Below the pieces are notes generated by a model that had not been told where the DNA came from, did not search any database, and was given only the letters and a program-made list of their open reading frames with translations. Positions 1-64,000 of a DNA stretch of 64,000 nt are shown one piece after another. The stretch is from Candidatus Poribacteria bacterium (GTDB lineage Bacteria; Poribacteria; WGA-4E; JAJDTR01). Position 1 is the stretch's first letter. Each line of letters starts with the position of its first letter. The stretch covers positions 40,959-104,958 of the forward strand of contig JAPPIK010000048.1 of assembly GCA_028820655.1 (NCBI GenBank). The letters are read 5' to 3'. The position numbers and the translations under genes are program-made.

Positions 1-272
1 AAGCGAGTGAATAGCGAGTGCGATAGCAAATCTTCCGCGCACCAGCCATTGAGAGCGCTTAATGTACATAGTCGGGCTGAAGATGCATATCACCCGCCTG
101 TTGACCTTTGGCTGTGAAACCGCCTCTCCTTGTAAGGTGCAATCAAGCGAGTGAATAGCGAGTGCGATAGCAAATCTTCCGCGCACCAGCCATTGAGAGT
201 GCTATAGTGTACAAACGGGCTAAAGGTGTATACAATCCGCTTGTTGGCATATGGCGTTGAAACCGCCTCACA
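1..272. repeat. Tandem duplication, period about 144 bp
   Basis: The stretch beginning AAGCGAGTGAATAGCG at position 1 recurs at 145. The two copies stay alignable to the shared GAAACCGCCTC at about 117-127 and 261-269. The first 50 bases are almost identical and the rest is diverged. Each copy starts with a member of the GATC-element family seen elsewhere (GCGAGTG-GATA-GCGAGTG-CGATAG type). The second copy runs into the stop codon of miaB at 268-270. No convincing gene lies here, and the left edge is cut by the window. Confidence 0.8.
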
Positions 273-1665
273 CGGCAATACTTCCGACTAGCGTGTGTGC
301 AGATGCGGCCTCGATTCCCACCTCCACGATGTCGCCGACCACCGCGTTCTCCTTGGGGAACACCGTCGTTTTGAAGTTGTCAGTTTTTCCCTGATAGTTG
401 TCTGATTGTCGACGGGATTCGCCTTCAACCAAGACTTCCACGGTCTTCCCGATCGATTCTTGGTTGATCTCGCGGGAAACTTTCTCCTGCAACTCTATAA
501 CAGTTCTCAACCGTTCCCCTTTTTCCTCCTCGCTGACATCGTCCTCAAGGCTTCTGTGCGCGAGAGTTCCTTCACGCGGAGAATACTTGAAGGTGAACGC
601 CGAGTCGTAACGAATCTCGCTCATTAAATCGCACGTTTCCATGAAATCTTGCTCTGTCTCCCCGCAGAAGCCGACAATAATGTCCGTGGAGATAGCCAGA
701 TTCGGAACGCGTTCTCGCATCGTCACGACCAGTGTGCGGTATTCCTCAGCCGTGTATGTGCGGTGCATCTCTTTAAGAATCCTCGTCGATCCCGACTGCA
801 GCGGCAAATGGATGTGTTTGCACACCTGTGCGCAGTTTGCCATCGCATCGATCATCCCGCTGCTCGCGTCGCTCGGGTGCGGCGATGTGAAACGCACTCG
901 CTCAACTCCTTCGACATCCCCCACGGCGAACAACAGATCCCCGAAATCATACTTTCCGTCATCGTAAGAGTTCACCGTTTGACCGAGCAAGACAATCTCC
1001 TTGAATCCTTCGTCCACAAGTCGTTTAACGTCGTCAACCAAAATCGCAAGCGGGATGCTGCGCTCTCGTCCCCGCACGAAAGGTACGATACAGAAGGTGC
1101 ACATCTTGTCGCAGCCTCGCTGAATCGTCAACCACGCTCGCAGTCCATCTTTCCGGATGGGGGCGATGTCGGCGTAATCCTCGGTTTTATCCAGTTTCAG
1201 GTTGATGAACGGGTCGCCGCCTGCCACGGAGTTTATCGCTCGCGGCAGATCGCGGTAAGCATCCGGTCCCATCACCAGATCCACGTATGGCGCAGCCTCT
1301 ACAAGCTTTGTGCGCAGGTGCTGAGCCATACAACCGCACACGCCGAGAATCAGGTCATCCTGTTTCCGCTTCCGGTGACTCAACTGCGTGAGACGGTTGA
1401 TTACCTTTGTTTCGGCGTTTTCCCTGATAGCGCAGGTGTTGAGCAGAATGACATCGGCATCCTCGATTCGATTGGCAATGTGGTGCCCGCTTCGGGTCAG
1501 GACGCCCGTCATCAACTCGCTGTCGCTCACGTTCATCTGACATCCGTACGTCTCGATATAGATACGCCTGGCTTGCGGGATGCCCGACGGCGGGATCGGA
1601 TCTGAAATTGGGAGGGGTTGATACAGGGGGATAGCGTTTTTCGTCTGAACTCTCGGTTTAATCAT
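268..1665 (-). CDS. miaB: tRNA-2-methylthio-N6-dimethylallyladenosine synthase MiaB
   Basis: Radical SAM methylthiotransferase that adds a 2-methylthio group to i6A37 of tRNAs reading UNN codons. Seen: the N-terminal MTTase domain with YGCQMN, NTCAIRENAE and VCGCMA supplying the three auxiliary-cluster cysteines; the radical SAM motif RGCDKMCTFCIVPFVRG (CxxxCxxC) about 185 residues in; and a C-terminal TRAM-like region (VEVLVEGESRR, KTDNFKTTVF, VGDIVEVGI). I place the start at the ATG at 1665 (MIKPRVQ, 465 residues). It overlaps the upstream ligase gene by 8 nt and has a GAGAG element just upstream; an in-frame ATG at 1701 would add 12 residues. It is the last gene of a four-gene minus-strand operon. 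Length and motifs are ordinary for the family. Confidence 0.95.
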   Translation of the reverse strand: MIKPRVQTKNAIPLYQPLPISDPIPPSGIPQARRIYIETYGCQMNVSDSELMTGVLTRSGHHIANRIEDADVILLNTCAIRENAETKVINRLTQLSHRKRKQDDLILGVCGCMAQHLRTKLVEAAPYVDLVMGPDAYRDLPRAINSVAGGDPFINLKLDKTEDYADIAPIRKDGLRAWLTIQRGCDKMCTFCIVPFVRGRERSIPLAILVDDVKRLVDEGFKEIVLLGQTVNSYDDGKYDFGDLLFAVGDVEGVERVRFTSPHPSDASSGMIDAMANCAQVCKHIHLPLQSGSTRILKEMHRTYTAEEYRTLVVTMRERVPNLAISTDIIVGFCGETEQDFMETCDLMSEIRYDSAFTFKYSPREGTLAHRSLEDDVSEEEKGERLRTVIELQEKVSREINQESIGKTVEVLVEGESRRQSDNYQGKTDNFKTTVFPKENAVVGDIVEVGIEAASAHTLVGSIAV

Positions 1666-2404
1666 CTTTGGGCTCTCTTCGGATCCATTCGAGGGCGGCA
1701 CTCAACACGCTTTCGTTGCGATATCCCGACACGATGCCCTGCAAAACCGGCGGCTCCGATTGTTTTAGAGTCTCAATCTCCTGTATAAGCGCCGGCAGAG
1801 CGCGCACGACGTTATCGACAATGGTGACACTCGCATGTTTGGCCGTTCGCGACATCGGGTTCAGGTCTACCGTGACAACCTCTTTCCCCATCTTTCGCAG
1901 CGCTTCGCAGCGATCACCGTCTTCCAATGGCACGAACACAACATCCGCATTCAGAATCCCGTCAGGATGGACGAATTTTCGGTTCGAGTCGATGTGAGAA
2001 AGCTGTGCATCCTTGGTAGGCATCAGCACTTCTGCCGCGCCGTTTTTTAGGAGATGCCGTTGGATCGCTTGTTCGCGGGACGCCGACGCGTGAAAGATAT
2101 TCACCTCCAACGGCGCATTGAGAATCCTTCCCAACTCGACCAAGTTGTGAGGCACAAGCGCCGCCGTGTTGCCGTTCACCGAAATAACTGCGTGTTTCGC
2201 GAGTAGAAGCATCGCGGCTGCTCCGCGTATGGCTTCCTTGGCGAACGACTGTGTCTTCTCGCCAATCAGGTAGTCGAACGCTTCCCCGCGGCCATGTGCA
2301 ATCAGACCGTGCGCCGAGGTGATTCCACGTTCTACGCCAGCCGCCATCACATCTCGGATTCTCAGAGAAATGTACCTCGGATGGCTTTCAGGGACATCTG
2401 TCAT
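1658..2404 (-). CDS. 4-phosphopantoate--beta-alanine ligase, archaeal type (phosphopantothenate synthetase)
   Basis: Condenses 4-phosphopantoate with beta-alanine, using ATP, to give 4'-phosphopantothenate in the archaeal CoA pathway (COG1701/DUF137). Seen across 248 residues: SHPRYISLRIRD near the N-terminus, GLIAHGRGEAFDYLIGEKT, AAAMLLLAKHAVISVNGN, LVELGRILNAPLEVNIF, ADVVFVPLEDGDRCEALRKMGK, VDLNPMSRTAKHASVTIVDN and VRALPALI. All match the archaeal enzyme closely and over full length. The start codon abuts the stop of the pantoate kinase gene (TAAATG), so the two are translationally coupled. The pair makes a complete archaeal-type module replacing bacterial PanC and CoaA. What is unusual is the bacterial setting, next to miaB; transfer from archaea or a deep-branching bacterial lineage are both possible. 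Confidence 0.92.
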   Translation of the reverse strand: MTDVPESHPRYISLRIRDVMAAGVERGITSAHGLIAHGRGEAFDYLIGEKTQSFAKEAIRGAAAMLLLAKHAVISVNGNTAALVPHNLVELGRILNAPLEVNIFHASASREQAIQRHLLKNGAAEVLMPTKDAQLSHIDSNRKFVHPDGILNADVVFVPLEDGDRCEALRKMGKEVVTVDLNPMSRTAKHASVTIVDNVVRALPALIQEIETLKQSEPPVLQGIVSGYRNESVLSAALEWIRREPKDD

Positions 2405-3244
2405 TTACACTATTCGCACCCTCTGTTTAACAAGCGTTGTCGTTTCTGCCCCCTCAAAGGAGTGAGTTCCAAACACCGCATTGCCCAACATGATCATGGA
2501 CGCCGCCCCTTTGTTGCTTTCAACTTTTTCAATAGTTCGTTGGACATTTGCGTCTGTCAACAGTCCACTATTGATGGCGAACGTCTTGGATACGCCCACG
2601 TAGGCGCTGAAATCAACGGCGTTAGATCTCGTGAATTCTTCCAATCCTCCCAGCGCTTCATCCGCTGCCTCGTTGATTCGCGCGCGCTGTTCGACATTTT
2701 CCAGAACTTCCTTGGTCTGGATTGGGCTAAAGTATCTGTAGTAAATCGGCTGTTCCCGAACCGGCAATTGTTGGGCGTCCAACGGGTGCCCCTCTCTCAG
2801 TTTAACGAGACAACCGCCGTGATATTGTGCGCATACATCGCCCAATCCGGTGCGATTCTCCACTTCTGCGACGTGGGCGATCATTGCCAATTCCAATTCA
2901 GATACGCCCAAGCTCAACAGAGCATTCACCGCGTACGCGGTGCCGAGCGCCGATGCGCCGCTTAGACCGAATCCGCACCCTAGCGGCAGCGGGGTGGCGA
3001 TTTCTATCCGTATCGGTTGTGATGTCAATTCCCGCACCACCGCCGCAACCGTCGGGAAACGAATCTCCTCTTCATTAAACAGGACGGTAGTTTGACTATC
3101 CCGGGAGACAGTGGCGACTACCCCCTCCTTCACCGTGAATCCCGTGCCGAGCGAGTGCATTTTGGCGGTATCTTCATGATAAATGATTTTGAACACACCG
3201 GAGATATTGCCGGGCGCAAACGCACTGACTCGATCCATTTTCAC
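2405..3244 (-). CDS. Pantoate kinase, archaeal type (GHMP kinase family)
   Basis: Phosphorylates pantoate with ATP to 4-phosphopantoate, the substrate of the next gene's product. Seen in 279 residues: the N-terminal VSAFAPGNISGVF typical of pantoate kinases (other GHMP kinases differ here), MHSLGTGFTVKEGV, and the GHMP ATP loop PLGCGFGLSGASALGTAYAVN around residues 85-106. Also seen are the central IAHVAEVENRTGLGDVCAQYHGG, and a C-terminal region with ASMIMLGNAVFG. The start is GTG at 3244, sharing GTGA with the stop of the upstream DUF6807 gene; an in-frame ATG lies two codons later. Other GHMP kinases (mevalonate, homoserine) are less likely given the adjacent 4-phosphopantoate ligase and the APGNISG signature. 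Confidence 0.9.
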   Translation of the reverse strand: MKMDRVSAFAPGNISGVFKIIYHEDTAKMHSLGTGFTVKEGVVATVSRDSQTTVLFNEEEIRFPTVAAVVRELTSQPIRIEIATPLPLGCGFGLSGASALGTAYAVNALLSLGVSELELAMIAHVAEVENRTGLGDVCAQYHGGCLVKLREGHPLDAQQLPVREQPIYYRYFSPIQTKEVLENVEQRARINEAADEALGGLEEFTRSNAVDFSAYVGVSKTFAINSGLLTDANVQRTIEKVESNKGAASMIMLGNAVFGTHSFEGAETTTLVKQRVRIV

Positions 3245-4077
3245 CCCTGTTTTACGTACTCGTCATAGCACGTCCCCAAATCGAAGGTAAAAAGATCCCC
3301 AAGGTATACCACGATCCGGTAGCTCAGCGTCAGAGTTTCACCCGCCATAATGGTATGCGGATAGGCGAAGGATGTAGAGACAAATCCGATTGCGTCATCC
3401 AGTGCGAAAAAAAGGGGTGGATGCCCCAAATTCGACGGGTGGTCGAAGATGGCAACTCCGATCGCCTCATCTGAAAGGACTCCGTTGAGCGAGCACCATT
3501 TACCGGCTTTTCCGATCACCTCGGATTGACCGATAGAATATTCGGAATTCGTGACCTTCCGATATTCCATCTCCGCGCCGCGTAAGCAAAGACCTTGGGC
3601 TTCGGGAGACACACCGACTGAAACATCCCGCGATTGAGCGCGGAGGTTAAACTGCAAGTCTATTAGTTGCCGGTCTTCCTGCGGTCGATGAACCCGACTC
3701 CGGCAAACTTCCTCAATCGGCTTGGAATCATCGGGGGCAACCCAATCATTGACGACTGTGAATCGCGCGGTGTGTTGGTCAACGCCCTTGTCGCGGAATT
3801 CTCGATGAACTATCCGCCCGCGCGCCGATTCCTCGCCGTCGGTTTCTCGACAATAGTTGACTCCATCAACGTTTTCCCAAGCGAACCACAAACCGTGATG
3901 ATAAGGACGATCACCCGGAGCGTCATCGGTTACGATCGATTCGTTGGGTGCGTGGATGGGATGAAAATACGGTTTGTGGATTTCACTCCCGTGGTGATAG
4001 GTGAGTATCGGCGACTCGTCATCCGTAATCAATAGCTCGGAGCCGGAAGATTCGTCCAATAGAAGTGCCATCACCAA
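3241..4077 (-). CDS. DUF6807 (PmoA-like) family protein
   Basis: A 278-residue protein of the family labelled methane oxygenase PmoA/DUF6807 in databases; that label is historical and methane oxidation is not implied. Seen: an early HHGSEIHKPYFHPIHAP motif, RPYHHGLWFAWENVDGVNY, a central ALCLRGAEM-like strand region, VAIFDHPSNLGHPPLFFALDD and a C-terminal RIVVYLGDL. It has no signal peptide. It heads the operon with the two CoA genes and miaB and overlaps the kinase by 4 nt. A diverged paralogue sits at 30393-31238. The biochemical role is unknown; the family often accompanies sugar oxidoreductases in Planctomycetes and relatives. Its coupling to CoA genes may be incidental. Confidence 0.75.
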   Translation of the reverse strand: MVMALLLDESSGSELLITDDESPILTYHHGSEIHKPYFHPIHAPNESIVTDDAPGDRPYHHGLWFAWENVDGVNYCRETDGEESARGRIVHREFRDKGVDQHTARFTVVNDWVAPDDSKPIEEVCRSRVHRPQEDRQLIDLQFNLRAQSRDVSVGVSPEAQGLCLRGAEMEYRKVTNSEYSIGQSEVIGKAGKWCSLNGVLSDEAIGVAIFDHPSNLGHPPLFFALDDAIGFVSTSFAYPHTIMAGETLTLSYRIVVYLGDLFTFDLGTCYDEYVKQG

Positions 4078-4470
4078 TCGGAATTATTCTACAACACGGA
4101 ATATGGGATACTGTATGATATAGTCCGCTGCGCCGGTCGCTTGGGCGCCTCGCGCTCCACGTGAGCCATGCGAGGTGATATTATAACGTGAAGCCGCATC
4201 CGATGCAAGCGAATTAGGCGGGCACAAAGGGGAAGCGCACCCGATTGAAGGTGACGCTAACTGTAGGTCCGAGGATCATGAGCTTTCTCGACTGAGGGGT
4301 GTGGACGCCTCTAAAATCGACTAGGTCGGTATATGCGATACGGGAGTGAAACAATGGACGAAATCGGCCGAGCGTGATATAATCCACTGTCCGCGAAGTT
4401 GCTATCATTGCAAATATGAAGTGCACATAAACCAATTCTAACAAAAAAAACAAACAAGGAGACTTGAGTT
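4078..4470. other. Intergenic region between divergent genes
   Basis: Separates the minus-strand DUF6807 operon from the plus-strand cupin gene. It must carry both promoters. A TATAAT-like hexamer lies near 4377-4383, and an AAGGAG ribosome-binding site precedes the cupin start at about 4456. I see no gene, RNA or convincing long hairpin. Confidence 0.4.
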
Positions 4471-4869
4471 ATGCGGGGAAAATTCGTCATTGCAGCCGAA
4501 GCCGAGCGAGACGAACTAGACTGGGGATCGATGACGTGGATAAGTCGTCCCCAAACAACCGGAGCCAAAGATCTCGTGGCAATCGAAGTCAATCTTGAGC
4601 CCGGTGAAGGGCACGACTTTCACAAACATCCGGATCAGGAAGAGGTTATTTACGTTATAGAGGGGAGCATCGAACAGTGGCTGGAAAATAGACGGCAGGA
4701 GTTGAACGCTGGCGATTCGGTATTTATTCCCGCCGATGTCGTGCATGCGTCGTTCAATGTTTCATCAGCGCCTGCAAAACTGTTTGTTACCTTGGGACCG
4801 TGCAGCGGGGATGAAGGATACCAGTTAGTGGAGGTGGGCGACGAGTCGCCTTGGAATGCTCTTCGATGA
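4471..4869 (+). CDS. Cupin domain protein
   Basis: A 132-residue single-domain cupin. Cupin motif 1 is visible as GHDFHKHPDQEEVIYVIEGSIEQW (two His, Glu, later Gly). Motif 2 is GDSVFIPADVVHASFN, carrying the fourth metal-ligand His. The fold binds a divalent metal; substrate cannot be told from sequence. There is no signal peptide, so it is probably cytosolic. The ATG is preceded by AAGGAG at a good distance. It stands alone on the plus strand among minus-strand genes. Confidence 0.8.
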   Translation: MRGKFVIAAEAERDELDWGSMTWISRPQTTGAKDLVAIEVNLEPGEGHDFHKHPDQEEVIYVIEGSIEQWLENRRQELNAGDSVFIPADVVHASFNVSSAPAKLFVTLGPCSGDEGYQLVEVGDESPWNALR

Positions 4870-4975
4870 GATCGAGCTACGGCGAGAAACAGAGGCGCAT
4901 TCGCGCGGGGCAAATCGGGAGTCCATCAAAACGGCATCTCTCAACAGTGGAGGCAGGTGATCTTCACCGAGTTGA

Positions 4976-5455
4976 CTATTCCTGTCGCTCGAACGTACCG
5001 CTTTTGCCGCCCGTCTTTTTGCGCAAACGTATCTCGGAAACGACCATCTCTCGGTCAACCGCTTTGCACATGTCGTAGACGGTTAAACCGGCAACGGCAA
5101 CCGCGGTGAGCGCCTCCATTTCCACACCTGTGCGTCCAAACGTTTGCACCTCGGCTTCAATCTCAACCCGGTTCTCGGCATTGTTAATGGAGAGGTCAAC
5201 TTTGACGGAGGTCAGTGCCAACGGATGGCAGAGCGGGATAAGATCACCCGTTCGCTTCGCCGCCATGATGCCGGCGAGCCGCGCCACTTCAAGGACATCC
5301 CCCTTTTTGAAACCTCGGTCGGCAATCAAGCGAATCGTTTCCGGTTTGGCAGTCACATGCCCGCAGGCTACGGCAACGCGCTCCGTCTCCGGTTTGGGTG
5401 TGACATCGACCATTCGCGCGTGGCCCTTCTCGTCGAAATGTGTGAGGTCTTTCAT
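4976..5455 (-). CDS. moaC: Cyclic pyranopterin monophosphate synthase MoaC
   Basis: Second step of molybdenum cofactor synthesis: converts 3',8-cyclo-7,8-dihydro-GTP, made by MoaA, to cyclic pyranopterin monophosphate. Seen over 159 residues: MVDVTPKPET at the N-terminus, GDVLEVARLAGIMAAKRTGDLIPLCHPLALTSV (the family signature KxT..LIPLCHPL), TFGRTGVEMEALTAVAVAGLTVYDMCKAVD, and IRLRKKTGGKSG at the C-terminus with the conserved KxGG lysines. Length is standard. No other moa or mob gene is in the window, so the pathway is scattered. The Shine-Dalgarno signal before the ATG is weak. Confidence 0.95.
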   Translation of the reverse strand: MKDLTHFDEKGHARMVDVTPKPETERVAVACGHVTAKPETIRLIADRGFKKGDVLEVARLAGIMAAKRTGDLIPLCHPLALTSVKVDLSINNAENRVEIEAEVQTFGRTGVEMEALTAVAVAGLTVYDMCKAVDREMVVSEIRLRKKTGGKSGTFERQE

Positions 5456-5597
5456 GAGATGCTTTTTGTGGCGTGGCGGCTAAAAAATCCCGTTGCTTGG
5501 CCGTTCTTCGCGGCGGAAGGTGCCCTCTATTTGAATGGGCGAGGTGAAATCTAAATAGAATGTTCTCCGCCAACCGTAATAATGGTCTATTCAACCA

Positions 5598-6518
5598 TTA
5601 GCGCTCCTTGCCCTCTGCGTGCGTGTCTGAGTCGCGCTTATCTAAAAAATCGATAAACGTATCCAATTCTTCGGACAGTGTGACGAACATTTCGCGGATT
5701 CGCCTCGCGTTACGCTCGGTTTTCTCGAAAATCAGTTCTTCTTGGTAGATATTGTTGAAGAGGTGGCGAAACTCCAAGAGTTCTTGCAAAAACGCGTAAA
5801 CACCTGCGGAGATTACGGCTGGCCGTTCTGCTTGCGGTTCTGCCACCTGCGTCAGCAATTCCTTATGCCACATACTTCCGTCAGGCATGCGCAAGTCAAC
5901 GTCGAGGGCGATTCTCTTAAAGATGTTCTCCATTCCCCTGTAACAATCCGTAAGATTCTTGCCAATCGTTGTTTCAATCTCCTCCCTGTATTCAACGGGG
6001 GCAGTTTCGATTTTCTCTAACCTTCTCCCGATCTTCTTTACGGTTTCTCCTATCTTCGCGCGTTCATCAGAGATGCGCCGTACCAGATGGCTCCTGTCCA
6101 CGTGATAAGTCTCTCCTTTTGCAATTCTGATGGCTCCGTTCGCAACCCTCTCGCGGAAAAGTCCGCTAGAACTCTCAAAATCGATAAGGTCGATTTTGAA
6201 CAACCGGCTGATGTTCTCGGCTTCAGACATTGCGCGAAGGTACTTCTCGGTCGGAATTCCCCATACGGCAATATCAATGTCCGACCATTTTGAGAACCAT
6301 TCCTTTGCCGCAAGAGATCCGAAAACCGCGACTTGTGTTGCGCCAAAGTCCTCGTACAACATTCCGGCAACTCGATGTGCCGTTTGCCAAGCACGTTGCA
6401 GCAAACGCTCGTCAGGCTGTTTTGATTTTGCAGAGCGTTGGTGTCTTGCCCGGTATCGCCTTATCTCTTCAGGCATCAGATTCTTGGCTGTACGATGGGA
6501 CTCTGTTGACTGGTACAT
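5598..6518 (-). CDS. Nucleotidyltransferase (MNT) fused to a HEPN/HepT-like domain
   Basis: A 306-residue two-domain protein. The N-terminal part has a minimal nucleotidyltransferase core: AVFGSLAAKEWFSKWSDIDIAVWG with the GS pair and the DxD metal ligands (about D80/D82), then KIDLIDF as the third acidic strand. The C-terminal part (about 145-290) is alpha-helical and HEPN-like: KNLTDCYRGMENIFKRIA, then EFRHLFNNIYQEEL. In separate HepT toxins the motif is Rx4HxY; here it aligns as R251-x4-N256-x-Y258, so the catalytic His is replaced by Asn. The start is chosen at the ATG at 6518 because AGGAGG lies 8 nt upstream of it, inside the longer frame that opens at 6536. It could be a fused antitoxin/toxin or a kanamycin-nucleotidyltransferase-like enzyme. 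Confidence 0.75.
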   Translation of the reverse strand: MYQSTESHRTAKNLMPEEIRRYRARHQRSAKSKQPDERLLQRAWQTAHRVAGMLYEDFGATQVAVFGSLAAKEWFSKWSDIDIAVWGIPTEKYLRAMSEAENISRLFKIDLIDFESSSGLFRERVANGAIRIAKGETYHVDRSHLVRRISDERAKIGETVKKIGRRLEKIETAPVEYREEIETTIGKNLTDCYRGMENIFKRIALDVDLRMPDGSMWHKELLTQVAEPQAERPAVISAGVYAFLQELLEFRHLFNNIYQEELIFEKTERNARRIREMFVTLSEELDTFIDFLDKRDSDTHAEGKER

Positions 6519-6646
6519 GTCAATGACCTCCTGCATTCACAGGATACCACAGGCATTTTGAGATGCAAACCGAGAAACTGTGCGGGGGATAGAGGTTTTC
6601 ACCAGCACGGCAGGGCGACGGCAAGCGGAAGTGTGAGCAATTTGAG

Positions 6647-8479
6647 CTAATAATGGTTCGCTTGGAATTGCTCGAAAGCGACATCCAACTTTGCCTGTTC
6701 TGCCGGACGATTCGTGAATTGGCGTGACATATAGGCGTAAAATTTCTCGAAATCCTGAGCGTGTTCTGCCGAATCTGATGCCGAGACTTCGGCTCTTACC
6801 CACTCGATTAACCCTTCCCAGCTACTCTCTCTTGCACGCATATCTTCGTTGGTGTCGGAGCGGATCGCAAGCACCTGCTCGAAGGTTCTCAGAGATTTAC
6901 GGTATTGAGCGTTTTGCAGGTACGCCCACGCGAGGGTGTCCAGCATTGTCGGGTTCTTGGCATCGCGCTTGACCGCTTGGCGCGCCAATTCAACCGCCCG
7001 CTCCGAATTGCTCTTCTGTTCAACATAGAGCCACGCGAGGTTATTGTACCAGTTTGCGTAATCGGGATCGCCGGTAATGGCATCTCGATACAGGTTTTCA
7101 AGGTCGTCATTCCAACCGGAGATCTGATCGGGATTCAGTTCCTTTCCACGCATGTAGAAAGACTCCAGACTCCTATACAGGTTTTCATGGTAGCCTCTCT
7201 TGCGTTTGACCTTCACGCATCGTCCGATGTAGTCCGAGAGGTATTCCGTTCCGCTCCTCTCTCCCACAGCTTCGACTTGATATAGATATAATCTTACGAA
7301 GCCCTCATTCCAGTTGGAATCGTTGGGCTCCTCAAGTAGCGCTCGTTCATAAAACTCCTGAAGTTTTCGAATCCAAGACGGATTATTAGGATCGGTGCGC
7401 AGCGCATCCCAGTACATCCTTTCAAGGAGACCGTACAACTCTCGTGTGTAACCGCGGCTGCGGACAGTCTCTTCGATACGATCAATGTACTCGGATAGCT
7501 CGGCGGAAGGAGTCGTGGTGCGAATGCCGTCATCCGCACGCCTTTCCGCGATTCCGGAGCGGTCAAAATACCGCTGTATCGTCACCGCGCCGCTCAGCAC
7601 CGTCAAGCCGACAAATACCGCTGCGGCGGCTTTGATGCCGTAACTCTCGCGCTCGCCATCGGCGTAAATTGCCGGCGGCAAAACCAGGCCAACGCTGAAT
7701 CCGACCAGCAGTCCTCCAAGATGTGCGGCGATGTTAATGTGAGGAATGATGAAACCGAGTACGACATCGAGCACAATAAACGGCAGTAAACGCAGTCCGA
7801 AGACTCGTCCGCGTCGGAGCGGAAGACGGTCTCTGTGCTGCAAACCGATCGCAACGACGACGCCCATGAGACCGAAAATCGCGCCGGACGCACCCGCGCC
7901 GATGGCGGCTCGAACGAAGATCAGGCTCGCCAGACTGCCTCCGATCGCCGAAATCAGATAGAGAATGATAAAACGTGACCTTCCGTACAACCCTTCAAGC
8001 AGGTTCCCCAAGATGAACAGGATACCCATGTTAAGAAGAAAATGAAAGCTCCCGATGTGCAGGAAGGTGTTCGTGATCAGGCGCCAGTATTCTCCATTCT
8101 GGACGATAAGGGGGTAGGAATACGCTCCGAACCGGATGAGGTTCGCTACGTCCTGGGAGCGCCCGACAAATTGGTCGAGCAAGATGAATACGATCGTATT
8201 CAGGCTAATCAGAACAAGGGTGACAATCGGCAACCGCCGTTGATAGGAAAGAAACTGTTTTTCCTTTTCAAACTCGCGCCTAAATGGGTGCGACTCGTCG
8301 GTGGCTTGCGTCCTGTCCTGCTCGTTAGACCAGTCCAGTTCGTGAATCGGCGTCCACCTGCCGCCTGTAAGCGTTTCTGACTGAATGAAAGTTCCGACAG
8401 GAATAGATCCAACCCGCAACCAGAGGCGGAAAGTTTCTTCATCAATATCGTGGATTTGGTCGTCTATTTGGATCTTCAT
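6647..8479 (-). CDS. Rhomboid-family intramembrane serine protease with TPR tail
   Basis: A 610-residue protein. The N-terminal 50 residues form a small soluble domain (IDEETFRLWLRVGSIPVGTFIQSETLTGG) resembling GYF_2/DUF4339-type modules. Residues about 82-275 are a six-helix rhomboid core with HIGSFHFLLNMG (H146, N150), GAGASGAIFG (catalytic S198) and HINIAAHLGG (H253), matching the GlpG arrangement His150/Asn154/Ser201/His254. The remaining 300 residues are TPR-like repeats including WYNNLAWLYVEQ and MLDTLAWAYLQNAQYRKSLRTFEQVL. Start: ATG at 8479 with GGGAG upstream; a longer reading frame opens at 8611 but would run into the polX gene. It lies 23 nt downstream of polX and is probably co-transcribed. 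Active-site residues are intact, so proteolysis in the inner membrane is likely. Confidence 0.88.
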   Translation of the reverse strand: MKIQIDDQIHDIDEETFRLWLRVGSIPVGTFIQSETLTGGRWTPIHELDWSNEQDRTQATDESHPFRREFEKEKQFLSYQRRLPIVTLVLISLNTIVFILLDQFVGRSQDVANLIRFGAYSYPLIVQNGEYWRLITNTFLHIGSFHFLLNMGILFILGNLLEGLYGRSRFIILYLISAIGGSLASLIFVRAAIGAGASGAIFGLMGVVVAIGLQHRDRLPLRRGRVFGLRLLPFIVLDVVLGFIIPHINIAAHLGGLLVGFSVGLVLPPAIYADGERESYGIKAAAAVFVGLTVLSGAVTIQRYFDRSGIAERRADDGIRTTTPSAELSEYIDRIEETVRSRGYTRELYGLLERMYWDALRTDPNNPSWIRKLQEFYERALLEEPNDSNWNEGFVRLYLYQVEAVGERSGTEYLSDYIGRCVKVKRKRGYHENLYRSLESFYMRGKELNPDQISGWNDDLENLYRDAITGDPDYANWYNNLAWLYVEQKSNSERAVELARQAVKRDAKNPTMLDTLAWAYLQNAQYRKSLRTFEQVLAIRSDTNEDMRARESSWEGLIEWVRAEVSASDSAEHAQDFEKFYAYMSRQFTNRPAEQAKLDVAFEQFQANHY

Positions 8480-8502
8480 GGGTGCTCCCGTCGAAAAGAG
8501 CT

Positions 8503-10227
8503 TCACGCATTTCGGGCTTGCAACAGATCGCGAAGCTTGTCCAGCGAATAGGTGTTGATTACCGCGTCTTTCGTCAGCCATGCCCGTCGCGCAACGTTGA
8601 TGCCAAAGCAAGTTTGTTGAAGCTGAGGAACCGCGTGCGCATCGGTGTTTATCGTCAATAGGGCGCCGGCTTCGTTTGCCTTTCTTGCCATGTCCGGCTC
8701 CAAGTCCAGCCGGTTCGACGACGCATTGATTTCCAAAACGACACCGTGTTCAACCGCGGCTTGGATCACCGCGTCAAGGTTCAATGCGTATCCGGGACGT
8801 CGACCGAGAAGTCTGCCGGTCGGGTGCCCGATGATGTTGACAAAGGGGTTCTCGATTGCGCGAATCATGCGTTTTGTCATGTCCGCTTCGCTCATGTTAA
8901 ATCCGGCGTGCACGCTAGCGACAACGATATCGAGTTGCGCCAGCACATCGTCGGTAAAGTCCAGGTTTCCATCGTTTAAGATATCTACTTCGGAACCTGC
9001 GAGAACCTCGATGCCGCTCACCTCTTCGTTTATGCTTCGCACCTCGTTCATGTGCGCCTGTAACCGTTCGAGGGTTAACCCGTTCGCCACTCGCGACGAC
9101 ACGGAATGATCGGTGATGGCAATATAATCATGGCCGCATGCTTGCGCGGCTTCCACCATCTCGCGCATCGAGTGTCTACCGTCACTCCACTCGGTGTGCA
9201 TGTGCAAATCCCCGCGAATATCGCTTAATTCTATCAGAGTTGGCAGCGCTCCGGCGGCAGCCGCCTCAATCGAGGTACCGTCTCGCCGCAATTCGGGCGG
9301 GATAAGGGGTAAAGCGACTGCATCATAGATCGAAGACTCCGTTTTACCCCTCATCCAATCCGCCAAACCCCCTTCGCTCTTCTCCAGGTGGTGCGCTTCC
9401 GCAACCCCATTGAGCGCCGTTAGGTGTTCGGCGGAAGCGGTTGTTAACAATAGCCCCGCTTCGTATGCTTCGCTGTCGAACGCGTAAACTCTCAGCGGGA
9501 ATCCGCCATCAACGGTTGCCGCAACACATCCTCCCCCGAAGACAGCGTTTTCTGCGGTCTCGAATCCCTTTACACCCCCAACCTTGCAAAGTGCATCGAC
9601 AATTGTCGCAGGGGAAGTGCACTTGACTGTTAGTTCAAGTTGATGAAGCATCTCTTCGTGCCGCCGCATCTCACCGGTAAATTCCGCTCTTGCAATCCCG
9701 GGCGCATCTCGCAGTATTTGAATAATCGCTTGGGCAATCGGCAAGATACGCCACAGCGGACGCATCCGGTCTTGAACCTCAAGGAACCGCAAACCCTCAT
9801 CAATCTGAACGATGGTCTTTGAACCGATTCCCTTTAGCTGCTTGAATCTGCCGCCGTCAATCGCCGCGCGCAAATCATGAAGATTTCTAACACCGAGTTC
9901 GTTGTAAAATCGCGCCGCCGTTTTTACGCCTATCCCCCGAATCCTCAGCAGGTCGAGCACCTCCTCTCCCATTTCCGCTATCAGGTTTTCATAGAAGCGG
10001 CACTGCCCGGTCTCCAGCAATTCGACAATCTTTGCCTCAATGGCTTTGCCGATGCCGGGGATTGACTGAAGCCTGCCTTCCTCGGCCAGTTGTCCGAGGT
10101 CGACGTCAAGGTTTTCAATCGTATCCGCCGCGCGTTCGTAGATTCTTGCGCGGAAGGAGTCTTCACCCTGAATCTGCAGTAGATGTCCGACATTGAGAAA
10201 AGTGGCGCCGATTTCGTCGTTCGTCAT
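8503..10227 (-). CDS. PolX-like protein: degenerate family X polymerase with intact PHP domain
   Basis: A 574-residue homologue of bacterial DNA polymerase/3'-5' exonuclease PolX. Helix-hairpin-helix motifs are clear (SIPGIGKAI, RIRGIGVKTAARFYNELG, LKGIGSKTI). The polymerase palm is recognisable but not catalytic: where PolX has GS...DxD, this protein has G185-E186-MRRHEEMLH-Q196-L-E198, and the third acidic site aligns with FPLR (Pro244) instead of DLR. The PHP domain (about 338-570) keeps its metal ligands: DLHMHTEWSDG, ITDHS, GSEVDIL, VASVHAG, IGHPTGR, LEINAS, NTDAHA. Prediction: a DNA-binding PHP nuclease or phosphoesterase without polymerase activity. It is followed closely by the rhomboid gene. 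Family membership is certain; loss of polymerase activity is inferred from alignment by eye. Confidence 0.88.
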   Translation of the reverse strand: MTNDEIGATFLNVGHLLQIQGEDSFRARIYERAADTIENLDVDLGQLAEEGRLQSIPGIGKAIEAKIVELLETGQCRFYENLIAEMGEEVLDLLRIRGIGVKTAARFYNELGVRNLHDLRAAIDGGRFKQLKGIGSKTIVQIDEGLRFLEVQDRMRPLWRILPIAQAIIQILRDAPGIARAEFTGEMRRHEEMLHQLELTVKCTSPATIVDALCKVGGVKGFETAENAVFGGGCVAATVDGGFPLRVYAFDSEAYEAGLLLTTASAEHLTALNGVAEAHHLEKSEGGLADWMRGKTESSIYDAVALPLIPPELRRDGTSIEAAAAGALPTLIELSDIRGDLHMHTEWSDGRHSMREMVEAAQACGHDYIAITDHSVSSRVANGLTLERLQAHMNEVRSINEEVSGIEVLAGSEVDILNDGNLDFTDDVLAQLDIVVASVHAGFNMSEADMTKRMIRAIENPFVNIIGHPTGRLLGRRPGYALNLDAVIQAAVEHGVVLEINASSNRLDLEPDMARKANEAGALLTINTDAHAVPQLQQTCFGINVARRAWLTKDAVINTYSLDKLRDLLQARNA

Positions 10228-10265
10228 GTGAATACCGCTGTTGAGTGTCTGTGTTATACCGGCAA

Positions 10266-10300
10266 TTAAAGAAACCGAGTTTCCAAGAAGAAACTCGGTT
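10266..10300 (-). terminator. Rho-independent terminator after topA
   Basis: The perfect 10-bp inverted repeat AACCGAGTTT / AAACTCGGTT (10273-10282 and 10291-10300) has an 8-nt loop. On the minus strand it is followed by a T-rich tract (TTTCTTTAATT). It lies between the topA stop and the polX start and would separate the two transcripts. Confidence 0.7.
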
Positions 10301-10366
10301 GCGCTCTGATTAATTCAATCGCTTCTTCCGATATCAAGCATAACGTGAATTACTGTTCGTGAGTCT

Positions 10367-12658
10367 TTATTCACCGGACTCCGGATCGTCCAGTAGTTGG
10401 GTGTAGCCGCACGCTTCGTCATAGCAGACGAGATGCTTGCCCTTGGCTTTCGTGGTCTTCTCAAGTATGAAAAGCGCGTCGCATTGCGGGCATTTCTGTG
10501 GAAGCGGTTTGTCCCAGACCGCGAAATTACAATCAGGGTAATTGCTGCAACCGTAAAATGGCTTGCCGCGGCGGCTGCGGCGTTCGCCGAGATATCCGCC
10601 GCAACCCGATTCCGGACAGTCGATTCCAATGTTAATCGGCTTCGCGTTCTTGCATTTCGGGTATCCCGTGCACGAGAGGAACTTACCGCCGGCGCGGCTA
10701 GTCCTAATAACCATCGGCTCACCGCATTTGTCGCAAACCTCATCCGTTTCCTCCGGCTCGGCAGGTTTCTCCGATTCAGCCTCCAAAGATTTGGTATTCC
10801 TGCATTCGGGAAAGCTGGAGCAACCGAGAAAGCGGCTGTATCTACCCCATTTAACAATCATTTTACTCCCGCACTTGTCGCAAATCTCATCCGACTCCTC
10901 CTCCATGTCTTTGCGAGCCTTATACATCCTGTCGGGAGCGGCTTCCAAAGCGAGATGAAATGGTTGATAAAAATCGCTCAGGACTTTAACCCAGTCCACT
11001 TTCCCATCGGCAATGGTGTCAAGCTGTTCCTCCAATTTTGCCGTGAACTGAACCTCAAGAATATTGGGGAACCCCTTAATCAATAATTCGTTTACGAGCT
11101 TGCCTATATCGGTCGACAAGAAACTGCCCTTCTCCTTAACGACATACTCGCGGTCCTGGATAGTGGAAATGATCGACGCATAAGTGCTCGGACGTCCAAT
11201 CTCCTTCGCTTCAAGTTCCTTGACCAGCGTAGCCTCGGTGTAGCGGGGCGGAGGCTGCGTGAAATGCTGTTTGGGATCCAACTTGAGCAAATTAAGCACT
11301 TGACCGACCTCGACTGGCGGTAGGATAGCCTCTTCGTCGCTTTCGCCCCTGTTCTGGATCGGCACCTCATCGCTGCTCTCCATGTACACAGCCATGAACC
11401 CTCGGAACTTGATAACCGATCCGGTCGCACGAAAGAGATAGCCGCCGGCTGAAACATCTATGGTTGTCTGATCCAGAATTGCCGGGTTCATTTGGCTGGC
11501 GATGAATCGTTTCCAGATCAGATCGTAGAGGCGGTATTGGTCGGAACTCAGGTGCGACCGCAACGATTCCGGCGTTCGGACGGCGGAAGTAGGTCGTATT
11601 GCTTCGTGCGCATCTTGAGCAGAGCTTCTGCCCCTATAGTGAATCGCTCGTGATGGCAGGTAATCCGAGCCGTAGGTCTTCTGAATGTATCCGCGCGCCT
11701 CATTTAGCGCCTCATTGGCAACACGCGTCGAATCCGTGCGCATGTAGGTGATTAGACCGATGGAGCCTTGAGAGCCAACGTCCAAACCTTCATAGAGTTG
11801 CTGGGCAACCGACATCGTGCGCCTCGCCGTAAACCTTAGTTTTCGTGCGGCTTCCTGTTGTAAGGTGCTGGTAATGAACGGCGGTACCGGCCGGCGTTTG
11901 CGTTCGCGTTTCTGGATGTCTTTTACGACAAATTTCTCTGTTTTTGCCTCATCGACAATCTCAGTCGCTCGCGTTTCGTCAATGGTGAATCCGTAGGTAC
12001 TAATCGCAGCTTTCTCCGAACCGATCCGGAACAGTTTTGCATCAAACGGGGAAGGTTCATCACCTTTAAGCGTTGCTGTAATAGTCCAGTACTCCTTCGC
12101 TTCAAAGGCGTCAATCTCCGCTTCCCGTTCGCAGATTAGTCGTACCGCAACGGATTGCACGCGACCGGCGCTTAGTCCCGGCTTTACGTTTTGCCAAAGG
12201 ATCGGACTTATCTGGTAGCCGACCAAGCGGTCCAGAATCCGCCGCGTCTGTTGCGCGTCAAAGAGGGATTGATTGATTCCCGCGGGATTATCGACCGCAG
12301 CCTGAATAGCTCCCTTTGTGATTTCGTTGTACGTGATGCGAAAGACGGGTTTCTTCGTCTTCTTCAATTCGTGGGCGAGATGCCAACAGATGGCTTCGCC
12401 CTCTCGATCGGGGTCGGCTGCGAGGTAAATGGAATCAACTTTTTCGGCTGCCGCCCGAAGCTCCTTTATAACTTTACGCTTGCCGTGGATAAGCGTGTAT
12501 TTGGGAGCAAATTCGTTGTCCACATCTACCCCCAGTTCCTTGGAAGGCAGATCGCGAACGTGCCCCATAGACGCTTTCACAACAAAATCTTTACCGAGGA
12601 ATTTGTTAATCGTCTTTGCCTTCGCAGGCGATTCTACAACGATTAGCGATTTTGGCAT
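10367..12658 (-). CDS. topA: DNA topoisomerase I (type IA)
   Basis: Relaxes negatively supercoiled DNA by transient single-strand cleavage. Seen in 763 residues: TOPRIM domain with VVESPAKAKTI (Glu9) and AADPDREGEAICWH; RVTYNEIT-like strand (FRITYNEITKGAI); LSAGRVQSVAVRLI; and the catalytic Tyr305 in GLITYMRTDSTRVANEAL. The C-terminal region has four zinc ribbons: CDKCGSKM...CSSFPEC, CDKCGEPM...CTGYPKC, CPESGCGG...CSNYPDC and CPQCDALF...CYDEACGY. The length is usual for a zinc-finger-rich TopA. The ATG at 12658 begins the canonical MPKSLIVVESPAKAKT. It is monocistronic as judged by the downstream terminator and a 320-bp gap upstream. Confidence 0.97.
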   Translation of the reverse strand: MPKSLIVVESPAKAKTINKFLGKDFVVKASMGHVRDLPSKELGVDVDNEFAPKYTLIHGKRKVIKELRAAAEKVDSIYLAADPDREGEAICWHLAHELKKTKKPVFRITYNEITKGAIQAAVDNPAGINQSLFDAQQTRRILDRLVGYQISPILWQNVKPGLSAGRVQSVAVRLICEREAEIDAFEAKEYWTITATLKGDEPSPFDAKLFRIGSEKAAISTYGFTIDETRATEIVDEAKTEKFVVKDIQKRERKRRPVPPFITSTLQQEAARKLRFTARRTMSVAQQLYEGLDVGSQGSIGLITYMRTDSTRVANEALNEARGYIQKTYGSDYLPSRAIHYRGRSSAQDAHEAIRPTSAVRTPESLRSHLSSDQYRLYDLIWKRFIASQMNPAILDQTTIDVSAGGYLFRATGSVIKFRGFMAVYMESSDEVPIQNRGESDEEAILPPVEVGQVLNLLKLDPKQHFTQPPPRYTEATLVKELEAKEIGRPSTYASIISTIQDREYVVKEKGSFLSTDIGKLVNELLIKGFPNILEVQFTAKLEEQLDTIADGKVDWVKVLSDFYQPFHLALEAAPDRMYKARKDMEEESDEICDKCGSKMIVKWGRYSRFLGCSSFPECRNTKSLEAESEKPAEPEETDEVCDKCGEPMVIRTSRAGGKFLSCTGYPKCKNAKPINIGIDCPESGCGGYLGERRSRRGKPFYGCSNYPDCNFAVWDKPLPQKCPQCDALFILEKTTKAKGKHLVCYDEACGYTQLLDDPESGE

Positions 12659-12977
12659 TATCCAATCTCCACTATTATTGCAATGTATTTAACGCAAGTT
12701 GCTACTGACACGATTTTAGACATGCACCGTCGGGTACAATTGAGAATAGCCCATTAATCGTGGAGATCTTGTAGCACAAACTGTTAGTTTGTGCATCACA
12801 AGCATAATCTAACAGATTAAGTGAGCAATCAACCGAGTGGCCAGGGGTGCCATAGAGATCCCAAAGCGATAGGCAATCCTTGTGCTACAAGGGTGGCAAC
12901 TTGGGTCATTTAAGAAAAAAATGCGCTGATGAAACGACTGCATGATTCCTAGCAGTCGAATTTTATATCTATTGGAT
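12659..12977. repeat. Intergenic repeat cluster with CTGTTAG palindrome
   Basis: A 319-bp gap between accD and topA. At 12774-12794 lies a perfect palindrome with arms GCACAAACT and AGTTTGTGC around GTT. A related half-site TCTAACAGATTAAG follows at 12808-12821, then a degenerate GATC-element (ATCAACCGAGTGG...ATAGAGATCCC, 12829-12862). The whole block is framed by CTTGTAGCAC at 12769 and its inverse GTGCTACAAG at 12882-12891, so about 123 bp could fold back on itself. This looks like a composite of dispersed repeats, not a gene. Confidence 0.65.
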
Positions 12978-13757
12978 TCACGGCGAACTGAATTCCAAGA
13001 GATCTGTCAGAAGTGACCGCATTTCACTGCGGTGCACAATCCGGTCCAACAGTCCGTGTTCGAGCAAGAATTCAGCGGTTTGAAAGTTATCCGGCAACTT
13101 TTCGCGAATGCTCGCAATCGCCAGAGGTCCCGCGAATCCGATGCGCGCGCCCGGTTCAGCGACAATGACATGACCGAGCGAGCTAAAACTTGCGGTTGCG
13201 CCTCCGAATGTCGGATCGGTTAAAACGGAGATGAAAAATAGTCCGGCTTCGGAATGCTTCACGCATGCCGCCGCTGTTTTCGCCATCTGCATCAGAGCGA
13301 GCGTCCCCTCCTGCATTCGCATGCCGCCGCTTACGGAGACGATTATCAGCGGCAGTTCTTTGTCAGTCGCTCGTTCGATACAGCGCGTCACCTTTTCACC
13401 CATAACGGATCCGCATGTTCCACCGATGAATCCCACATCTCCGATTGCTATAGCCGCAGGATGTCCTCCGACTTTCGCTAATCCGGCGAGCAGTTCCGAC
13501 TTCAATCCGGTTTTGGCGGCGTCTCTTTCCAGCTTCTCCACGTAGTCTGGAAATTCTAGTGGATCGAGCGAAAAAAGCCCGTCGTCGTGCGATTCGAAGC
13601 TGCCGTCGTCAACCAACAGTTCAAGGCGTTCAAATGCGCTCATGAAGTGATGATGATTGCATTCCGGGCAGACTCTACGGTTTTTCTTAATAAATTCCAG
13701 TTTGGGGTGTTGTGCGTCGCATTTACGACAGGAAACCGATTCCATGGTCGCCGCCAT
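12978..13757 (-). CDS. accD: Acetyl-CoA carboxylase carboxyltransferase subunit beta
   Basis: With AccA it transfers the carboxyl group from biotin to acetyl-CoA, giving malonyl-CoA for fatty acid synthesis. Seen over 259 residues: an N-terminal zinc ribbon CRKCDAQ...RRVCPECNHHHFMS, then DPLEFPDYVEKLERD, GHPAAIAIGDVGFIGGTCGSVMGEKV, SVSGGMRMQEGTLALMQMAKTAAA, LTDPTFGGATASFSSLGHVIVAEPGARIGFAGP and LPDNFQTAEFLLEHGLLDRIVHR. It is slightly shorter than the usual 280-300, the difference being at the N-terminus. The ATG at 13757 has GAAGGAG about 7 nt upstream. No accA is in the window. Confidence 0.95.
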   Translation of the reverse strand: MAATMESVSCRKCDAQHPKLEFIKKNRRVCPECNHHHFMSAFERLELLVDDGSFESHDDGLFSLDPLEFPDYVEKLERDAAKTGLKSELLAGLAKVGGHPAAIAIGDVGFIGGTCGSVMGEKVTRCIERATDKELPLIIVSVSGGMRMQEGTLALMQMAKTAAACVKHSEAGLFFISVLTDPTFGGATASFSSLGHVIVAEPGARIGFAGPLAIASIREKLPDNFQTAEFLLEHGLLDRIVHRSEMRSLLTDLLEFSSP

Positions 13758-13950
13758 CCTCGCTCCTTCTTCATGTTGTAAATGTGATTCCTGTTCGCGG
13801 GGAAAATTATATTACTGTTGACCATTTGGAATGTCAAGCCAAAATAGGCAATGATAGTAGGGAACGATTTTCGCCATAGGGGCAGCGGACTACCAATTTC
13901 CTGACAAAAATCGGCCCAAATCATAAAGAGCGCTTCCGTTTAGTGATCGC

Positions 13951-13983
13951 AAAAAAGGCAGGACACCCGCGGATGCCCTGCCT
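13951..13983 (-). terminator. Rho-independent terminator after the FG-GAP gene
   Basis: Inverted repeat AGGCAGG / CCTGCCT (13956-13962, 13977-13983) with an interior that can extend the stem. On the minus strand it is followed by a run of T (complement of 13951-13956). It lies about 30 nt beyond the stop of the minus-strand gene at 14011. Confidence 0.8.
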
Positions 13984-14010
13984 ATGCTCATCTTCAAATC
14001 TCTAAAAAAT

Positions 14011-15651
14011 CTACTTCAAGATTAGCATTCGGCGCGTGATTTGAGACGTGCCTGCAGTTAGTGTGTAGAAGTAGAGGCCGCTGGAGACGGGCTGCCCCAA
14101 CTGATCCTGACCATCCCAATAGGCAGCGGTTTCTTTGTTCTGATAACTGCCCGCTGGCTGAAGCCCGACATCTAGCCGACGCACAAGTTGCCCCCGCGTG
14201 TTGTCGATGCGGAGAGTCACATTTGACTTGCGCCCCAATTGATACGGTAGCCAGGTCTCCGGATTAAATGGATTCGGAAAATTCTGGAATAGCGCCGTTC
14301 GCTTTATTCCGCCCAGCGTTGCCGCCCTTAGTACAGACGATTCAACGGCGTAGGGCAGCTTCCACTCCCTTTGGGTGTCGTAGATGTACACAGCACCGCC
14401 ATTCGGATCGCCGCGACCGGGGTTCCCCTTCCCCAAGCCGTACGCAGCAATGACAATAAACTCCTGCGTGGCTATTACTACATTTCCGAAACTCTGTTCC
14501 GGAAAGTCCGGAGCTACCGTGGTTGCCCGCGCTTGTTGCCTAGTCCAGCCGTCGCCTTCCCGAAGATAGGGATAGACAATTCCCGCATTGAGTTCACCGT
14601 CAAGAATAGCTCCTTCACCGTGACGCGGAACGCCGACTAGCGCGATATTACGGTTGATTGACACGCCTGATCCAAAGCCGTCCGCCTTCTCCGGATCCTT
14701 AGCCGTAAGCTTGGCTTCCTCGGTCCACGCGCCTCCATCGCTTGAGAAGATGTAGGCGGCGCTGTTCCTTCCCTCCACGTCCTGCGCCAAGTCCAAATGC
14801 GGCGCTCCGACGAGGGCGTAACGCTTTATGCCACGGTGCCCACTAATGGAAACCGAATCTCCGATGAAGTCGGAGGTTTGAGCATCTGTGGATACTAATT
14901 TGGCTTCTTCGGTCCATTTTCCTCCGTCATGAACAAAGATATATGCGGCGCCCGACTTTTTCCCGTTGTGCGTGTTGTTAGGCGCGCCGACAATGGCGAA
15001 GTCGACGCCGTTCTCGTTGCCTCCGAGGGCAACCGCGTCGCCGAAATTGTCGCCTTTGGCAGTGTCGTTGCCGGTCAACTTTGCCTGCTGTCGCCATCTA
15101 TCCCCGTTGCGATGGAAAATATAGACCGATCCTGCTTTGCTATCGTCAAGGTATGCGCCAATGATAAGATGCTCTCCTAGCATATCAACGGAATATCCGA
15201 AATTGTCCCTCTTTTCTGCATCGGCGGGAATGAGTTTCTGCTGTTGCATCCAAACACCTCCGGTGCGCTTGTAGGTATACACGGCACCGGTGGAACTATT
15301 AATTCCGGGGGATCCGGTTGCGGCATAGTCGCCATCTACTGCCACAGAGTAACCGAAGTTATCGTTGCGGCGTCCATCCTCCTTGGGATCGAGCACTACT
15401 AACTGTTCCCAGTTGTCCTTATTTCCCTCTCTCTTGAGCCCAAAGATATACGCCGATCCGTGCTCGATAAGGTTATTTTCGCTGTTTTTAGGGGCGCCAA
15501 CGATTATCGTATGCCCGCTGATGTCTACCGACCAGCCAAACCGATCATCCATGTTTGGATCGCTAGATATTAGCTTGGACTCCGCCAGAGTCGCGGATAG
15601 TTGCCCAAATCCGAGCAATAAGCAAATAGAAAGTATTCTCAAGAATCTCAT
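14011..15651 (-). CDS. Secreted FG-GAP repeat protein with FlgD-like C-terminal domain
   Basis: A 546-residue exported protein. The N-terminal MRFLRILSICLLLGFGQLSATLAES is a signal peptide; I start at the ATG at 15651 (GAAGGAG upstream), not at the longer 15705 frame. Residues about 25-440 contain seven FG-GAP style repeats, such as DDRFGWSVDISGHTIIVGAP, NDNFGYSVAVDGDYAATGSP and RDNFGYSVDMLGEHLIIGA, forming an integrin-alpha-like propeller. The last 90 residues are a FlgD-Ig-like domain: QNFPNPFNPETWLPYQL, VTLRIDNTRGQLVRRLDVG, AAYWDGQDQLGQPVSSGLYFYTLTAG. That tail resembles the sorting/anchor domains of type IX-like secreted proteins in FCB-group and poribacterial genomes. Monocistronic, with its own terminator. 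Adhesion or surface role is inferred. Confidence 0.85.
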   Translation of the reverse strand: MRFLRILSICLLLGFGQLSATLAESKLISSDPNMDDRFGWSVDISGHTIIVGAPKNSENNLIEHGSAYIFGLKREGNKDNWEQLVVLDPKEDGRRNDNFGYSVAVDGDYAATGSPGINSSTGAVYTYKRTGGVWMQQQKLIPADAEKRDNFGYSVDMLGEHLIIGAYLDDSKAGSVYIFHRNGDRWRQQAKLTGNDTAKGDNFGDAVALGGNENGVDFAIVGAPNNTHNGKKSGAAYIFVHDGGKWTEEAKLVSTDAQTSDFIGDSVSISGHRGIKRYALVGAPHLDLAQDVEGRNSAAYIFSSDGGAWTEEAKLTAKDPEKADGFGSGVSINRNIALVGVPRHGEGAILDGELNAGIVYPYLREGDGWTRQQARATTVAPDFPEQSFGNVVIATQEFIVIAAYGLGKGNPGRGDPNGGAVYIYDTQREWKLPYAVESSVLRAATLGGIKRTALFQNFPNPFNPETWLPYQLGRKSNVTLRIDNTRGQLVRRLDVGLQPAGSYQNKETAAYWDGQDQLGQPVSSGLYFYTLTAGTSQITRRMLILK

Positions 15652-16179
15652 TTTCAATGCTCCTTCGTGATAGAGTTTCTTGGGTGAGGATGTATTGAAC
15701 GGCACATCCGAGATTTAATTTGAGGGTCGCAATAGATGGCATTTCATCGTTGCTAAAAAGGCGACATAAACCGAGGTTGCGAGATAAAACGTGGTCCATA
15801 ATATGTGAAGGCAGTCGTCGCCCAGCAATTTATAGCACGTTCAACGAATTGTGTTGGGGAAAAAAACATTGCGATTGCTTCCCCGCAGGCCGGAGATTTC
15901 CTCGATTAGGGTTCTTCCCTGCAATCCTTTGTGTTGACGTATTGTTTAAGGAGGGTTAAACTATGGGTTAGGGATGTGCGTGAAGGATCTGATTCTTGCC
16001 TAACTTGCTCCGGATTGATTTTCCGCTATCTCTAAGCCCTGCCGCCTAGAAACGCCGTAGCTAGCAACCTGCCTGTTACCGAGAAGCGTCAACTCTTGCC
16101 GGCGGCACCGTCGTTGGCATCTTGTTGGAGTAACCTGTTAAAAGCACAAGTCTAGTGGATATTGTTGCAGGATGTTGTC
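15652..16179. other. Intergenic region between divergent genes
   Basis: A 528-bp gap where transcription switches from minus to plus, marking the left edge of the plus-strand accessory block. Apart from the possible promoter at 15934-15962 I see nothing coding. A GGAGGGTTAAACTATGGGTTAG string near 15950-15971 pairs a good ribosome-binding site with a start codon followed almost at once by a stop, so no peptide is made from it. Confidence 0.4.
15934..15962 (+). promoter_or_regulatory. Possible sigma-70-type promoter
   Basis: TTGACG, 17-nt spacer, TAAACT, about 220 nt upstream of the glycosidase-like gene at 16180. The -35 matches consensus in five of six positions; the -10 is weaker. Inferred from spacing and hexamers only. 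Confidence 0.4.
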
Positions 16180-17670
16180 ATGGTTGTATGGCATAAGAAG
16201 TTTGATGGCAAAACAGCTGTAGCAGCGGCTATCATGCTCGCCATGGCATTCCATCTTCTCACGACGGACAGTGCCGACGGAAAAAAGGATGAGGACGTGA
16301 AAAATGACAGATACCTGTTGCTAGACCCCCGGGTTGTTGCTGCCGCGCAAAATGCACAGTTGACTCTTGGAGTGGTGGAAAAGCATCCTGCCAATCCCCT
16401 TTTTGGAGAAGACGAGGCATGGGAGAAACGCTATGACAACCTCTACGCAAGGGTTATCTATGACGAAGAGGAGCAGTTGTACAAGTGCTGGTACATGCCG
16501 TTCATCATTGACAACTCCGCCAAGGGCATGACGCATGAAGAGCGAGAGAGGACACCGTACAGATCACCGGAGGACAGGGACGAGGGGATTTGCTACGCTT
16601 TTTCCGAGGACGGTTTGCACTGGGAAAAACCAAAGCTTGGGCTTGTGGAGTTTCTCGGAAACAGCGAAAATAACATTGCCGTACGCGGACCCCATGGTGC
16701 GAGCGTGTTCAAGGATTTGCACGATCCGGATCCCGCGCGGCGATTTAAGGCGCTGATGATTGGTCACACCACGGGGCGCCAAATGTTGGCCGTGGCGTTC
16801 TCCGCCGATGGCGTTCGCTGGAGCAAGCAAATTCCCTGCCCCGAAGCCGGTATTGCGTGGGACAGCGCCAACAACGCTTTGTGGGTTCCCGAACGTGGCG
16901 AGTACGTCGGTTTTACTCGCATCAGCAGCGAAACCAAGGTTGTGGTGAACGGACAGGAACAGGGGGTGCGCGCCGTAGGGCGGGTCGCCAGCAAGGATTT
17001 TCTCACGTGGACGAAGGTTGAGCAGGTGTTCGAAGGGGAGCAGCCCCATTTACAGATTTACTGTATGCCGGTTTTCCGCTATCAGGGGATTTACCTCGGA
17101 TTGCCTGCGATCTACAACACGGAAACCGATCGAACGCATACCGAGTTGGCTTGGAGCCAGGATACGATTCAATGGCATCGCGTTTGCCCCGGCTCGCCGC
17201 TTATTCCGCAAGGCTCCGCGCGAGACGATTACGATTGGGGGTGCGTGTATCCTGCGGCAAACCCCGTCTTTTTGGACGAAGAGATTCGTCTCTACTACGG
17301 TGCCAGCGACGGTCCGCATTCCGGTTGGCGGCTTGGCTCTTTCTGTTTGGCGACGCTGCGTCCCGACGGTTTTGCCGGTTACGAGCCGATTTCGGCAGAT
17401 GTGCCCGCCGTCATTAAGACCAGACCGGTATCGGGCTATTTTGCGTCGCTGCGGATCACAGCCGATGTGAGGGAAGGCGGGTCTGTCCGCGCCGCAGTTG
17501 TCGATGAGCACGGAGTGCCAATCGTCGAGGGGGAACCCATCCACAATAGTGTCACCGAGAGTAGCGTAGCGTGGAGTGCGGGATGGGATCCGACCGCCGT
17601 TATGGGGACGAACGTTCGATTTAGGTTTGAGTTGCATAACGCGAAATTGTACTCGTTTAACTGCAATTGA
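16180..17670 (+). CDS. Exported five-bladed-propeller glycoside-hydrolase-like protein
   Basis: A 496-residue protein resembling the GH43/GH32-fold proteins common in Planctomycetes and relatives. The N-terminus has a basic patch and hydrophobic stretch (KTAVAAAIMLAMAFHLL), so it is probably exported or anchored. Propeller-like segments: KHPANPLFGEDEAWEKRYDNLYARVIYDEEEQLYKCWYMP, YAFSEDGLHWEKPKLGL, SADGVRWSKQIPCPEAGIAWDSANNALWVPERGEYVGFTR, LAWSQDTIQWHRVCPGSPLIPQG, and DWGCVYPAANPVFLDEEIRLYYGASDGPHSGWRLG. The start is the ATG at 16180 with AGGA upstream; a TTG frame from 16162 is an alternative. A tandem paralogue follows 56 nt downstream, and a sulfatase after that. Substrate cannot be named. 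Confidence 0.65.
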   Translation: MVVWHKKFDGKTAVAAAIMLAMAFHLLTTDSADGKKDEDVKNDRYLLLDPRVVAAAQNAQLTLGVVEKHPANPLFGEDEAWEKRYDNLYARVIYDEEEQLYKCWYMPFIIDNSAKGMTHEERERTPYRSPEDRDEGICYAFSEDGLHWEKPKLGLVEFLGNSENNIAVRGPHGASVFKDLHDPDPARRFKALMIGHTTGRQMLAVAFSADGVRWSKQIPCPEAGIAWDSANNALWVPERGEYVGFTRISSETKVVVNGQEQGVRAVGRVASKDFLTWTKVEQVFEGEQPHLQIYCMPVFRYQGIYLGLPAIYNTETDRTHTELAWSQDTIQWHRVCPGSPLIPQGSARDDYDWGCVYPAANPVFLDEEIRLYYGASDGPHSGWRLGSFCLATLRPDGFAGYEPISADVPAVIKTRPVSGYFASLRITADVREGGSVRAAVVDEHGVPIVEGEPIHNSVTESSVAWSAGWDPTAVMGTNVRFRFELHNAKLYSFNCN

Positions 17671-17726
17671 AATTAGAGATGCAATCAGAAAAAAAATTCT
17701 GACAACTTGCCTCATAAGGGCTCGAC

Positions 17727-19604
17727 ATGGGAACGATAAAAAACTTCGGAATCTTGGGTGTAGCGTCGGTGTGCACCTGGCTCGTGAGTAACATAGTTCT
17801 CGGGAACGCCCCGTCAGATTCGTTGACAGAGCACATTTTCAGCAAAGCCGGCCCTCATGCGATGCTCGCGGCAGGGGCGGAAACCGACCAAGATTCCAGG
17901 CAGGAAGAACCATCGGAGGAAAGGATGAAAAACAAGCAGAAAGACAAAGGCGAGACGCTCTACAACAGCATCCTTCTGCCTGAAAATTGGCCGCCTGACT
18001 ATGGCGGGTGGACGCGGGATCCGATGCCTGTCCCATATCTCGACAGTCCGCCGGAGGTTATCAACATCGATGTCGGAAGGCAACTGTTCGTGGACGATTT
18101 CCTGATTGAGGAAACCACGCTGGGACGCAAGTTCCATCAGCCGACATACTACGAGGGAAACCCGATCATCAAGCCGGACAGGGAGTGGGAGCATCACGGT
18201 CCCGCCCCTTTCGCCGGTCCGTTCAGCGGCGGCGTCTGGTACGACCCGAAGGACAAACTTTTCAAGATCTGGTACACCGGAGGTTACATCAAATACAGTT
18301 GTTATGCCACCTCCGACGACGGAATCCACTGGCAGAAAACCGAGCAGGATGTTGTCCCCGGGACGAACATCGTGATTGACCACGGAAAGGAATTGCCGCC
18401 GATTCCGCCGGAATTTCCCGAGAAAAAACATATCCGACCGATCGACACCACGAGCGTGTGGATCGACTATCAGGGTGATGACCCGCTGTCCCGGTACAGA
18501 ATCTTCTACACGACCTGGCATGTAGGTCTCCCGGATCGTCTTGGTGAGGACTCCGCAGTCGCCTACCGGACTTCAGCCGACGGGGTACACTGGTCCGAGC
18601 CGATTGCCAGTTCGGGTGTCGTTGGGGACCACACGAACGCACACTACAACCCGTTCCGAGACAAGTGGGTTATCAATATCCGCAGCGGAAGAGAGACCGG
18701 ACGGGCGCGCGCTTACGTCGAGGGAGATACCCCCGTCGAGGCCGTGAAATTGGCGGAGGTGAGACCCGAAGGAAGGGTTGTTCCGTGGCTGGGCGCAGAC
18801 TTGCTGGATCCGCGCAATCCCAAGCCCGAAAGCGCCGATATCCTACCCCAATTGTATCATTTCGATACGGTGGCCTATGAGAGTTTGATGCTTGGGTACT
18901 TCTCCATTTGGCACGGCCCTGAAAACAACGTGTGCCACGACAGGCATGTACCGAAGCGGAACGAGGTGGTACTTGGGTTTAGCAGGGACGGATTCCATTA
19001 CGACCGACCGGATCGGCGGCCCTTCTTTGAAGCGACGGAAACGGACGGCGCATGGAACTGGGGTAATGTGCAGTCGGCGAGCGGTGCGTGCCTGGTCGTC
19101 GGAGACAGGTTGTTCCTGTATTTCACCGGTCGCAACCTGCCTGAAAAGGATAAACTCTGGGACGGGTTCGTGAATACCGGGCTTGCATTCCTGCGGCGCG
19201 ACGGGTTCGCCTCCATGGATTCGATACAAGACCCCGGTACACTGACGACAAGACCGGTCAGGTTTTCTGGGAAACACCTTTTTGTCAATACGGATTGCGA
19301 TCAGGGGGAGCTAAGAGTGGAAGTGCTAGATGAGGACGGCAATGCGGTTGCGCCTTTCACGCTGGACAACTGTATTCCGCTCACGGTCGATAAGACGGCG
19401 CATCGGGTGGAGTGGAAAAACGGGGCCGACCTATTAAGCCTGGCGGGCGAACCCGTTAGATTTCGTTTTCATCTAAGGCTGGGTGAACTCTATTCCTTCT
19501 GGGTCAGTCCTGACGAATCCGGCGCGAGTCATGGCTACGTTGGCGCCGGAGGACCCGGGTATACCAGCTTTGTTGACACCGTAGGCGAGGAAGCCTATCG
19601 TTGA
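17727..19604 (+). CDS. Exported propeller glycoside-hydrolase-like protein, paralogue of the preceding gene
   Basis: A 625-residue protein with an N-terminal hydrophobic segment (FGILGVASVCTWLVSNIVLG) and then a low-complexity charged linker. The core begins with INIDVGRQLFVDDFLIEETTLGRKFHQPTYYEGNPIIKPDREWEH, characteristic of this propeller family. It continues with VWYDPKDKLFKIWYTGGYIKYSCYATSDDGIHWQKTE, YRTSADGVHWSEPIASSG, SRDGFHYDRPDRRPFFEATETDGAWNWGNVQSASGACLVVGDRLFLYFTGR and LAFLRRDGFASMD, the last shared with the upstream gene as LATLRPDGFAGYE. A C-terminal beta domain ends the protein, as in its neighbour. Likely co-transcribed with the preceding gene. A role in polysaccharide breakdown together with the sulfatases is inferred. 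Confidence 0.65.
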   Translation: MGTIKNFGILGVASVCTWLVSNIVLGNAPSDSLTEHIFSKAGPHAMLAAGAETDQDSRQEEPSEERMKNKQKDKGETLYNSILLPENWPPDYGGWTRDPMPVPYLDSPPEVINIDVGRQLFVDDFLIEETTLGRKFHQPTYYEGNPIIKPDREWEHHGPAPFAGPFSGGVWYDPKDKLFKIWYTGGYIKYSCYATSDDGIHWQKTEQDVVPGTNIVIDHGKELPPIPPEFPEKKHIRPIDTTSVWIDYQGDDPLSRYRIFYTTWHVGLPDRLGEDSAVAYRTSADGVHWSEPIASSGVVGDHTNAHYNPFRDKWVINIRSGRETGRARAYVEGDTPVEAVKLAEVRPEGRVVPWLGADLLDPRNPKPESADILPQLYHFDTVAYESLMLGYFSIWHGPENNVCHDRHVPKRNEVVLGFSRDGFHYDRPDRRPFFEATETDGAWNWGNVQSASGACLVVGDRLFLYFTGRNLPEKDKLWDGFVNTGLAFLRRDGFASMDSIQDPGTLTTRPVRFSGKHLFVNTDCDQGELRVEVLDEDGNAVAPFTLDNCIPLTVDKTAHRVEWKNGADLLSLAGEPVRFRFHLRLGELYSFWVSPDESGASHGYVGAGGPGYTSFVDTVGEEAYR

Positions 19605-19652
19605 GCGGTATTCGGGATATAAGTTGATTGTTCATCACGCTTGACAAGAAAT

Positions 19653-19669
19653 GGTGGGCGGTGCCCACC
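19653..19669. repeat. Short hairpin, TAGGGTGGGC type
   Basis: Perfect 7-bp arms GGTGGGC / GCCCACC around GGT, followed by CTAC. Similar GGGTGGGC...CCCTAC strings occur at 25338 and, as a GCGC variant, at 33083-33107. It lies between the propeller gene and the sulfatase and could act as a weak terminator or a processing hairpin. Confidence 0.55.
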
Positions 19670-19730
19670 CTACGAATGTACTTAATCAGTGGGAAATGTT
19701 GATTCTTGAAACGCGTGTGAATGTGGGGAA

Positions 19731-21323
19731 ATGGGTGAGAATAGAATAGCAGGAAACAAATTGAGTCGACGCGAACTCCTCAAGATGGCGGGAAGTGCGG
19801 CTACGGCATCCGCAATTGCTCCATTTAGCGGTGTCACCGCCTCTAACGAAGGAAACGAAGACGCTATGGGAGGAATGGATAAACCTAACATCGTGTTGAT
19901 TATGGCGGACGACATGGGCTGGTCGGACGCGGGTTGTTACGGAGGCGAAATCGAAACACCGCATCTCGACGCCTTGGCTGCCGAGGGATTGCGATGTAGC
20001 CAGTTCTGCGTGAATGCGGTCTGCGTTCCCACACGTGCCTCACTGATGACCGGGCTGTACTGTTGGGCAGATGAGCGAAATACGCGGTTGTCTCCGAATC
20101 GGGTCACGGTTGCGCAACTCCTGCGCTCGGCGGGCTACCGCACGTCCATCAGCGGAAAGTGGAATGTGCCGGTGCAGGGCAGTCCGTTAGACTGGGGTTT
20201 TGACGAATACTATGGTTTTGGCGATATCCCGTCGAACTATTTCAACCCGGCGTTGCGAGATCTGAAATTCGGGGGTTTCCGCCCTCCGGTCATGCACAAT
20301 GAAGAGGTAGTCTCGGAGTTTCCCGACGATTACTATCTCACCGATGCGATTAACGATCATGCGGTAGAGACAATCAAGCGCTTCGCTACACGGGGCGATC
20401 CGTTTTTCGCATATGTCGCACATTTAACGCCGCATAGCCCGCTCCAAGCCAAACGGGAAGACATCGCAAAGTATCGTGGAAGATTCATGACGGGTTGGGA
20501 AGAGTTGCGAAGAGAACGCTACGAACGACAACTCGGCATGGGGCTGTTGAACCCAGAAACCCGGCTGCCGGAAAATGTCCCGGATCTCCCCTCATGGGCT
20601 AGCGAGGAACACAAGGAATGGCAAGATTTGCGCATGGCGATCTACGCCGGTATGATTGACTGCATGGATCAAGGAATCGGACGTATTCTGGGGGCTCTGC
20701 GGGATTGCGGCGCCGACCGGAATACGATTGTTCTCTTTTTGTCGGACAACGGCGGCGACGGGTACGAGAGGTCGGATCGCGATAGTCCGGACATCCTACC
20801 CGGCGGAATCGACACCTATTGTTCGCCCGGCCCCGGGTGGGGTTCGCTGCACAATACGCCGCTGCGAAGTTTCAAGGAGAGCCTGTATGAGGGCGGTATC
20901 GCCTCGCCGCTCATCGTTCGCTGGCCCGGAGTAACCGCCGCAGGTGGCGCAATTACCCACGAATTTGGACACGTCATGGACGTCTTGCCCACGCTTTGCG
21001 ATGCGGCGGGCGTTGAGTACCCCGAAGAGTATGACGGCCGCAAACTCGATCCCTGTGAGGGACGGAGTCTCCTGCCCGTCTTCCAAGGCAATCAACGGGA
21101 GGGGGATGACTGGCTGTTCTGGGCGCTGCGCGACGACAGAGCGGTGCGCCGAGGCAACTGGAAAAGCGTTGGACGCGGCAATCCGGATGATTTGAACAAT
21201 TGGGAACTCTACGACCTAGAACGCGACCGCACCGAATCGGCGGATGTGGCAAAGGAGAATCCCGAGATTCTGAAACAGATGGTAACTGCGTGGCGTCATT
21301 GGTTGGAGAGAATGGATAGCTGA
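19731..21323 (+). CDS. Sulfatase, Tat-exported (type I, formylglycine-dependent)
   Basis: A 530-residue arylsulfatase-family protein. The N-terminus has a twin-arginine signal, LSRRELLKMAGSAATASAIAPF, so it is exported folded. Sulfatase features: KPNIVLIMADDMGWSDAGCYGG (metal-binding Asp pair), TPHLDALAAEGLRCSQFCVNAVCVPTRASLMTG with CVPTR as the CxPxR formylglycine site, GKWNV-like SGKWNVPVQGSPLDWGFDEYYGF, FFAYVAHLTPHSPL, TIVLFLSDNGGDGYER and the C-terminal RRGNWKSVGRG...ELYDLERDRTESADVA. Activity needs a formylglycine-generating enzyme, not seen in the window. The ester substrate is unknown. It sits with the two propeller proteins upstream, suggesting secreted breakdown of a sulfated glycan. 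Confidence 0.9.
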   Translation: MGENRIAGNKLSRRELLKMAGSAATASAIAPFSGVTASNEGNEDAMGGMDKPNIVLIMADDMGWSDAGCYGGEIETPHLDALAAEGLRCSQFCVNAVCVPTRASLMTGLYCWADERNTRLSPNRVTVAQLLRSAGYRTSISGKWNVPVQGSPLDWGFDEYYGFGDIPSNYFNPALRDLKFGGFRPPVMHNEEVVSEFPDDYYLTDAINDHAVETIKRFATRGDPFFAYVAHLTPHSPLQAKREDIAKYRGRFMTGWEELRRERYERQLGMGLLNPETRLPENVPDLPSWASEEHKEWQDLRMAIYAGMIDCMDQGIGRILGALRDCGADRNTIVLFLSDNGGDGYERSDRDSPDILPGGIDTYCSPGPGWGSLHNTPLRSFKESLYEGGIASPLIVRWPGVTAAGGAITHEFGHVMDVLPTLCDAAGVEYPEEYDGRKLDPCEGRSLLPVFQGNQREGDDWLFWALRDDRAVRRGNWKSVGRGNPDDLNNWELYDLERDRTESADVAKENPEILKQMVTAWRHWLERMDS

Positions 21324-21335
21324 ATATTCATTAGT

Positions 21336-21452
21336 GTAGGTTGGGTTGGACGAATAATCGCAAGTCCCAATCTGCGACGAGAGGGGTTAAGTATTTCGAA
21401 GATATTTCTCATCCTTAGCGGCAGAGTGAAACCCAACTCGACCCAGCCTAAG
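21336..21452. repeat. Element with terminal inverted repeats (TAGGTTGGGT type)
   Basis: The ends TAGGTTGGGTTGGACG (21336) and CAACTCGACCCAGCCTA (about 21436-21452) are imperfect inverse complements. They enclose about 80 bp of unrelated sequence with no coding potential. TAGGTTGGGTT...AACCCAACCTA elements are widespread small bacterial repeats. A second fragment family, GCCGCGG..GAGATCGCTCCTAC, follows at about 21501-21530 and recurs near 31382. Confidence 0.55.
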
Positions 21453-21629
21453 AGTTGCCTCGCGTCATCTAAGGAAGCAAACCGGTACGCGATAAGAAGC
21501 CGCGGCCTCGAGATCGCTCCTACGGTTGGCTTGTGTATGTGTAAGCGTGAATCTATATGACTATAGTCGCAATGACTATATAACCTTGTTTGGCGGAAAC
21601 CGGTGTTCACTAGTTTCATGTAGTTACCT

Positions 21630-23546
21630 ATGAGAGAAAGAAAAGACGCTTCAATTAACGGGGATACGAGCACCAATGGTCGATTCATCGTTCGCACCCT
21701 GATTTTCGGCTCCATCCTGATTATACTCAACTGTTACTGGATTATATCCGCAGAGAATCGAGTCGTCTATGAACTAACGGATTTCTCCATCTTCCCCACC
21801 GTGCTTTTTACGCTCGTCAGCGTTGCGAGTGTCAATCTGTTGTTGAAACGCTTCTTCAAGGGTTTGGCGTTGAGCGAGTCCGAACTCGCGATGACCTATA
21901 TCATGGTCTCCGTCGCCACCGCGCTCGCCGGGCACGACATCATTCGGCAGTTGGTGCCGTTGATGGCGAATCCCTTCTGGTACGCGACTCCGGAGAATGA
22001 GTGGGAAGATCTCTTTTTCCGGTTTATTCCCACATGGCTCGCCGTCGAAGATCGGGGCATCTTGCAAGGATATTTCGAGGGCGATGAGGACGCATATAAG
22101 AGTTTCTGGACCGCCGACTATCTCAATGCGTGGCTGACGCCGATCTTGGCGTGGACGGCGCTCGTTATTGTCCTGCTCTTCGTGATGCTCTGCATGAACA
22201 TCATCATCAGGAAGCAGTGGATTGAGTATGAAAAACTAAGTTATCCGCTGACGGTGATGCCGGTTGAGGTAATCGGCAACACCTCGAAACTGTTCTCCAA
22301 CAAATTTATCTGGCTGAGTTTCGGGCTTGCGTTCGCGCTCGAGATTCTCGCCGGTCTCAACTTTCTCTATCCCGTCGTTCCCGCGCTGAAAGCGAAGTTT
22401 ATCATTCCGTTTACCGAAAGACCGTGGAACACAATGGGCTGGGCGGGATCGGGAACATTGCCGGTCTACGTATATCCTTTCGCTATCGGATTCGGATATC
22501 TGATGCCTCTGGATTTATCGCTGTCGCTCTGGCTCTTCTTTCTGTTTTGGCAAGCGCAGGATGTCTTCTTCAACGCGACGGGTTGGACGACCGCCTCAGC
22601 GCTGCAGACGCAGCAGCGGGCGGGTGCTTGGATCGGAATCGGGGTCATGGCTGTCTGGTCGAGCAGACGGCACATCATGCGCGGATTGCGCGGGATGTTT
22701 TCCACAGCGGGTGGCGATCCCCTATATCCGTTTGCCGTGGTCGGCCTGGTACTGGGGATAACATTTGTCGTGGTCTTCTGGTTGTTTGCCGGTTTGTCGC
22801 CTTGGGTGGTGATTAGCTACTTCGTCATCTATTATGTGTTCTGCACCGCCATCACGCGAATGCGCGCGGAGCTCGGTCCGCCAACGCACGAGTTGCACGG
22901 AGCGCATCCGGATCAAATGATGGTCTGGTTCATGGGAACGAGGCCCCTCGGCGCGGCGAATTTGACCAATACCACGCTTCTCTCGTGGTTGGCGTACGGC
23001 TATCGTTCGCATCCGATGCCGCATCAGTTGGAAGGTTTCAAAATCGGTTCCACCTTCAAGTTGAGCGAGAATCGCCTCGTAGTGGCGATGATTGTGGCGT
23101 CAATCGTCGGCGCGATTATGTCGATCGGCGCGCATGTCGCCATTTATCACAAATTTCAGTTTCAACGCTGGGGCGTCGGCGAGTTTGCGCGTCTCCAGAA
23201 CTGGATCGCATTTCCTCAAACCACGGACATCGAATCTATCCAGCACATGACCTTCGGGTTTGTGTTTACCGTTATTCTCACCATCTTGAAGAAAGGATTC
23301 TTATGGTGGCCCTTCTACCCTGTAGGATACGCCGTGAGTGACGGTTGGGCGATGGGCTGGTTATGGTTTTCCATCTTCCTCGGTTGGTTGTTCAAGCAGT
23401 TACTGTTTGCCGGAGGAGGCATCAAATCCTACCGCCGGGCGCTCCCCTTCTTCCTCGGCTTGATCTTCGGCCAATTCCTGGCGGGAAGTCTCTGGAGCCT
23501 CCTCGCCGTAATCCTGAACAAAAATATGTACACTCTGTTTCCGTAG
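21630..23546 (+). CDS. DUF6785/DUF6784 family polytopic membrane protein
   Basis: A 638-residue inner-membrane protein with about 12-14 hydrophobic segments. Recognisable family blocks: ILNCYWIISAENRVVYELTDFSIFPTVLFTL, LSESELAMTYIMVSVATALAGHDIIRQLVPLMANPFWYATPENEWEDLFFRFIPTWLAV, RKQWIEYEKLSYPLTVMPVEV, FGYLMPLDLSLSLWLFFL, GPPTHELHGAHPDQMMVW and GWLFKQLLFAGGGIKSYRRALPFFLGLIFGQFLAGSLWS. This family is uncharacterised but looks like a transporter, with distant similarity to oligopeptide-type carriers. A full-length paralogue lies at 25393-27306 with the Gfo/Idh gene between. The Shine-Dalgarno signal is weak. Substrate unknown. Confidence 0.8.
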   Translation: MRERKDASINGDTSTNGRFIVRTLIFGSILIILNCYWIISAENRVVYELTDFSIFPTVLFTLVSVASVNLLLKRFFKGLALSESELAMTYIMVSVATALAGHDIIRQLVPLMANPFWYATPENEWEDLFFRFIPTWLAVEDRGILQGYFEGDEDAYKSFWTADYLNAWLTPILAWTALVIVLLFVMLCMNIIIRKQWIEYEKLSYPLTVMPVEVIGNTSKLFSNKFIWLSFGLAFALEILAGLNFLYPVVPALKAKFIIPFTERPWNTMGWAGSGTLPVYVYPFAIGFGYLMPLDLSLSLWLFFLFWQAQDVFFNATGWTTASALQTQQRAGAWIGIGVMAVWSSRRHIMRGLRGMFSTAGGDPLYPFAVVGLVLGITFVVVFWLFAGLSPWVVISYFVIYYVFCTAITRMRAELGPPTHELHGAHPDQMMVWFMGTRPLGAANLTNTTLLSWLAYGYRSHPMPHQLEGFKIGSTFKLSENRLVVAMIVASIVGAIMSIGAHVAIYHKFQFQRWGVGEFARLQNWIAFPQTTDIESIQHMTFGFVFTVILTILKKGFLWWPFYPVGYAVSDGWAMGWLWFSIFLGWLFKQLLFAGGGIKSYRRALPFFLGLIFGQFLAGSLWSLLAVILNKNMYTLFP

Positions 23547-24007
23547 CACAACTGGACAATCGCATTTGAAGTCCTTCGGTCTGGTCAGGACGAAAGTAAC
23601 CACGTAAATTTTGTTGCCTCAATCGGATTTGCTCCGGAAAGCGCCAGCGGCGCGGCAGGTGTATAGAATTAGCGAATATTCTCAATCCCAAGCCCCTGAG
23701 GGGCGATAGGTGGCTCGTATCTTGGATGCGTCGTTCAAATAAGGAGTATTTCGTAATGAGCGATCCGCACTCCTCAGAATTCATTAGAAAATGCTACAAC
23801 AGCCACCTATTTCATGTTTTTCTGTAGGTCGCTATCCAATTATCGCCCGGTTAGGTCTTTAGTATGGGTGCGATTGGCGTTGGTATACACGCGTCGCCCC
23901 TCGAGGGCTTTTGATATGTGCTGAATCGAAGTAGCTATACATCTTAAATTCCAATCTTATTCCAATCATTGCCCGTTACTTTCAATGGAGAGAAGAGAGG
24001 AAACGAT
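23547..24007. other. Intergenic region with short palindromes
   Basis: A 461-bp gap. It contains CCCCTGAGGGG with trailing CGATAGGTGGCTCG (about 23694-23717). A related CCCTCGAGGG lies at about 23899, and further AGCCCCAGAGGG copies at 38188 and 38270. I see no gene, RNA or clear promoter. Confidence 0.4.
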
Positions 24008-25279
24008 ATGACAGATGAACGAATTCGCGTCGGGTTTGTCGGCTGCGGAGGTATTTCGCGGTTGTATGCGGACATCTATGCAAGTCTGGTGGATATCGCT
24101 CAGGTGGTAGCCGTCGCCGATTTCGTGGATGAATTGGCTGAAAGGAAGCGAACTACCCTGAGTGAAGGCTATGCCATGGAAGCCCGCCAAGCGCGAATGA
24201 TGCTTTCGGAGACGCGGTCACCGGAAGAACACGGCCGTCTGCAACAACGGGTTGAGACTGCGGAAGCCGCAGCCAAGACCAAGATCCGGAAGTATGGTTC
24301 ACATGAAGAGTTGCTGAGAGATAGTGACGTGCAGGCAATTGTGCTCCTCACGACGCCCCCGGTTCGGCGGGAACCGACCGTTGCCGCGGCTGAAACGGGC
24401 CGCCATGTTTTCACCCAGGGCCCCATGGCGTGCAGTGTGGCGGAGGCTGACGCGATGACAGCAGCCGTTCGCAAGGCCGGAGTCAAATTCCATTCCCAAT
24501 GCGGCGCACGCTATCCGCGAGGAATGGTACTGGCGCGAAAAGCCGTGAAAAGCGGGAGGCTCGGCAAAATCGGCAGTGCTCGCGTCGAACTCAACTGGTT
24601 TCGTCCTCAAAGTTACTACAAGCGTTGGCACGGCACATGGGATGGGGAGGGCGGCGGTGCCTCCTTCCACCACGGCAGATACATTATCGATCCATTCTTG
24701 TGGGTTCTCGGTTCGCGAATCGAGGAGATATTTGCTTATTCGGGACCTACTCTGCGCGAGATTGAGCACGAGAGTTTGAGCCAGGCAGTCGTTAAGTTCG
24801 ACAACGGCGCGACCGGCACCATCCACGCCTCGCTGCTTAACCACAAGCAATCGCTGACGCCGGAAGGTCGGATCGAGGTTTTGGGGTACGACGCCTCTAT
24901 GTTGGTTGGCGAAGCGTACCATTCTCCACCGCTAAACACCACATTGGGGAGAAACAACTATTGGCAGGCAGAAACCACGTTCGCATCCAACGACAATCCG
25001 GCTGCGGTGGATGCGCTGGAAAGCCTAAGGTCGGAGGTGGCTGGCGTACCGGAAACCGCGACCGAGGCTTACCAGAGTCGACTGTTCCTGGAGAGCATTG
25101 CGAACGACACGGAGCCGCTCGTGCCGATCGATGTGCCGCGCCACCATGTGGAGGTGGTGCGAGCGATATACAAATCAACCGAGGAGCGCCAGCCGGTAAC
25201 GCTGCCGCTGGACAAAGACGACCCGTTTTACACCACCGCTGGAAAGCTTACTCACGGCGTAAAGCGCCCTCAAGTGTAG
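24008..25279 (+). CDS. Gfo/Idh/MocA family oxidoreductase
   Basis: A 423-residue NAD(P)-dependent dehydrogenase-like protein. The N-terminal Rossmann signature is IRVGFVGCGGISRLYADIY. Next come VVAVADFVDELAERK, YGSHEELLRDSDVQAIVLLTTPPVRREPTVAAAETGRHVFTQGPMA (the usual catalytic EKP is replaced by QGP), and the C-terminal domain with ARVELNWFRPQSYYKRWHGTWDGEGGGASFHHGRYIIDPFLWVLG. An insertion of about 30 residues (EARQARMMLSETRSPEEHGRLQQRVETAEAA) lengthens the segment after beta-2. Start at the ATG at 24008, with GAGAGGAAA upstream. The missing Lys of EKP suggests altered catalysis. Flanked by two DUF6785 membrane proteins, it may act on the compound they carry. Confidence 0.85.
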   Translation: MTDERIRVGFVGCGGISRLYADIYASLVDIAQVVAVADFVDELAERKRTTLSEGYAMEARQARMMLSETRSPEEHGRLQQRVETAEAAAKTKIRKYGSHEELLRDSDVQAIVLLTTPPVRREPTVAAAETGRHVFTQGPMACSVAEADAMTAAVRKAGVKFHSQCGARYPRGMVLARKAVKSGRLGKIGSARVELNWFRPQSYYKRWHGTWDGEGGGASFHHGRYIIDPFLWVLGSRIEEIFAYSGPTLREIEHESLSQAVVKFDNGATGTIHASLLNHKQSLTPEGRIEVLGYDASMLVGEAYHSPPLNTTLGRNNYWQAETTFASNDNPAAVDALESLRSEVAGVPETATEAYQSRLFLESIANDTEPLVPIDVPRHHVEVVRAIYKSTEERQPVTLPLDKDDPFYTTAGKLTHGVKRPQV

Positions 25280-25392
25280 ATAGAGAAACAGTGGCTAGTG
25301 ATTAGTGGTCAGTGGTTAGTTTGACCCCACCGGGAATGGTGGGCAGTTCTCATCCTACAAACTATAGACTAAAAACTAGAGAAAAAAGTGTC

Positions 25393-27306
25393 TTGAAACA
25401 AACCCAACCGCCAGGAATCTCGTTCCGGATAATTTTAATCGGAATGATCCTCATCCCGATTAACTGTTTCTGGTTAGTCCTCTCCCGCCAACCCTATCAA
25501 TACCAGTCGATTCCCACCATCATCTCCCCCTTCTTCAACGTCGTGTTCATCGTGTTCCTGTTAGCCCTGTTTAACCGCCCGATGAGGAAGTTTGCGCCGC
25601 GGCTGTCACTGACGCAGGGAGAGTTGATAACCATCTACATCATGCTGAGCCTGACCTCGGCGATCCAGTCCTTCCAGATGATGCAAACGCTGGTGCCGGT
25701 CATGGAATATCCCTTCCGAGTCGCCTCGCCGGAGAACGACTGGCAGAACCTATTTGCCCGATACATTCCGCCGTGGTTATCGGTGAGCGACAAAGGCGTG
25801 CTGCAAACCTACTTCCGGGGAGAATCCACGCTCTACGTCGAGCAACACATTCAACCCTGGCTCCTCCCCGCGATCTGCTGGTCGGCATTTGTCGTGATGT
25901 TGGTCTTGGTGATGGGCGCTATTGCCGTATTGTTCGAGCGGCCGTGGGTGGAAAACGAGAGGCTCTCTTACCCGATTATTCAACTCCCGCTTGAATTGAC
26001 GAATCCCAGAACGCCCATTCTGAAGAGCCGCCTGCTGTGGCTTGGATTCGGCATCTCCGGCGGAATAGCGTTGATTAACGGACTATCTTCACTCTACCCC
26101 GCTGTACCGAGGCTGCGAATCCACCCATACGAAAACGAACTGTCCAATCTCTTCACGACGAAGCCGTGGAGCGCCATCGGCAGTCTCCAACTCGGTGTAG
26201 TCTTTCCCGTCATCGGCTTGGGGTACTTCATGCCGTTGGATATGTCGTTCTCCTGCGCCTTCTTTTTCTTTCTGATGAAGGTGCAGCGGGTCATCGCCGA
26301 GATGCTGGGCGCGCGGCATGTTGCCTATACCGGCTATCTCGTTTCTCTCAATCAGCAGTCGTTCGGCGCCTTGGTCGGAATGGCGGTGATTGCAATCTGG
26401 GTGAATCGAAAATTCTTCCGCGCTATGTTCAGGCGTACCTCCGGAATTGATGACGGTGAGAAGGCGAATTACCGAAAAGCGGTATTGACCATCGTTCTGG
26501 GGATCGGGTTTATGACCCTGTTCCTCTGGAAAGCGGGAATGGCGATCTGGTTAAGCCTCGCATTCTTTCTGCTCTACTATCTGGTATCGCTCGGATTAAC
26601 CCGTTTTCGCGCCGAGATGGGGGTTCCCATGCACGATTTCCATTTCACGGGCCCCGATCAGATGCTGCCCGACGTTTTCGGAGCGCGCCGCATAGGCTAT
26701 CGGAATTTGACGGTGATGTCGATGTTGGGGTTTTTCAACTTCACCTACCGGGGACATCCGCAGCCGCATCAGATGGAGGGACTGGCGCTGCTTGACCGCG
26801 CCGGCGTGGGTAACGAGCGGATCTTCTTGGCTATGACAGCCGCTCTGGTTGTGGGGACACTCAGTCTGTTCTGGGTTTATCTGCACGTGGCTTATTCCTC
26901 CGGCGGCAGCTCGCTGCAACGGTTCGCCGATGTCATCTACACCCGGGTGGCGGACTGGATTGCCTATCCGTCCAAGAAAATCGAGGTTTCCGGCATACAG
27001 ACGATAGGCATCGGATTCGGCGCGTCGGTCTTTCTGATTGCCATGCGTCAGCGATTCCTGTGGTGGCGGCTGCACCCGGGCGGATATGCGATAGCGAACA
27101 GCCTCGACATCAACCACTTCTGGTTCTCGATGTTCATCGGATTCGCGATGAAGTGGTTGCTGATACGCTACGGCGGCGTTGGGCAGTACCGCCGCGCACG
27201 TCCGCTATTCCTCGGGCTTATTTTAGGGGAATTCATCGTCGGCAGCGTCTGGACGATTATCGGCGATATTATGCACCGGTTCATCTTCTTCGGCGGCACC
27301 ATGTAG
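25393..27306 (+). CDS. DUF6785/DUF6784 family polytopic membrane protein, second copy
   Basis: A paralogue of the 21630 gene, with the same blocks: MILIPINCFWLVLSRQPYQYQSIPTIISPFFNVVFIVFL, LSLTQGELITIYIMLSLTSAIQSFQMMQTLVPVMEYPFRVASPENDWQNLFARYIPPWLSV, RPWVENERLSYPIIQLPLEL, GLGYFMPLDMSFSCAFFFFL, GVPMHDFHFTGPDQMLPDV and LLIRYGGVGQYRRARPLFLGLILGEFIVGSVWTI. About a dozen membrane helices. The start is uncertain: TTG at 25393 gives a sensible N-terminus (637 residues), while an in-frame GTG at 25312 adds 27 residues from a repeat-like stretch. It is likely a transporter acting with the oxidoreductase before it. Confidence 0.78.
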   Translation: MKQTQPPGISFRIILIGMILIPINCFWLVLSRQPYQYQSIPTIISPFFNVVFIVFLLALFNRPMRKFAPRLSLTQGELITIYIMLSLTSAIQSFQMMQTLVPVMEYPFRVASPENDWQNLFARYIPPWLSVSDKGVLQTYFRGESTLYVEQHIQPWLLPAICWSAFVVMLVLVMGAIAVLFERPWVENERLSYPIIQLPLELTNPRTPILKSRLLWLGFGISGGIALINGLSSLYPAVPRLRIHPYENELSNLFTTKPWSAIGSLQLGVVFPVIGLGYFMPLDMSFSCAFFFFLMKVQRVIAEMLGARHVAYTGYLVSLNQQSFGALVGMAVIAIWVNRKFFRAMFRRTSGIDDGEKANYRKAVLTIVLGIGFMTLFLWKAGMAIWLSLAFFLLYYLVSLGLTRFRAEMGVPMHDFHFTGPDQMLPDVFGARRIGYRNLTVMSMLGFFNFTYRGHPQPHQMEGLALLDRAGVGNERIFLAMTAALVVGTLSLFWVYLHVAYSSGGSSLQRFADVIYTRVADWIAYPSKKIEVSGIQTIGIGFGASVFLIAMRQRFLWWRLHPGGYAIANSLDINHFWFSMFIGFAMKWLLIRYGGVGQYRRARPLFLGLILGEFIVGSVWTIIGDIMHRFIFFGGTM

Positions 27307-27625
27307 TAGGCATACTCCGTATGCCGTAACCCTTGCCGCAACTTCCCTCCTTCCACCCTTCCAATCTGACCTCGTTCCGACGCACCCGCGTCTAGTCGAT
27401 ACGTGCAGACGACTCTTACGCTCAAAGTAGTAAGAATACTCCGTATGCCGTAACCGTCGCCGAAACTTCCCTCCTCCCAATCTTCGCCCCTTTTCTTGCC
27501 TCGGGTTTGCACATCTTCCTTGACACGTTGAGTCGATATCGCTAGGATATTGGCTGAGGTGACCGCAGGAATCGATCGAATTAACAACGCGACTGAAAAG
27601 ATTGACCTGCCGGGGAGATGAATCC
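27307..27625. repeat. Intergenic direct repeats and palindrome
   Basis: Just after the membrane-protein gene lies the palindrome GGCATAC-TCC-GTATGCC (27309-27325), possibly a terminator. The block TACTCCGTATGCCGTAACC with trailing CGCAACTTCCCTCC (about 27312-27350) recurs, diverged, at about 27433-27472. No gene is evident. A ribosome-binding site (GGGGAGATG) for the LamG gene lies at the right end. Confidence 0.6.
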
Positions 27626-28485
27626 ATGAGAGTTACAAAAAACCTCGCCATAGGTGTCTGCATATTCTTTGTAGCCCCGGTGTTTCCGATAGAAGCATTT
27701 AATGAGAACCTGCTGCTCTATCTTTCTTTCGATAACGGTGACGGGAAGGTAGCGCGTGACTTGACCGGAAAAACGAAGGGCGGCGTTATCAACGGCGGCG
27801 CAAAGATTATCCAAGGATTTCGCGGCAAGGCGCTGGAACTGGACGGCGAGAGCGGGTACCTCGAGATTGAACTGGCTCCCGACATGATTGAGGCTGAGAG
27901 GAACTCCTTCACGGCAGAGCTATGGCTCAAAACCAAAGCCGTAGCTCCGGACATTGCGGTCGAACAACCGGTCAAACGACTACGCGGGTATCTCGTTTTC
28001 GGGGGGTATGGACCCGACGAACACTTTCACGGTCTTTGGTCTATGTTCCTGCAAAACGGGGGCGACCCTTCTACACTATGAACGTGAATTCGCACACAAG
28101 CGGCGGTCCGCAGGGCGTTGTCGCGGACAACACGTGTCACCTGAACGACGGGGAATGGCATCACATCGCCGCGGTACGCGACGAAGACGCCAAAGAGATT
28201 CGACTATACATCGACGGACGTCTGGTCGGTGCGGAGGGTGAACGCAACCGGAGCCTGAACAAAGCTGACGGCGGACGTAGACATATCTGGATCGGAATCC
28301 ATATACCGGATCACGCCGAGCAGACCGGCACCGGGTTCTTCCCCGGCACGGTGGACGAGGTACGCTTCTGGAATATAGCCATGACCCAAGAGGACGCGGC
28401 GCGATACATGACCCTCGCGGTGGATCCGTTGGAAAAACTGTCTTTGACCTGGGGCGAGATTAAAGCGGAGGGTGGAGGGTATTAG
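27626..28485 (+). pseudogene. LamG/concanavalin-like domain protein, frameshifted
   Basis: A secreted jellyroll (LamG/laminin-G-like) protein read in two frames. The first frame (from the ATG at 27626) has a signal peptide (LAIGVCIFFVAPVFPIEAF), then LLLYLSFDNGDGKVARDLTGKTKGG and FTAELWLKTKAV, and stops at 28081. The rest (MNVNSHTSGGPQGVVADN, LNDGEWHHIAAVRDEDAKEIRLYIDGRLVG, FFPGTVDEVRFWNIAMTQEDA) continues in another frame to 28485. Alignment with the intact paralogue at 28852 places the shift near 28060-28070, at CAAAACGGGGGCGACCC. One missing base in the G run would explain it. It could be a real mutation, a sequencing or assembly error, or (less likely) recoding. Confidence 0.8.
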
Positions 28486-28616
28486 GCCTCAAGAAGAATC
28501 GACGCCCCTAAATGCCCCGATATTCCTGCATCATAACCTTGGATATCTAGGAGACTGCTGTTTCGATGTGCAGGACACGTCCGCCAACTCCGCCAGATTT
28601 ACTCAAGTTTTGGGTA

Positions 28617-28730
28617 GGTGATCAAGCGACTGGATAAGGAGCGATCAACTGAGCGATTAGCGAAGGATCAAACGACTGAATAAGGAGTGCGATAGAAGTC
28701 CCATAGAGATCCCTTTCCAACCGCACCTAC
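28617..28730. repeat. Concatenated GATC-elements (three partial copies)
   Basis: Three modules in a row each begin GATCAA: GATCAAGCGACTGGATAAGG (28620), GATCAACTGAGCGATTAGCG (28643), and GATCAAACGACTGAATAAGG (28666). The last continues to AGTGCGATAGAAGTCCCATAGAGATCCC (about 28713). The first two are cut after about 23 nt, as if each were interrupted by the next. The rest of the 366-bp gap before the next gene shows no coding signal. Confidence 0.7.
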
Positions 28731-28851
28731 GTGACTGGAGCAATGACAATTGGTTCTACCAAAGACGTCTGACCGCTAAAGCACGAAGTCTGATTCGGGA
28801 AAGCGCCGAAAAAACATCTGTTAAATAAATACAGTAGTGGGCGAGAACAAA

Positions 28852-29736
28852 ATGCCGAGAAACACGCTGAATCCATTCATAGCCATGGCGACCGGCGCAC
28901 TCTTCATAGTGACCGTTCTGCCCATCAACGCTTTTGATGATAGCCTCCTGCTGTATCTGCCTTTTGACGAGAACACCGGCGGGATAGCCAGAGATCTCAC
29001 CGGCAAAACGGGCGGCGGGAAAATCATCGGCGGGACGAAAATCGTTCAGGGGAAACGGGGCAGGGCGTTGCAACTGGACGGCGAGACAGGTTATGTGGAG
29101 ATCGGTCTAACGCCCGAACTGATTGAGGCGGAACGAGACTCGTTCACTGCCGAACTGTGGCTGATGACCACGGCTAAGGCACCCAAAGTGCCAGAGGCTG
29201 TTGTTAGCGGTTTCCACGGGCATCTCATTTTCGGAGGGCACGGACCGGATGGACACAACAATGGTCACTGGTCGATGTTCTTCTTTTCGGACATTGGCGG
29301 GGATGACAAGTTTCGATTTGCCGCAGTCAACGTTTTCGTGGCTTCGGGCAACGGTACCCCCGGCGTCATATCGGAAAAGCCGAAACTCAACGACGGAGAA
29401 TGGCACCATATCGCAGGGGTGCGCGATGAAGATGCGAAAGAGCTTCGCTCCTACATTGATGGTGAGTTTGTCGGCAAGGCGGGCGACTTCTCGAGGGCGC
29501 TCAACAGCAAGCCGATTCAGGAAACCGCGAGAAGGGAATTATGGCTGGGTATTCACGCCGTCGGCGATGGCGGCAACCCGGGTAACGGGTTATTTCCCGC
29601 GAGATATGACGAAGTCCGCTTCTGGAATAGGGCAATGAGTCACGACGAAATTAAGGGGATAATGAGCCTCTCCGTCAGTCCGCAGGAGAAGCTGCCTCTG
29701 TCGTGGGGAGGCATCAAGACACGATGGGTAGATTGA
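28852..29736 (+). CDS. Secreted LamG/concanavalin-like domain protein
   Basis: A 294-residue intact paralogue of the preceding frameshifted gene. Signal peptide: NPFIAMATGALFIVTVLPINAFD. The jellyroll domain has LLLYLPFDENTGGIARDLTGKTGGG, RALQLDGETGYVEIG, SFTAELWLMTTA, LNDGEWHHIAGVRDEDAKELRSYIDGEFVGKAG, LWLGIHAVGD and ARYDEVRFWNRAMSHDEIKGIMSLSVSPQEKLPLSWGGIK, which is the standard LamG/GH43-accessory signature. Start at the ATG at 28852; an in-frame GTG at 28837 is an alternative. Probably carbohydrate-binding or surface-associated. The tandem pair suggests a recent duplication. No catalytic domain is present. Confidence 0.8.
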   Translation: MPRNTLNPFIAMATGALFIVTVLPINAFDDSLLLYLPFDENTGGIARDLTGKTGGGKIIGGTKIVQGKRGRALQLDGETGYVEIGLTPELIEAERDSFTAELWLMTTAKAPKVPEAVVSGFHGHLIFGGHGPDGHNNGHWSMFFFSDIGGDDKFRFAAVNVFVASGNGTPGVISEKPKLNDGEWHHIAGVRDEDAKELRSYIDGEFVGKAGDFSRALNSKPIQETARRELWLGIHAVGDGGNPGNGLFPARYDEVRFWNRAMSHDEIKGIMSLSVSPQEKLPLSWGGIKTRWVD

Positions 29737-30392
29737 ATCGCTGACGACTTTATTTTCAACGAATCCTCGCCGAAAGAGAGATTTGGTAATGAATGCAACT
29801 TCAGCCGCAGCTTGAGCCATCACCCTCCGCTGGCAACTACCACGTCAGTTCAGATTGATAACTATACAGACGTATAGTATAATTATTTCGAAATACTGGA
29901 TCCGCCAATCTCCGCACTCCGTAGGATCAAGCGACTGAATAAGGAGTGATCAACTGAGTGGATAGCGAAGGCGATAGTAATCCCATAGTAAATCCTGTGC
30001 AATATCAATAGAACGCCAATTTGCCCTGCGTCTGCACTCCAGCGGATCAAACGAGTGGATAGCGAGTGCGATAGTAAATCCTGTGCCATGTGGCTTGTCA
30101 TCTCTGCGGGATGCGATCAACTCAACGGGAGGATCTACCGACAACATATATCTGATGCGGCACGATAAAATCTTCAATTTACGACTTGTGCCCGGGACGA
30201 ATCCCTGATCGCGGCACAAATATTTTTTGTTGGCATCTTGTTAGCATTGCAATTCCTGAAAACTCGCTCCACCAAAGGAATCCTCCATTTCAGAGAATGC
30301 TAACACGCGGCTAAAAACGACGCTCCGTTAGCATTTCCTTTTAGATACTAAGCACATACGAAAAACCGCTGTTAAACCAAGGAGAATACTTT
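29737..30392. repeat. 656-bp repeat-rich intergenic region
   Basis: Contains a near-consensus promoter (29855-29883, listed separately). It also holds a double GATC-element (29932-30003) directly after the palindrome half CTCCGTAG and directly before TGCAATATCAATAGAAC. A further GATC-element (30045-30084) lies inside a CACTCCAGCG / TGCCATG palindrome. No open frame has a ribosome-binding site or recognisable product. An AAGGAG site for the DUF6807 gene lies near 30380. Confidence 0.65.
29855..29883 (+). promoter_or_regulatory. Sigma-70-type promoter with internal palindrome
   Basis: TTGATA, 17-nt spacer, TATAAT. The spacer holds the perfect inverted repeat ACTATAC-AGAC-GTATAGT, ending in the -10 region. 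The string CGTATAGTATAATT is repeated exactly at 63928-63941, in another near-consensus promoter. The next gene start (30393) is 510 nt away, so the transcript would cross the repeats, or serve an unrecognised RNA. Confidence 0.55.
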
Positions 30393-31238
30393 ATGTCTGT
30401 GGCTTCACGCTGGAACCTGCGTTCCGAGAACGATTGTCTGTTCGTCGATGACACATCTCTCGGGAAGGTGGTGTTGCAGCACAATGCCCGACCGGGCATG
30501 ATGCCTTATATCCATCCGCTGCGCACTGCGGACGGCAACATCTGCCTCACCGCGGACAGCCCGTGGCACCATCCGCACCAGCACGGTATTCAGTTGGCGT
30601 TCACCGATGTCAATGGCTGTGACTTTTGGCACTATCCGGGACAGCGTCCCAATCAGGTGGTCGGTCTGATTGAGCCGAGCACCCCGCGCATCTTGGAAAC
30701 GGATCCGCCGCGTTGGAGGATCGAGACAGTTTGGCATCATGCGGACGGCAGCCATGTGATTGCGGAACGGCAAGATTGGTCGCTGCGCGGCGACGGAGAT
30801 TTGCTCCTGCTAGACCTGGATTGGACGCTCCGCTCCGTTACTGATGTGTGCATCGAACAACACGAATACGGCGGCTTGTTCGTGCGTATGCCGCATCGAA
30901 GTGATTACGGTGCAGCCGTTCTCAACTCGTTCGGCATGGAGGATGACGACACCGAGCAGCAGGCGGCGGCGTGGGTGGACCTGTACATGCCCATAGAAAA
31001 GAGCGAAAGCGGCGCCGGAATCACCGTCTGTGATCATCCCGCTAACCCCGGACATCCGTCGAGATGGCGCGTAGACACGCAGCGGGGAATCAACCCTTCA
31101 CCCTGTATCCCGCAATCCATCGATCTACCCGCCGGGTCGGCGATGCGTCACTGCTACCGCATGATTCTCCGCGCCGGACCGCTCCCCGCCGAGGAAATCG
31201 AGGAGCTCTGGACAGCCTACGCCCAAAAGGATTTATAG
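30393..31238 (+). CDS. DUF6807 (PmoA-like) family protein, second copy
   Basis: A 281-residue paralogue of the 3241-4077 protein. Seen: VLQHNARPGMMPYIHPLRTADGNICLTADSPWHHPHQHGIQLAFTDVNGCDFWHYPG, with clustered His residues as in the family; WSLRGDGDLLLLDLDWTLRS; GGLFVRMPHRS; GITVCDHPANPGHPSRWRVD; and HCYRMILRAGPLP. No signal peptide. AAGGAG precedes the ATG. It lies between the LamG genes and the cytoplasmic-type sulfatases in the accessory block. Function is unknown; the conserved histidines suggest a metal site or sugar-epimerase-like fold, but that is inference. Confidence 0.78.
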   Translation: MSVASRWNLRSENDCLFVDDTSLGKVVLQHNARPGMMPYIHPLRTADGNICLTADSPWHHPHQHGIQLAFTDVNGCDFWHYPGQRPNQVVGLIEPSTPRILETDPPRWRIETVWHHADGSHVIAERQDWSLRGDGDLLLLDLDWTLRSVTDVCIEQHEYGGLFVRMPHRSDYGAAVLNSFGMEDDDTEQQAAAWVDLYMPIEKSESGAGITVCDHPANPGHPSRWRVDTQRGINPSPCIPQSIDLPAGSAMRHCYRMILRAGPLPAEEIEELWTAYAQKDL

Positions 31239-31452
31239 ACATTGCAACTAAACAAGTATACATCTTTGTAGGTAATGACATCTTTCTGAACCACAATCTG
31301 TTAGACTGTGGCATCGGCAGACTAACAGATTAAGCGACTGGTTAAGGAACACGATAGAGATCCCTCCCCGATTCCCGACAGGCCGCGATTCGGAGATCGT
31401 TCCTACAGGCGCACGCAAATACTCATAATCATCGCTACACACGGAAATTCCC
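31239..31452. repeat. Intergenic CTGTTAG palindrome and GATC-element
   Basis: A palindrome with arms CCACAATCT and AGACTGTGG around GTT lies at 31291-31311. A half-site GACTAACAGATT follows and runs directly into a GATC-element variant (AAGCGACTGGTTAAGG...ATAGAGATCCC, to about 31363). Then comes GCCGCGATTCGGAGATCGTTCCTAC (31382-31406), related to the fragment at 21501. No gene. Confidence 0.65.
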
Positions 31453-32901
31453 ATGGGTCGACCCAACATTCTGTTTGTTTTCTCCGACCAACAACGCTAC
31501 AGCGCACTCGGCTGCAACGGCAATCCCGTTGTTCGGACACCGGCAATAGACCGTCTCGCGTCAGAGGGGATGGTCTGCGACAACATGTTTTCCAACCATC
31601 CGCTGTGTTCACCGTATCGCGCGATTCTACTCACCGGGCGGTACGCCTGGCAAAACCTCGTCATCGATAACGAATATCGCCCGCGAACCGACATCCCGAC
31701 GTTGCCGGGCACGCTGCGTCAACAGGGCTACGGAACGGGGCATGTGGGCACGTTCCATCTGGGGGTAGGTCCCTATCCGGAGGAGGAACGTTACGGTCTG
31801 GATTATCTCGCTGCGCTCCACGACGGCTCCGGTTTCTTTGACCGCAGCTATTACGAAAATGAGTCGGGGCCGACGCTTTTTGAGGGTTGGGCGCCGGAGG
31901 TCGAGACGGATTTGGCGGTTCGATTTATGGAACGGCATTTGGACTCCCGTCCCGAAGATCCGTTCGCGCTGTTTGTGTCCTGGCGTCCGCCGCATTGGCC
32001 CTATGAGCAGTATCCGGAAGCGTGTTCGATATACGACCCTGCCGAGATGGATGTGCCCGGCAACGTGCCGGAACAGATGGTGGATTTCGCGCGAAAGGAG
32101 ATTGCCGACTATTACGGGTGCTGCACCGGGCTTGACGAACAGATGGCAAGGCTTATGGAGGCGCTGGAGCGCCTTGGCGTCAGTGACAATACCATTATTT
32201 GCTATACGTCCGACCACGGCGACCATCTCTCCAGCCACGGTTACGGCAAGCCGTTCGACCACTGGATGCACGAGTCGATGCGCGCTTCCAAAGCCACGCC
32301 GTACGAGGAGTCGATCCATGTACCCTTTGTCGTCCGTTGGGGCGGAGGCGTGCCCGCCGGAACGCGCAGGGACGCTTTTATGGGCGCGATCGACATCATG
32401 CCGACGTTGCTCGGAGCGTGCGGCGTGCCCCTGCCGGACGGGCTGCAAGGACGGGATGTGTCAAGCGTATGGCGGGGCGAGTCGGGCTCGATTGCGGAGG
32501 AATTGGTTCTCGGGAGGGGCGATTCGTGTAATGCGGAACTTGTACGAGAGGCATCGGAATCCGTCTATCTGCAGAACATGGCGCACGGATGGCCGGACCG
32601 GGATGGTTGGGTAGGGCGGTGGCGCGGGGTTCGCACTGAGCGCTGGACATATGCCCGGTGGTACGGGAATGAACGAGGGCCCTGGCTGTTCGACCGCGCC
32701 GAGGATCCCTTGGAGATGGTCAATCTCGCGGATGCAGCGGAGGCGCGGCCTGCTCTGGAGGAGATGGAGGCGCGGCTTCACCGCTGGATGGAGGTGACCC
32801 ACGATCCCTTTGAATATGGAAGGAGGGGACCTCGCGGGTTTCTTGACTTGGGGCAGGAGTTCGCAAACCCGGATAAATATCGCGTGTGGGGCGTAGCGTA
32901 A
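31453..32901 (+). CDS. Sulfatase family protein without signal peptide
   Basis: A 482-residue alkaline-phosphatase-superfamily sulfatase. RPNILFVFSDQQRYSALGCNGNPVVRTPAIDRLASEG carries the first metal ligands. NHPLCSPYRAILLTGRYAW contains CSPYR, matching the formylglycine CxPxR motif. Later features: GTGHVGTFHLGVG, DPFALFVSWRPPHWPYEQYPE, CTGLDEQMARLMEALERLGVSDNTIICYTSDHGDHLSSHG and FVVRWGGGVPAGTRRDAFMGAIDIMPTLLGACGV. It starts directly with the catalytic domain, so it is cytoplasmic by sequence, unlike the Tat-exported sulfatase upstream. Substrate is unknown (sulfated sugars or choline sulfate are possibilities). Followed by another cytoplasmic-type sulfatase. Confidence 0.88.
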   Translation: MGRPNILFVFSDQQRYSALGCNGNPVVRTPAIDRLASEGMVCDNMFSNHPLCSPYRAILLTGRYAWQNLVIDNEYRPRTDIPTLPGTLRQQGYGTGHVGTFHLGVGPYPEEERYGLDYLAALHDGSGFFDRSYYENESGPTLFEGWAPEVETDLAVRFMERHLDSRPEDPFALFVSWRPPHWPYEQYPEACSIYDPAEMDVPGNVPEQMVDFARKEIADYYGCCTGLDEQMARLMEALERLGVSDNTIICYTSDHGDHLSSHGYGKPFDHWMHESMRASKATPYEESIHVPFVVRWGGGVPAGTRRDAFMGAIDIMPTLLGACGVPLPDGLQGRDVSSVWRGESGSIAEELVLGRGDSCNAELVREASESVYLQNMAHGWPDRDGWVGRWRGVRTERWTYARWYGNERGPWLFDRAEDPLEMVNLADAAEARPALEEMEARLHRWMEVTHDPFEYGRRGPRGFLDLGQEFANPDKYRVWGVA

Positions 32902-32914
32902 TGCCAGAGTAATA

Positions 32915-32931
32915 GGCACGCGCCGCGTGCC
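32915..32931. repeat. Hairpin after the sulfatase gene
   Basis: Perfect 8-bp arms GGCACGCG / CGCGTGCC around a single C, 14 nt beyond the stop codon at 32901. It is GC-rich but not followed by a T run, so termination is uncertain. Confidence 0.55.
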
Positions 32932-33062
32932 GTCCGTTCGCATTTGCAATCAATCTCCAATTCAAACAATAGACGCCCAAACCGCTAGCCCTTTATCGTG
33001 CCAATCATTCAAATCAAATGAATCAGAGTTCAGACAATGTAAGCTGCCAACAACGCTCGTCA

Positions 33063-33107
33063 CCTACGACATCAACTTTGTCGTAGGGAGCGCACTGCGC
33101 ACCCTAC
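33063..33107 (+). promoter_or_regulatory. Two overlapping, mutually exclusive hairpins upstream of a sulfatase
   Basis: CCTACGAC (33063-33070) pairs with GTCGTAGG (33080-33087). GTAGGG-A-GCGC (33083-33093) pairs with GCGC-A-CCCTAC (33097-33107). They share bases 33083-33087, so only one can form. The sulfatase start follows at 33126. It could be a leader switch, or just a dispersed TAGGGTGCGC-type repeat. Confidence 0.35.
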
Positions 33108-33125
33108 AACGTCATGGAATGGGTT

Positions 33126-34475
33126 ATGCCCGAGAAAAAACCGCACATCCTGCTGCTGATCGACGATGAACACCGTCCCGATGTCATGTCCGTCGAGGGG
33201 AATCCGCATATTCGCACCCCCACCCTTGACCGTCTCATCAACCGTGGCACCTACTTTCGGAACGCCTACACACCGGCGCCGGTTTGCGTGCCGGCTCGGC
33301 AGAGCTTTCTGACGGGCCTTTATCCTCGAAACAGCGGCTGCATCGGCTTCGATTGTCCATTGCCAAGTGATGTGCTAACCCTTCCCGGACACCTCTCACG
33401 CTACGGCTACAGAACGGTAAGCGCCGGAAAAATGCACTTTGTCGGTACCGATCAGATGCACGGTTGGCACGAGCGCATCGGTCGCGATGTCCGCGGACCG
33501 AACGGCTACAAACCCGTGGACGACCCGGCTCATACCGCCGCGACATTTACCGAGGAAGGGACTGGCAAATGGTCATCCGCCAAAGAGATTACCAACGCCC
33601 GGGTCGGAAAAGGGTCCTGGATGCGGCAGGACCGGTACACCGTCGAAGGAGCTTTGATGATTCTCGACGAGTATTTTGTGGACGAAGTTCACGATAGGCC
33701 CGGCGACCGCCCGCTGTTGCTCGCGGTGAGCCTCAATTGTCCGCACTATCCCTACCAGTGTCCCGAAGATCTGTTCAACTACTACATGCGCCGCGTGGAA
33801 CCGTATGTCGAGGATTTGCCCTCCAACTTCGACTGCCACGAGTTCTTCAAAGTGAAGATTGGGGAGGATGTCACCTACCGCGAAGCGCACCGGGCAACAG
33901 CCGCTTACTACGGCATGGTTGAGTGGGTGGATATGCAGTACACACGGATTATCTCCAAGTTGGAGGAAAAAGACATACTTGACGAGTTTGTGATTGTTTT
34001 TCTCAGCGATCACGGCGAAATGCTCGGGCAGAAGGGGCTTTGGGAAAAACAACAATACTTCGAGGCGTCGGTACGGGTGCCGTTCTCCATATCCTGGCCT
34101 CATCGATATCCACGTGGCTGTGACATCGTTCAACAAAACGTGTCGCTGGTTGACCTGTTTCCCACCCTCTGCGAAATCGCGAACTTGCCCATACCCGACG
34201 GGCTGGATGGCCGCTCGCTCGTGCCGTTGATGGAGGGACGCGCCGATGACTGGCGAAACGAGGTCTACAGCGAATTGTACCATCCGTTTAATGGACCGTC
34301 AGCCATGGTCAAGCGCGATTTCATGAAATTCTTCCGTTTTGAAGGCAAGGGTTGGCCCGAGCAACTGTTTGATCTGGCGGTTGATCCGGGCGAAAATCGA
34401 AATTTGATTGATGATGCGGCGTACGCCGGTGACTTGGCGGACCTGCGAGCCAAGTTGGATGCCTTTTTGACGTAA
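33126..34475 (+). CDS. Sulfatase family protein without signal peptide, second
   Basis: A 449-residue sulfatase. KKPHILLLIDDEHRPDVMSVEGNPHIRTPTLDRLINRGTYFRNAYTPAPVCVPARQSFLTGLYPRNSG contains CVPAR (CxPxR formylglycine motif). Then GYRTVSAGKMHFVGTDQMHGWHERIG, RPLLLAVSLNCPHYPYQCPEDLF, YYGMVEWVDMQYTRIISKLEEKDILDEFVIVFLSDHGEMLGQKGLWEKQQYFEASVRVPFSISWP and LVDLFPTLCEIANLPIPDGLDGRSLVPLM. The arrangement resembles choline-sulfatase/iduronate-sulfatase-like cytoplasmic members. I start at the ATG at 33126 (MPEKKPH); an in-frame ATG at 33114 adds four residues. No export signal. Substrate not assignable. Confidence 0.88.
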   Translation: MPEKKPHILLLIDDEHRPDVMSVEGNPHIRTPTLDRLINRGTYFRNAYTPAPVCVPARQSFLTGLYPRNSGCIGFDCPLPSDVLTLPGHLSRYGYRTVSAGKMHFVGTDQMHGWHERIGRDVRGPNGYKPVDDPAHTAATFTEEGTGKWSSAKEITNARVGKGSWMRQDRYTVEGALMILDEYFVDEVHDRPGDRPLLLAVSLNCPHYPYQCPEDLFNYYMRRVEPYVEDLPSNFDCHEFFKVKIGEDVTYREAHRATAAYYGMVEWVDMQYTRIISKLEEKDILDEFVIVFLSDHGEMLGQKGLWEKQQYFEASVRVPFSISWPHRYPRGCDIVQQNVSLVDLFPTLCEIANLPIPDGLDGRSLVPLMEGRADDWRNEVYSELYHPFNGPSAMVKRDFMKFFRFEGKGWPEQLFDLAVDPGENRNLIDDAAYAGDLADLRAKLDAFLT

Positions 34476-34779
34476 CGATGAAGACGGTCATATTTGACAT
34501 ATATACACTTCTGAATATTTCTTTCAGCAAGTCACACTCCTGTTTCTGCCTATGATAGGTATTGAAATACGTTCCTTCGTAGAATGGTTTCACTCCGGAG
34601 GAGTGAAATGTCAATAGAACGCGGTTCCTAACCGTGTCTGCACTCCAGAGGAGTGCAATGTCAATAGGATCGCGATCGTCCAATCTTCACGCTCCGTAGG
34701 AGCGCCATGTTTTTTCTGCCACTAAACGGTTTCCGAATTGGAAGATCGGAAGCTATTTGGAACAAGATAGGACAATTAA
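34476..34779. repeat. Intergenic copy of the CACTCC/GGAGTG palindromic repeat
   Basis: A diverged single copy of the roughly 188-bp unit found in array at 38100-38970. TTTCTTTCAGCAAGT lies near 34519. Palindromes CACTCCGGAGGAGTG (34591) and CACTCCAGAGGAGTG (34641) follow, each trailed by AATGTCAATAG. A third variant, CGCTCCGTAGGAGCG, lies at about 34690-34704. AGGA before the next start is at about 34769. No gene. Confidence 0.75.
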
Positions 34780-36042
34780 ATGAAAAATTCCGATCTACAC
34801 GCGAAAATAGAGCGGCTTGAGCAAGAACTACAGGAAGCCCGAGAACTGCTAGCACAATCAACCCACGACGCGGAAGCCTTCACCCGGGAACTCTGCCGCA
34901 CCCGCGAGTTCGCTTTCAACGCCGAAACGCTTTCCGCCGACGAGGTAATCGAAGGCTGTGTCGGTTCCCTTGACCGGTTTGGATTCTGCGTCATTGATAA
35001 CCTTATACCGCCGGATGAAGTAACCGCCGTGTGTGAAGAAGTCAAGGCGGCGAACGTCATAATAGAGCGAAACCTGAAAGCGATAAAGAACCTGATAACA
35101 TTGACAGGAAGGGAGGAGCCGGGTTTAAGCGACGCCCTAAACGCGGCGGATGGAGTGGAGTTAAGGCCTGTTCGTCGCGTCAACCATCCGCCGAAGCCCC
35201 CGAACGACATCGTTTGGATGCCTCTGTATGCGCAGCATCTCGCAAACCCCTTGGTGACAGGTGTGGCGCGCCGCGTGTTGGACGATCACCTGCGCATCGG
35301 GCAACTTCATATTCGCATGGTTGAGACAGACACGCCGGACGGGTCCCCGGGCGGTTTTGGCTCCGTTAGCCGCAGAGGACGGCCGGACGCCAGAGGTTGG
35401 CACACGGATTGGCCACATGACCTGTCCGCTTACGGGAATAGAGACGCCGACAGGAACGTCGGTTGCATCCGCCTACCGTTCCCCGATGTCCCTATGTGCT
35501 TGGTGATGATCTGGTATCTCACGGATGTCGATGCGAGTTCGGGTGGTACATGGGTCGTTCCGGGCTCTCACAAGGATAAGCGGAATCCGCGCGGCCACTC
35601 TGACGATATCACGATTTCCGCGCCTATTCCCGGAGATATGCAGGTCACCGCACCCGCCGGCTCCGTGTATATACAGGACTCACGGAGTTGGCACGCATCC
35701 CCCCTGCACAATTCTAGTGGGCGCGATAGAGTAGCAGTGGTTAACCGGTGGTGTCCGTGGTGGTTGTCCGTTGATGACTATGCACCGCGCGGCGTAGAAA
35801 ACGCCGTCTGCCGACCACTGTCACACGACGAGTATCGTGCATTGCCCGTCGATGTGCAGCCTCTAATGCGGCATCTTTGCCCCGATGAGCAGGACACATT
35901 GCAGCAACCCGTTCTGGATCGGGCATGGATTGCCCACCAGCGTACGCTATTGGGCCTCGAGAAAATGGAAGAAAACCCTGAAAGTTTAGCGGACGCAAAT
36001 GCTCACATTAGCGTCCCGGTTCTGCCTACAAAACAAAGATAA
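34780..36042 (+). CDS. Phytanoyl-CoA dioxygenase (PhyH) family protein
   Basis: A 420-residue non-haem Fe(II)/2-oxoglutarate oxygenase. Residues about 5-45 are predicted coiled coil (HAKIERLEQELQEARELLAQ), an addition to the usual fold. The double-stranded beta-helix core starts near LDRFGFCVIDNLIPPDEV. The iron motif is RGWHTDWPHDL (HxD). Then MIWYLTDVDASSGGTWVVPGSHKDKRNPRGH, and the distal iron His and 2-oxoglutarate Arg appear in QDSRSWHASPLHNSSGRDRVAVVNRW. All facial-triad residues are present, so activity is likely. AGGA precedes the ATG. Substrate unknown; this family is much expanded in poribacterial-type genomes. Confidence 0.88.
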   Translation: MKNSDLHAKIERLEQELQEARELLAQSTHDAEAFTRELCRTREFAFNAETLSADEVIEGCVGSLDRFGFCVIDNLIPPDEVTAVCEEVKAANVIIERNLKAIKNLITLTGREEPGLSDALNAADGVELRPVRRVNHPPKPPNDIVWMPLYAQHLANPLVTGVARRVLDDHLRIGQLHIRMVETDTPDGSPGGFGSVSRRGRPDARGWHTDWPHDLSAYGNRDADRNVGCIRLPFPDVPMCLVMIWYLTDVDASSGGTWVVPGSHKDKRNPRGHSDDITISAPIPGDMQVTAPAGSVYIQDSRSWHASPLHNSSGRDRVAVVNRWCPWWLSVDDYAPRGVENAVCRPLSHDEYRALPVDVQPLMRHLCPDEQDTLQQPVLDRAWIAHQRTLLGLEKMEENPESLADANAHISVPVLPTKQR

Positions 36043-36479
36043 TCGCCGAAGACTGTCAAGCTGAAACCGGCAATGTATCGAGATTCTCCTATACTGTTTC
36101 ATTCGCTTTATTCTCGTCCGGCAAACTATCCAAGGGTTTCCTATATTAGCGCGCCATTGTCCCTGTCGGAATAGTTCTCTCAGTAAGTAACCCTCAATCT
36201 TCGCTCTATGACAGGTCTTGATAGAGTGTTCCGTCGTAGCATGGTTTTCACTCCAGCGGAGTGCTATGTCAATAGAACACGATTCCCGATCGCGTCTGCA
36301 CTCCAGAGGAGTGCAATGTCGAACGTTAATTGATAGAACCGGCAATTGTTTATACACTGCGGTAGGTTCGGCTTCCTAACCGAACCGGCATTTTTCGATC
36401 CTAGTAGGCGAGATCGAAATCCGCACCTACCGAAATATGGACTAATATGAATGAAAATGACTATGACCGAGAGGGCTAA
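36043..36479. repeat. Intergenic copy of the CACTCC/GGAGTG repeat
   Basis: A 437-bp gap holding one unit: GCGCCATTGTCCCTGTCGG (about 36152), the palindromes CACTCCAGCGGAGTG (about 36249) and CACTCCAGAGGAGTG (36299), each followed by an (A)ATGTC string. It ends with a GTAGGTTCGGCTTCC / GGTTCGG stretch near 36362. A GAGAGGG ribosome-binding site for the next gene is at about 36470. Confidence 0.75.
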
Positions 36480-37754
36480 GTGGTAGCGAAAGCACAAATT
36501 GAGGAACATTCATACAATGCCGGCTGGACGACTGCCCCGGAATCGGTGGGACTGTCCGCCGAAGACCTCCAACGTATCTCCCCAACCATACGTAAATTTA
36601 TCGATGAGGAGAAAATCGCCGGGGCGGTCACCATTGTGGCGCGGCGTGGCAGGGTTGTCCACTTTGAGGCATGCGGAATGAGGGATCGCGAGGCGCGCGT
36701 GCCGATGGATACGGACACGATTTTCCGCATCTATTCGATGACCAAGCCGGTCGTTGCAGTAGCGGCGATGATGCTTTATGAGGAGGGATCGCTAAGTCTC
36801 CACGCCCCGGTGGCGGATTTCGTTCCGGAATTGGGCGGATTAAAGGTGGCGGTCAACCCTGACACCGAAGAGCTCAAGCTGGTTGACTCGACTCGAGACA
36901 TGTCCGTCTTCGACCTGTTACGTCACACTTCCGGGCTGCCCGGCTCTAACCGGTACTTGGGCCGATACTCGGGTGGAAAGTTCCCTATGGAAGCGCTCTA
37001 TATGAAGGCGGGGCTCCACCGTTTGAACGAGTGCAACCTACAAGAGATGGTCGAGAGACTCGGCACTGTTCCCTTGCTTTTTCAGCCGGGCACACAGTGG
37101 CACTACAGCATTGCGGCAGATGTCCTTGCCCGGCTGATAGAGGTCGTTTCCGGACTGGCTTTCGACAAATTCCTGGCCGAAAGGATCTTCCAGCCGCTGC
37201 ACATGAAGGATACCGGCTTCTACGTGCCGCCTGAGAAAATCGACCGGCTCGCTCGTATGTATGGCCCGGCACCGGGTGGCGGTTTGAAGCCTATCCACGC
37301 CGCGGAGGGCGGATCGGGATACACCTCCGAGACGAGTTTTATCACTCAACCGAAGTTTCTGTCTGGTGGGGGAGGACTGGTTTCGACGGCGTCTGATTTC
37401 ATGCGTTTCTGCTTGATGCTGACAGGCGATGGGTTTCTTGAGGGAGTGCGGCTGCTGAAAGCGGAAACTGTAGAAATGATGACAAGCAATCAACTGCCGG
37501 AAGGACTGTTACCGATCAACCGTAAGCCGGAAGGTCGAGGATTCGGACTGGGTTTCGCTGTTCGCGTTACGAAAATTGACGCGAATCCCTCGCCTGTCGG
37601 AGAGTACGAATGGTACGGAGGAGCCGGCACCGAGTTCTGGATCTCGCCTCGCGATGCCCTTGCCGTGATCGCACTAAGCCAGCAGCTTCCCATGCAGCAA
37701 CTCGGACAGTCGCTCAGGCCCGTCATCTACGCGGCAATCGAGGAAGGAATATAG
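36480..37754 (+). CDS. Beta-lactamase-fold serine hydrolase (class C/EstB type)
   Basis: A 424-residue member of the beta-lactamase family (PF00144). The nucleophile motif SxxK is S86-M-T-K89 in FRIYSMTKPVVAVAAMMLYEEGSLSLHAPVADFVPE. The Y-x-x motif region is WHYSIAADVLARLIEVVSG, and the third motif is GGAGTEFWISP near the C-terminus. Also FDLLRHTSGLPG, typical of esterases and carboxypeptidases of this family. No signal peptide, so a cytosolic esterase or transesterase is likelier than a true beta-lactamase. The GTG start at 36480 is supported by GAGAGGG six bases upstream. Substrate unknown. Confidence 0.88.
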   Translation: MVAKAQIEEHSYNAGWTTAPESVGLSAEDLQRISPTIRKFIDEEKIAGAVTIVARRGRVVHFEACGMRDREARVPMDTDTIFRIYSMTKPVVAVAAMMLYEEGSLSLHAPVADFVPELGGLKVAVNPDTEELKLVDSTRDMSVFDLLRHTSGLPGSNRYLGRYSGGKFPMEALYMKAGLHRLNECNLQEMVERLGTVPLLFQPGTQWHYSIAADVLARLIEVVSGLAFDKFLAERIFQPLHMKDTGFYVPPEKIDRLARMYGPAPGGGLKPIHAAEGGSGYTSETSFITQPKFLSGGGGLVSTASDFMRFCLMLTGDGFLEGVRLLKAETVEMMTSNQLPEGLLPINRKPEGRGFGLGFAVRVTKIDANPSPVGEYEWYGGAGTEFWISPRDALAVIALSQQLPMQQLGQSLRPVIYAAIEEGI

Positions 37755-38974
37755 GCTTTCACCGCAGGAATGAGAACCTGTTTGAAAAACACATTTGTAG
37801 GCTGCGATCAAAGAAGCGAAAAGCGACTGCGATAGCAAAATCCTGTGCAATGTCGAACGTTGCTTGGTAGCGTGCCATTATCCCTATCGGAATAAATCTG
37901 TCAGTAGGTAAGACTCGTTTTTGGCTTTATCACTCGCTTTGGAGAAAGTGTCACTTGAACGATTTTCCATCTCTTGCATTCCAGCGGAGTGCAATGTCAA
38001 TAGAACACGATGCCTCCTCACGTCTGCACTCCGGCGGATCAAGGGAGTGGATAGCGACCGCGATAGAGATCCCGGCAATGTGGAGAGTTACTTGAGAGCA
38101 CGCCATTATCCCTGTCGGTATAATTCATTCAGCGAGTAACATTTCGTCTTGAATCTACGACAGGCTCTGAAAACTGCTGTCGAATAGCCCCAGAGGGGAT
38201 CAAGCGAGTGGATAGCGAGTGCGATAGAGATCTTGAAGGTTTATAGGGTCGTGGAGTCACCGCACTCCAAAGCCCCAGAGGGCGACAGGTGCTCGCGCTT
38301 TATTCGCTCCAGCGGAGATCAAGCGACTGACCAAGGAGCACGATGTGGATCTTCAATGTCGAGTGTTACTTGATAGCGCCCCATTATCCCTGCCGGGATG
38401 ATTCTTTCAGCAAGTAACACTGGTTTTTTTCGCTCAATGATTAGCCGTGAAAAGTGTTCCTTCGTCGTCTGGTTTTCACTCCAGCGGAGTGCTATGTCAA
38501 TAGAATCATGATGCGTCCAACCGCCGCACTCCAGCGGAGTGCAATGTCGAGTGTTTCTTGAGAGCGTGCCATTATCCCTATCGGAATAATTCTTTCAGCA
38601 AGCAACACTTACGTCTTTGAATCTACTATAGGCTTTGAAAAGGTGTTCCTTCGTGATCTGGTTTTCACTCCAGCGGAGTGAGATGTCAATAGAACAAGAT
38701 TCCTCCCCGCGTCTGCACTCCAGCGGAGTGCAATGTTGAGTGTTACTTGGTAGCGTGCCATTATCCCTATCGGAATAATTCTTTCAGCAAGCAACGCGCG
38801 TCTTTGGATTTATGACAGGCTTTGAGAAGGTGTTCCTTCGTGGTCTGGTTTTCACTCCAGCGGAGTGAAATGTCAATAGTACACGATTCCTCCCTGCGTC
38901 TGCACTCCAGCGGATCAAGGGAGTGGATAGCGACCGCGATAGAGATCCCGGCAATGTCGAGTGTTTCTTGAGAG
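37755..38974. repeat. 1.2-kb array of about 188-bp repeats with nested GATC-elements
   Basis: Three clear tandem units are marked by CATTATCCCTATCGGAATAA at about 38382, 38570 and 38759. Each unit carries two CACTCCAGCGGAGTG palindromes about 50 bp apart (38477/38527, 38666/38716, 38853/38903). Older remnants lie at 37876 and 38103. GATC-elements interrupt the palindromes at 38037-38075, 38317-38353 and 38913-38951, and a CCCCAGAGGGG string at 38198-38234. The array ends where the truncated transporter gene begins (about 38970). Open frames inside are repeats, not genes. Confidence 0.85.
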
Positions 38975-40071
38975 AAATCCGTACTATTTCAAAGTCGATC
39001 CGGAGGGAAACCAGCTTCCATATCTTGATGGCGTACAGAACTTCCTTGTCAACGATTTGGAGACCGGATATCTCAAGATATTTGCCGGTGATGTGGACGT
39101 AGAATTTGCCTGCTGCGATAATCCATCGCATTTCAGAATAAACGAAGATGTCGGCGGTTATCGCACGACTCCCGCATTCGGAAGTCCGGGGTTCGTAACC
39201 ACAATCTACTTTAATTTAACCCATGAAAATCCTGCGGTGCGCGAAGTATTCTTGTACAGGCGGTTTCGCGTTGCGCTTTCGGTGGCTATGGATAGGGATG
39301 AAATGAACGAGGTCTTCCGAGATGGGCTGATGGTTGTTTCCAATGCCGCACCGGCTGACGGCCCCCGTACCACGGCGCGTCGGGGAAGTATATCGCCTAC
39401 ACGCGCCATGACCCCGGTTTGGCGAATCAGTTGCTGGACGAGATGAACTTGAAATGGGGCGCGAATCGAGAAACGAGATGGCTTCCGGACGGCTCCCCCG
39501 CGCAGTTCGTTCTAATGGCACGCACCGACTTGCGCGTGTCTGATGTTCCCATGTTGGAGATGCTTCAGCAGGATTGGAAGGCTGTCGGTATTGACATCTC
39601 GATCAACCCGCGCGAAGCGGCATTCATTGCTGAACGAGTGGCTGCCAATAAATTTGACATGTTCACCGGCGACGGCACGTTTGGCGGCGGGGTACGCCCG
39701 ACGCGTCTGGGTGTGCGTGGCTCAATGGTGCCGAGTAACCCGGTTTCATGGAATCAAGCCTCTCCGGGCTGGACGCGATGGGTGCATTCCGATGGGGCAG
39801 AAGGTGTCGAGCCGCCTGCGGATTTCAAACGTCTCTACCAGTTATACCGGAAGTTTCTACTTGAAACGGACGAAGGAGCAAGAATTGCGCTGAAAACGAG
39901 ATGCTTGCCATTCACGCTGAAAACCTGTGGTTCCTCGTGGTGCTGAAGATTGCCGCCATTTCGGCTACTCGAAACATCGTGGTTTACAACAGGATGGACA
40001 ACGTGCCGCTTCCTTTGCCCGGGGACTACACCTACGGCAAACCGGAAACCTGGTCGATCGGCCTCCAGTAG
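38975..40071 (+). pseudogene. Peptide-type ABC transporter substrate-binding protein, 5'-truncated and frameshifted
   Basis: C-terminal two thirds of a family 5 (oligopeptide/dipeptide) solute-binding protein. It opens mid-protein with ERNPYYFKVDPEGNQLPYLDGVQ, a block normally around residue 250. The N-terminus and signal peptide are missing and are replaced by the repeat array. The frame shifts near 39364-39370, at GGCCCCCGTACC: restoring GGCCCG TAC gives YHGASGKYIAYTRHDPGLANQLLDEMNLKWG. It shifts again near 39893-39903, after which MLAIHAENLWFLVVLKIAAISATRN and the C-terminal TYGKPETWSIGLQ follow to the stop at 40069-40071. Both shifts sit at or near short homopolymers. It is upstream of intact transporter genes, so it is presumably the decayed receptor of that system. 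Confidence 0.85.
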
Positions 40072-40130
40072 TTTCTATATCCATCTCCACTGATCGTCAC
40101 ACATCAAGTATTTAATTGGTGAGTTCGTAG

Positions 40131-40172
40131 TAGCAATCAAGCGAGCGGATAGCGGGTGCGATAGAGATCCCC
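40131..40172. repeat. GATC-element, solitary copy
   Basis: AATCAAGCGAGCGGATAGCG...GTGCGATAGAGATCCCC, in the 219-bp gap before the ATPase gene. The left end is AATC in place of GATC. The rest of the gap is featureless. Confidence 0.65.
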
Positions 40173-40290
40173 TCCAGGTCGCGATCCCTTGTCTTGATCA
40201 GAACTCACTCCCACAGGTATCTGATTAGCGTTAACAACCTTCAATTATGAAACCGAGTCACATACAATCCATTTGTGATCAAATCTGAAC

Positions 40291-41358
40291 ATGAACACCG
40301 TTAACAATTCTAACAGAGACTGGCTCATAGACATAAAGGATCTTCACGTCAAATTTTCTCAGGACGACGAAACAATCAATGCTGTGAACGGCGTTGATAT
40401 CCGCGTTCACAAGGGCGAGGCGGTCGGAATTGTTGGAGAGAGCGGCTGCGGGAAGACGGTCACCTCGTATTCAATGTTGAACATACTCCCTTCAAACGGA
40501 GAAATCGTGTCCGGCGAAGTGAGGTACCGCGAGGACAACGGGAACGTTATCGACATTACGAGGCTTAACCCGCGAAGTCGAGAGATGAGGAGATTGAGGG
40601 GCGGCGAAATCGCCATGATATTCCAAGAACCGATGGCATCATTCAGTCCCGTCCACACGATTAGGGACCAGATCGCCGAAGGCATTCTGTTGCATCAACC
40701 ACCCAAGGACAAAAGAGTCCGAGAGATAATCATCGAATACCTCGGCATGGTGGGCATTTCAAATCCGGAGCGGGCAATAGACGCGTATCCATTCCAGCTC
40801 AGTGGCGGTATGAGACAGCGGGCCATGATTGCCATGGCTTTAGCCTGCAATCCGAAAGTGCTAGTTGCCGACGAACCAACGACGGCGCTTGATGTGACCA
40901 TTCAAGCACAGGTGCTTATGCTGATTAAAAAGATGCAGCAAGAGCTAGGCCTTGCACTTGTCCTGATCACGCACGACCTCGGCGTCATAGCACACATGGC
41001 GGACTTTGTCTACGTGATGTATCTTGGCCGCGTCGTCGAGAGGGGGCCCGTGGTCAAGATATTCAACAGTCCGAAACACCCGTACACTCGTGATCTCATA
41101 CGGTCGATCCCCAAACTGAACACACCGGAAAAGAGGCTTGCCACTATTCAAGGCAACGTGCCGGACGCGTCCCGCCTGCCATCCGGGTGTGCATTCCACC
41201 CGCGCTGCCGTGAGATAATCGGAGAGACCTGCCGCCGGGACCAGCCGGTTCTGGAGGAAGTTGAAGCGGATCATTTTGCCGGGTGCTTCCTCTACTCGAC
41301 CCATGAGGAGACGGAACCGAACACGGGAGGGACCGACAGTGTCGAATACCCCTCATGA
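40291..41358 (+). CDS. Oligopeptide/dipeptide ABC transporter ATPase, OppD/DppD type
   Basis: A 355-residue ATPase energising peptide (or similar small-molecule) import. Seen: Walker A GIVGESGCGKTVTSYS, FQEPMASFSPVHTIRDQI Q-loop, ABC signature LSGGMRQRAMIAMALACNPKVLVADEPTTALDVT (Walker B DEPT), H-switch LVLITHDLGVIAHMADFVYVMYLGRVVERG. The C-terminal oligopeptide-type region is HPYTRDLIRSIPKL...PSGCAFHPRCREIIGETCRRDQPVL, whose Cys-rich CxxHPRC...C pattern suits a 4Fe-4S site reported for such ATPases. It overlaps the next ATPase gene by 20 nt. All catalytic motifs are intact. Confidence 0.92.
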   Translation: MNTVNNSNRDWLIDIKDLHVKFSQDDETINAVNGVDIRVHKGEAVGIVGESGCGKTVTSYSMLNILPSNGEIVSGEVRYREDNGNVIDITRLNPRSREMRRLRGGEIAMIFQEPMASFSPVHTIRDQIAEGILLHQPPKDKRVREIIIEYLGMVGISNPERAIDAYPFQLSGGMRQRAMIAMALACNPKVLVADEPTTALDVTIQAQVLMLIKKMQQELGLALVLITHDLGVIAHMADFVYVMYLGRVVERGPVVKIFNSPKHPYTRDLIRSIPKLNTPEKRLATIQGNVPDASRLPSGCAFHPRCREIIGETCRRDQPVLEEVEADHFAGCFLYSTHEETEPNTGGTDSVEYPS

Positions 41359-42358
41359 GGCTATCCTCGATGTTCGCCATCTAAAGAAATACTTCCCCAT
41401 CGAGAAGGGGTTCCTTCGACGGGTTGCCGGCTATGTGCGTGCCGTCGATGACGTAAGTTTTTCAGTGCGGAAGGGACAGACCATGGGGCTCGTGGGTGAG
41501 AGTGGGTGCGGCAAGACGACGACGGCTTGGACTATCATCCGTCTCCACGAAGCCACTGCCGGCGAGGTTTACTTCAGGGTAAGGGACGGTGAAATTTTAG
41601 ACATGGCGGCGCTTGAGAAGGGTCGATTAAAGGAGATCCGTCGATACATGGGCGTCGTGTTTCAGGATCCGTATGCATCGCTCAACCCCCGCAAGACAGT
41701 ATTGGATATAGTCGCGGACCCTCTCCTCAACTACGGCGTGAAGCGCGGCGAACGCGAAGCGCGCGTGGCGGAATTGCTTACCATGGTAGGGCTTGATCCG
41801 AGTACTATGCCGAGGTATCCCCACGCTTTTAGTGGCGGGCAAAGGCAACGAATCGGGATTGCCCGAGCCTTGGCGCTTAGTCCTTCGCTGCTTATCGCAG
41901 ATGAACCGGTGTCTGCGCTCGATGTGTCCGTGCAGGCGCAAATCCTCAACCTGTTGAGTGATCTCAGGGACAAACTCGGGTTGAGTTATCTGTTCATCGC
42001 GCACGATCTGAGTGTCATTCAGCATATATGCGACCGGGTAGCCGTGATGTATATGGGATCAATTGTGGAGGAGGCGGATACGGAGGTGTTGTTTTCGCAA
42101 CCGGCGCATCCCTACACAGCAAGTTTGATGGCGGCGCTTCCTGTTCCGGATCCTCACAAACCGTGGAATCCGAAGTTGAATGGAGAGGTGGGAAAACCGT
42201 CGGAAACGGGGAGCGGGTGCGTGTTTGCCCACCGTTGCCCCTATGCCGATCAAATCTGCCATGATGAAACACCGACGCTTGAAACCAAGACAACCGACAC
42301 GAAAGATTCGCATCTTGTCGCCTGCCATTTCGCAGATGAACTGCAACTTGACGCCTAG
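41339..42358 (+). CDS. Oligopeptide/dipeptide ABC transporter ATPase, OppF/DppF type
   Basis: A 339-residue partner ATPase. Seen: LDVRHLKKYFPIEKGFLRRVAGYVRAVDDVSFSVRKGQTMGLVGESGCGKTTTAWTIIRL (Walker A), FQDPYASLNPRKTVLDIV, signature FSGGQRQRIGIARALALSPSLLIADEPVSALDVS, LSYLFIAHDLSVIQHICDRVAVMYMGSIVEE and the C-terminal HPYTASLMAALPVPDP...GSGCVFAHRCPYADQICHDETPTL, with the same Cys pattern. The start is GTG at 41339, supported by GGGAGGG upstream; the reading frame is open further upstream (from 41261) inside oppD. Forms a heterodimer with the preceding ATPase. Confidence 0.92.
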   Translation: MSNTPHEAILDVRHLKKYFPIEKGFLRRVAGYVRAVDDVSFSVRKGQTMGLVGESGCGKTTTAWTIIRLHEATAGEVYFRVRDGEILDMAALEKGRLKEIRRYMGVVFQDPYASLNPRKTVLDIVADPLLNYGVKRGEREARVAELLTMVGLDPSTMPRYPHAFSGGQRQRIGIARALALSPSLLIADEPVSALDVSVQAQILNLLSDLRDKLGLSYLFIAHDLSVIQHICDRVAVMYMGSIVEEADTEVLFSQPAHPYTASLMAALPVPDPHKPWNPKLNGEVGKPSETGSGCVFAHRCPYADQICHDETPTLETKTTDTKDSHLVACHFADELQLDA

Positions 42359-42445
42359 ACCACCAATTCCCCCGATTTCCCTTTTCCTTTGTCGTGTACA
42401 GCCATCGTAACCAATGAGTACACGTGTTTGTCGATATTGACACTC

Positions 42446-42562
42446 TTCTGTACCACAATCTGTTAGATTGTGGGAAACTGTTTAGTCCATCAGTCTATAT
42501 CGACTCTGTCGGTTTGTAGTAGTAATCAAGCGACTGAATAGGGAGTGCGATAGAGATCCCAT
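42446..42562. repeat. CTGTTAG palindrome followed by GATC-element
   Basis: A perfect palindrome with arms CCACAATCT and AGATTGTGG around GTT lies at 42453-42473. About 50 bp later comes a GATC-element (AATCAAGCGACTGAATAGGG...GATAGAGATCCC, 42525-42561). The same pairing of the two families, in the same order, is seen at 31291 and 12774. Confidence 0.7.
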
Positions 42563-42599
42563 TCATTGCACGTCTGTTCTGGGCATGTAAACTCCCGGC

Positions 42600-43325
42600 T
42601 CGTCGGAATTAGCATCGTACTTCCCTACTCGGCGTGTGTCCTGACCGCTCGGTCTGGATTGGCAAATCCAGACTGATTTTATCTTTTCATAAAACCTACG
42701 TAGTTGGCTTGTGCTAGTGCCAATCATTGCATCTGCGGCACAGTATTATGATTCCCGATTTATCGTGCTTGGTTTCGTACTTCGTTACTCGGTGCGTTCC
42801 TTACCTGCTGGGTCTGGATTGGCAAATCCAGACCGAGTTGATCTTTTCATAGAACCTGCGTATTTTGCCCGTGCTAGTGCCAATCATTGCATCTGCGGCA
42901 CAGTATTATGATTCCTGATTTATCGTGATTTGGTTTCATACTCCGTTACTCGGCGCGTTCCTTTCCTGCTCGGTCTGGATTGGCAAATCCAGACTGATTT
43001 TATCTTTTCATAAAACCTACGTAGTTGGCTTGTGCTAGTGCCAATCATTGCATCTGCGGCACAGTATTATGATTCCCGATTTATCGTGCTTGGTTTCGTA
43101 CTTCGTTACTCGGTGCGTTCCTTACCTGCTGGGTCTGGATTGGCAAATCCAGACCGAGTTGATCTTTTCATAGAACCTGCGTATTTTGCCCGTGCTAGTG
43201 CCAATCATTGCATCTGCGGCACAGTATTATGATGACCTACTTATCGTGCTTGGTTTCATACTCCGTTACTCGATGCGTTCCTTTCCTGCTGGGTCTGGAT
43301 TGGCAAATCCAGACCGGTTGACTAG
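42600..43325. repeat. 160-bp tandem repeat array with a hairpin in each unit
   Basis: Four and a half units with boundaries marked by GTGCTAGTGCCAATCATTGC at 42711, 42871, 43032 and 43192 (period 160-161). Alternate units are more alike: 42711-42911 and 43032-43232 are identical, so a 321-bp dimer was duplicated recently. Each unit has a perfect hairpin with arms GGTCTGGATT and AATCCAGACC (AATCCAGACT in the first and third) around GGCA, starting at about 42651, 42810, 42970, 43131 and 43292. No ribosome-binding sites; frames inside are repeats. The array separates the ATPase and permease genes of one transporter. Confidence 0.9.
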
Positions 43326-43458
43326 ACAGCTACGACAAATTCCCGAAGTGCATGATCTTTGCTACCACAATGATAGATTTTTTTCTGACGTAGAAACTCT
43401 TAAAGAGCAATGAGGATTGTTAATCCGTATTAACGGATTCCATGTGTAATCAAGTATT

Positions 43459-44445
43459 ATGCAAGGCTACATTATCCGTAGGCTCCTCTATTTCATTCCA
43501 ACCCTGATTCTAATCTCGATAGACTCGTTTGCTGTGATTCAAGCGCCTCCCCGAGACTTTGTGACCACCCTGGTCGTACAGATGGAAGCGCGGGGCGATC
43601 AGGTTGATGAGGATCTGATCAATGCCCTGAGAGCGCGCTACGGGTTGGGTAAACCCTTATGGCAGCAATACCTTATATGGATCGGAAACATCCTGATAGG
43701 AGACTTGGGCGTGTCCATGGCATACAACCAACCGGTGTCGAGGATAATCATGGATCGCCTGCCGTGGAGTCTCCTCTTTTCATTTTCGGCGTTCCTAATC
43801 GTGTATGCAATCGGGTTCCCCATAGGGTTTCTCTCGGCAGTGCGCCAATACTCGATTGCCGACTACTTCCTTACGTTCGTCGGATTCATCGGTCTTGCCA
43901 TACCGAACTTTATGCTCGCGCTCATTTTGTTATGGGGACACTTTGAAGCTACCGGCCAAGCGTTGGTAGGAATATTCTCGGTAGAATACGCCGTGGCACC
44001 GTGGAGTTTTGGAAAGTTTCTTGACTTGCTCTATCATCTTTGGATACCCGCCTTGATTGTCGGCACGGCAGGTACGACTGGGTTAATACGAATCGTCCGT
44101 GCGAATCTGCTTGATGAACGAAAAAAACCGTACGTCACGGCCGCTAGGGCAAAAGGGGTGTCCGAGACCAGGCTTATCCTCAATTATCCCGTACGGTTGG
44201 CAATCAATCCCGTCATCAGCAATATCGGTTATGTTTTACTGGCGCTGATAAGCGGAGAAGTGATCACATCGATTGTCATTGGACTACCAACGATAGGTCC
44301 GGTATTACTGCGTGCGCTGCAAACCGAGGACATGTATTTGGCAGGCAGCATTGTGCTTATCTTGAGCGTTCTTACCTTGGTTGGAACGTTGGTGTCCAAC
44401 CTGCTGCTGGCCGTCATCGATCCGAGAATCAGGCATGGTGTGTAG
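43459..44445 (+). CDS. Oligopeptide/dipeptide ABC transporter permease, OppB/DppB type
   Basis: A 328-residue inner-membrane permease. N-terminal helix YIIRRLLYFIPTLILISIDSFAVIQAPP; periplasmic region with LRARYGLGKPLWQQYLIWIGNILIGDLGVSMAYNQPVSRIIMDRLPWSLLFSF; then five further helices. The EAA loop that contacts the ATPase is RIVRANLLDERKKPYVTAARAKGVSETRLILNYPVRLAINPVISNIGYVL. C-terminus GSIVLILSVLTLVGTLVSNLLLAVIDPRIRHGV is typical. It comes after the hairpin array and 37 nt before the second permease. Shine-Dalgarno sequence is weak, so translation may depend on leader structure. Confidence 0.92.
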   Translation: MQGYIIRRLLYFIPTLILISIDSFAVIQAPPRDFVTTLVVQMEARGDQVDEDLINALRARYGLGKPLWQQYLIWIGNILIGDLGVSMAYNQPVSRIIMDRLPWSLLFSFSAFLIVYAIGFPIGFLSAVRQYSIADYFLTFVGFIGLAIPNFMLALILLWGHFEATGQALVGIFSVEYAVAPWSFGKFLDLLYHLWIPALIVGTAGTTGLIRIVRANLLDERKKPYVTAARAKGVSETRLILNYPVRLAINPVISNIGYVLLALISGEVITSIVIGLPTIGPVLLRALQTEDMYLAGSIVLILSVLTLVGTLVSNLLLAVIDPRIRHGV

Positions 44446-44482
44446 GAACTGATTGCGTCTCCAGAGTGTGAACGGAATTCCT

Positions 44483-45640
44483 ATGAATGACAGAGAACGG
44501 GTTAGCGTTGGTTCTCAATCTCAAACTGAGGATAATCTCCTTCATGAAACACAAGCGGATTCATCGGCTTTCTCCAGAGCTTCTCAGTGGCAGTTGATTC
44601 GATGGCGGTTCCTCAAACATCGGGTCGCCGTCATCGCACTCGGTGTGCTGGCTCTTCTCTATCTCTGTGCTTTGTTCGCCGAGTTCGTCGCGCCTTACGA
44701 TCCCCGCAGCATCGACTCAAAATATACCCACGCTCCGCCGCAACGGATCAGAATCTTGTACAACGGACAACTCTCCTTGCCTTATGTCTTTCCCGTTGTG
44801 AAGGGGCGTGATCCGCAGACACTTGCGACGCAGTACACCGAGAATACGAACGCGCCTTCAAGACTGCGGCTATTTGCCCGCGGCGATTCCTACAGATTGT
44901 GGGGGATGCTAGAGAGCGACATACATCTGTTCGGCGTGAAAAACGGAAGGTTCATGCCCTTTGGCGGGGACGCAGCAGGACGCGATATCTTCTCTAGGAC
45001 GATTTTCGGCGCAAGGCTCTCTCTAACCATCGGACTGTTGGGCGTCTTTCTGGCGCTACTGTTGGGAATCCTTCTCGGGGGAATATCGGGATATTTTGGC
45101 CGGACCCCAGATGTGCTGATTCAGCGCCTTATCGAGACACTGCGGAGCATTCCGACGCTTCCGCTGTGGCTCGCACTGAGTGTCGCCCTCCCTGACCACT
45201 GGTCTATCCCCCAACGGTTTATCGCAATTACGGTCGTGCTCTCCATCGTCGGGTGGGCAGACCTTGCCCGCGAAGTGCGAGGGAAGTTTATGGCATTACG
45301 AGAGGAGGGCTTCGTTCGGGCGGCAGAGTTGGGCGGCGCGAGCACGCGGAGGCTTATTTTCTCCCACATGCTGCCTTCGTTCTACAGCCACATCATCGCG
45401 GCCACCACACTAAGCGTTCCCGTGATGATCCTCGGCGAAACCACGTCGAGTTTTCTGAGTCTTGGATTGCAAGCACCGGCAATCAGTTGGGGTGTGCTCC
45501 TGAGCGATGCACAGCATTTTCGGGTCATCTCCCAAACTCCGTGGTTCATGATTCCCGGTCTGTTTGTGGTCGTTACCGTCCTCGCATTCAACTTCTTGGG
45601 CGACGGGTTGCGAGACGCGGCAGATCCGTATGCCAACTAA
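44483..45640 (+). CDS. Oligopeptide/dipeptide ABC transporter permease, OppC/DppC type
   Basis: A 385-residue inner-membrane permease. N-terminal cytoplasmic tail, then the first helix in QLIRWRFLKHRVAVIALGVLALLYLCALFAEFVAPYDPRSID. A periplasmic insert of about 100 residues (KYTHAPPQRIRILYNGQLSLPYVFPVVKGRD...) resembles those of a subgroup of OppC proteins. Then GGDAAGRDIFSRTIFGARLSLTIGLLGVFLALLLGILLGGISGYFG, EAA loop LAREVRGKFMALREEGFVRAAELGGASTRRLIFSHMLPSFYSHI and LGETTSSFLSLGLQAPAISWGVLLSDA. I use the ATG at 44483; a TTG frame from 44453 is an alternative. Confidence 0.92.
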   Translation: MNDRERVSVGSQSQTEDNLLHETQADSSAFSRASQWQLIRWRFLKHRVAVIALGVLALLYLCALFAEFVAPYDPRSIDSKYTHAPPQRIRILYNGQLSLPYVFPVVKGRDPQTLATQYTENTNAPSRLRLFARGDSYRLWGMLESDIHLFGVKNGRFMPFGGDAAGRDIFSRTIFGARLSLTIGLLGVFLALLLGILLGGISGYFGRTPDVLIQRLIETLRSIPTLPLWLALSVALPDHWSIPQRFIAITVVLSIVGWADLAREVRGKFMALREEGFVRAAELGGASTRRLIFSHMLPSFYSHIIAATTLSVPVMILGETTSSFLSLGLQAPAISWGVLLSDAQHFRVISQTPWFMIPGLFVVVTVLAFNFLGDGLRDAADPYAN

Positions 45641-46011
45641 CGGAGGCTTCCCATGCGGCAGCCCGGTAGTTTTGATACGAGATGTTTTCACATATTATGA
45701 TTGTATGCTAATGAACGAAGACGACATGTGAATTGCTCGCGAAATCGGACGCGCCCTTGTAGCGCGAACTGTTAGTTTGCGCATCCCACAATCTGACAGA
45801 TTGTGGCACAGCAGAAAGTCATTACCTACAAACATGTGAAATTGTTCGATTCAACGACGACAGGATCGTATATTAATGGACGATGACGACATGTATAGTT
45901 GCCCGCAAATGCGGACGCGAGCTTGTAGCGCGAACTGTTAGTTTGCGCCAGCCTCCGCTTCATTCAGATGTTAAAAACTGAAAATCGAGCCACAAATTCA
46001 ATGATTCCACT
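45641..46011. repeat. Intergenic duplicated CTGTTAG palindromes between convergent genes
   Basis: Two diverged copies of a roughly 75-bp block (about 45705-45782 and 45872-45948). Each contains GACGACATGT and ends in CTTGTAGCGCGAACTGTTAG, which forms a palindrome (arms GCGCGAACT / AGTTTGCGC around GTT; 45762-45782 and 45928-45948). Directly after the first is a second palindrome, CCACAATCT-GAC-AGATTGTGG (45786-45806). This marks the right edge of the plus-strand accessory block. No gene. Confidence 0.75.
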
Positions 46012-46962
46012 TTAAAAGCGCGCACTCAAAAACACAAGCGAAACATCAGTCGATCGAGAACGCGACATGCTGAAGACACCTGAATCGAAGATTTCATCTC
46101 GTAATCCGTCAAGGAACGTGCCTTCTTGGCGGTTGTTAAACGCCTTTGCGGCTCGCATCCCGCCATAGACGTTTCCCGCATAGAAAAACAGTCCAAGCAG
46201 CCCAACCGGGATGGCTACCTCGTACTGCTCCTGATTGATGTAGTATGCCGTTCCCGCTCCGATCGTTCCGACGACGGTTAGCGATTGGAGGCCATCCAAA
46301 AATCGGCCGCTGTAAGCTTGTCCGAGCCCCGGTATCACCGCCGAAAGCAAACCACTGAACGTTGGAGAACGTTTGGGCATCAACTTGCTGCTTCTAACCA
46401 TACGCGTGAGCCGGTCACTCGCCTCGGCAAACCCGGTATTTGGATATTTGACGGCAATCTGTTCCCACGTCTTTGAAGCTTTCTCCCAATCTTTTTCCTC
46501 CATTTGCACGGTTGCAATCATGAAATGCGCACGCGGCGCCAAATCGCTATCGGGGTATTCTGCTAGAAACCGTTGTAAAGATCGAACCGCCGCGTCTTTA
46601 TGTCCATCCAAGAGTTGGCATTGGGCGATGTTGGATTGTGCACGCTGCATTAAAGGGCTGGTCGGGTAGGTATCAATCAATAGCTGGTAGGCTTGAATCG
46701 CCGATGTAAATCTACCGGCGTTCTGGTACGAGGCGGCGAGGCGAAATTGGACAAAATCCCCGTTTTCCTCTTTGGGGAATAGAAAAAGATAACGTCGATA
46801 TTCGTGCGACGCGTTAAGATAATCCTCCTCCCGAAACAGCGAATCGGCGAAATCAAGCAAGTCGCTTTTATTGAATACTTGAGAATGGGCGGTTGGAAGC
46901 AAGGCGAGAAATAGGATGATGGCAGGAGCAATTGGGGCATTGCGACAATGCGTTTTTGTCAT
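46012..46962 (-). CDS. Exported TPR protein with C-terminal membrane segments
   Basis: A 316-residue protein. Signal peptide NAPIAPAIILFLALLPTAHSQ. Residues about 30-190 are TPR/YbgF-like repeats: LDFADSLFREEDYLNASHEYRRYLFLFPKEENGDFVQFRLAASYQNAGRFTSAIQAYQLLIDTYPTSPL and IAQCQLLDGHKDAAVRSLQRFLAEYPDS. The C-terminal third has SPTFSGLLSAVIPGLGQAYSGRFLDGLQSLTVVGTIGAGTAYY and IPVGLLGLFFYAGNVYGGMRAAKAFN, a PGxGQxYxGR motif with two hydrophobic segments like DUF5683/TM2-type proteins. The gene follows yidD by 88 nt. This TPR-plus-YidD pairing suggests an envelope role, but no specific function can be given. Confidence 0.75.
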   Translation of the reverse strand: MTKTHCRNAPIAPAIILFLALLPTAHSQVFNKSDLLDFADSLFREEDYLNASHEYRRYLFLFPKEENGDFVQFRLAASYQNAGRFTSAIQAYQLLIDTYPTSPLMQRAQSNIAQCQLLDGHKDAAVRSLQRFLAEYPDSDLAPRAHFMIATVQMEEKDWEKASKTWEQIAVKYPNTGFAEASDRLTRMVRSSKLMPKRSPTFSGLLSAVIPGLGQAYSGRFLDGLQSLTVVGTIGAGTAYYINQEQYEVAIPVGLLGLFFYAGNVYGGMRAAKAFNNRQEGTFLDGLRDEIFDSGVFSMSRSRSTDVSLVFLSARF

Positions 46963-47050
46963 TTTCTTGCTTGGGATTAAGAAGCCGCGCCGACATTCAT
47001 TCTATGGCAAAACATGAATTTGGCATCTGCATCGGTCGGGATATGTGTCT

Positions 47051-47497
47051 TCAAGGTACGGGATCATGGGCAGATCCCTCCATTACGGGATAGTACCTGT
47101 GGTTACCACTGTGACATCGCAATAGTCGATCACTTGCCATCAAAATCCCTTTTAACCCGTATCGTTGGATGGATGTCAGACCATAGCGCGAGCAACTCGG
47201 CTGAAAACTACAGACATCTCCATCTTGAAACGTAATCACTTCGCGATGTAACCGGATTGGAAGTATCAATAGTAGCCGCAGACTAGCGCTCAATGAACCA
47301 ATCTGTTGCTTCGATTTCGAGGCTGATGACTTTGATTCGGAAGGGTTGGCAAAAGGCGCCTGATGGTAGGTCAGATTTTGAGCAAGTGCTTTTTCTATTA
47401 AGGTACCCCTAAGACTGCTATCAACGTCTGCTTGAACCGGCATCGTGAAAGACACAAAGAAACCGGCTAAGGCGATCAATCGGAAGACAAAGCGCAT
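47051..47497 (-). CDS. YidD-domain protein with signal peptide
   Basis: The C-terminal 70 residues match the membrane insertion efficiency factor YidD: CSFQPSCSRYGLTSIQRYGLKGILMASDRLLRCHSGN...DPVP, with the CxxxPSCSxY core and terminal DPV. Unlike classical YidD (70-100 residues, no signal), this protein has an N-terminal signal-like segment (MRFVFRLIALAGFFVSFTMPVQAD) and a linker of about 50 residues, total 148. I chose the ATG at 47497, where AGGAG lies about 10 nt upstream; in-frame starts at 47536 (ATG) and 47575 (TTG) are possible. The gene is not beside yidC, rpmH or rnpA; it lies in an envelope-type operon with cvpA and a TPR protein. A periplasmic or secreted YidD variant is inferred. 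Confidence 0.8.
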   Translation of the reverse strand: MRFVFRLIALAGFFVSFTMPVQADVDSSLRGTLIEKALAQNLTYHQAPFANPSESKSSASKSKQQIGSLSASLRLLLILPIRLHREVITFQDGDVCSFQPSCSRYGLTSIQRYGLKGILMASDRLLRCHSGNHRYYPVMEGSAHDPVP

Positions 47498-47571
47498 GCG
47501 GCGAAAACTCCTAGACAACACATCTACGTAGGTCATAGTGACACGCAGATTTCTTCCTTCTCTTGGTCGAT

Positions 47572-48078
47572 TCAATACAGATTCTGCAAACTATCGGATT
47601 GTTCCTTGATTGCCTCTTTCCCGAAGTCGAAGATTTGATAACCAATCTCCAGCAGTGATGGTCCAAAGCGGGAATTGTTGATTACTGCTTGTATGGATTC
47701 ATCGCCGTATCGATTTGCCAACATAAACGCAGTAGCAAGCAATACGCAACTTACTATAACGCCGAACGCGCCGCCGACTAGGCTGTTAATCCAGCCTAAC
47801 ACCCCGCTATCAAGCACTTCTTGGATTCGTCCGAAAACGATGTCGATTACTATACTGACGGCGAGCGTTATTACAATCACACTTACCCACTTAATAGTTA
47901 CTTCGTTTTCTATCCAATGTCCCAAAATTGAAGTGATATCCTGCCACAGTTGACTCGCTACAAAAAGGCCAACAGATATGGCAGCAATACCCCACACACT
48001 ACGCGTAAAGCCAGCGCGGAAACACTTGACGCCGCCCAGGGTCACGAGCACGATGATTGCGATGTCGAGTTTTGCCAC
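47572..48078 (-). CDS. CvpA family membrane protein
   Basis: A 168-residue protein with four hydrophobic segments: LDIAIIVLVTLGGVKCFRAGFTRSVWGIAAISVGLFVASQLW, VSVIVITLAVSIVIDIVFGRI, and LGWINSLVGGAFGVIVSCVLLATAFML. This is the CvpA (colicin V production) layout with the GF.R..WG and N.l.GG motifs. Start: GTG at 48078, because GAGGTGA lies six bases upstream; a TTG two codons earlier is too close to it. Its start lies inside the end of the upstream metallopeptidase gene (80-nt overlap). Role in other bacteria: envelope homeostasis or secretion, poorly defined. Confidence 0.82.
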   Translation of the reverse strand: MAKLDIAIIVLVTLGGVKCFRAGFTRSVWGIAAISVGLFVASQLWQDITSILGHWIENEVTIKWVSVIVITLAVSIVIDIVFGRIQEVLDSGVLGWINSLVGGAFGVIVSCVLLATAFMLANRYGDESIQAVINNSRFGPSLLEIGYQIFDFGKEAIKEQSDSLQNLY

Positions 48079-49126
48079 GGTCAATCACCTCTTTCCAAAT
48101 GTCCATCATGGATTCATCTGTTCCTCCAAAAACCTGTTGAAACGCAGCGCCATTCGCTACACCATTACCAATGTGACGAAGAAAATCGCAAATTGGTGAA
48201 ATACCGTTCTGGTGAACCAGATACTCCATGAATCCGGTAGATTGTAAATAGGCTATCCTTCGCCGATCCGGCGGCATGTTGCCGAATTGCTGTTGGAGTT
48301 CATCAACGCCTAAAAGTTGACGCTTGCGATGTGCCTCCCGTAAACGGGCTCTCTCAAACTGCATGAAAGGTCTGGCTAGAATCTGAGCAAGTCCTTCGTT
48401 GAACCACGAGGGGCACTGCTGGCGCGACAGTAAATCCACAAGTAGATGAACCCATTCGTGGCGAATCAAAGCCAACAACAGTCCAAGATTAGGTTCTCCG
48501 TATAAGCTGGTGGTGAGTCGGATATGGCCTCCGTAGTCGGAAACCCCTGAAAAGGAGAACGTCGAATTAACAGGTTTGCTCTTTTGAATCTCTACTTCGT
48601 CATGAAGTTCAAAATCTTCAAGCACGATCGAAACTTCTCGAGGAGGATAACACTTGAAAAGTTCACCCACCTCACGAGTGATTTTATCGATCAGTTGACA
48701 TAAGAACCACGCTGTCTTTAGCGGGATTGTGTCTTCACACTCGAGAACGAAATATTTTCGCTTGATTCGTGGACAAGAACCGCTGGCTGCATACTCGCCT
48801 AGAAGGTTGTTGGGGGGTTGCGGATCTAGAGTGTACTCGTGGATTAACGCCTCATAGACCTGTTTTTCCTCGACGATTCGCTCTTTTCGTCGCAAGGCTA
48901 CGGGATAATCTGCACGTAACTTCAATGCATCCTGCAGGCAATCCAACGCATCATCCCACCGTCCCACCATTTCAAACGCTTTCGACAGATCCGAAAACGC
49001 CTCGGGCCGCGCGGGGTCAACTTCAAGTCCTTTTTCGTAGTGCTGGATCGCTTGCACATAACAACCGCGTTGAAAACTGTCCGAAGCGAGATTGAAATGC
49101 GCCTCTGCGGCCTGTGTCGAATTCAT
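47999..49126 (-). CDS. TPR and gluzincin metallopeptidase (peptidase MA-like) protein
   Basis: A 375-residue protein. The first 110 residues are TPRs (AEAHFNLASDSFQRGCYVQAIQHYEKGLEVDPARPEAFSDLSKAFEMVGRWDDALDCLQDALKL). Residues about 150-300 form a zinc-peptidase domain: LIRHEWVHLLVDLLSRQQCPSWFNEGLAQILA, with HExxH (HEWVH) and the downstream Glu in NEGLAQ as third ligand, then YLQSTGFMEYLVHQNG as in MA-like peptidases. No clear signal peptide, so location is uncertain. The basic tail RHRNHRARDPGRRQVFPRWLYA lies in the cvpA overlap and may be non-essential. Probably co-transcribed with cvpA, yidD and the TPR gene. Intact zinc ligands suggest activity; substrate unknown. Confidence 0.78.
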   Translation of the reverse strand: MNSTQAAEAHFNLASDSFQRGCYVQAIQHYEKGLEVDPARPEAFSDLSKAFEMVGRWDDALDCLQDALKLRADYPVALRRKERIVEEKQVYEALIHEYTLDPQPPNNLLGEYAASGSCPRIKRKYFVLECEDTIPLKTAWFLCQLIDKITREVGELFKCYPPREVSIVLEDFELHDEVEIQKSKPVNSTFSFSGVSDYGGHIRLTTSLYGEPNLGLLLALIRHEWVHLLVDLLSRQQCPSWFNEGLAQILARPFMQFERARLREAHRKRQLLGVDELQQQFGNMPPDRRRIAYLQSTGFMEYLVHQNGISPICDFLRHIGNGVANGAAFQQVFGGTDESMMDIWKEVIDRGKTRHRNHRARDPGRRQVFPRWLYA

Positions 49127-49206
49127 TAGAGTTGTTCACGAATTATTAAAGGATTCACCTCTCTCAATTTGACGCTTCAGACACGTAAAGCGCTTAAAAA
49201 AAAGTA

Positions 49207-49255
49207 ATAAAAAACCGACTGTTCACCGTCCTCTCGGGGCGGTTGAAACAGTCGG
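49207..49255 (-). terminator. Rho-independent terminator after the sigma/FHA pair
   Basis: Arms CCGACTGTT (49215-49223) and AACAGTCGG (49247-49255) are perfect inverse complements, and an inner ACCGTCC/GGGCGGT stem extends the hairpin. On the minus strand it is followed by six T, then T-rich sequence. It lies 50 nt beyond the FHA gene stop. Confidence 0.9.
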
Positions 49256-49304
49256 GAATATGGAGAAGGTTGGAAGTCCCAACTCGTGTACGAGACGAAA
49301 CGCT

Positions 49305-50417
49305 TTATGAGTGTTCGATTGCCGTTATTTCGCAGGTAATTCCGCCAAACTTAATGACAGAACCCACCCTTATTTTTGCGGGTTCTATTATCCGGATCCC
49401 GTCAACATGAGTGCCGTTCGTGCTGCCAAGGTCCCTGATGTGTATCTGCCCGTTCATTACTTCGAATCCGGCATGACGTCGTGAGAGCCTACCCGTCGAG
49501 TCGGAGAGACGAAGGTTCGTCGTTGTACCACGTCCTATAGTGATTGTCCGAACGCTTGCCGTATAGGATTGGCCGATATCCGCACCCACTGCCGCCTTGA
49601 AGGTGACGTGAAACGCCCCTTCTTCGCGACGCAGTTCAGTGACCTCAAGCACCTGGTCCCCAACAGTTATTTTGGAGGCAAGATATATCGGCGTTGGGCT
49701 AGAGATTCGCTGTTCGTCAACGAATGTGCCGTTTCTGCTGTTGAGGTCGGTAATGTGCAGTTCGTCGTTTTCAATGCTTAACAAAGCATGTTTGCGTGAC
49801 GCACTGGCATTGTTCTTCAATCGCATGGTTGAATCGGCTTCACGTCCAATGATCATTGGTACGAACAAGAGGTTGAATTCACGCCCAACTTCATCACCGT
49901 GTGTGACTCTTAGGGTAAGGTTACGGTTTCCCAACGCGGGTGAAGAACTATGGTTCGCATCGACGCTTTCCGGCTCCACGACTATCGTGTCGCCGAGGGA
50001 ATCATCTGAACCTGAAATTATGGACGCATCATCAGAAACAGGTGGGTAAGCGAGTTCACTCTCACTCCCAACTTGATTGGGGCTATACACCGGTTCTAGA
50101 CCGATGTCATTTGCAGGCCATGAATTGGGCTCCGGCGATAACCGACTTACGCGACGTATCACCGCGTCCCTAATTCGCTCTTTTGCACCGGGACGAGGGT
50201 CAATACTACCGGTCTCCGCAAACCGATAGTGCGCGAAATCGATTAGCTGCCTCAACGGTTCTAGTTCTACCGATTCTTGACAAACCTTTAACACATGTTT
50301 GTGTTTACGTGACAACCTTTCGCCCTTAATCCAACGCGTGTATACGTCTAACATCTCCGCTTGACGAATCTCATCATCGCGACCAGGATTCGGCTTCGGT
50401 CGTTTCCAAATACTCAT
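49305..50417 (-). CDS. Double FHA domain protein
   Basis: A 370-residue cytosolic phosphothreonine-binding scaffold. FHA domain 1 (about 170-255): MIIGREADSTMRLKNNASASRKHALLSIENDELHITDLNSRNGTFVDEQRI. FHA domain 2 (about 270-365): ITIGRGTTTNLRLSDSTGRLSRRHAGFEVMNGQIHIRDLGSTNGTHVDGIRI. Both keep GR, (S)RKH or (S)RRH and S(R/T)NGT. The N-terminal 100 residues are helical (QAEMLDVYTRWIKGERLSRKHKHVLKVCQESVELEPLRQLIDFAHYRF) and could contact the sigma factor, encoded 16 nt upstream, in place of an anti-sigma factor. A disordered acidic linker lies between. No kinase is in the window. Confidence 0.9.
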   Translation of the reverse strand: MSIWKRPKPNPGRDDEIRQAEMLDVYTRWIKGERLSRKHKHVLKVCQESVELEPLRQLIDFAHYRFAETGSIDPRPGAKERIRDAVIRRVSRLSPEPNSWPANDIGLEPVYSPNQVGSESELAYPPVSDDASIISGSDDSLGDTIVVEPESVDANHSSSPALGNRNLTLRVTHGDEVGREFNLLFVPMIIGREADSTMRLKNNASASRKHALLSIENDELHITDLNSRNGTFVDEQRISSPTPIYLASKITVGDQVLEVTELRREEGAFHVTFKAAVGADIGQSYTASVRTITIGRGTTTNLRLSDSTGRLSRRHAGFEVMNGQIHIRDLGSTNGTHVDGIRIIEPAKIRVGSVIKFGGITCEITAIEHS

Positions 50418-50433
50418 TAACCCATCCCTCCAA

Positions 50434-51045
50434 TCAGTGAATCAATTGGATCCCCTTTCTATTCAAGATTTGACGGAGTTCACCGGCACAGCGAAAAATC
50501 CAAATCTTCACCGTGCCTTCTTTACGCTGGAGAATGTGTGAAATTTCGGCGATGCTACATCCTTCTATATGACGTAAAACCCAAGCAAGACGGTGGTTCG
50601 GCTTTGTCACCAGTTGCAGTGCCTGTTCCACGATTTCCTGAACTTCCTGAGATTCAAGTTGCTTGTCAGGAGTTGGTTTACTGTCTTCGTATTCACTAAG
50701 TGGCACTTCGGCCTCGTCCTCCATGCTTAGAAGTGATTCGCGAATTCTTTCTTTCTTCCGTATTGCGTCAATAATGGTATTCTTCGCAACAACGTTTAGC
50801 CATGATTGAAAACTCCCCTGATTGGTATCCCACTTTTCAATCTTTTGCCAGACTTTGACAAAGATATCTAGGCTTATCTCTTCACTGTCTTGGTGGTTAC
50901 CCAGCATACGGTAAGTTTTGCTATAAACCCAGTTGTAGTGCTTATCAAAAAGAGCCCGAAATGCCGCCTCGTCATGGCTCTTTGTAAGCCTGGCCAGGTC
51001 AGTATCTTCCTGAGCTGAGGGGTCGTCAATCATCCGGTGCTCCAA
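50434..51045 (-). CDS. RNA polymerase sigma factor, ECF (sigma-70) family
   Basis: A 203-residue ECF sigma factor. Region 2: DEAAFRALFDKHYNWVYSKTYRMLGNHQDSEEISLDIFVKVWQKIEKWDTNQGSFQSWLNVVAKNTIIDAIRKKERI, binding the -10 element. Region 4: VEQALQLVTKPNHRLAWVLRHIEGCSIAEISHILQRKEGTVKIWIFRCAGELRQIL, with a helix-turn-helix. The start is TTG at 51045, since AAAGGAGGA lies 9 nt upstream; an ATG four codons in is too far from it. The neighbouring FHA protein suggests phospho-dependent control, in place of a membrane anti-sigma factor, as in other FHA-associated systems. Target promoters cannot be named from this window. Confidence 0.9.
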   Translation of the reverse strand: MEHRMIDDPSAQEDTDLARLTKSHDEAAFRALFDKHYNWVYSKTYRMLGNHQDSEEISLDIFVKVWQKIEKWDTNQGSFQSWLNVVAKNTIIDAIRKKERIRESLLSMEDEAEVPLSEYEDSKPTPDKQLESQEVQEIVEQALQLVTKPNHRLAWVLRHIEGCSIAEISHILQRKEGTVKIWIFRCAGELRQILNRKGIQLIH

Positions 51046-51470
51046 AATTCGTGTCCTCCTTTGCCTCGAGCACTTCAGACCCTGTTGCTACAACTCTCAA
51101 CGCTTGCAAAGGACACGCGTTTCAAAAATCAAAAGGATATCGCGGTTGTGAATCTCGCGGTTAAGACTATGGAACGAATAGACAATACCGTCGCAATTCC
51201 ACAGGTGCCCGAATTATATCATCTGAATCCCTAAAATACCATATTTACTTTTCTGTTTCAATTTGATAATAACATGCATTGATTGGGCTGCTGCGTAGCG
51301 GCTTTTACAATTGGCATGACTTGTCGTAGTTCAATGATATCTACACGATCGCGATATTAGGTGCTCACGCGTTACCATAAATTGTTGCGGCAACATGCTG
51401 GCTGTGTTATAATTAGCCCATCAATCAACAGTCGCGGCCGTACGGTGCGGATAGCTAGGAGAAACGGAAA
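51046..51470. other. Intergenic region between divergent genes
   Basis: A 425-bp gap between the sigma factor (minus) and the ferredoxin fusion (plus). It holds the AAAGGAGGA ribosome-binding site of the sigma gene at its left end and the plus-strand promoter at 51385-51413. Nothing coding is apparent between. Confidence 0.5.
51385..51413 (+). promoter_or_regulatory. Sigma-70-type promoter of the ferredoxin fusion gene
   Basis: TTGCGG, 17-nt spacer, TATAAT, with the -10 ending 57 nt before the ATG at 51471. The -35 overlaps a short palindrome, TTGTTGCGGCAACA, that could be an operator. AGGAG lies 11 nt before the start codon. Confidence 0.65.
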
Positions 51471-52709
51471 ATGGCGTATATAATTTGTGAACCCTGCGTT
51501 GATGTTAAAGACACGGCATGTGTTGACGTTTGCCCCGTTGATTGCATTCATACTGTCGATGGCGAAAATCAACTCTACATCAACCCGGACGAGTGCATAG
51601 ATTGTGCCGCATGCGAGCCGGCCTGCCCTGTCAACGCAATTTTCATGCATGACGAGGTCCCGGCTGAGTGGGATTCCTATATTGAAATTAATGAGAAGTT
51701 TTTTGAGACGTTCGTTAAACCCGACGCCGGTGGAGACGCGGCAGGAGGCGCTGATGGTGACGGGAAGAAAACGGAGAAACGACAGGGAATTCCGGAAGAA
51801 TTTGTCCAACTGCCCGATCTGCCGGCTTCGTCAATTCGCCCGATTCTAGGGCTATTCGTGACGCTAACTCAACCGGTGTTGGGCGCATTTTCCGCAAAGT
51901 TCAAGAGTGAACTCGAGGAAATAGTTGGCAATTCGCGAACATTTAGCGCCGCCGTTTCAACTGGAATCAACTGTTTGATCAATTTGACGCTATATCCGGT
52001 TTTACTGTTCCTATTTGCCGTAAAAGGACGCGGTATTGGTCTCTTTTCGGCTGAGAGCAACCTCGCCATCTTTGTTGGTGTTGTATTTGCGGTGGTTGAA
52101 GGGCTTTATCGATTCAAGGATGATTTGGTTTCAACTGAAAGCGAAGAACAGCCTAAATACCGAGCCGCATTTTACGGCTGGATACCGTCGTTCATTGCGC
52201 AAGCGTGTCTTTCGGTATTTAAATCAACAATTGTTTCACAGCCGCGCGCACCGCGTTCAAGTGTGCCTGGAGCTGTTCTAACGGATGGACCAATCTACTC
52301 GGACGATTTGAGAGAACGCTATCGGCGTTACGGAATGGTCAATCAAATTCGGGAAGCCTCGGATTACTACCAAATCGAGATTGAATTTCCACGATGGGTA
52401 CCCGACTCTGTGTATAAGAAACAGTTCGATCTTCCTGACCGGATGCCAGACTACACGTATCAAATCCACTTGGGCGATGACGCATTAACCGTCGAAGCGA
52501 AATTGGAAGACCCAAGATTCTCTCAGGTTCTGGGGCGCGCAAGTTCATTTCCCGACGGATTCAGGAATACCTTCCAAATCGAAGGAAAACCGAACGACTA
52601 TCGTGCAGATCTTCGCGACAAGGTGCTTGAGATAATTGTACCGAAAACTGGAAAAGCCGCTGACCTTTTGATTGAACAACCGGTGCACTACGCCAAACTA
52701 AAAGGATAG
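51471..52709 (+). CDS. Seven-iron-type ferredoxin fused to membrane helices and an Hsp20-like domain
   Basis: A 412-residue protein of unusual architecture. Residues 1-82 match FdxA/Thermus-type 3Fe-4S/4Fe-4S ferredoxins closely (MAYIICEPCVDVKDTACVDVCPVDCIH..., INPDECIDCAACEPACPVNAIF), with Cys at 6, 9, 17, 21, 25, 42, 45, 48 and 52. A Gly/Lys-rich linker follows, then two hydrophobic segments at about 163-184 and 197-211. Residues about 299-393 look like an alpha-crystallin/Hsp20 domain: YYQIEIEFPRWV, YQIHLGDDALTVEAKL, then FRNTFQIEGKPNDYRADLRDKVLEIIVPKTGK, matching the FxRxFxLP...IxAxxxxGVLxIxxPK pattern. Its own promoter and terminator flank it, so it is monocistronic. A membrane-tethered electron carrier with chaperone-like domain is inferred. 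Confidence 0.82.
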   Translation: MAYIICEPCVDVKDTACVDVCPVDCIHTVDGENQLYINPDECIDCAACEPACPVNAIFMHDEVPAEWDSYIEINEKFFETFVKPDAGGDAAGGADGDGKKTEKRQGIPEEFVQLPDLPASSIRPILGLFVTLTQPVLGAFSAKFKSELEEIVGNSRTFSAAVSTGINCLINLTLYPVLLFLFAVKGRGIGLFSAESNLAIFVGVVFAVVEGLYRFKDDLVSTESEEQPKYRAAFYGWIPSFIAQACLSVFKSTIVSQPRAPRSSVPGAVLTDGPIYSDDLRERYRRYGMVNQIREASDYYQIEIEFPRWVPDSVYKKQFDLPDRMPDYTYQIHLGDDALTVEAKLEDPRFSQVLGRASSFPDGFRNTFQIEGKPNDYRADLRDKVLEIIVPKTGKAADLLIEQPVHYAKLKG

Positions 52710-52781
52710 CAATCGCAGCTTACTATAACCCGATGCGGGGCGCAAGTTAGTTAGGATACAACATAATTTTCTCTTTCCTAC

Positions 52782-52826
52782 ATGCGGAATCTAGAGACTT
52801 ACTCTGGATTCCGCATTTTCATTTGA
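52782..52826 (+). terminator. Rho-independent terminator after the ferredoxin fusion gene
   Basis: A 15-bp stem, ATGCGGAATCTAGAG (52782-52796) with CTCTGGATTCCGCAT (52802-52816), has one T-G wobble and a 5-nt loop. It is followed by TTTCATTT. Confidence 0.9.
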
Positions 52827-52850
52827 GTTCACTTTTTCGCATAGAGCCGT

Positions 52851-54215
52851 ATGTTAGACTACAAGACTCTGGTAGATTGGGACCGGAAATATCTTTGGCA
52901 TCCGTTCACGCAAATGAAGGAATGGATGGAGGAATCCCCGGTTATCATTGAACGAGGAGAAGGAATTTACTTAATCGATGTCAACGGCAATCGGTACATT
53001 GATGGGGTTGCGTCAATGTGGACTAACGTCCATGGGCATAACCGGAGAGAAATCAACGATTCTATCACTACACAACTCAACATGATCTCTCACTCTTCAT
53101 TGTTGGGTTATGCTAACGTTCCGGCGATTCAACTTGCGAAACGACTGGTAGAGATTACACCACACGGATTGAACAAGGTGTTTTATTCCGATAATGGCGC
53201 TACTTCGGTCGAGGTCGCATTGAAGATGGCATGCCAATTTTGGCGGCAGAACGGAGAGCCGCGGCGGAAGGTTTTTCTACATCTCGACGCAGCTTATCAC
53301 GGTGATACAGTGGGTGCAATGAGCGTGGGCGGTATCGAGCTATTCCACAAGACATTTGAAAACCTGCTCTTTGAAACCAGAGTTTCGCCCGCGCCTTATG
53401 TTTATCGGTCGGAGACTGGCCAAGATTCAGAATCCGTAAGAGACTCTTGTTTGCACGAAATGGAAAGCATCCTGCAGACGTGCAAAGGCGAAATCGCTGC
53501 GGTTATCATAGAGCCCCTAATCCAAGGAGCGGGCGGCGTGATTGTTTCGCCGAGGGGCTTTCTGAAAGGCGCAGCGGAACTCGCGCGAAAGTATAACGCA
53601 CTTCTCATCTTGGATGAAGTAATGACGGGTTTTGGACGTACGGGAAGAATGTGGGCGTGCGAACACGAGGGAGTTGTACCGGATATCTTATGCACCGCAA
53701 AGGGACTCACAGCCGGATATTTGCCGTTGGCGGCAACCATCACGACTGATGAAGTTTTCGATGCATTCCTCGGCGATTACGGGGATTTCAGGACGTTTTT
53801 TCACGGGCACACTTTTACGGGCAATCAACTGGGGTGTGTTGCCGCGTTGGCAAACATCAATCTCTTCGAGGAAACGAACCTGATTGACCGGATTCAACCT
53901 ACGATTGAACACTTCAAAGATCGGCTCAAGGAATTCTATACCCTCGACCATGTCGGCGATGTTCGCGTATGTGGATTGGCAGCCGGAATAGAACTGGTTA
54001 GGGACAGAGTTTCCAAAGAGGAGTATCCGGCAGCAGATAAGGTGGGCATGAGAGTGTGCAGAGAAGCGTTGCAGCATGGTGCGATACTGCGGCCGCTCAT
54101 AAATGTCATCGTCTTGATGCCTCCGTTACAAATAACCATCACGGAACTCGATCAGCTTCTTGAGATTGTGTATAACGCGATTAAACGAATCACTGAGGAA
54201 CATCTCCGATCATGA
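52851..54215 (+). CDS. bioA: Adenosylmethionine--8-amino-7-oxononanoate aminotransferase
   Basis: PLP-dependent transaminase making 7,8-diaminopelargonate from KAPA, with S-adenosylmethionine as amino donor, in biotin synthesis. Seen in 454 residues: DRKYLWHPFTQMKEW, the BioA-specific N-terminal block; YLIDVNGNRYIDGVASMWTNVHGH; FYSDNGATSVEVALKMACQFW; HLDAAYHGDTVGAMSVGG; IIEPLIQGAGGVIVSPRGFLKG; LLILDEVMTGFGRTGRMWACEHEGVVPDILCTAKGLTAGYLPLAAT, where the Lys of AKG binds PLP; and FFHGHTFTGNQLGCVAALANI. Length is standard. No other bio gene is in the window, so biotin genes are dispersed. Ribosome-binding site is weak. Confidence 0.95.
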   Translation: MLDYKTLVDWDRKYLWHPFTQMKEWMEESPVIIERGEGIYLIDVNGNRYIDGVASMWTNVHGHNRREINDSITTQLNMISHSSLLGYANVPAIQLAKRLVEITPHGLNKVFYSDNGATSVEVALKMACQFWRQNGEPRRKVFLHLDAAYHGDTVGAMSVGGIELFHKTFENLLFETRVSPAPYVYRSETGQDSESVRDSCLHEMESILQTCKGEIAAVIIEPLIQGAGGVIVSPRGFLKGAAELARKYNALLILDEVMTGFGRTGRMWACEHEGVVPDILCTAKGLTAGYLPLAATITTDEVFDAFLGDYGDFRTFFHGHTFTGNQLGCVAALANINLFEETNLIDRIQPTIEHFKDRLKEFYTLDHVGDVRVCGLAAGIELVRDRVSKEEYPAADKVGMRVCREALQHGAILRPLINVIVLMPPLQITITELDQLLEIVYNAIKRITEEHLRS

Positions 54216-54292
54216 TTTCCAAGTTCCGATTGAAGTTGATTAAGATATTCGACTGCACGCTCGTGGGAAGGAATTGGGCCGGCGGTGTGCAA

Positions 54293-56374
54293 TCAATTCG
54301 CGAAGCTTGCGCCGCCCACGGCAACATTCTCCGAAGCATCGGTTACTTGAATTGTTATTGTGTGTGCCCCCGCGGCAAGTGATCTTGTTTGGAGCAACAA
54401 CATCTCCTTTTTCGAATCAAATATGCCGTCCTCGGGAAATATCACCTTCCAGTGTTCATCACCATCAATCTTATACACTGCCTTTTGGATATGACTGGAT
54501 TCGTCCTCGGTCGTACAGGTGATTTTGTAAGTTCCGTCGCCGTTCGCGGTGGCTACGACATCTCCAACTGTTGGTTGGGTGTTGTCAATGTCAAATGGCT
54601 TGCTTATCTCTTCCGAGGATTTTGCCCAAGCCGGAGGATTGCTGAGTTTGTCCGTTGCCTCAATTTTGATGATATAGCGTCCATCGGGCATTGACGTTGT
54701 ATCCCAGTTGTAGCTGGTGGTTGTCAGTTCTTTTTTCAAGAGCCTCCAGTTCTCCTCATCGATCCGCTTGTAGTAAACGGCGAATTGAAGCACATCTTTA
54801 TTCAGGTCTTCTGCCTTCCATTGGACGGTCCGCTGTTTCGATTGATTGCCCGAAGTCTTGGGAGGTCCGCTATCGCGGGGGCGTGGGTTGGGCGGCGCTC
54901 CGGGTTCCTTGGATTCATTTCCCATCTGAATTTCAACCTTTGTGAATCGAGGTTCGATGTTCGCTTGTGCCGATGCCAGAACTACCTTATTGAGCATGGG
55001 AGTCAGTGACGAATCATTGGTTGAAAGTTTCGCGCGCCATTGGATATACCGCGCTGAAGGGCTTGTTATCTGTTCACCGTCCGAGTTAGCCAATTCGCCC
55101 GACCACTCGCTCCAAGTGTTGTCGGGCTTCTTGGTGTTGCCGGACCGCGTTGCGAAAGTAATGGATGCTCCCTCTTTCAGCACCGCCTCCCAGCGCAGTT
55201 TTCCCCACCTAGATATGGCTTGGGTGTTACGCGGTTGAGACTCAATAGTGCCCTCCGTTTTATATTCTGCCGTCAATTCGTATAGTTTTGCGGAGTTTCC
55301 AGTTCCCAACAGCAGTCTGTCTGTATTCGCTGCGCGGTGCATCGCTAGAATCTGACCGGCTTCGCATTTTCCCAACGAAATGGAATCTCCGTCAATGTCA
55401 ACCTTATAGATTTTTCCTTCATCGCCTGTCCCGATCAGCAACTGATCCTCACCCTCAAAAACCATCGATAGTATCAGCGGCGCAGGGGCAGTCCAAATCT
55501 TCGAGACAACGCCATCTTTCCCGATTTGATATATATGAGATTTCTTTTCCTCGGGGGGACCGCCGCCCGATGGGGGCGGGGGCGAGGGACGATTCTGGCT
55601 GCCGGGTTGTGGCGGTGCCGACGTAATTGCCGCCCCGTAAATTTTGCCGTCTTTTCCTGCGATGAGCACGGGCACCTCTTTTTCAGCGGTTTGATGCACA
55701 ACTGAAGCTGTTCCGTCCGTGGAAATTCGGTAGATTATTCCCTTGCCGCCGCTGCCGGCGTACAGCGCGTTTTCGTGGAAAAGCAGACTCCTGATGTTGG
55801 TTTCTTCCGAATCAAAAAACACCGTGGCTTCGCCGGTTGACGTTATCTTGTAGATTTTTCCTGCAGTGCCGGTTGCAGCGTAAAGATTGCCGCTTTCGTC
55901 AAATGTCAATGCCCACACATACTTCTCTTCGGAACTCAGTATTGTGGTCGGTGGGACATTCTCATCGGTAATTTTGTAGATTAACCCATCCGGCCCCGTC
56001 CCGGCGTAGACATGGTCGTTTGCGTCTATAGTTAGACTTAGAATTGAGATTTCGGGAGAATCGTAGAAGAGCGACGGTTGACCATCCGGGGCGATTCGAT
56101 ATATTTTTCCCTGATTTCCCGTTCCGGCATAGACATTCCCTATGGAATCTTCAGCTAGGCTCCAAACGTAGATCTCTTCTTTTAACTCTGCAAATTCACC
56201 GATTTTCCGCGCCAAGAGAACGTCGCCTTCGCTCGTAACCGATACGTCTTTGAGAGTGCCGGCTTCAAAATCCTTCTGGCTGCTCTGCTCCCAGATAGAT
56301 GTGGTTACTGCCGACAGCGGCACGATGCAGAAAAGATAGAGCACAAGATTAGCCAAGAAAAAACGAAAAGACAT
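54293..56374 (-). CDS. Exported beta-propeller protein with Ig/FnIII-like C-terminus
   Basis: A 693-residue secreted protein. Signal peptide MSFRFFLANLVLYLFCIVPLSAV; the ATG at 56374 is chosen because AGGAGG precedes it, and an in-frame start at 56422 is less likely. At least five NHL/Vgb-like blades: YAGTGNQGKIYRIAPDGQPSLFYDS, YAGTGPDGLIYKITDENVPPTTIL, YAATGTAGKIYKITSTGEATVFFDS, YAGSGGKGIIYRISTDGTASVVHQT, and IGTGDEGKIYKVDIDGDSIS. A proline-rich insert (PPPPSGGGPPEEKKSH) interrupts blade 5. The C-terminal third has beta domains: WRAKLSTNDSSLTP, VQWKAEDLNKDVLQFAVYYKRIDEENWRLL and TIQVTDASENVAVGG. It is downstream of the S55 peptidase-like gene, probably in the same transcript. Confidence 0.8.
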   Translation of the reverse strand: MSFRFFLANLVLYLFCIVPLSAVTTSIWEQSSQKDFEAGTLKDVSVTSEGDVLLARKIGEFAELKEEIYVWSLAEDSIGNVYAGTGNQGKIYRIAPDGQPSLFYDSPEISILSLTIDANDHVYAGTGPDGLIYKITDENVPPTTILSSEEKYVWALTFDESGNLYAATGTAGKIYKITSTGEATVFFDSEETNIRSLLFHENALYAGSGGKGIIYRISTDGTASVVHQTAEKEVPVLIAGKDGKIYGAAITSAPPQPGSQNRPSPPPPSGGGPPEEKKSHIYQIGKDGVVSKIWTAPAPLILSMVFEGEDQLLIGTGDEGKIYKVDIDGDSISLGKCEAGQILAMHRAANTDRLLLGTGNSAKLYELTAEYKTEGTIESQPRNTQAISRWGKLRWEAVLKEGASITFATRSGNTKKPDNTWSEWSGELANSDGEQITSPSARYIQWRAKLSTNDSSLTPMLNKVVLASAQANIEPRFTKVEIQMGNESKEPGAPPNPRPRDSGPPKTSGNQSKQRTVQWKAEDLNKDVLQFAVYYKRIDEENWRLLKKELTTTSYNWDTTSMPDGRYIIKIEATDKLSNPPAWAKSSEEISKPFDIDNTQPTVGDVVATANGDGTYKITCTTEDESSHIQKAVYKIDGDEHWKVIFPEDGIFDSKKEMLLLQTRSLAAGAHTITIQVTDASENVAVGGASFAN

Positions 56375-56484
56375 CAAGAATGGGCCTCCTTTAAATCCGT
56401 AATGGAAAATCACGCCGACCAAATCTGTAGCTCATGCGATGAGGGCTAGGCGGATAACAAGATCCGGCACCATGTATTTCATGG

Positions 56485-58338
56485 TTACGGTGCGTTATAG
56501 TCGATGGTCAATCTTACAAATCTGCTGCCGGAAATGACATACGTTGTAGGTATGTTTGCTACCTGTATCGTGGTTCCAAGCGTATTTCCACCCTCGCCAA
56601 CCTGCGTGGCTGTGCTCATTACCGACATTACCGACAACGGCAGGTTAGAAAATTCTTGACCTTTAACGGTCATCCCACGCTCCGTCGTGAAGAGTTCAAT
56701 GATCACATCGCTATTGCTCTCGCCGCGTTGCAGGAGGCTGATAAGTTGGTTGATGTCGGTTGGGCGGTAATTCATTGGTGCCCGAGCCCGTTGAAAACTC
56801 TCATAAGAAGTGGCGCTCGTGGCGAGGAGCGATATTAATCCTTCGGGGGCGTCATAAGGTATGGTGATATGCCCCGTCTGAATTATAGGCGACTCCAAAT
56901 ACGGACGCAGCGTAATCGTAACTTCTATGACCTCGCCCGGACGATAGCGGTCTTTATTGATTCGAAGTGCTTCGATAACCGCGGTTTTGCGTTGGTCTTC
57001 TAGTTTAAGGTTTAGCGTCACCTGCTCAACAGAAACCTTGGCGTAACTGTTTCCGATTAAATCCGACAGAGGAGATAGCGCTTGGAATAATGCAAACCCC
57101 GGCGAAAAACTCGAGGAATAAACATTGTCATGCACAATCTTCCGAGAAGCCAAGTTAGGCTGATCTTTAAGCGTAATCACCGAGTTGACATTAATCGTGT
57201 GGTCTCCCGTGCTCATTTCAACGGAATCCAACAAATTTAACGCACCGAGCATGGTGATTAATGCCGAAAACCCTTGATGACGCATTGCGTCAAATTGCAT
57301 CGGGTATTTTCGTCCATCGGTGGTTTCAATGTTGGCTTTAACCGGAATATAATTGGGCGACGATCCGAGAACTCCCGCTATTGCGGTTTGCCTATCCTGA
57401 ACCATAGTGCCGATTGGTCTTGTCGGACCGGCTACTTTGAAGGATCTTGAAATACTCGGTAGAATAAAGTGCACATAACCCCCGGAAATCGGAAGATTGA
57501 CGTTTCCCTCCCCGAACGCGCTATGTCCGAATCCAATCACTTGGTTGTTTTCGACATATGTCATCGTTCCGTAGCCGAACATCGAAAAATCACCACGTGC
57601 GAATTCGGTACCGATGATCTGTCCCGGTTCGATAGGTGCGTTCTTGACCGGCGAACTGCCTCCGGCCGCCTGTAGTGGATGGAGCCGGTATTTCGCGAGA
57701 ATTGGCGTGAGAAACTCCATCGTTTTGTGACTCATCGCTGAAACAGCGATTGGGACTTCAAGACGGGCAGTGTTTGCGGTTACGGTGGAAAAAGCGGGAG
57801 GAATTCCAGTCAAACCACTCTCATTTGCGAATCCTTCGGTAGAGAATGGCAACATGTCATTTCTTTCTCCTACAACATCAGTCCCGTAGTTGAACAACCT
57901 ACCGCCCCGGTAACCAAGCTTCGGCGTCATTCCTCGATGAGTAACGTCGATCATCGATTCTATGGGAGTGAAACCTGCGATGTTTGAATACTCGCGCTGG
58001 TTGAAGTAGCCAAGGGACAACGCGCCCATGAGCCGGCCGTTGATGTAGCCGGGACTGCCGCTCATTCCGCCGGCAACGCCGGTTCGTTCATAGTTCTCGC
58101 CGCTTCCCTGTACCCATATCACATGCCACTGGGGCGAAAAGTTGTACTCGATACTGACAACCTCAAAGTTGAATTTTTCTGCCTTGGTGTCAGAGAATAC
58201 GGTATAGGCTTCCCCTTTCATACCGGGTTTAACTTCGGAGAGCGGCATGAATTTCGCTAGGTCCCACTTAATTTGCCCATATGATTCCAGCGTCATCAGG
58301 CAAAATGCAATTAACCCAAAAAAACAAACCTTTTTCAA
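56485..58338 (-). CDS. Exported SpoIVB peptidase S55-like domain protein
   Basis: A 617-residue exported protein. Start TTG at 58338, giving MKKVCFFGLIAFCLMTLESYGQ as signal peptide, with AAGGTGG 5 nt upstream; a GTG at 58347 sits too close to it. Residues about 25-230 resemble the S55 domain: LSEVKPGMKGEAYTVFSDTKAEKFNFEVVSIEYN, GVAGGMSGSPGYINGRLMGALSLG (the GMSGSP serine motif), and FTPIESMID. Later FARGDFSMFGYGTMTYVENNQVIGFGHSAFGEG is also seen in S55-like proteins. The remainder is beta-rich with HITIPYDAPEGLISLLATSATS. The gene precedes the propeller protein. It may act in envelope quality control; protease activity is not assured because the full catalytic set is not obvious. Confidence 0.72.
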   Translation of the reverse strand: MKKVCFFGLIAFCLMTLESYGQIKWDLAKFMPLSEVKPGMKGEAYTVFSDTKAEKFNFEVVSIEYNFSPQWHVIWVQGSGENYERTGVAGGMSGSPGYINGRLMGALSLGYFNQREYSNIAGFTPIESMIDVTHRGMTPKLGYRGGRLFNYGTDVVGERNDMLPFSTEGFANESGLTGIPPAFSTVTANTARLEVPIAVSAMSHKTMEFLTPILAKYRLHPLQAAGGSSPVKNAPIEPGQIIGTEFARGDFSMFGYGTMTYVENNQVIGFGHSAFGEGNVNLPISGGYVHFILPSISRSFKVAGPTRPIGTMVQDRQTAIAGVLGSSPNYIPVKANIETTDGRKYPMQFDAMRHQGFSALITMLGALNLLDSVEMSTGDHTINVNSVITLKDQPNLASRKIVHDNVYSSSFSPGFALFQALSPLSDLIGNSYAKVSVEQVTLNLKLEDQRKTAVIEALRINKDRYRPGEVIEVTITLRPYLESPIIQTGHITIPYDAPEGLISLLATSATSYESFQRARAPMNYRPTDINQLISLLQRGESNSDVIIELFTTERGMTVKGQEFSNLPLSVMSVMSTATQVGEGGNTLGTTIQVANIPTTYVISGSRFVRLTIDYNAP

Positions 58339-58603
58339 ATTGTCCACCTTAATTGGAATCGTCGGTCGTTGTGGTTGAAACTGGCCGTCAGATATAGTAA
58401 TGCCCGGCCGTTCGCGAGGACAAATCGTGGTAATAATAACAATAGGATAAATTGAGTGTCAACATCAAAACGGTACGGATTTGGGAAATCGCATCTGGTC
58501 CGTGATAAAAATCTGATTGACGAAAGCGTGGAAATCTCTGCACTGAACAGCATTGAAATATGTGTCGGCAGCACGCATTGATCAGGATATAGTATCCACA
58601 GGG

Positions 58604-59263
58604 TCAAGCGCCTTCTCCCATGTATTCATGTGCCGATGTTCGCTCAGCCATCAGTTTGACGACGATCGATTTTGGGGCGGTCGGACATTCATATTGGCAG
58701 ACGCCGCATCCGACACAACCCGAAGCTATCACTTGGATGCGGTTCTGCGTGTCAAGTCGAATGGCTGTTTCCCCCATTGGACAGCGGTCCACACAGTAGG
58801 TGCATTCAACCTCTTGTGTGCGCAGACAGGTATCGTAGTTCACTTCCGCCAAGCCAATCTGAATTTGATCTGCCGCAAGTGGTTGAAGCGCCCCACTGGG
58901 ACACACTTGCATACAGGCGAGGGAAGTACAGACAACACACGGCTGGGAGTTCGGGTCAATGTAGGGCGTTCCGGAGAGGAGTGGATTGTTGCTTTCGTAA
59001 ACCTGAATAGCTTCGGCGGGACAACTCTCGACGCAATGTCCGCAACGCTGGCAAGTGTCCAGAAACCCCGCCTCCGATAGAGCCCCCGGCGGACGCAGGA
59101 TTGATAGGTCTACTGTTTGATTGGGAGACGAATCTAAAGTGGTGGGAAGATAATCCCCGAATCCCTCGTCCAAGTATCCTGCCACATGATTCATGAGTTT
59201 GCCAACGGCTTGCTTGAAAAAGGCGCGCCTTTCAGACGAGGTTGAATCGTCGGATTTCGTCAT
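58604..59263 (-). CDS. Four-cluster 4Fe-4S ferredoxin, NapG/MauM type
   Basis: A 219-residue electron carrier predicted to bind four 4Fe-4S clusters, by the runs CQRCGHCVESCP, CVVCTSLACMQVCP, CLRTQEVECTYCVDRCP and CVGCGVCQYECP. The pattern and spacing match NapG/MauM-like polyferredoxins. The N-terminus (SSERRAFFKQAVGKLMNH) has an RR but lacks the hydrophobic stretch of a functional Tat signal, so it may stay cytosolic. It is 21 nt downstream of a SufR-like regulator. No nap or mau gene is nearby, so the redox partner is unknown. Confidence 0.85.
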   Translation of the reverse strand: MTKSDDSTSSERRAFFKQAVGKLMNHVAGYLDEGFGDYLPTTLDSSPNQTVDLSILRPPGALSEAGFLDTCQRCGHCVESCPAEAIQVYESNNPLLSGTPYIDPNSQPCVVCTSLACMQVCPSGALQPLAADQIQIGLAEVNYDTCLRTQEVECTYCVDRCPMGETAIRLDTQNRIQVIASGCVGCGVCQYECPTAPKSIVVKLMAERTSAHEYMGEGA

Positions 59264-59284
59264 TCCCGATGTCCCTGCTTAGAC

Positions 59285-59914
59285 TTACTCCTTATCTGTT
59301 TTTTGTTCCTTGGGTATCCGGTAACTACACTTGTGGCTTCCATTCATAAGATGTTCTTCACGATGAATCTTCTGGCCAAGCGATCGGCGGAACAACGCTA
59401 ACTCGGTTTCACACACATGGGGGTACTCTTCAGCGATACTTACAATCGGGCAGTTATGCTCAACTAACACGTAATCATCTTCATTTTCGGTAAATTCTGC
59501 CATGTAGCCTTCTTCGTCCCGGATCTCTGTGAGAATTTTTACTTTTTCAGCCAGATCCTTGCCCTCAAGGCGTCGCGCATAGGACTCCGTGTGTGATTTT
59601 ACTCTGCCCCGTAATACCTTGTTAATGAGTCCGCACCCGTCAAGTCTTCCCATCTCTTGCAACAGATTAAGAGCGAAACTCTCATAACTCAATGGAAAGA
59701 GATTGTTCCCTTTAACCGTTAATTGATAGATATGGACCGGACGACCACGCTTCGGTTTCTCCCTGTGGAATTCGACTAAACCCTCTTTCTCCAAGATCGC
59801 GAGATGCTGCCTCACACCCATTGAACTGATACTGAGGGCTTCCGCCAATTCATTCACGTTCATACTGTACTGTAGCTTGATCAACTTCAGTATTTGACTG
59901 CGAGTTTCTTGCAT
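59285..59914 (-). CDS. SufR-like winged-helix transcriptional regulator with cysteine-rich C-terminus
   Basis: A 209-residue DeoR/ArsR-type regulator. Winged helix at the N-terminus: RSQILKLIKLQYSMNVNELAEALSISSMGVRQHLAILEKEGLVEFHREKPKRGRPVHIYQLT. The C-terminal region carries C-x12-C (HNCPIVSIAEEYPHVC) and a further C-x27-C (ending SHKCSYRI), close to SufR's C-x12-C-x13-C-x14-C but lacking the third Cys. An Fe-S sensor function is plausible with three Cys plus another ligand. The ATG at 59914 has GGAGAG upstream; a longer in-frame start at 59980 is beyond the promoter. It precedes the ferredoxin gene, a natural Fe-S-controlled target. Confidence 0.82.
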   Translation of the reverse strand: MQETRSQILKLIKLQYSMNVNELAEALSISSMGVRQHLAILEKEGLVEFHREKPKRGRPVHIYQLTVKGNNLFPLSYESFALNLLQEMGRLDGCGLINKVLRGRVKSHTESYARRLEGKDLAEKVKILTEIRDEEGYMAEFTENEDDYVLVEHNCPIVSIAEEYPHVCETELALFRRSLGQKIHREEHLMNGSHKCSYRIPKEQKTDKE

Positions 59915-59968
59915 TTGGTGCTCTCCATCTGCGATCTTGTGTTGACGAGAATTCCCGCGTCCATATGA

Positions 59969-59997
59969 ATTATACCACATAATATACGTAATGAGAA
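59969..59997 (-). promoter_or_regulatory. Promoter of the SufR-like/ferredoxin operon
   Basis: On the minus strand: TTCTCA, 17-nt spacer, TATAAT, with the -10 about 55 nt before the start codon. The surrounding AT-rich dyads (TACGTA, CATATG) could be operator half-sites. This is based on hexamer match and spacing only. Confidence 0.5.
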
Positions 59998-60242
59998 ATC
60001 AAACTGTCGAATTGTACCATCGGCGAACGAGAAAATCCCCCGGGAACGCTGCAATCGGCAGGATTATCATCGAATTTCCACTCTTTCGTGTCTTGATGGG
60101 GCTTATGCCTACCCGCAATCGATCTGTGTCCATTATGGTGAATTACGTTGACAGTTCGGGACTATCTTAATAAGCTATTTGAACACTCCGTAAAAGGGCA
60201 TAAATCACGTCTTCAACTCCACAGATACCCTTCAAGATTTCG

Positions 60243-61292
60243 ATGCAAGTAAATCCCACAAACAATATCCTCGTCACGCAGACTGGCGGTTGGATTGGAG
60301 ATATGATGCTTCTCACCCCTGCTTTGAGAGCGTTGAAGCACGCCTGCCCGCAATCCTATCTTACGCTGCTAATTCGACCGCTTGTCGCAGCCCTGATGGA
60401 AACCTGCCCGTACGTTGATGACGTGATTATCGACACAAAGGGCAACGGAATCAGCCGCGTACAGTCGTTTTTCGAACTTGTACGCCGCATCCGGCGAGGG
60501 CGATTTGATCTTGCGGTTATCTTGCATCCGACTTCCATTCGCAATGCGTTGACTACCTTCCTGGCAGGCATACCCTTGCGGATCGGATCAAACGTTGGCG
60601 GAAGGGGGATTCTGTTGTCGAAGTCCTGTACGGACGACACCGCTGTGCACGAAGTGGATCGTTATCTTCGCGTGCTCCAACTTCTCAATATTGACATGCC
60701 GGCCTCCGGCTTGGAGTTCTGGCACACGGACGCGGATCGCCGTGCGGTCCATCAACTACTGGGCGGTTGCAACGTCGTTCCTGAAGACCGGATCATCGGC
60801 ATTAATCTTGGTACAACATGGGGGACGAAATCGTGGGCGTTGGACAGATTCGCCGACCTGATTGCGGGAATACAGAATCGATTTGAGGGAGCTATCGTAC
60901 TGACCGGTTCAAGTTCAGAGCTTGAACTGGGGAATGAACTGCAAAAGCTAATCAAGCCAAGAGTAGTAGACCTAATTGGAAAAACAACCATCTTGCAACT
61001 CGGCGCACTCATTGAACGGTGCGGGCTCTATCTGACGTGTGACAGCGGGCCCATGCACATCGCCGCGGCAGTTGGTACTCCGACAATCGCTCTATTCGGG
61101 CCAACCGACCCGCTACGGCACCGTCCGTATGGGGAAGGGCATCACGTGATTGAGAAAGACGTGTCGTGCCGTCCCTGCTACAAGCGCAAGTGTATGCGCA
61201 CAGATGAGCCGAATCTGTGCATGACGGAAATCCAACCATCGGACGTGATTGAGAGGATTACAACCCACTTCAAACTATCAGATTATCCATGA
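60243..61292 (+). CDS. Glycosyltransferase family 9, ADP-heptose--LPS heptosyltransferase type
   Basis: A 349-residue GT9 enzyme that would add L-glycero-D-manno-heptose to the LPS inner core. Seen: NNILVTQTGGWIGDMMLLTPALRALKHACPQSYLTLLIRP, FFELVRRIRRGRFDLAVILHPTSIRNALTTFLAGIPLRIG, IGINLGTTWGTKSWALDRFADLI, AIVLTGSSSELELGNELQ, LIGKTTILQLGALIERCGLYLTCDSGPMHIAAAVGTPTIALFGPTDPLRHRPYG, and a C-terminal Cys cluster DVSCRPCYKRKCMRTDEPNLCM as in WaaF-like proteins. It implies a Gram-negative outer membrane. Its end overlaps the HAD gene by ATGA. Confidence 0.9.
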   Translation: MQVNPTNNILVTQTGGWIGDMMLLTPALRALKHACPQSYLTLLIRPLVAALMETCPYVDDVIIDTKGNGISRVQSFFELVRRIRRGRFDLAVILHPTSIRNALTTFLAGIPLRIGSNVGGRGILLSKSCTDDTAVHEVDRYLRVLQLLNIDMPASGLEFWHTDADRRAVHQLLGGCNVVPEDRIIGINLGTTWGTKSWALDRFADLIAGIQNRFEGAIVLTGSSSELELGNELQKLIKPRVVDLIGKTTILQLGALIERCGLYLTCDSGPMHIAAAVGTPTIALFGPTDPLRHRPYGEGHHVIEKDVSCRPCYKRKCMRTDEPNLCMTEIQPSDVIERITTHFKLSDYP

Positions 61293-61981
61293 CAAGAATC
61301 CAAGCCATCCTATTTGATTTTGGTGGTACGCTCGACGGAAATGGGCTGCATTGGCGAGAACGTGCCTGCCGATTCATTCAGAGTAAGTTTCCGCACGTGA
61401 GCCGTGAAGAGTTTGTTCAAGCGGATCGCGCTTCCGTGGCAAAGTTCGTGGCGAGCGGCGATGGTCCAAGGTGCAGCCTCAGGCAAACCGCGGGTGCGAT
61501 TTTTACAGGCATTTACGAGGGACTAGAGCTGAATCCAAGAATACGGGATGTATTCCTTGACGACTTCTGCCGCGATGCGGAACAATGGTTGCATCAAAAT
61601 CGGCAATGGCTTGAGTCGCTTCGGACGGATTATCAACTCGGCGTGATCAGCAACAACTTCGGGAATACAAAGGGCTGGTGCGACGATTATTCGCTTTCCC
61701 CGCTGCTAGACGTTATTGTTGATTCTACGGTTGTCGGCATCAAGAAACCCGATGGCGGTATTTTTCGGACGGCGATGACCGAATTGGGAGTTTCGGCAGA
61801 CGAGGCAATCTATGTCGGGGATACCTATTTGGACGATATGGTGGGCGCAAAGAGCGTGGGAATGTGGACGGCGTGGCTGGTCGGTGACCAGCCCGACACC
61901 TGCCAAGAGTCGCCAGCCGCTGATTTTCGATTATCAATGCTTAAGGATTTGAATCGGTTCCTTCCCAATCACGATGGGTAA
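61289..61981 (+). CDS. HAD-superfamily hydrolase (subfamily IA)
   Basis: A 230-residue phosphatase-like protein. Motif I ILFDFGGTLDGNG (DxGGTxD), motif II LGVISNNFG, motif III GIKKPDGGIF and motif IV IYVGDTYLDDMVGAKSVGMWTAWL are all present. The helical cap follows motif I. The start overlaps the stop of the glycosyltransferase gene (ATGA), so translation is coupled. Together they suggest a sugar-phosphate phosphatase in LPS or glycan synthesis, but the exact substrate cannot be told. Confidence 0.88.
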   Translation: MTRIQAILFDFGGTLDGNGLHWRERACRFIQSKFPHVSREEFVQADRASVAKFVASGDGPRCSLRQTAGAIFTGIYEGLELNPRIRDVFLDDFCRDAEQWLHQNRQWLESLRTDYQLGVISNNFGNTKGWCDDYSLSPLLDVIVDSTVVGIKKPDGGIFRTAMTELGVSADEAIYVGDTYLDDMVGAKSVGMWTAWLVGDQPDTCQESPAADFRLSMLKDLNRFLPNHDG

Positions 61982-62059
61982 GTGAGTGGACTAGGTAATT
62001 TTCGATCGGATACGTTGGCTAGAATCGGTGGGATTGCGTTCCGTTGACCGAATTCTCGA

Positions 62060-62914
62060 CTACTCAAATCCCGCCAGCTTCCACACCTTATCCATCGCCC
62101 GCGCGGTAGCGTTGGCGGCCTCCTGAGGCTCCATAGCATAGACTCTCTCGCTCAACGGCTCCGGCACTACGGGTCCGTCATAACCTTTGTCGTCTAGAAT
62201 TTGCAGTAACTCTGCGGCTGGAATCACACCGGTTTCGCCGGGGAGGCATCGGACAAGATCCTGCTGGTCATCGCGTTCGATGCCGGCGGGGGCGTCGTTG
62301 ATGTGAACGTAGACAATGTCATCTTTGTCGAGTTTCCTGACATCATCGAACGTGGCGTGGCTCGTGTACCAGTGCCACACGTCGAACAGTATGCCGACGT
62401 TATCGGTGCCGATGGCGGCGGCAAGCCCGAGCACCGCATCCATCGTGTGAAGGAAAAGGAACGTCCCATCCGCTCGCCTCGTTGCGGGCCCCACGAACTC
62501 CAAGCCGAACCGGTGCCCATACTCCTTCAAAATCTCTGCCACGGGCCGTAGGCACTTGACGTGAAGACTCCAGTTTTCCTTAAACGGCAATTCGCCGGAT
62601 GGAAGGATCCATGTTGTTACGCGAAAGCACCCAAGCTCCGCGGCAAGTTTTGCCAATCGTGGTAGATTCCTGAGATCTTCATCGTATTCCGCTTCGCCGT
62701 CGCGCCAATTCAACGGGAGTCCCCATCCCCCCACTTTCAAACCGGACGCGGACCACAGATTTCTGACGTAATCAACGGAATTTGCCCGTGCAAGCTCGTC
62801 GGCCTCACGAATCTCTAGGTCCATACCTTCTAAACCGGCGTTCTTTGCCAACTGTAGACATTCCCGCATTCCTGCCCGGATGCCGACATTGCCCGGATGT
62901 AGAGCCTTGAACAT
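62060..62914 (-). CDS. Sugar phosphate isomerase/epimerase (xylose isomerase-like TIM barrel)
   Basis: A 284-residue TIM barrel of the AP_endonuc_2 family. Metal-ligand regions: GLEFVGPATR (Glu), VGILFDVWHWYTSHATFDDV (Asp, His), DIVYVHINDAPAGIERDD (His) and DGPVVPEPLSERVY (Glu). N-terminal GNVGIRAGMRECLQLAKNAGLEGMDLEI. AAGGAAGGG lies upstream of the ATG. No signal peptide. Substrate is unknown; inositol- or keto-sugar epimerases of this type are common beside Gfo/Idh enzymes. The following gene on the same strand is encoded 132 nt upstream. Confidence 0.85.
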   Translation of the reverse strand: MFKALHPGNVGIRAGMRECLQLAKNAGLEGMDLEIREADELARANSVDYVRNLWSASGLKVGGWGLPLNWRDGEAEYDEDLRNLPRLAKLAAELGCFRVTTWILPSGELPFKENWSLHVKCLRPVAEILKEYGHRFGLEFVGPATRRADGTFLFLHTMDAVLGLAAAIGTDNVGILFDVWHWYTSHATFDDVRKLDKDDIVYVHINDAPAGIERDDQQDLVRCLPGETGVIPAAELLQILDDKGYDGPVVPEPLSERVYAMEPQEAANATARAMDKVWKLAGFE

Positions 62915-63046
62915 AGAAATCCCTTCCTTACACTACGGTGGTTAGCCAGTTAGGGGGCTAAACAACTCTATTCCTGTTCCTTCCGACGCCACCGTAAATC
63001 CTAAAGGTGAACAGCATGCACCATCAATCGTCTCTAGAACTCCTAC

Positions 63047-63706
63047 CTACTCTAACACCGCCGCAACTCGCACCGGAGAGCCGTCCCTGCCCGTGATCTT
63101 CAATGGCAGTGCAATGAGGTGAAACTCATCTCCGCCGATCAAATCAAGGTTCGTGAGATTTTCGACGATTATGGTATCGTTGCCGAGTATAATGAAATGC
63201 GATTCATTCGGCGCTTTGTCAACCGACGGCGTGTCTACGCCGATAAGCTCCGCGCCGCAATCCACCAAGAATTGAGCGGCTTCCGCCGTGATGACCGGGA
63301 ATTCGGTGAAGAACATCTCTTCTCCCCAGTGAGCCGCCCAGCCGATATTGAGAACCACCCTGGGAATCGCACGAATCTTTTCTTCGTAAGGCTTGAGATC
63401 ATCGGGAGTGATTTCCGCATTCGGCGCTTTGTCGGACAGGTCGATGAGCAGCGTGCGTCCCATACACCGGTCTAAGGGTACCTGATCGATTGTCGGGTGG
63501 TGCCTGTAGAAGTGGAAGGGAGCATCCATGTGTGTTCCCGTGTGGACAGAGGTCTTGAACGTGCAGGAGTTACCGTATCCCGGCTCGCCGGCAGGGTGAT
63601 TCTCGGGAATCTCCGCGAGTATGCCAATCTCGACTGGCGGATTGCCCGGGAATGGAGGCGTTGATTCATCCATTGGATGGGTCAAATCAATAATGTTTTG
63701 TGCCAT
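63047..63706 (-). CDS. Cyclase family protein (kynurenine formamidase-like)
   Basis: A 219-residue metal-dependent hydrolase of the cyclase family (PF04199). Seen: IIDLTHPMDESTPPFPGNPPVEI at the N-terminus; CTFKTSVHTGTHMDAPFHFYRHHPTI, with the HxGTHxDxPxH metal motif; MGRTLLIDLSDKAPNAEITPDDL; VVLNIGWAAHWGEEMFFTEFPVITAEAAQFLVDCGAELIGVDTPSVDKA; and HFIILGNDTIIVENLTNLDLI, ending LPLKITGRDGSPVRVAAVLE. Members include arylformamidase and isatin hydrolase, so the substrate is open. GAAGGAAC is upstream of the ATG. Confidence 0.88.
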   Translation of the reverse strand: MAQNIIDLTHPMDESTPPFPGNPPVEIGILAEIPENHPAGEPGYGNSCTFKTSVHTGTHMDAPFHFYRHHPTIDQVPLDRCMGRTLLIDLSDKAPNAEITPDDLKPYEEKIRAIPRVVLNIGWAAHWGEEMFFTEFPVITAEAAQFLVDCGAELIGVDTPSVDKAPNESHFIILGNDTIIVENLTNLDLIGGDEFHLIALPLKITGRDGSPVRVAAVLE

Positions 63707-64000
63707 AACCAGTTCCTTCAGTTAATTAGAGAGTATTGCGTATAGAGAGATCCGCCGTATTATCAAGCGAATCGCCGACAAACACTAATCCAAGTTTTTC
63801 TTTTCTTCCACTAATTCCTTGATTGCAGTGGTGCCCAGACACAGAGTTGGTATCGGAACTTCACCGTTCAGTATTTCCGATCTCCACTTACTATTCAGTT
63901 TCATTTTTGCATTGACTACTAGACAAACGTATAGTATAATTCAACCGGATCCGAAAACCAACTGTGTGAGGAGCATCCCTCTGTGGGAGGGAATCAATGG
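63707..64000. other. Intergenic right edge with a gene start
   Basis: Between the cyclase and the window end. Apart from the promoter at 63912-63940, the last bases show GGGAGGG followed by AATCAATG, so an ATG at 63997-63999 with a good ribosome-binding site may open the next plus-strand gene, cut by the window edge. Confidence 0.45.
63912..63940 (+). promoter_or_regulatory. Near-consensus sigma-70 promoter at the right edge
   Basis: TTGACT, exactly 17-nt spacer, TATAAT, followed 57 nt later by a possible start codon at 63997 with GGGAGGG upstream. It shares CGTATAGTATAATT with the promoter at 29855-29883. The match is one base from consensus overall. Confidence 0.75.

Follow-up and report, generated by a model that had tools for sequence, protein, structure and literature searches.

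A tandem hairpin array between transporter genes of a Poribacteria genome is best explained as the expanded interior of a REP-bearing MITE with IS66-type ends

The tandem hairpin array that separates the ATPase and permease genes of an Opp-type transporter locus in Candidatus Poribacteria is very probably the expanded interior of a single non-autonomous MITE copy, one that has IS66-type ends and carries a REP palindrome, and would represent mainly selfish DNA. Selfish repeat DNA, not a tuning device, is thus the most likely description of the array. Positions refer to the window, that is, the whole stretch of 64,000 nucleotides analysed here (contig JAPPIK010000048.1). It belongs to a metagenome-assembled genome (G000) of 5.88 Mb in 61 contigs, and the copy number of the array is that given by this single metagenome assembly.

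The initial annotation had described an array of 160-bp units, and TRF confirms it on the forward strand at 42615–43321, with a period of 160 bp and 4.4 copies; the same region can also be read as a period of 321 bp in 2.2 copies. Five hairpins with the consensus GGTCTGGATT-GGCA-AATCCAGAC(C/T) occupy 42651–42674, 42811–42834, 42972–42995, 43132–43155 and 43292–43315 of the forward strand (none in 100 dinucleotide shuffles of the window), all in direct rather than alternating orientation. The tetranucleotide GCTC precedes two of the five (hairpins 1 and 3) and is changed to GCTG before hairpins 2, 4 and 5. A perfect 10-bp stem had been attributed to every unit, which is accurate for three of the five hairpins; in units 1 and 3 the terminal GACT makes the outermost pair G-T. 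The previously proposed recent duplication of a 321-bp dimer is borne out by an exact repeat of 266 consecutive bases, with 42647–42912 (forward strand) identical to 42968–43233 at an offset of 321. A CRISPR array was rejected because the intervals between the hairpins are themselves repeated, at 136 to 152 identical positions of 160, and no curated RNA family was matched in an Rfam search at E up to 1.

The array lies inside a larger element of 860 bp (42474–43333) that has terminal inverted repeats at both ends and no open frame of at least 80 aa. The left terminal repeat, GAAACTGTTTAGTCCATC (42474–42491, forward strand), reads GAAACTGTTTAGTCCA from 42474, with one mismatch to the 16-base consensus, while the right one directly adjoins hairpin 5 (43316–43333, reverse strand) and is degenerate, with GGTTGACTAGACAGCTAC versus GGTGGACTAAACAGTTAC in the family (three mismatches). 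Two-hairpin relatives with the same spacer were found at C4:26160-26531 (372 bp) and on sister contig G001:C119, where the left end is eroded, and the repeated unit of the window array is MITE interior sequence common to both. Given these relatives, the most plausible reading of the window copy is a two-hairpin element that gained about three units. Its subterminal module, ATCAAGCG..GCGATAGAGATCCC (42525–42560, forward strand), is aligned with the same two elements and is a second dispersed repeat common to other loci; this module, ATCAAGCGAGTGGATAGCGAGTGCGATAGAGATCCC and variants (in the window and at L050, L066 and L072), often adjoins the hairpin or an end of the MITE. The window copy lacks a target-site duplication (its flanks, GATTGTGG and GACAAATT, match at two of eight bases). 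Together with the degenerate right end, this leaves its exact insertion history uncertain: the copy may be a recombinant, or an insertion old enough to have eroded. Other REP arrays of the same genome (on C30, C57, C18 and C8) show that expansion in place is recurrent. GCTC-tagged palindrome arrays with other stems lie at G000:C18:111083-111670, C8:25422-25919 and C39:33082-33421, with spacings of about 199, 237 and 317 bp.

A search of the genome for the unit at other loci had been suggested in the initial annotation, and the pattern searches on which all family counts are based found the hairpin to be far from private to the transporter locus, with 71 occurrences genome-wide (at most three mismatches; reversed-pattern control, 0). 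The sister genome G001, the only other genome of the genus searched, holds 30 copies with at most two mismatches. Among 52 hairpins examined in G000, 48 fall outside stop-to-stop frames of at least 150 aa, and such frames cover 72% of the same DNA. The hairpin was absent from viral contigs. Exact matches in Anaerolinea, Sphingobacterium, Lachnospiraceae and others were set aside, as their flanks and mostly their loops differ and they look like unrelated palindromes. Aligned copies terminate in GGTGGACTAAACAGTTAC right after the hairpin, and the reverse complement of this sequence opens the element. Pairing of the ends as GTAACTGTTTAGTCCA.. yields dozens of copies, mostly of 153–441 bp, in which the 8-bp flanks outside the paired ends are identical at all eight positions in 14 copies and at seven of eight in 16; flanks of 7 and 9 bp match at background level only. 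The matching 8-bp flanks are the classical signature of target-site duplication. The end pattern was counted 86 times in G000 and 122 times in the sister. Nearly all other genomes gave counts no higher than the control, which suggests that, among the genomes sampled, the MITE is restricted to this genus. A hairpin-free MITE subfamily of 190–355 bp (L117, L118, L120, L124, L125, L128, L129 and L131) has the same ends and bears exact or near-exact 8-bp duplications.

The likely mover of the MITE is an autonomous IS66-family element of the sister genome that has the same ends. At the start of G001:C161, one nearly complete IS66 transposase gene (PF03050, 3e-45) is followed by the end TGGACTAAACAGTTAC, which is the same right end as that of the MITE. 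Several contigs of the sister genome stop within the ends of the IS66 element, with the same terminal repeat on left-end and right-end contigs, and one of them holds the N-terminal codons of the transposase and overlaps C161 by 28 bases. Three insertions in the sister, read from contig ends, have exact 8-bp duplications, two of them matched by script (CCTCCTAC and CTCCTTTT) and the third, between the C6 flank and C161, read by eye (GAAAAAAG). Duplications of 8 bp are documented for IS66 elements (PMC3281130), as are ends of the GTAAC type, GTAACCG.. (PMC12888890). These matching ends naturally suggest that the MITE would be moved in trans by the IS66 transposase. No IS66 transposase was detected in the assembly of G000, the gene being found only in the sister genome and in G009, and present mobility in G000 is therefore doubtful. 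A 1216-bp stretch bounded by the ends (L127 1801-3016) was considered as an autonomous element and rejected, as it has no transposase frame. On G001:C161 (L198 1410-1480), nothing but the 8-bp duplication GAAAAAAG separates the autonomous IS66 element from the end of a REP-bearing MITE.

The sequence had initially been said to match no named element, a statement that finds no support: the hairpin within this IS66-type MITE is, in form, a REP-type palindrome whose family appears to be linked to a RAYT, judged by the features described for RAYT systems (PMC2817692, PMC8266576). Its pattern is GCTC-N5-GGATT-N4-AATCC-N5. A Y1/HUH transposase gene at C15:271103-271699 has the close inverted flanks GCTC-CTGCTGGATTGCCAAATCCAGCAG and GCTGTGGATTTGCCAATCCACAGC-GAGC, and its product matches NCBIfam NF047646 REP_Tyr_transpos (1.3e-21, 77 bits, for a cut-off of 80) as well as PF01797. 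The protein carries the motifs PNHLHFI and KMEYIHNNP (PNHLHYI and KMEYIHNNP in the G007 homolog), and GCTC-tagged hairpins also flank its homologs in G021 and G007, which are 72–75% identical. GCTC stands on one side of the palindrome in both RAYT-flanking and dispersed copies, and related genomes contain inverted doublets, GCTC-hp..hp-GAGC, as in BIMEs. The outer arms vary by subfamily (GGTCT, CTGCT, GCAGT and GGCTT) while the stem covaries, pairing at 256 of 290 positions compared with 161 after shuffling of the arms (at most 192 across 1000 shuffles). The tagged core, GCTC-N5-GGATT-N4-AATCC, was counted 85 times in G000, 50 in G001, 132 in G007 and 52 in G014 (control, 0); other genomes of family f4 had fewer, families f2 and f3 almost none, and most other genomes about zero. 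No homolog of the C15 RAYT was detected in the sister G001, although hairpins are present there; other PF01797 matches in G000 have no GGATT-core hairpins nearby, and no relative of the C15 RAYT was found by sequence in the PDB.

At the transporter locus, the placement of the array between ATPase and permease genes, as originally annotated, is supported by domain matches on both sides. Upstream are an Opp-type ATPase (DppD/OppD-like, 40291–41358) and a second one (41261–42358, with a true start probably downstream of 41261), both matching PF00005 and PF08352; downstream are permeases of OppB type (43459–44445; PF00528, PF19300) and OppC type (44453–45640; PF00528, PF12911), all on the forward strand. 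The spacer between ATPase and permease genes is 1100 bp in the window versus 128 bp at the orthologous sister locus, where the element is absent. Further upstream, a tblastn search of the window with the 703-aa oligopeptide-binding protein of G001 identified a pseudogene at 38967–40068 (forward strand) in which only residues 336–703 of the sister ortholog remain, in three frames, with the N-terminal 335 residues missing; the gene is intact in the sister. The frame changes could in part be assembly errors, which hardly applies to the missing N-terminal half. Another tandem array (38354–38914, period 189, three copies) is situated where the missing N-terminal part would be, and parts of it match intergenic repeats beside the sister binding-protein gene.

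Of the competing explanations, the one that survives best is still improbable: that the array is a selected, copy-number-tuned attenuator whose units each cause termination or processing of the operon transcript and thereby set the level of permease. Units 1 and 3 do score as intrinsic-terminator-like on the operon strand, with a stem of 12 pairs followed by a T-rich TTTTATCTTT tail at 42649–42676 and, as a second copy, at 42970–42997 (both forward strand; RNA fold −18.6 kcal/mol, z −5.4). Of the 66 hairpins of the family, 5 have such tails, and these all belong to the two-hairpin subfamily; the genes are co-oriented and 128 bp apart in the sister, so they probably form an operon there. Against a selected device, however, only two of the five units fit a terminator, and a terminator scan on shuffles of the region gives 1.2 ± 1.1 such sites by chance. 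The element also belongs to a dispersed mobile family and is missing from the sister locus, and decay of the upstream binding-protein gene makes tuned regulation of the operon unlikely. With their terminator-like form in the direction of the operon, units 1 and 3 make a partial polar effect of the array on permease transcription plausible as a prediction from sequence.

It is quite unlikely that the array is an artefact in which copies were collapsed or misjoined, giving a wrong number of units or a chimeric array. A metagenome assembly, a 266-bp exact duplication that is hard for short reads and the missing target-site duplication are what such an artefact could leave, but the units carry distinct substitutions, two-hairpin forms exist elsewhere and the flanking genes are syntenic with the sister genome. 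A still weaker proposal, that the RAYT alone moved and multiplied the hairpins into BIME- or REPIN-like tandem clusters and that the IS66-type ends are incidental, is highly improbable and was rejected as the main explanation in the light of the matching ends and 8-bp duplications described above. In its favour, REPs with this tag do occur outside the MITE, in the inverted doublets of related genomes and in other tandem arrays, and P. fluorescens SBW25 is known to have REPINs clustered in tandem over more than 700 bp (PMC3116915); yet both terminal repeats bracket the window array, its hairpins do not alternate, its repeated unit is shared MITE interior and three of its five hairpins have lost the GCTC tag.

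Under the preferred reading of an expanded MITE, the ends would derive their mobility from the IS66-family insertion sequence that they match, its transposase acting in trans, and the REP palindrome beside the right end would belong to the family linked to the RAYT, an IS200-like HUH transposase. A two-hairpin version would have inserted between the ATPase and permease genes, after which recombination or replication slippage between the internal repeats may have added about three units, with the 321-bp dimer duplication as the presumed last step. If the two terminator-like hairpins influence permease transcription at all, they would do so as a by-product.

The components are of known kinds (REP and IS66-type MITE) and appear here in a new combination, with a GCTC tag that appears new relative to the literature compared. 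As in REP/RAYT systems (REPtrons, BIMEs and REPINs; PMC2817692, PMC3116915, PMC8266576), there is a short perfect palindrome with an unpaired end tetranucleotide, present in many extragenic copies, with co-variation of the stem, inverted copies flanking an HUH tyrosine transposase gene, and tandem clusters. Unlike in those systems, the tag is GCTC instead of GTAG or CGTC, the top of the stem is a conserved GGATT/AATCC with a loop that is mostly GNCA, most GGTCT-stem copies in this genus ride inside an IS66-type MITE, and the window copies are in direct orientation. Ends starting with GTAAC, 8-bp target duplications and a sister IS66 transposase with matching ends are shared with the IS66 family, whereas the element itself lacks a transposase, resides in an assembly with no detectable IS66 gene and has a REP palindrome beside its right end. 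In Porphyromonas gingivalis, the MITE-borne minisatellite BrickBuilt (PMC4596501) is similarly a dispersed, intergenic tandem array with small inverted ends; its repeats, however, are 23 bp long and have no spacers, whereas the unit here measures about 160 bp, includes a REP hairpin and is expanded in few copies.

These comparisons point to an apparently undescribed REP class, with its RAYT, in a phylum known largely through metagenomes (Poribacteria), and to one palindrome class that would spread as the passenger of an unrelated transposon type. They also suggest that a tandem hairpin array inside an operon need not have been designed for regulation but can come from mobile-element expansion; as far as the transporter locus is concerned, the result is ordinary repeat biology. 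More tentatively, the GCTC palindromes of Poribacteria may, together with a RAYT lineage of their own, constitute a separate REP superfamily, which in this genus hitch-hikes on an IS66-driven MITE such that two transposition systems share one element, and whose expansion in place puts several terminators inside operons; we regard this as possible rather than probable. No relevant paper on Poribacteria with RAYT was apparent from titles, abstracts and single occurrences of the terms. Palindromes tagged GTAG or CGTC, superfamilies distinct in tag from the GCTC class, likewise span many phyla, and some RAYT genes are flanked by unusual composite inverted repeats (PMC3733652); the words GCTC and Poribacteria are absent from the main text of that study. 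In G000, GTAG- and GTAA-tagged palindromes lie near other Y1 transposase genes (C61:100636 and C31:8585; L113 34-54 and 3243-3264, L116 1380-1407), which suggests that this genome has classical GTAG REPs alongside the GCTC class.
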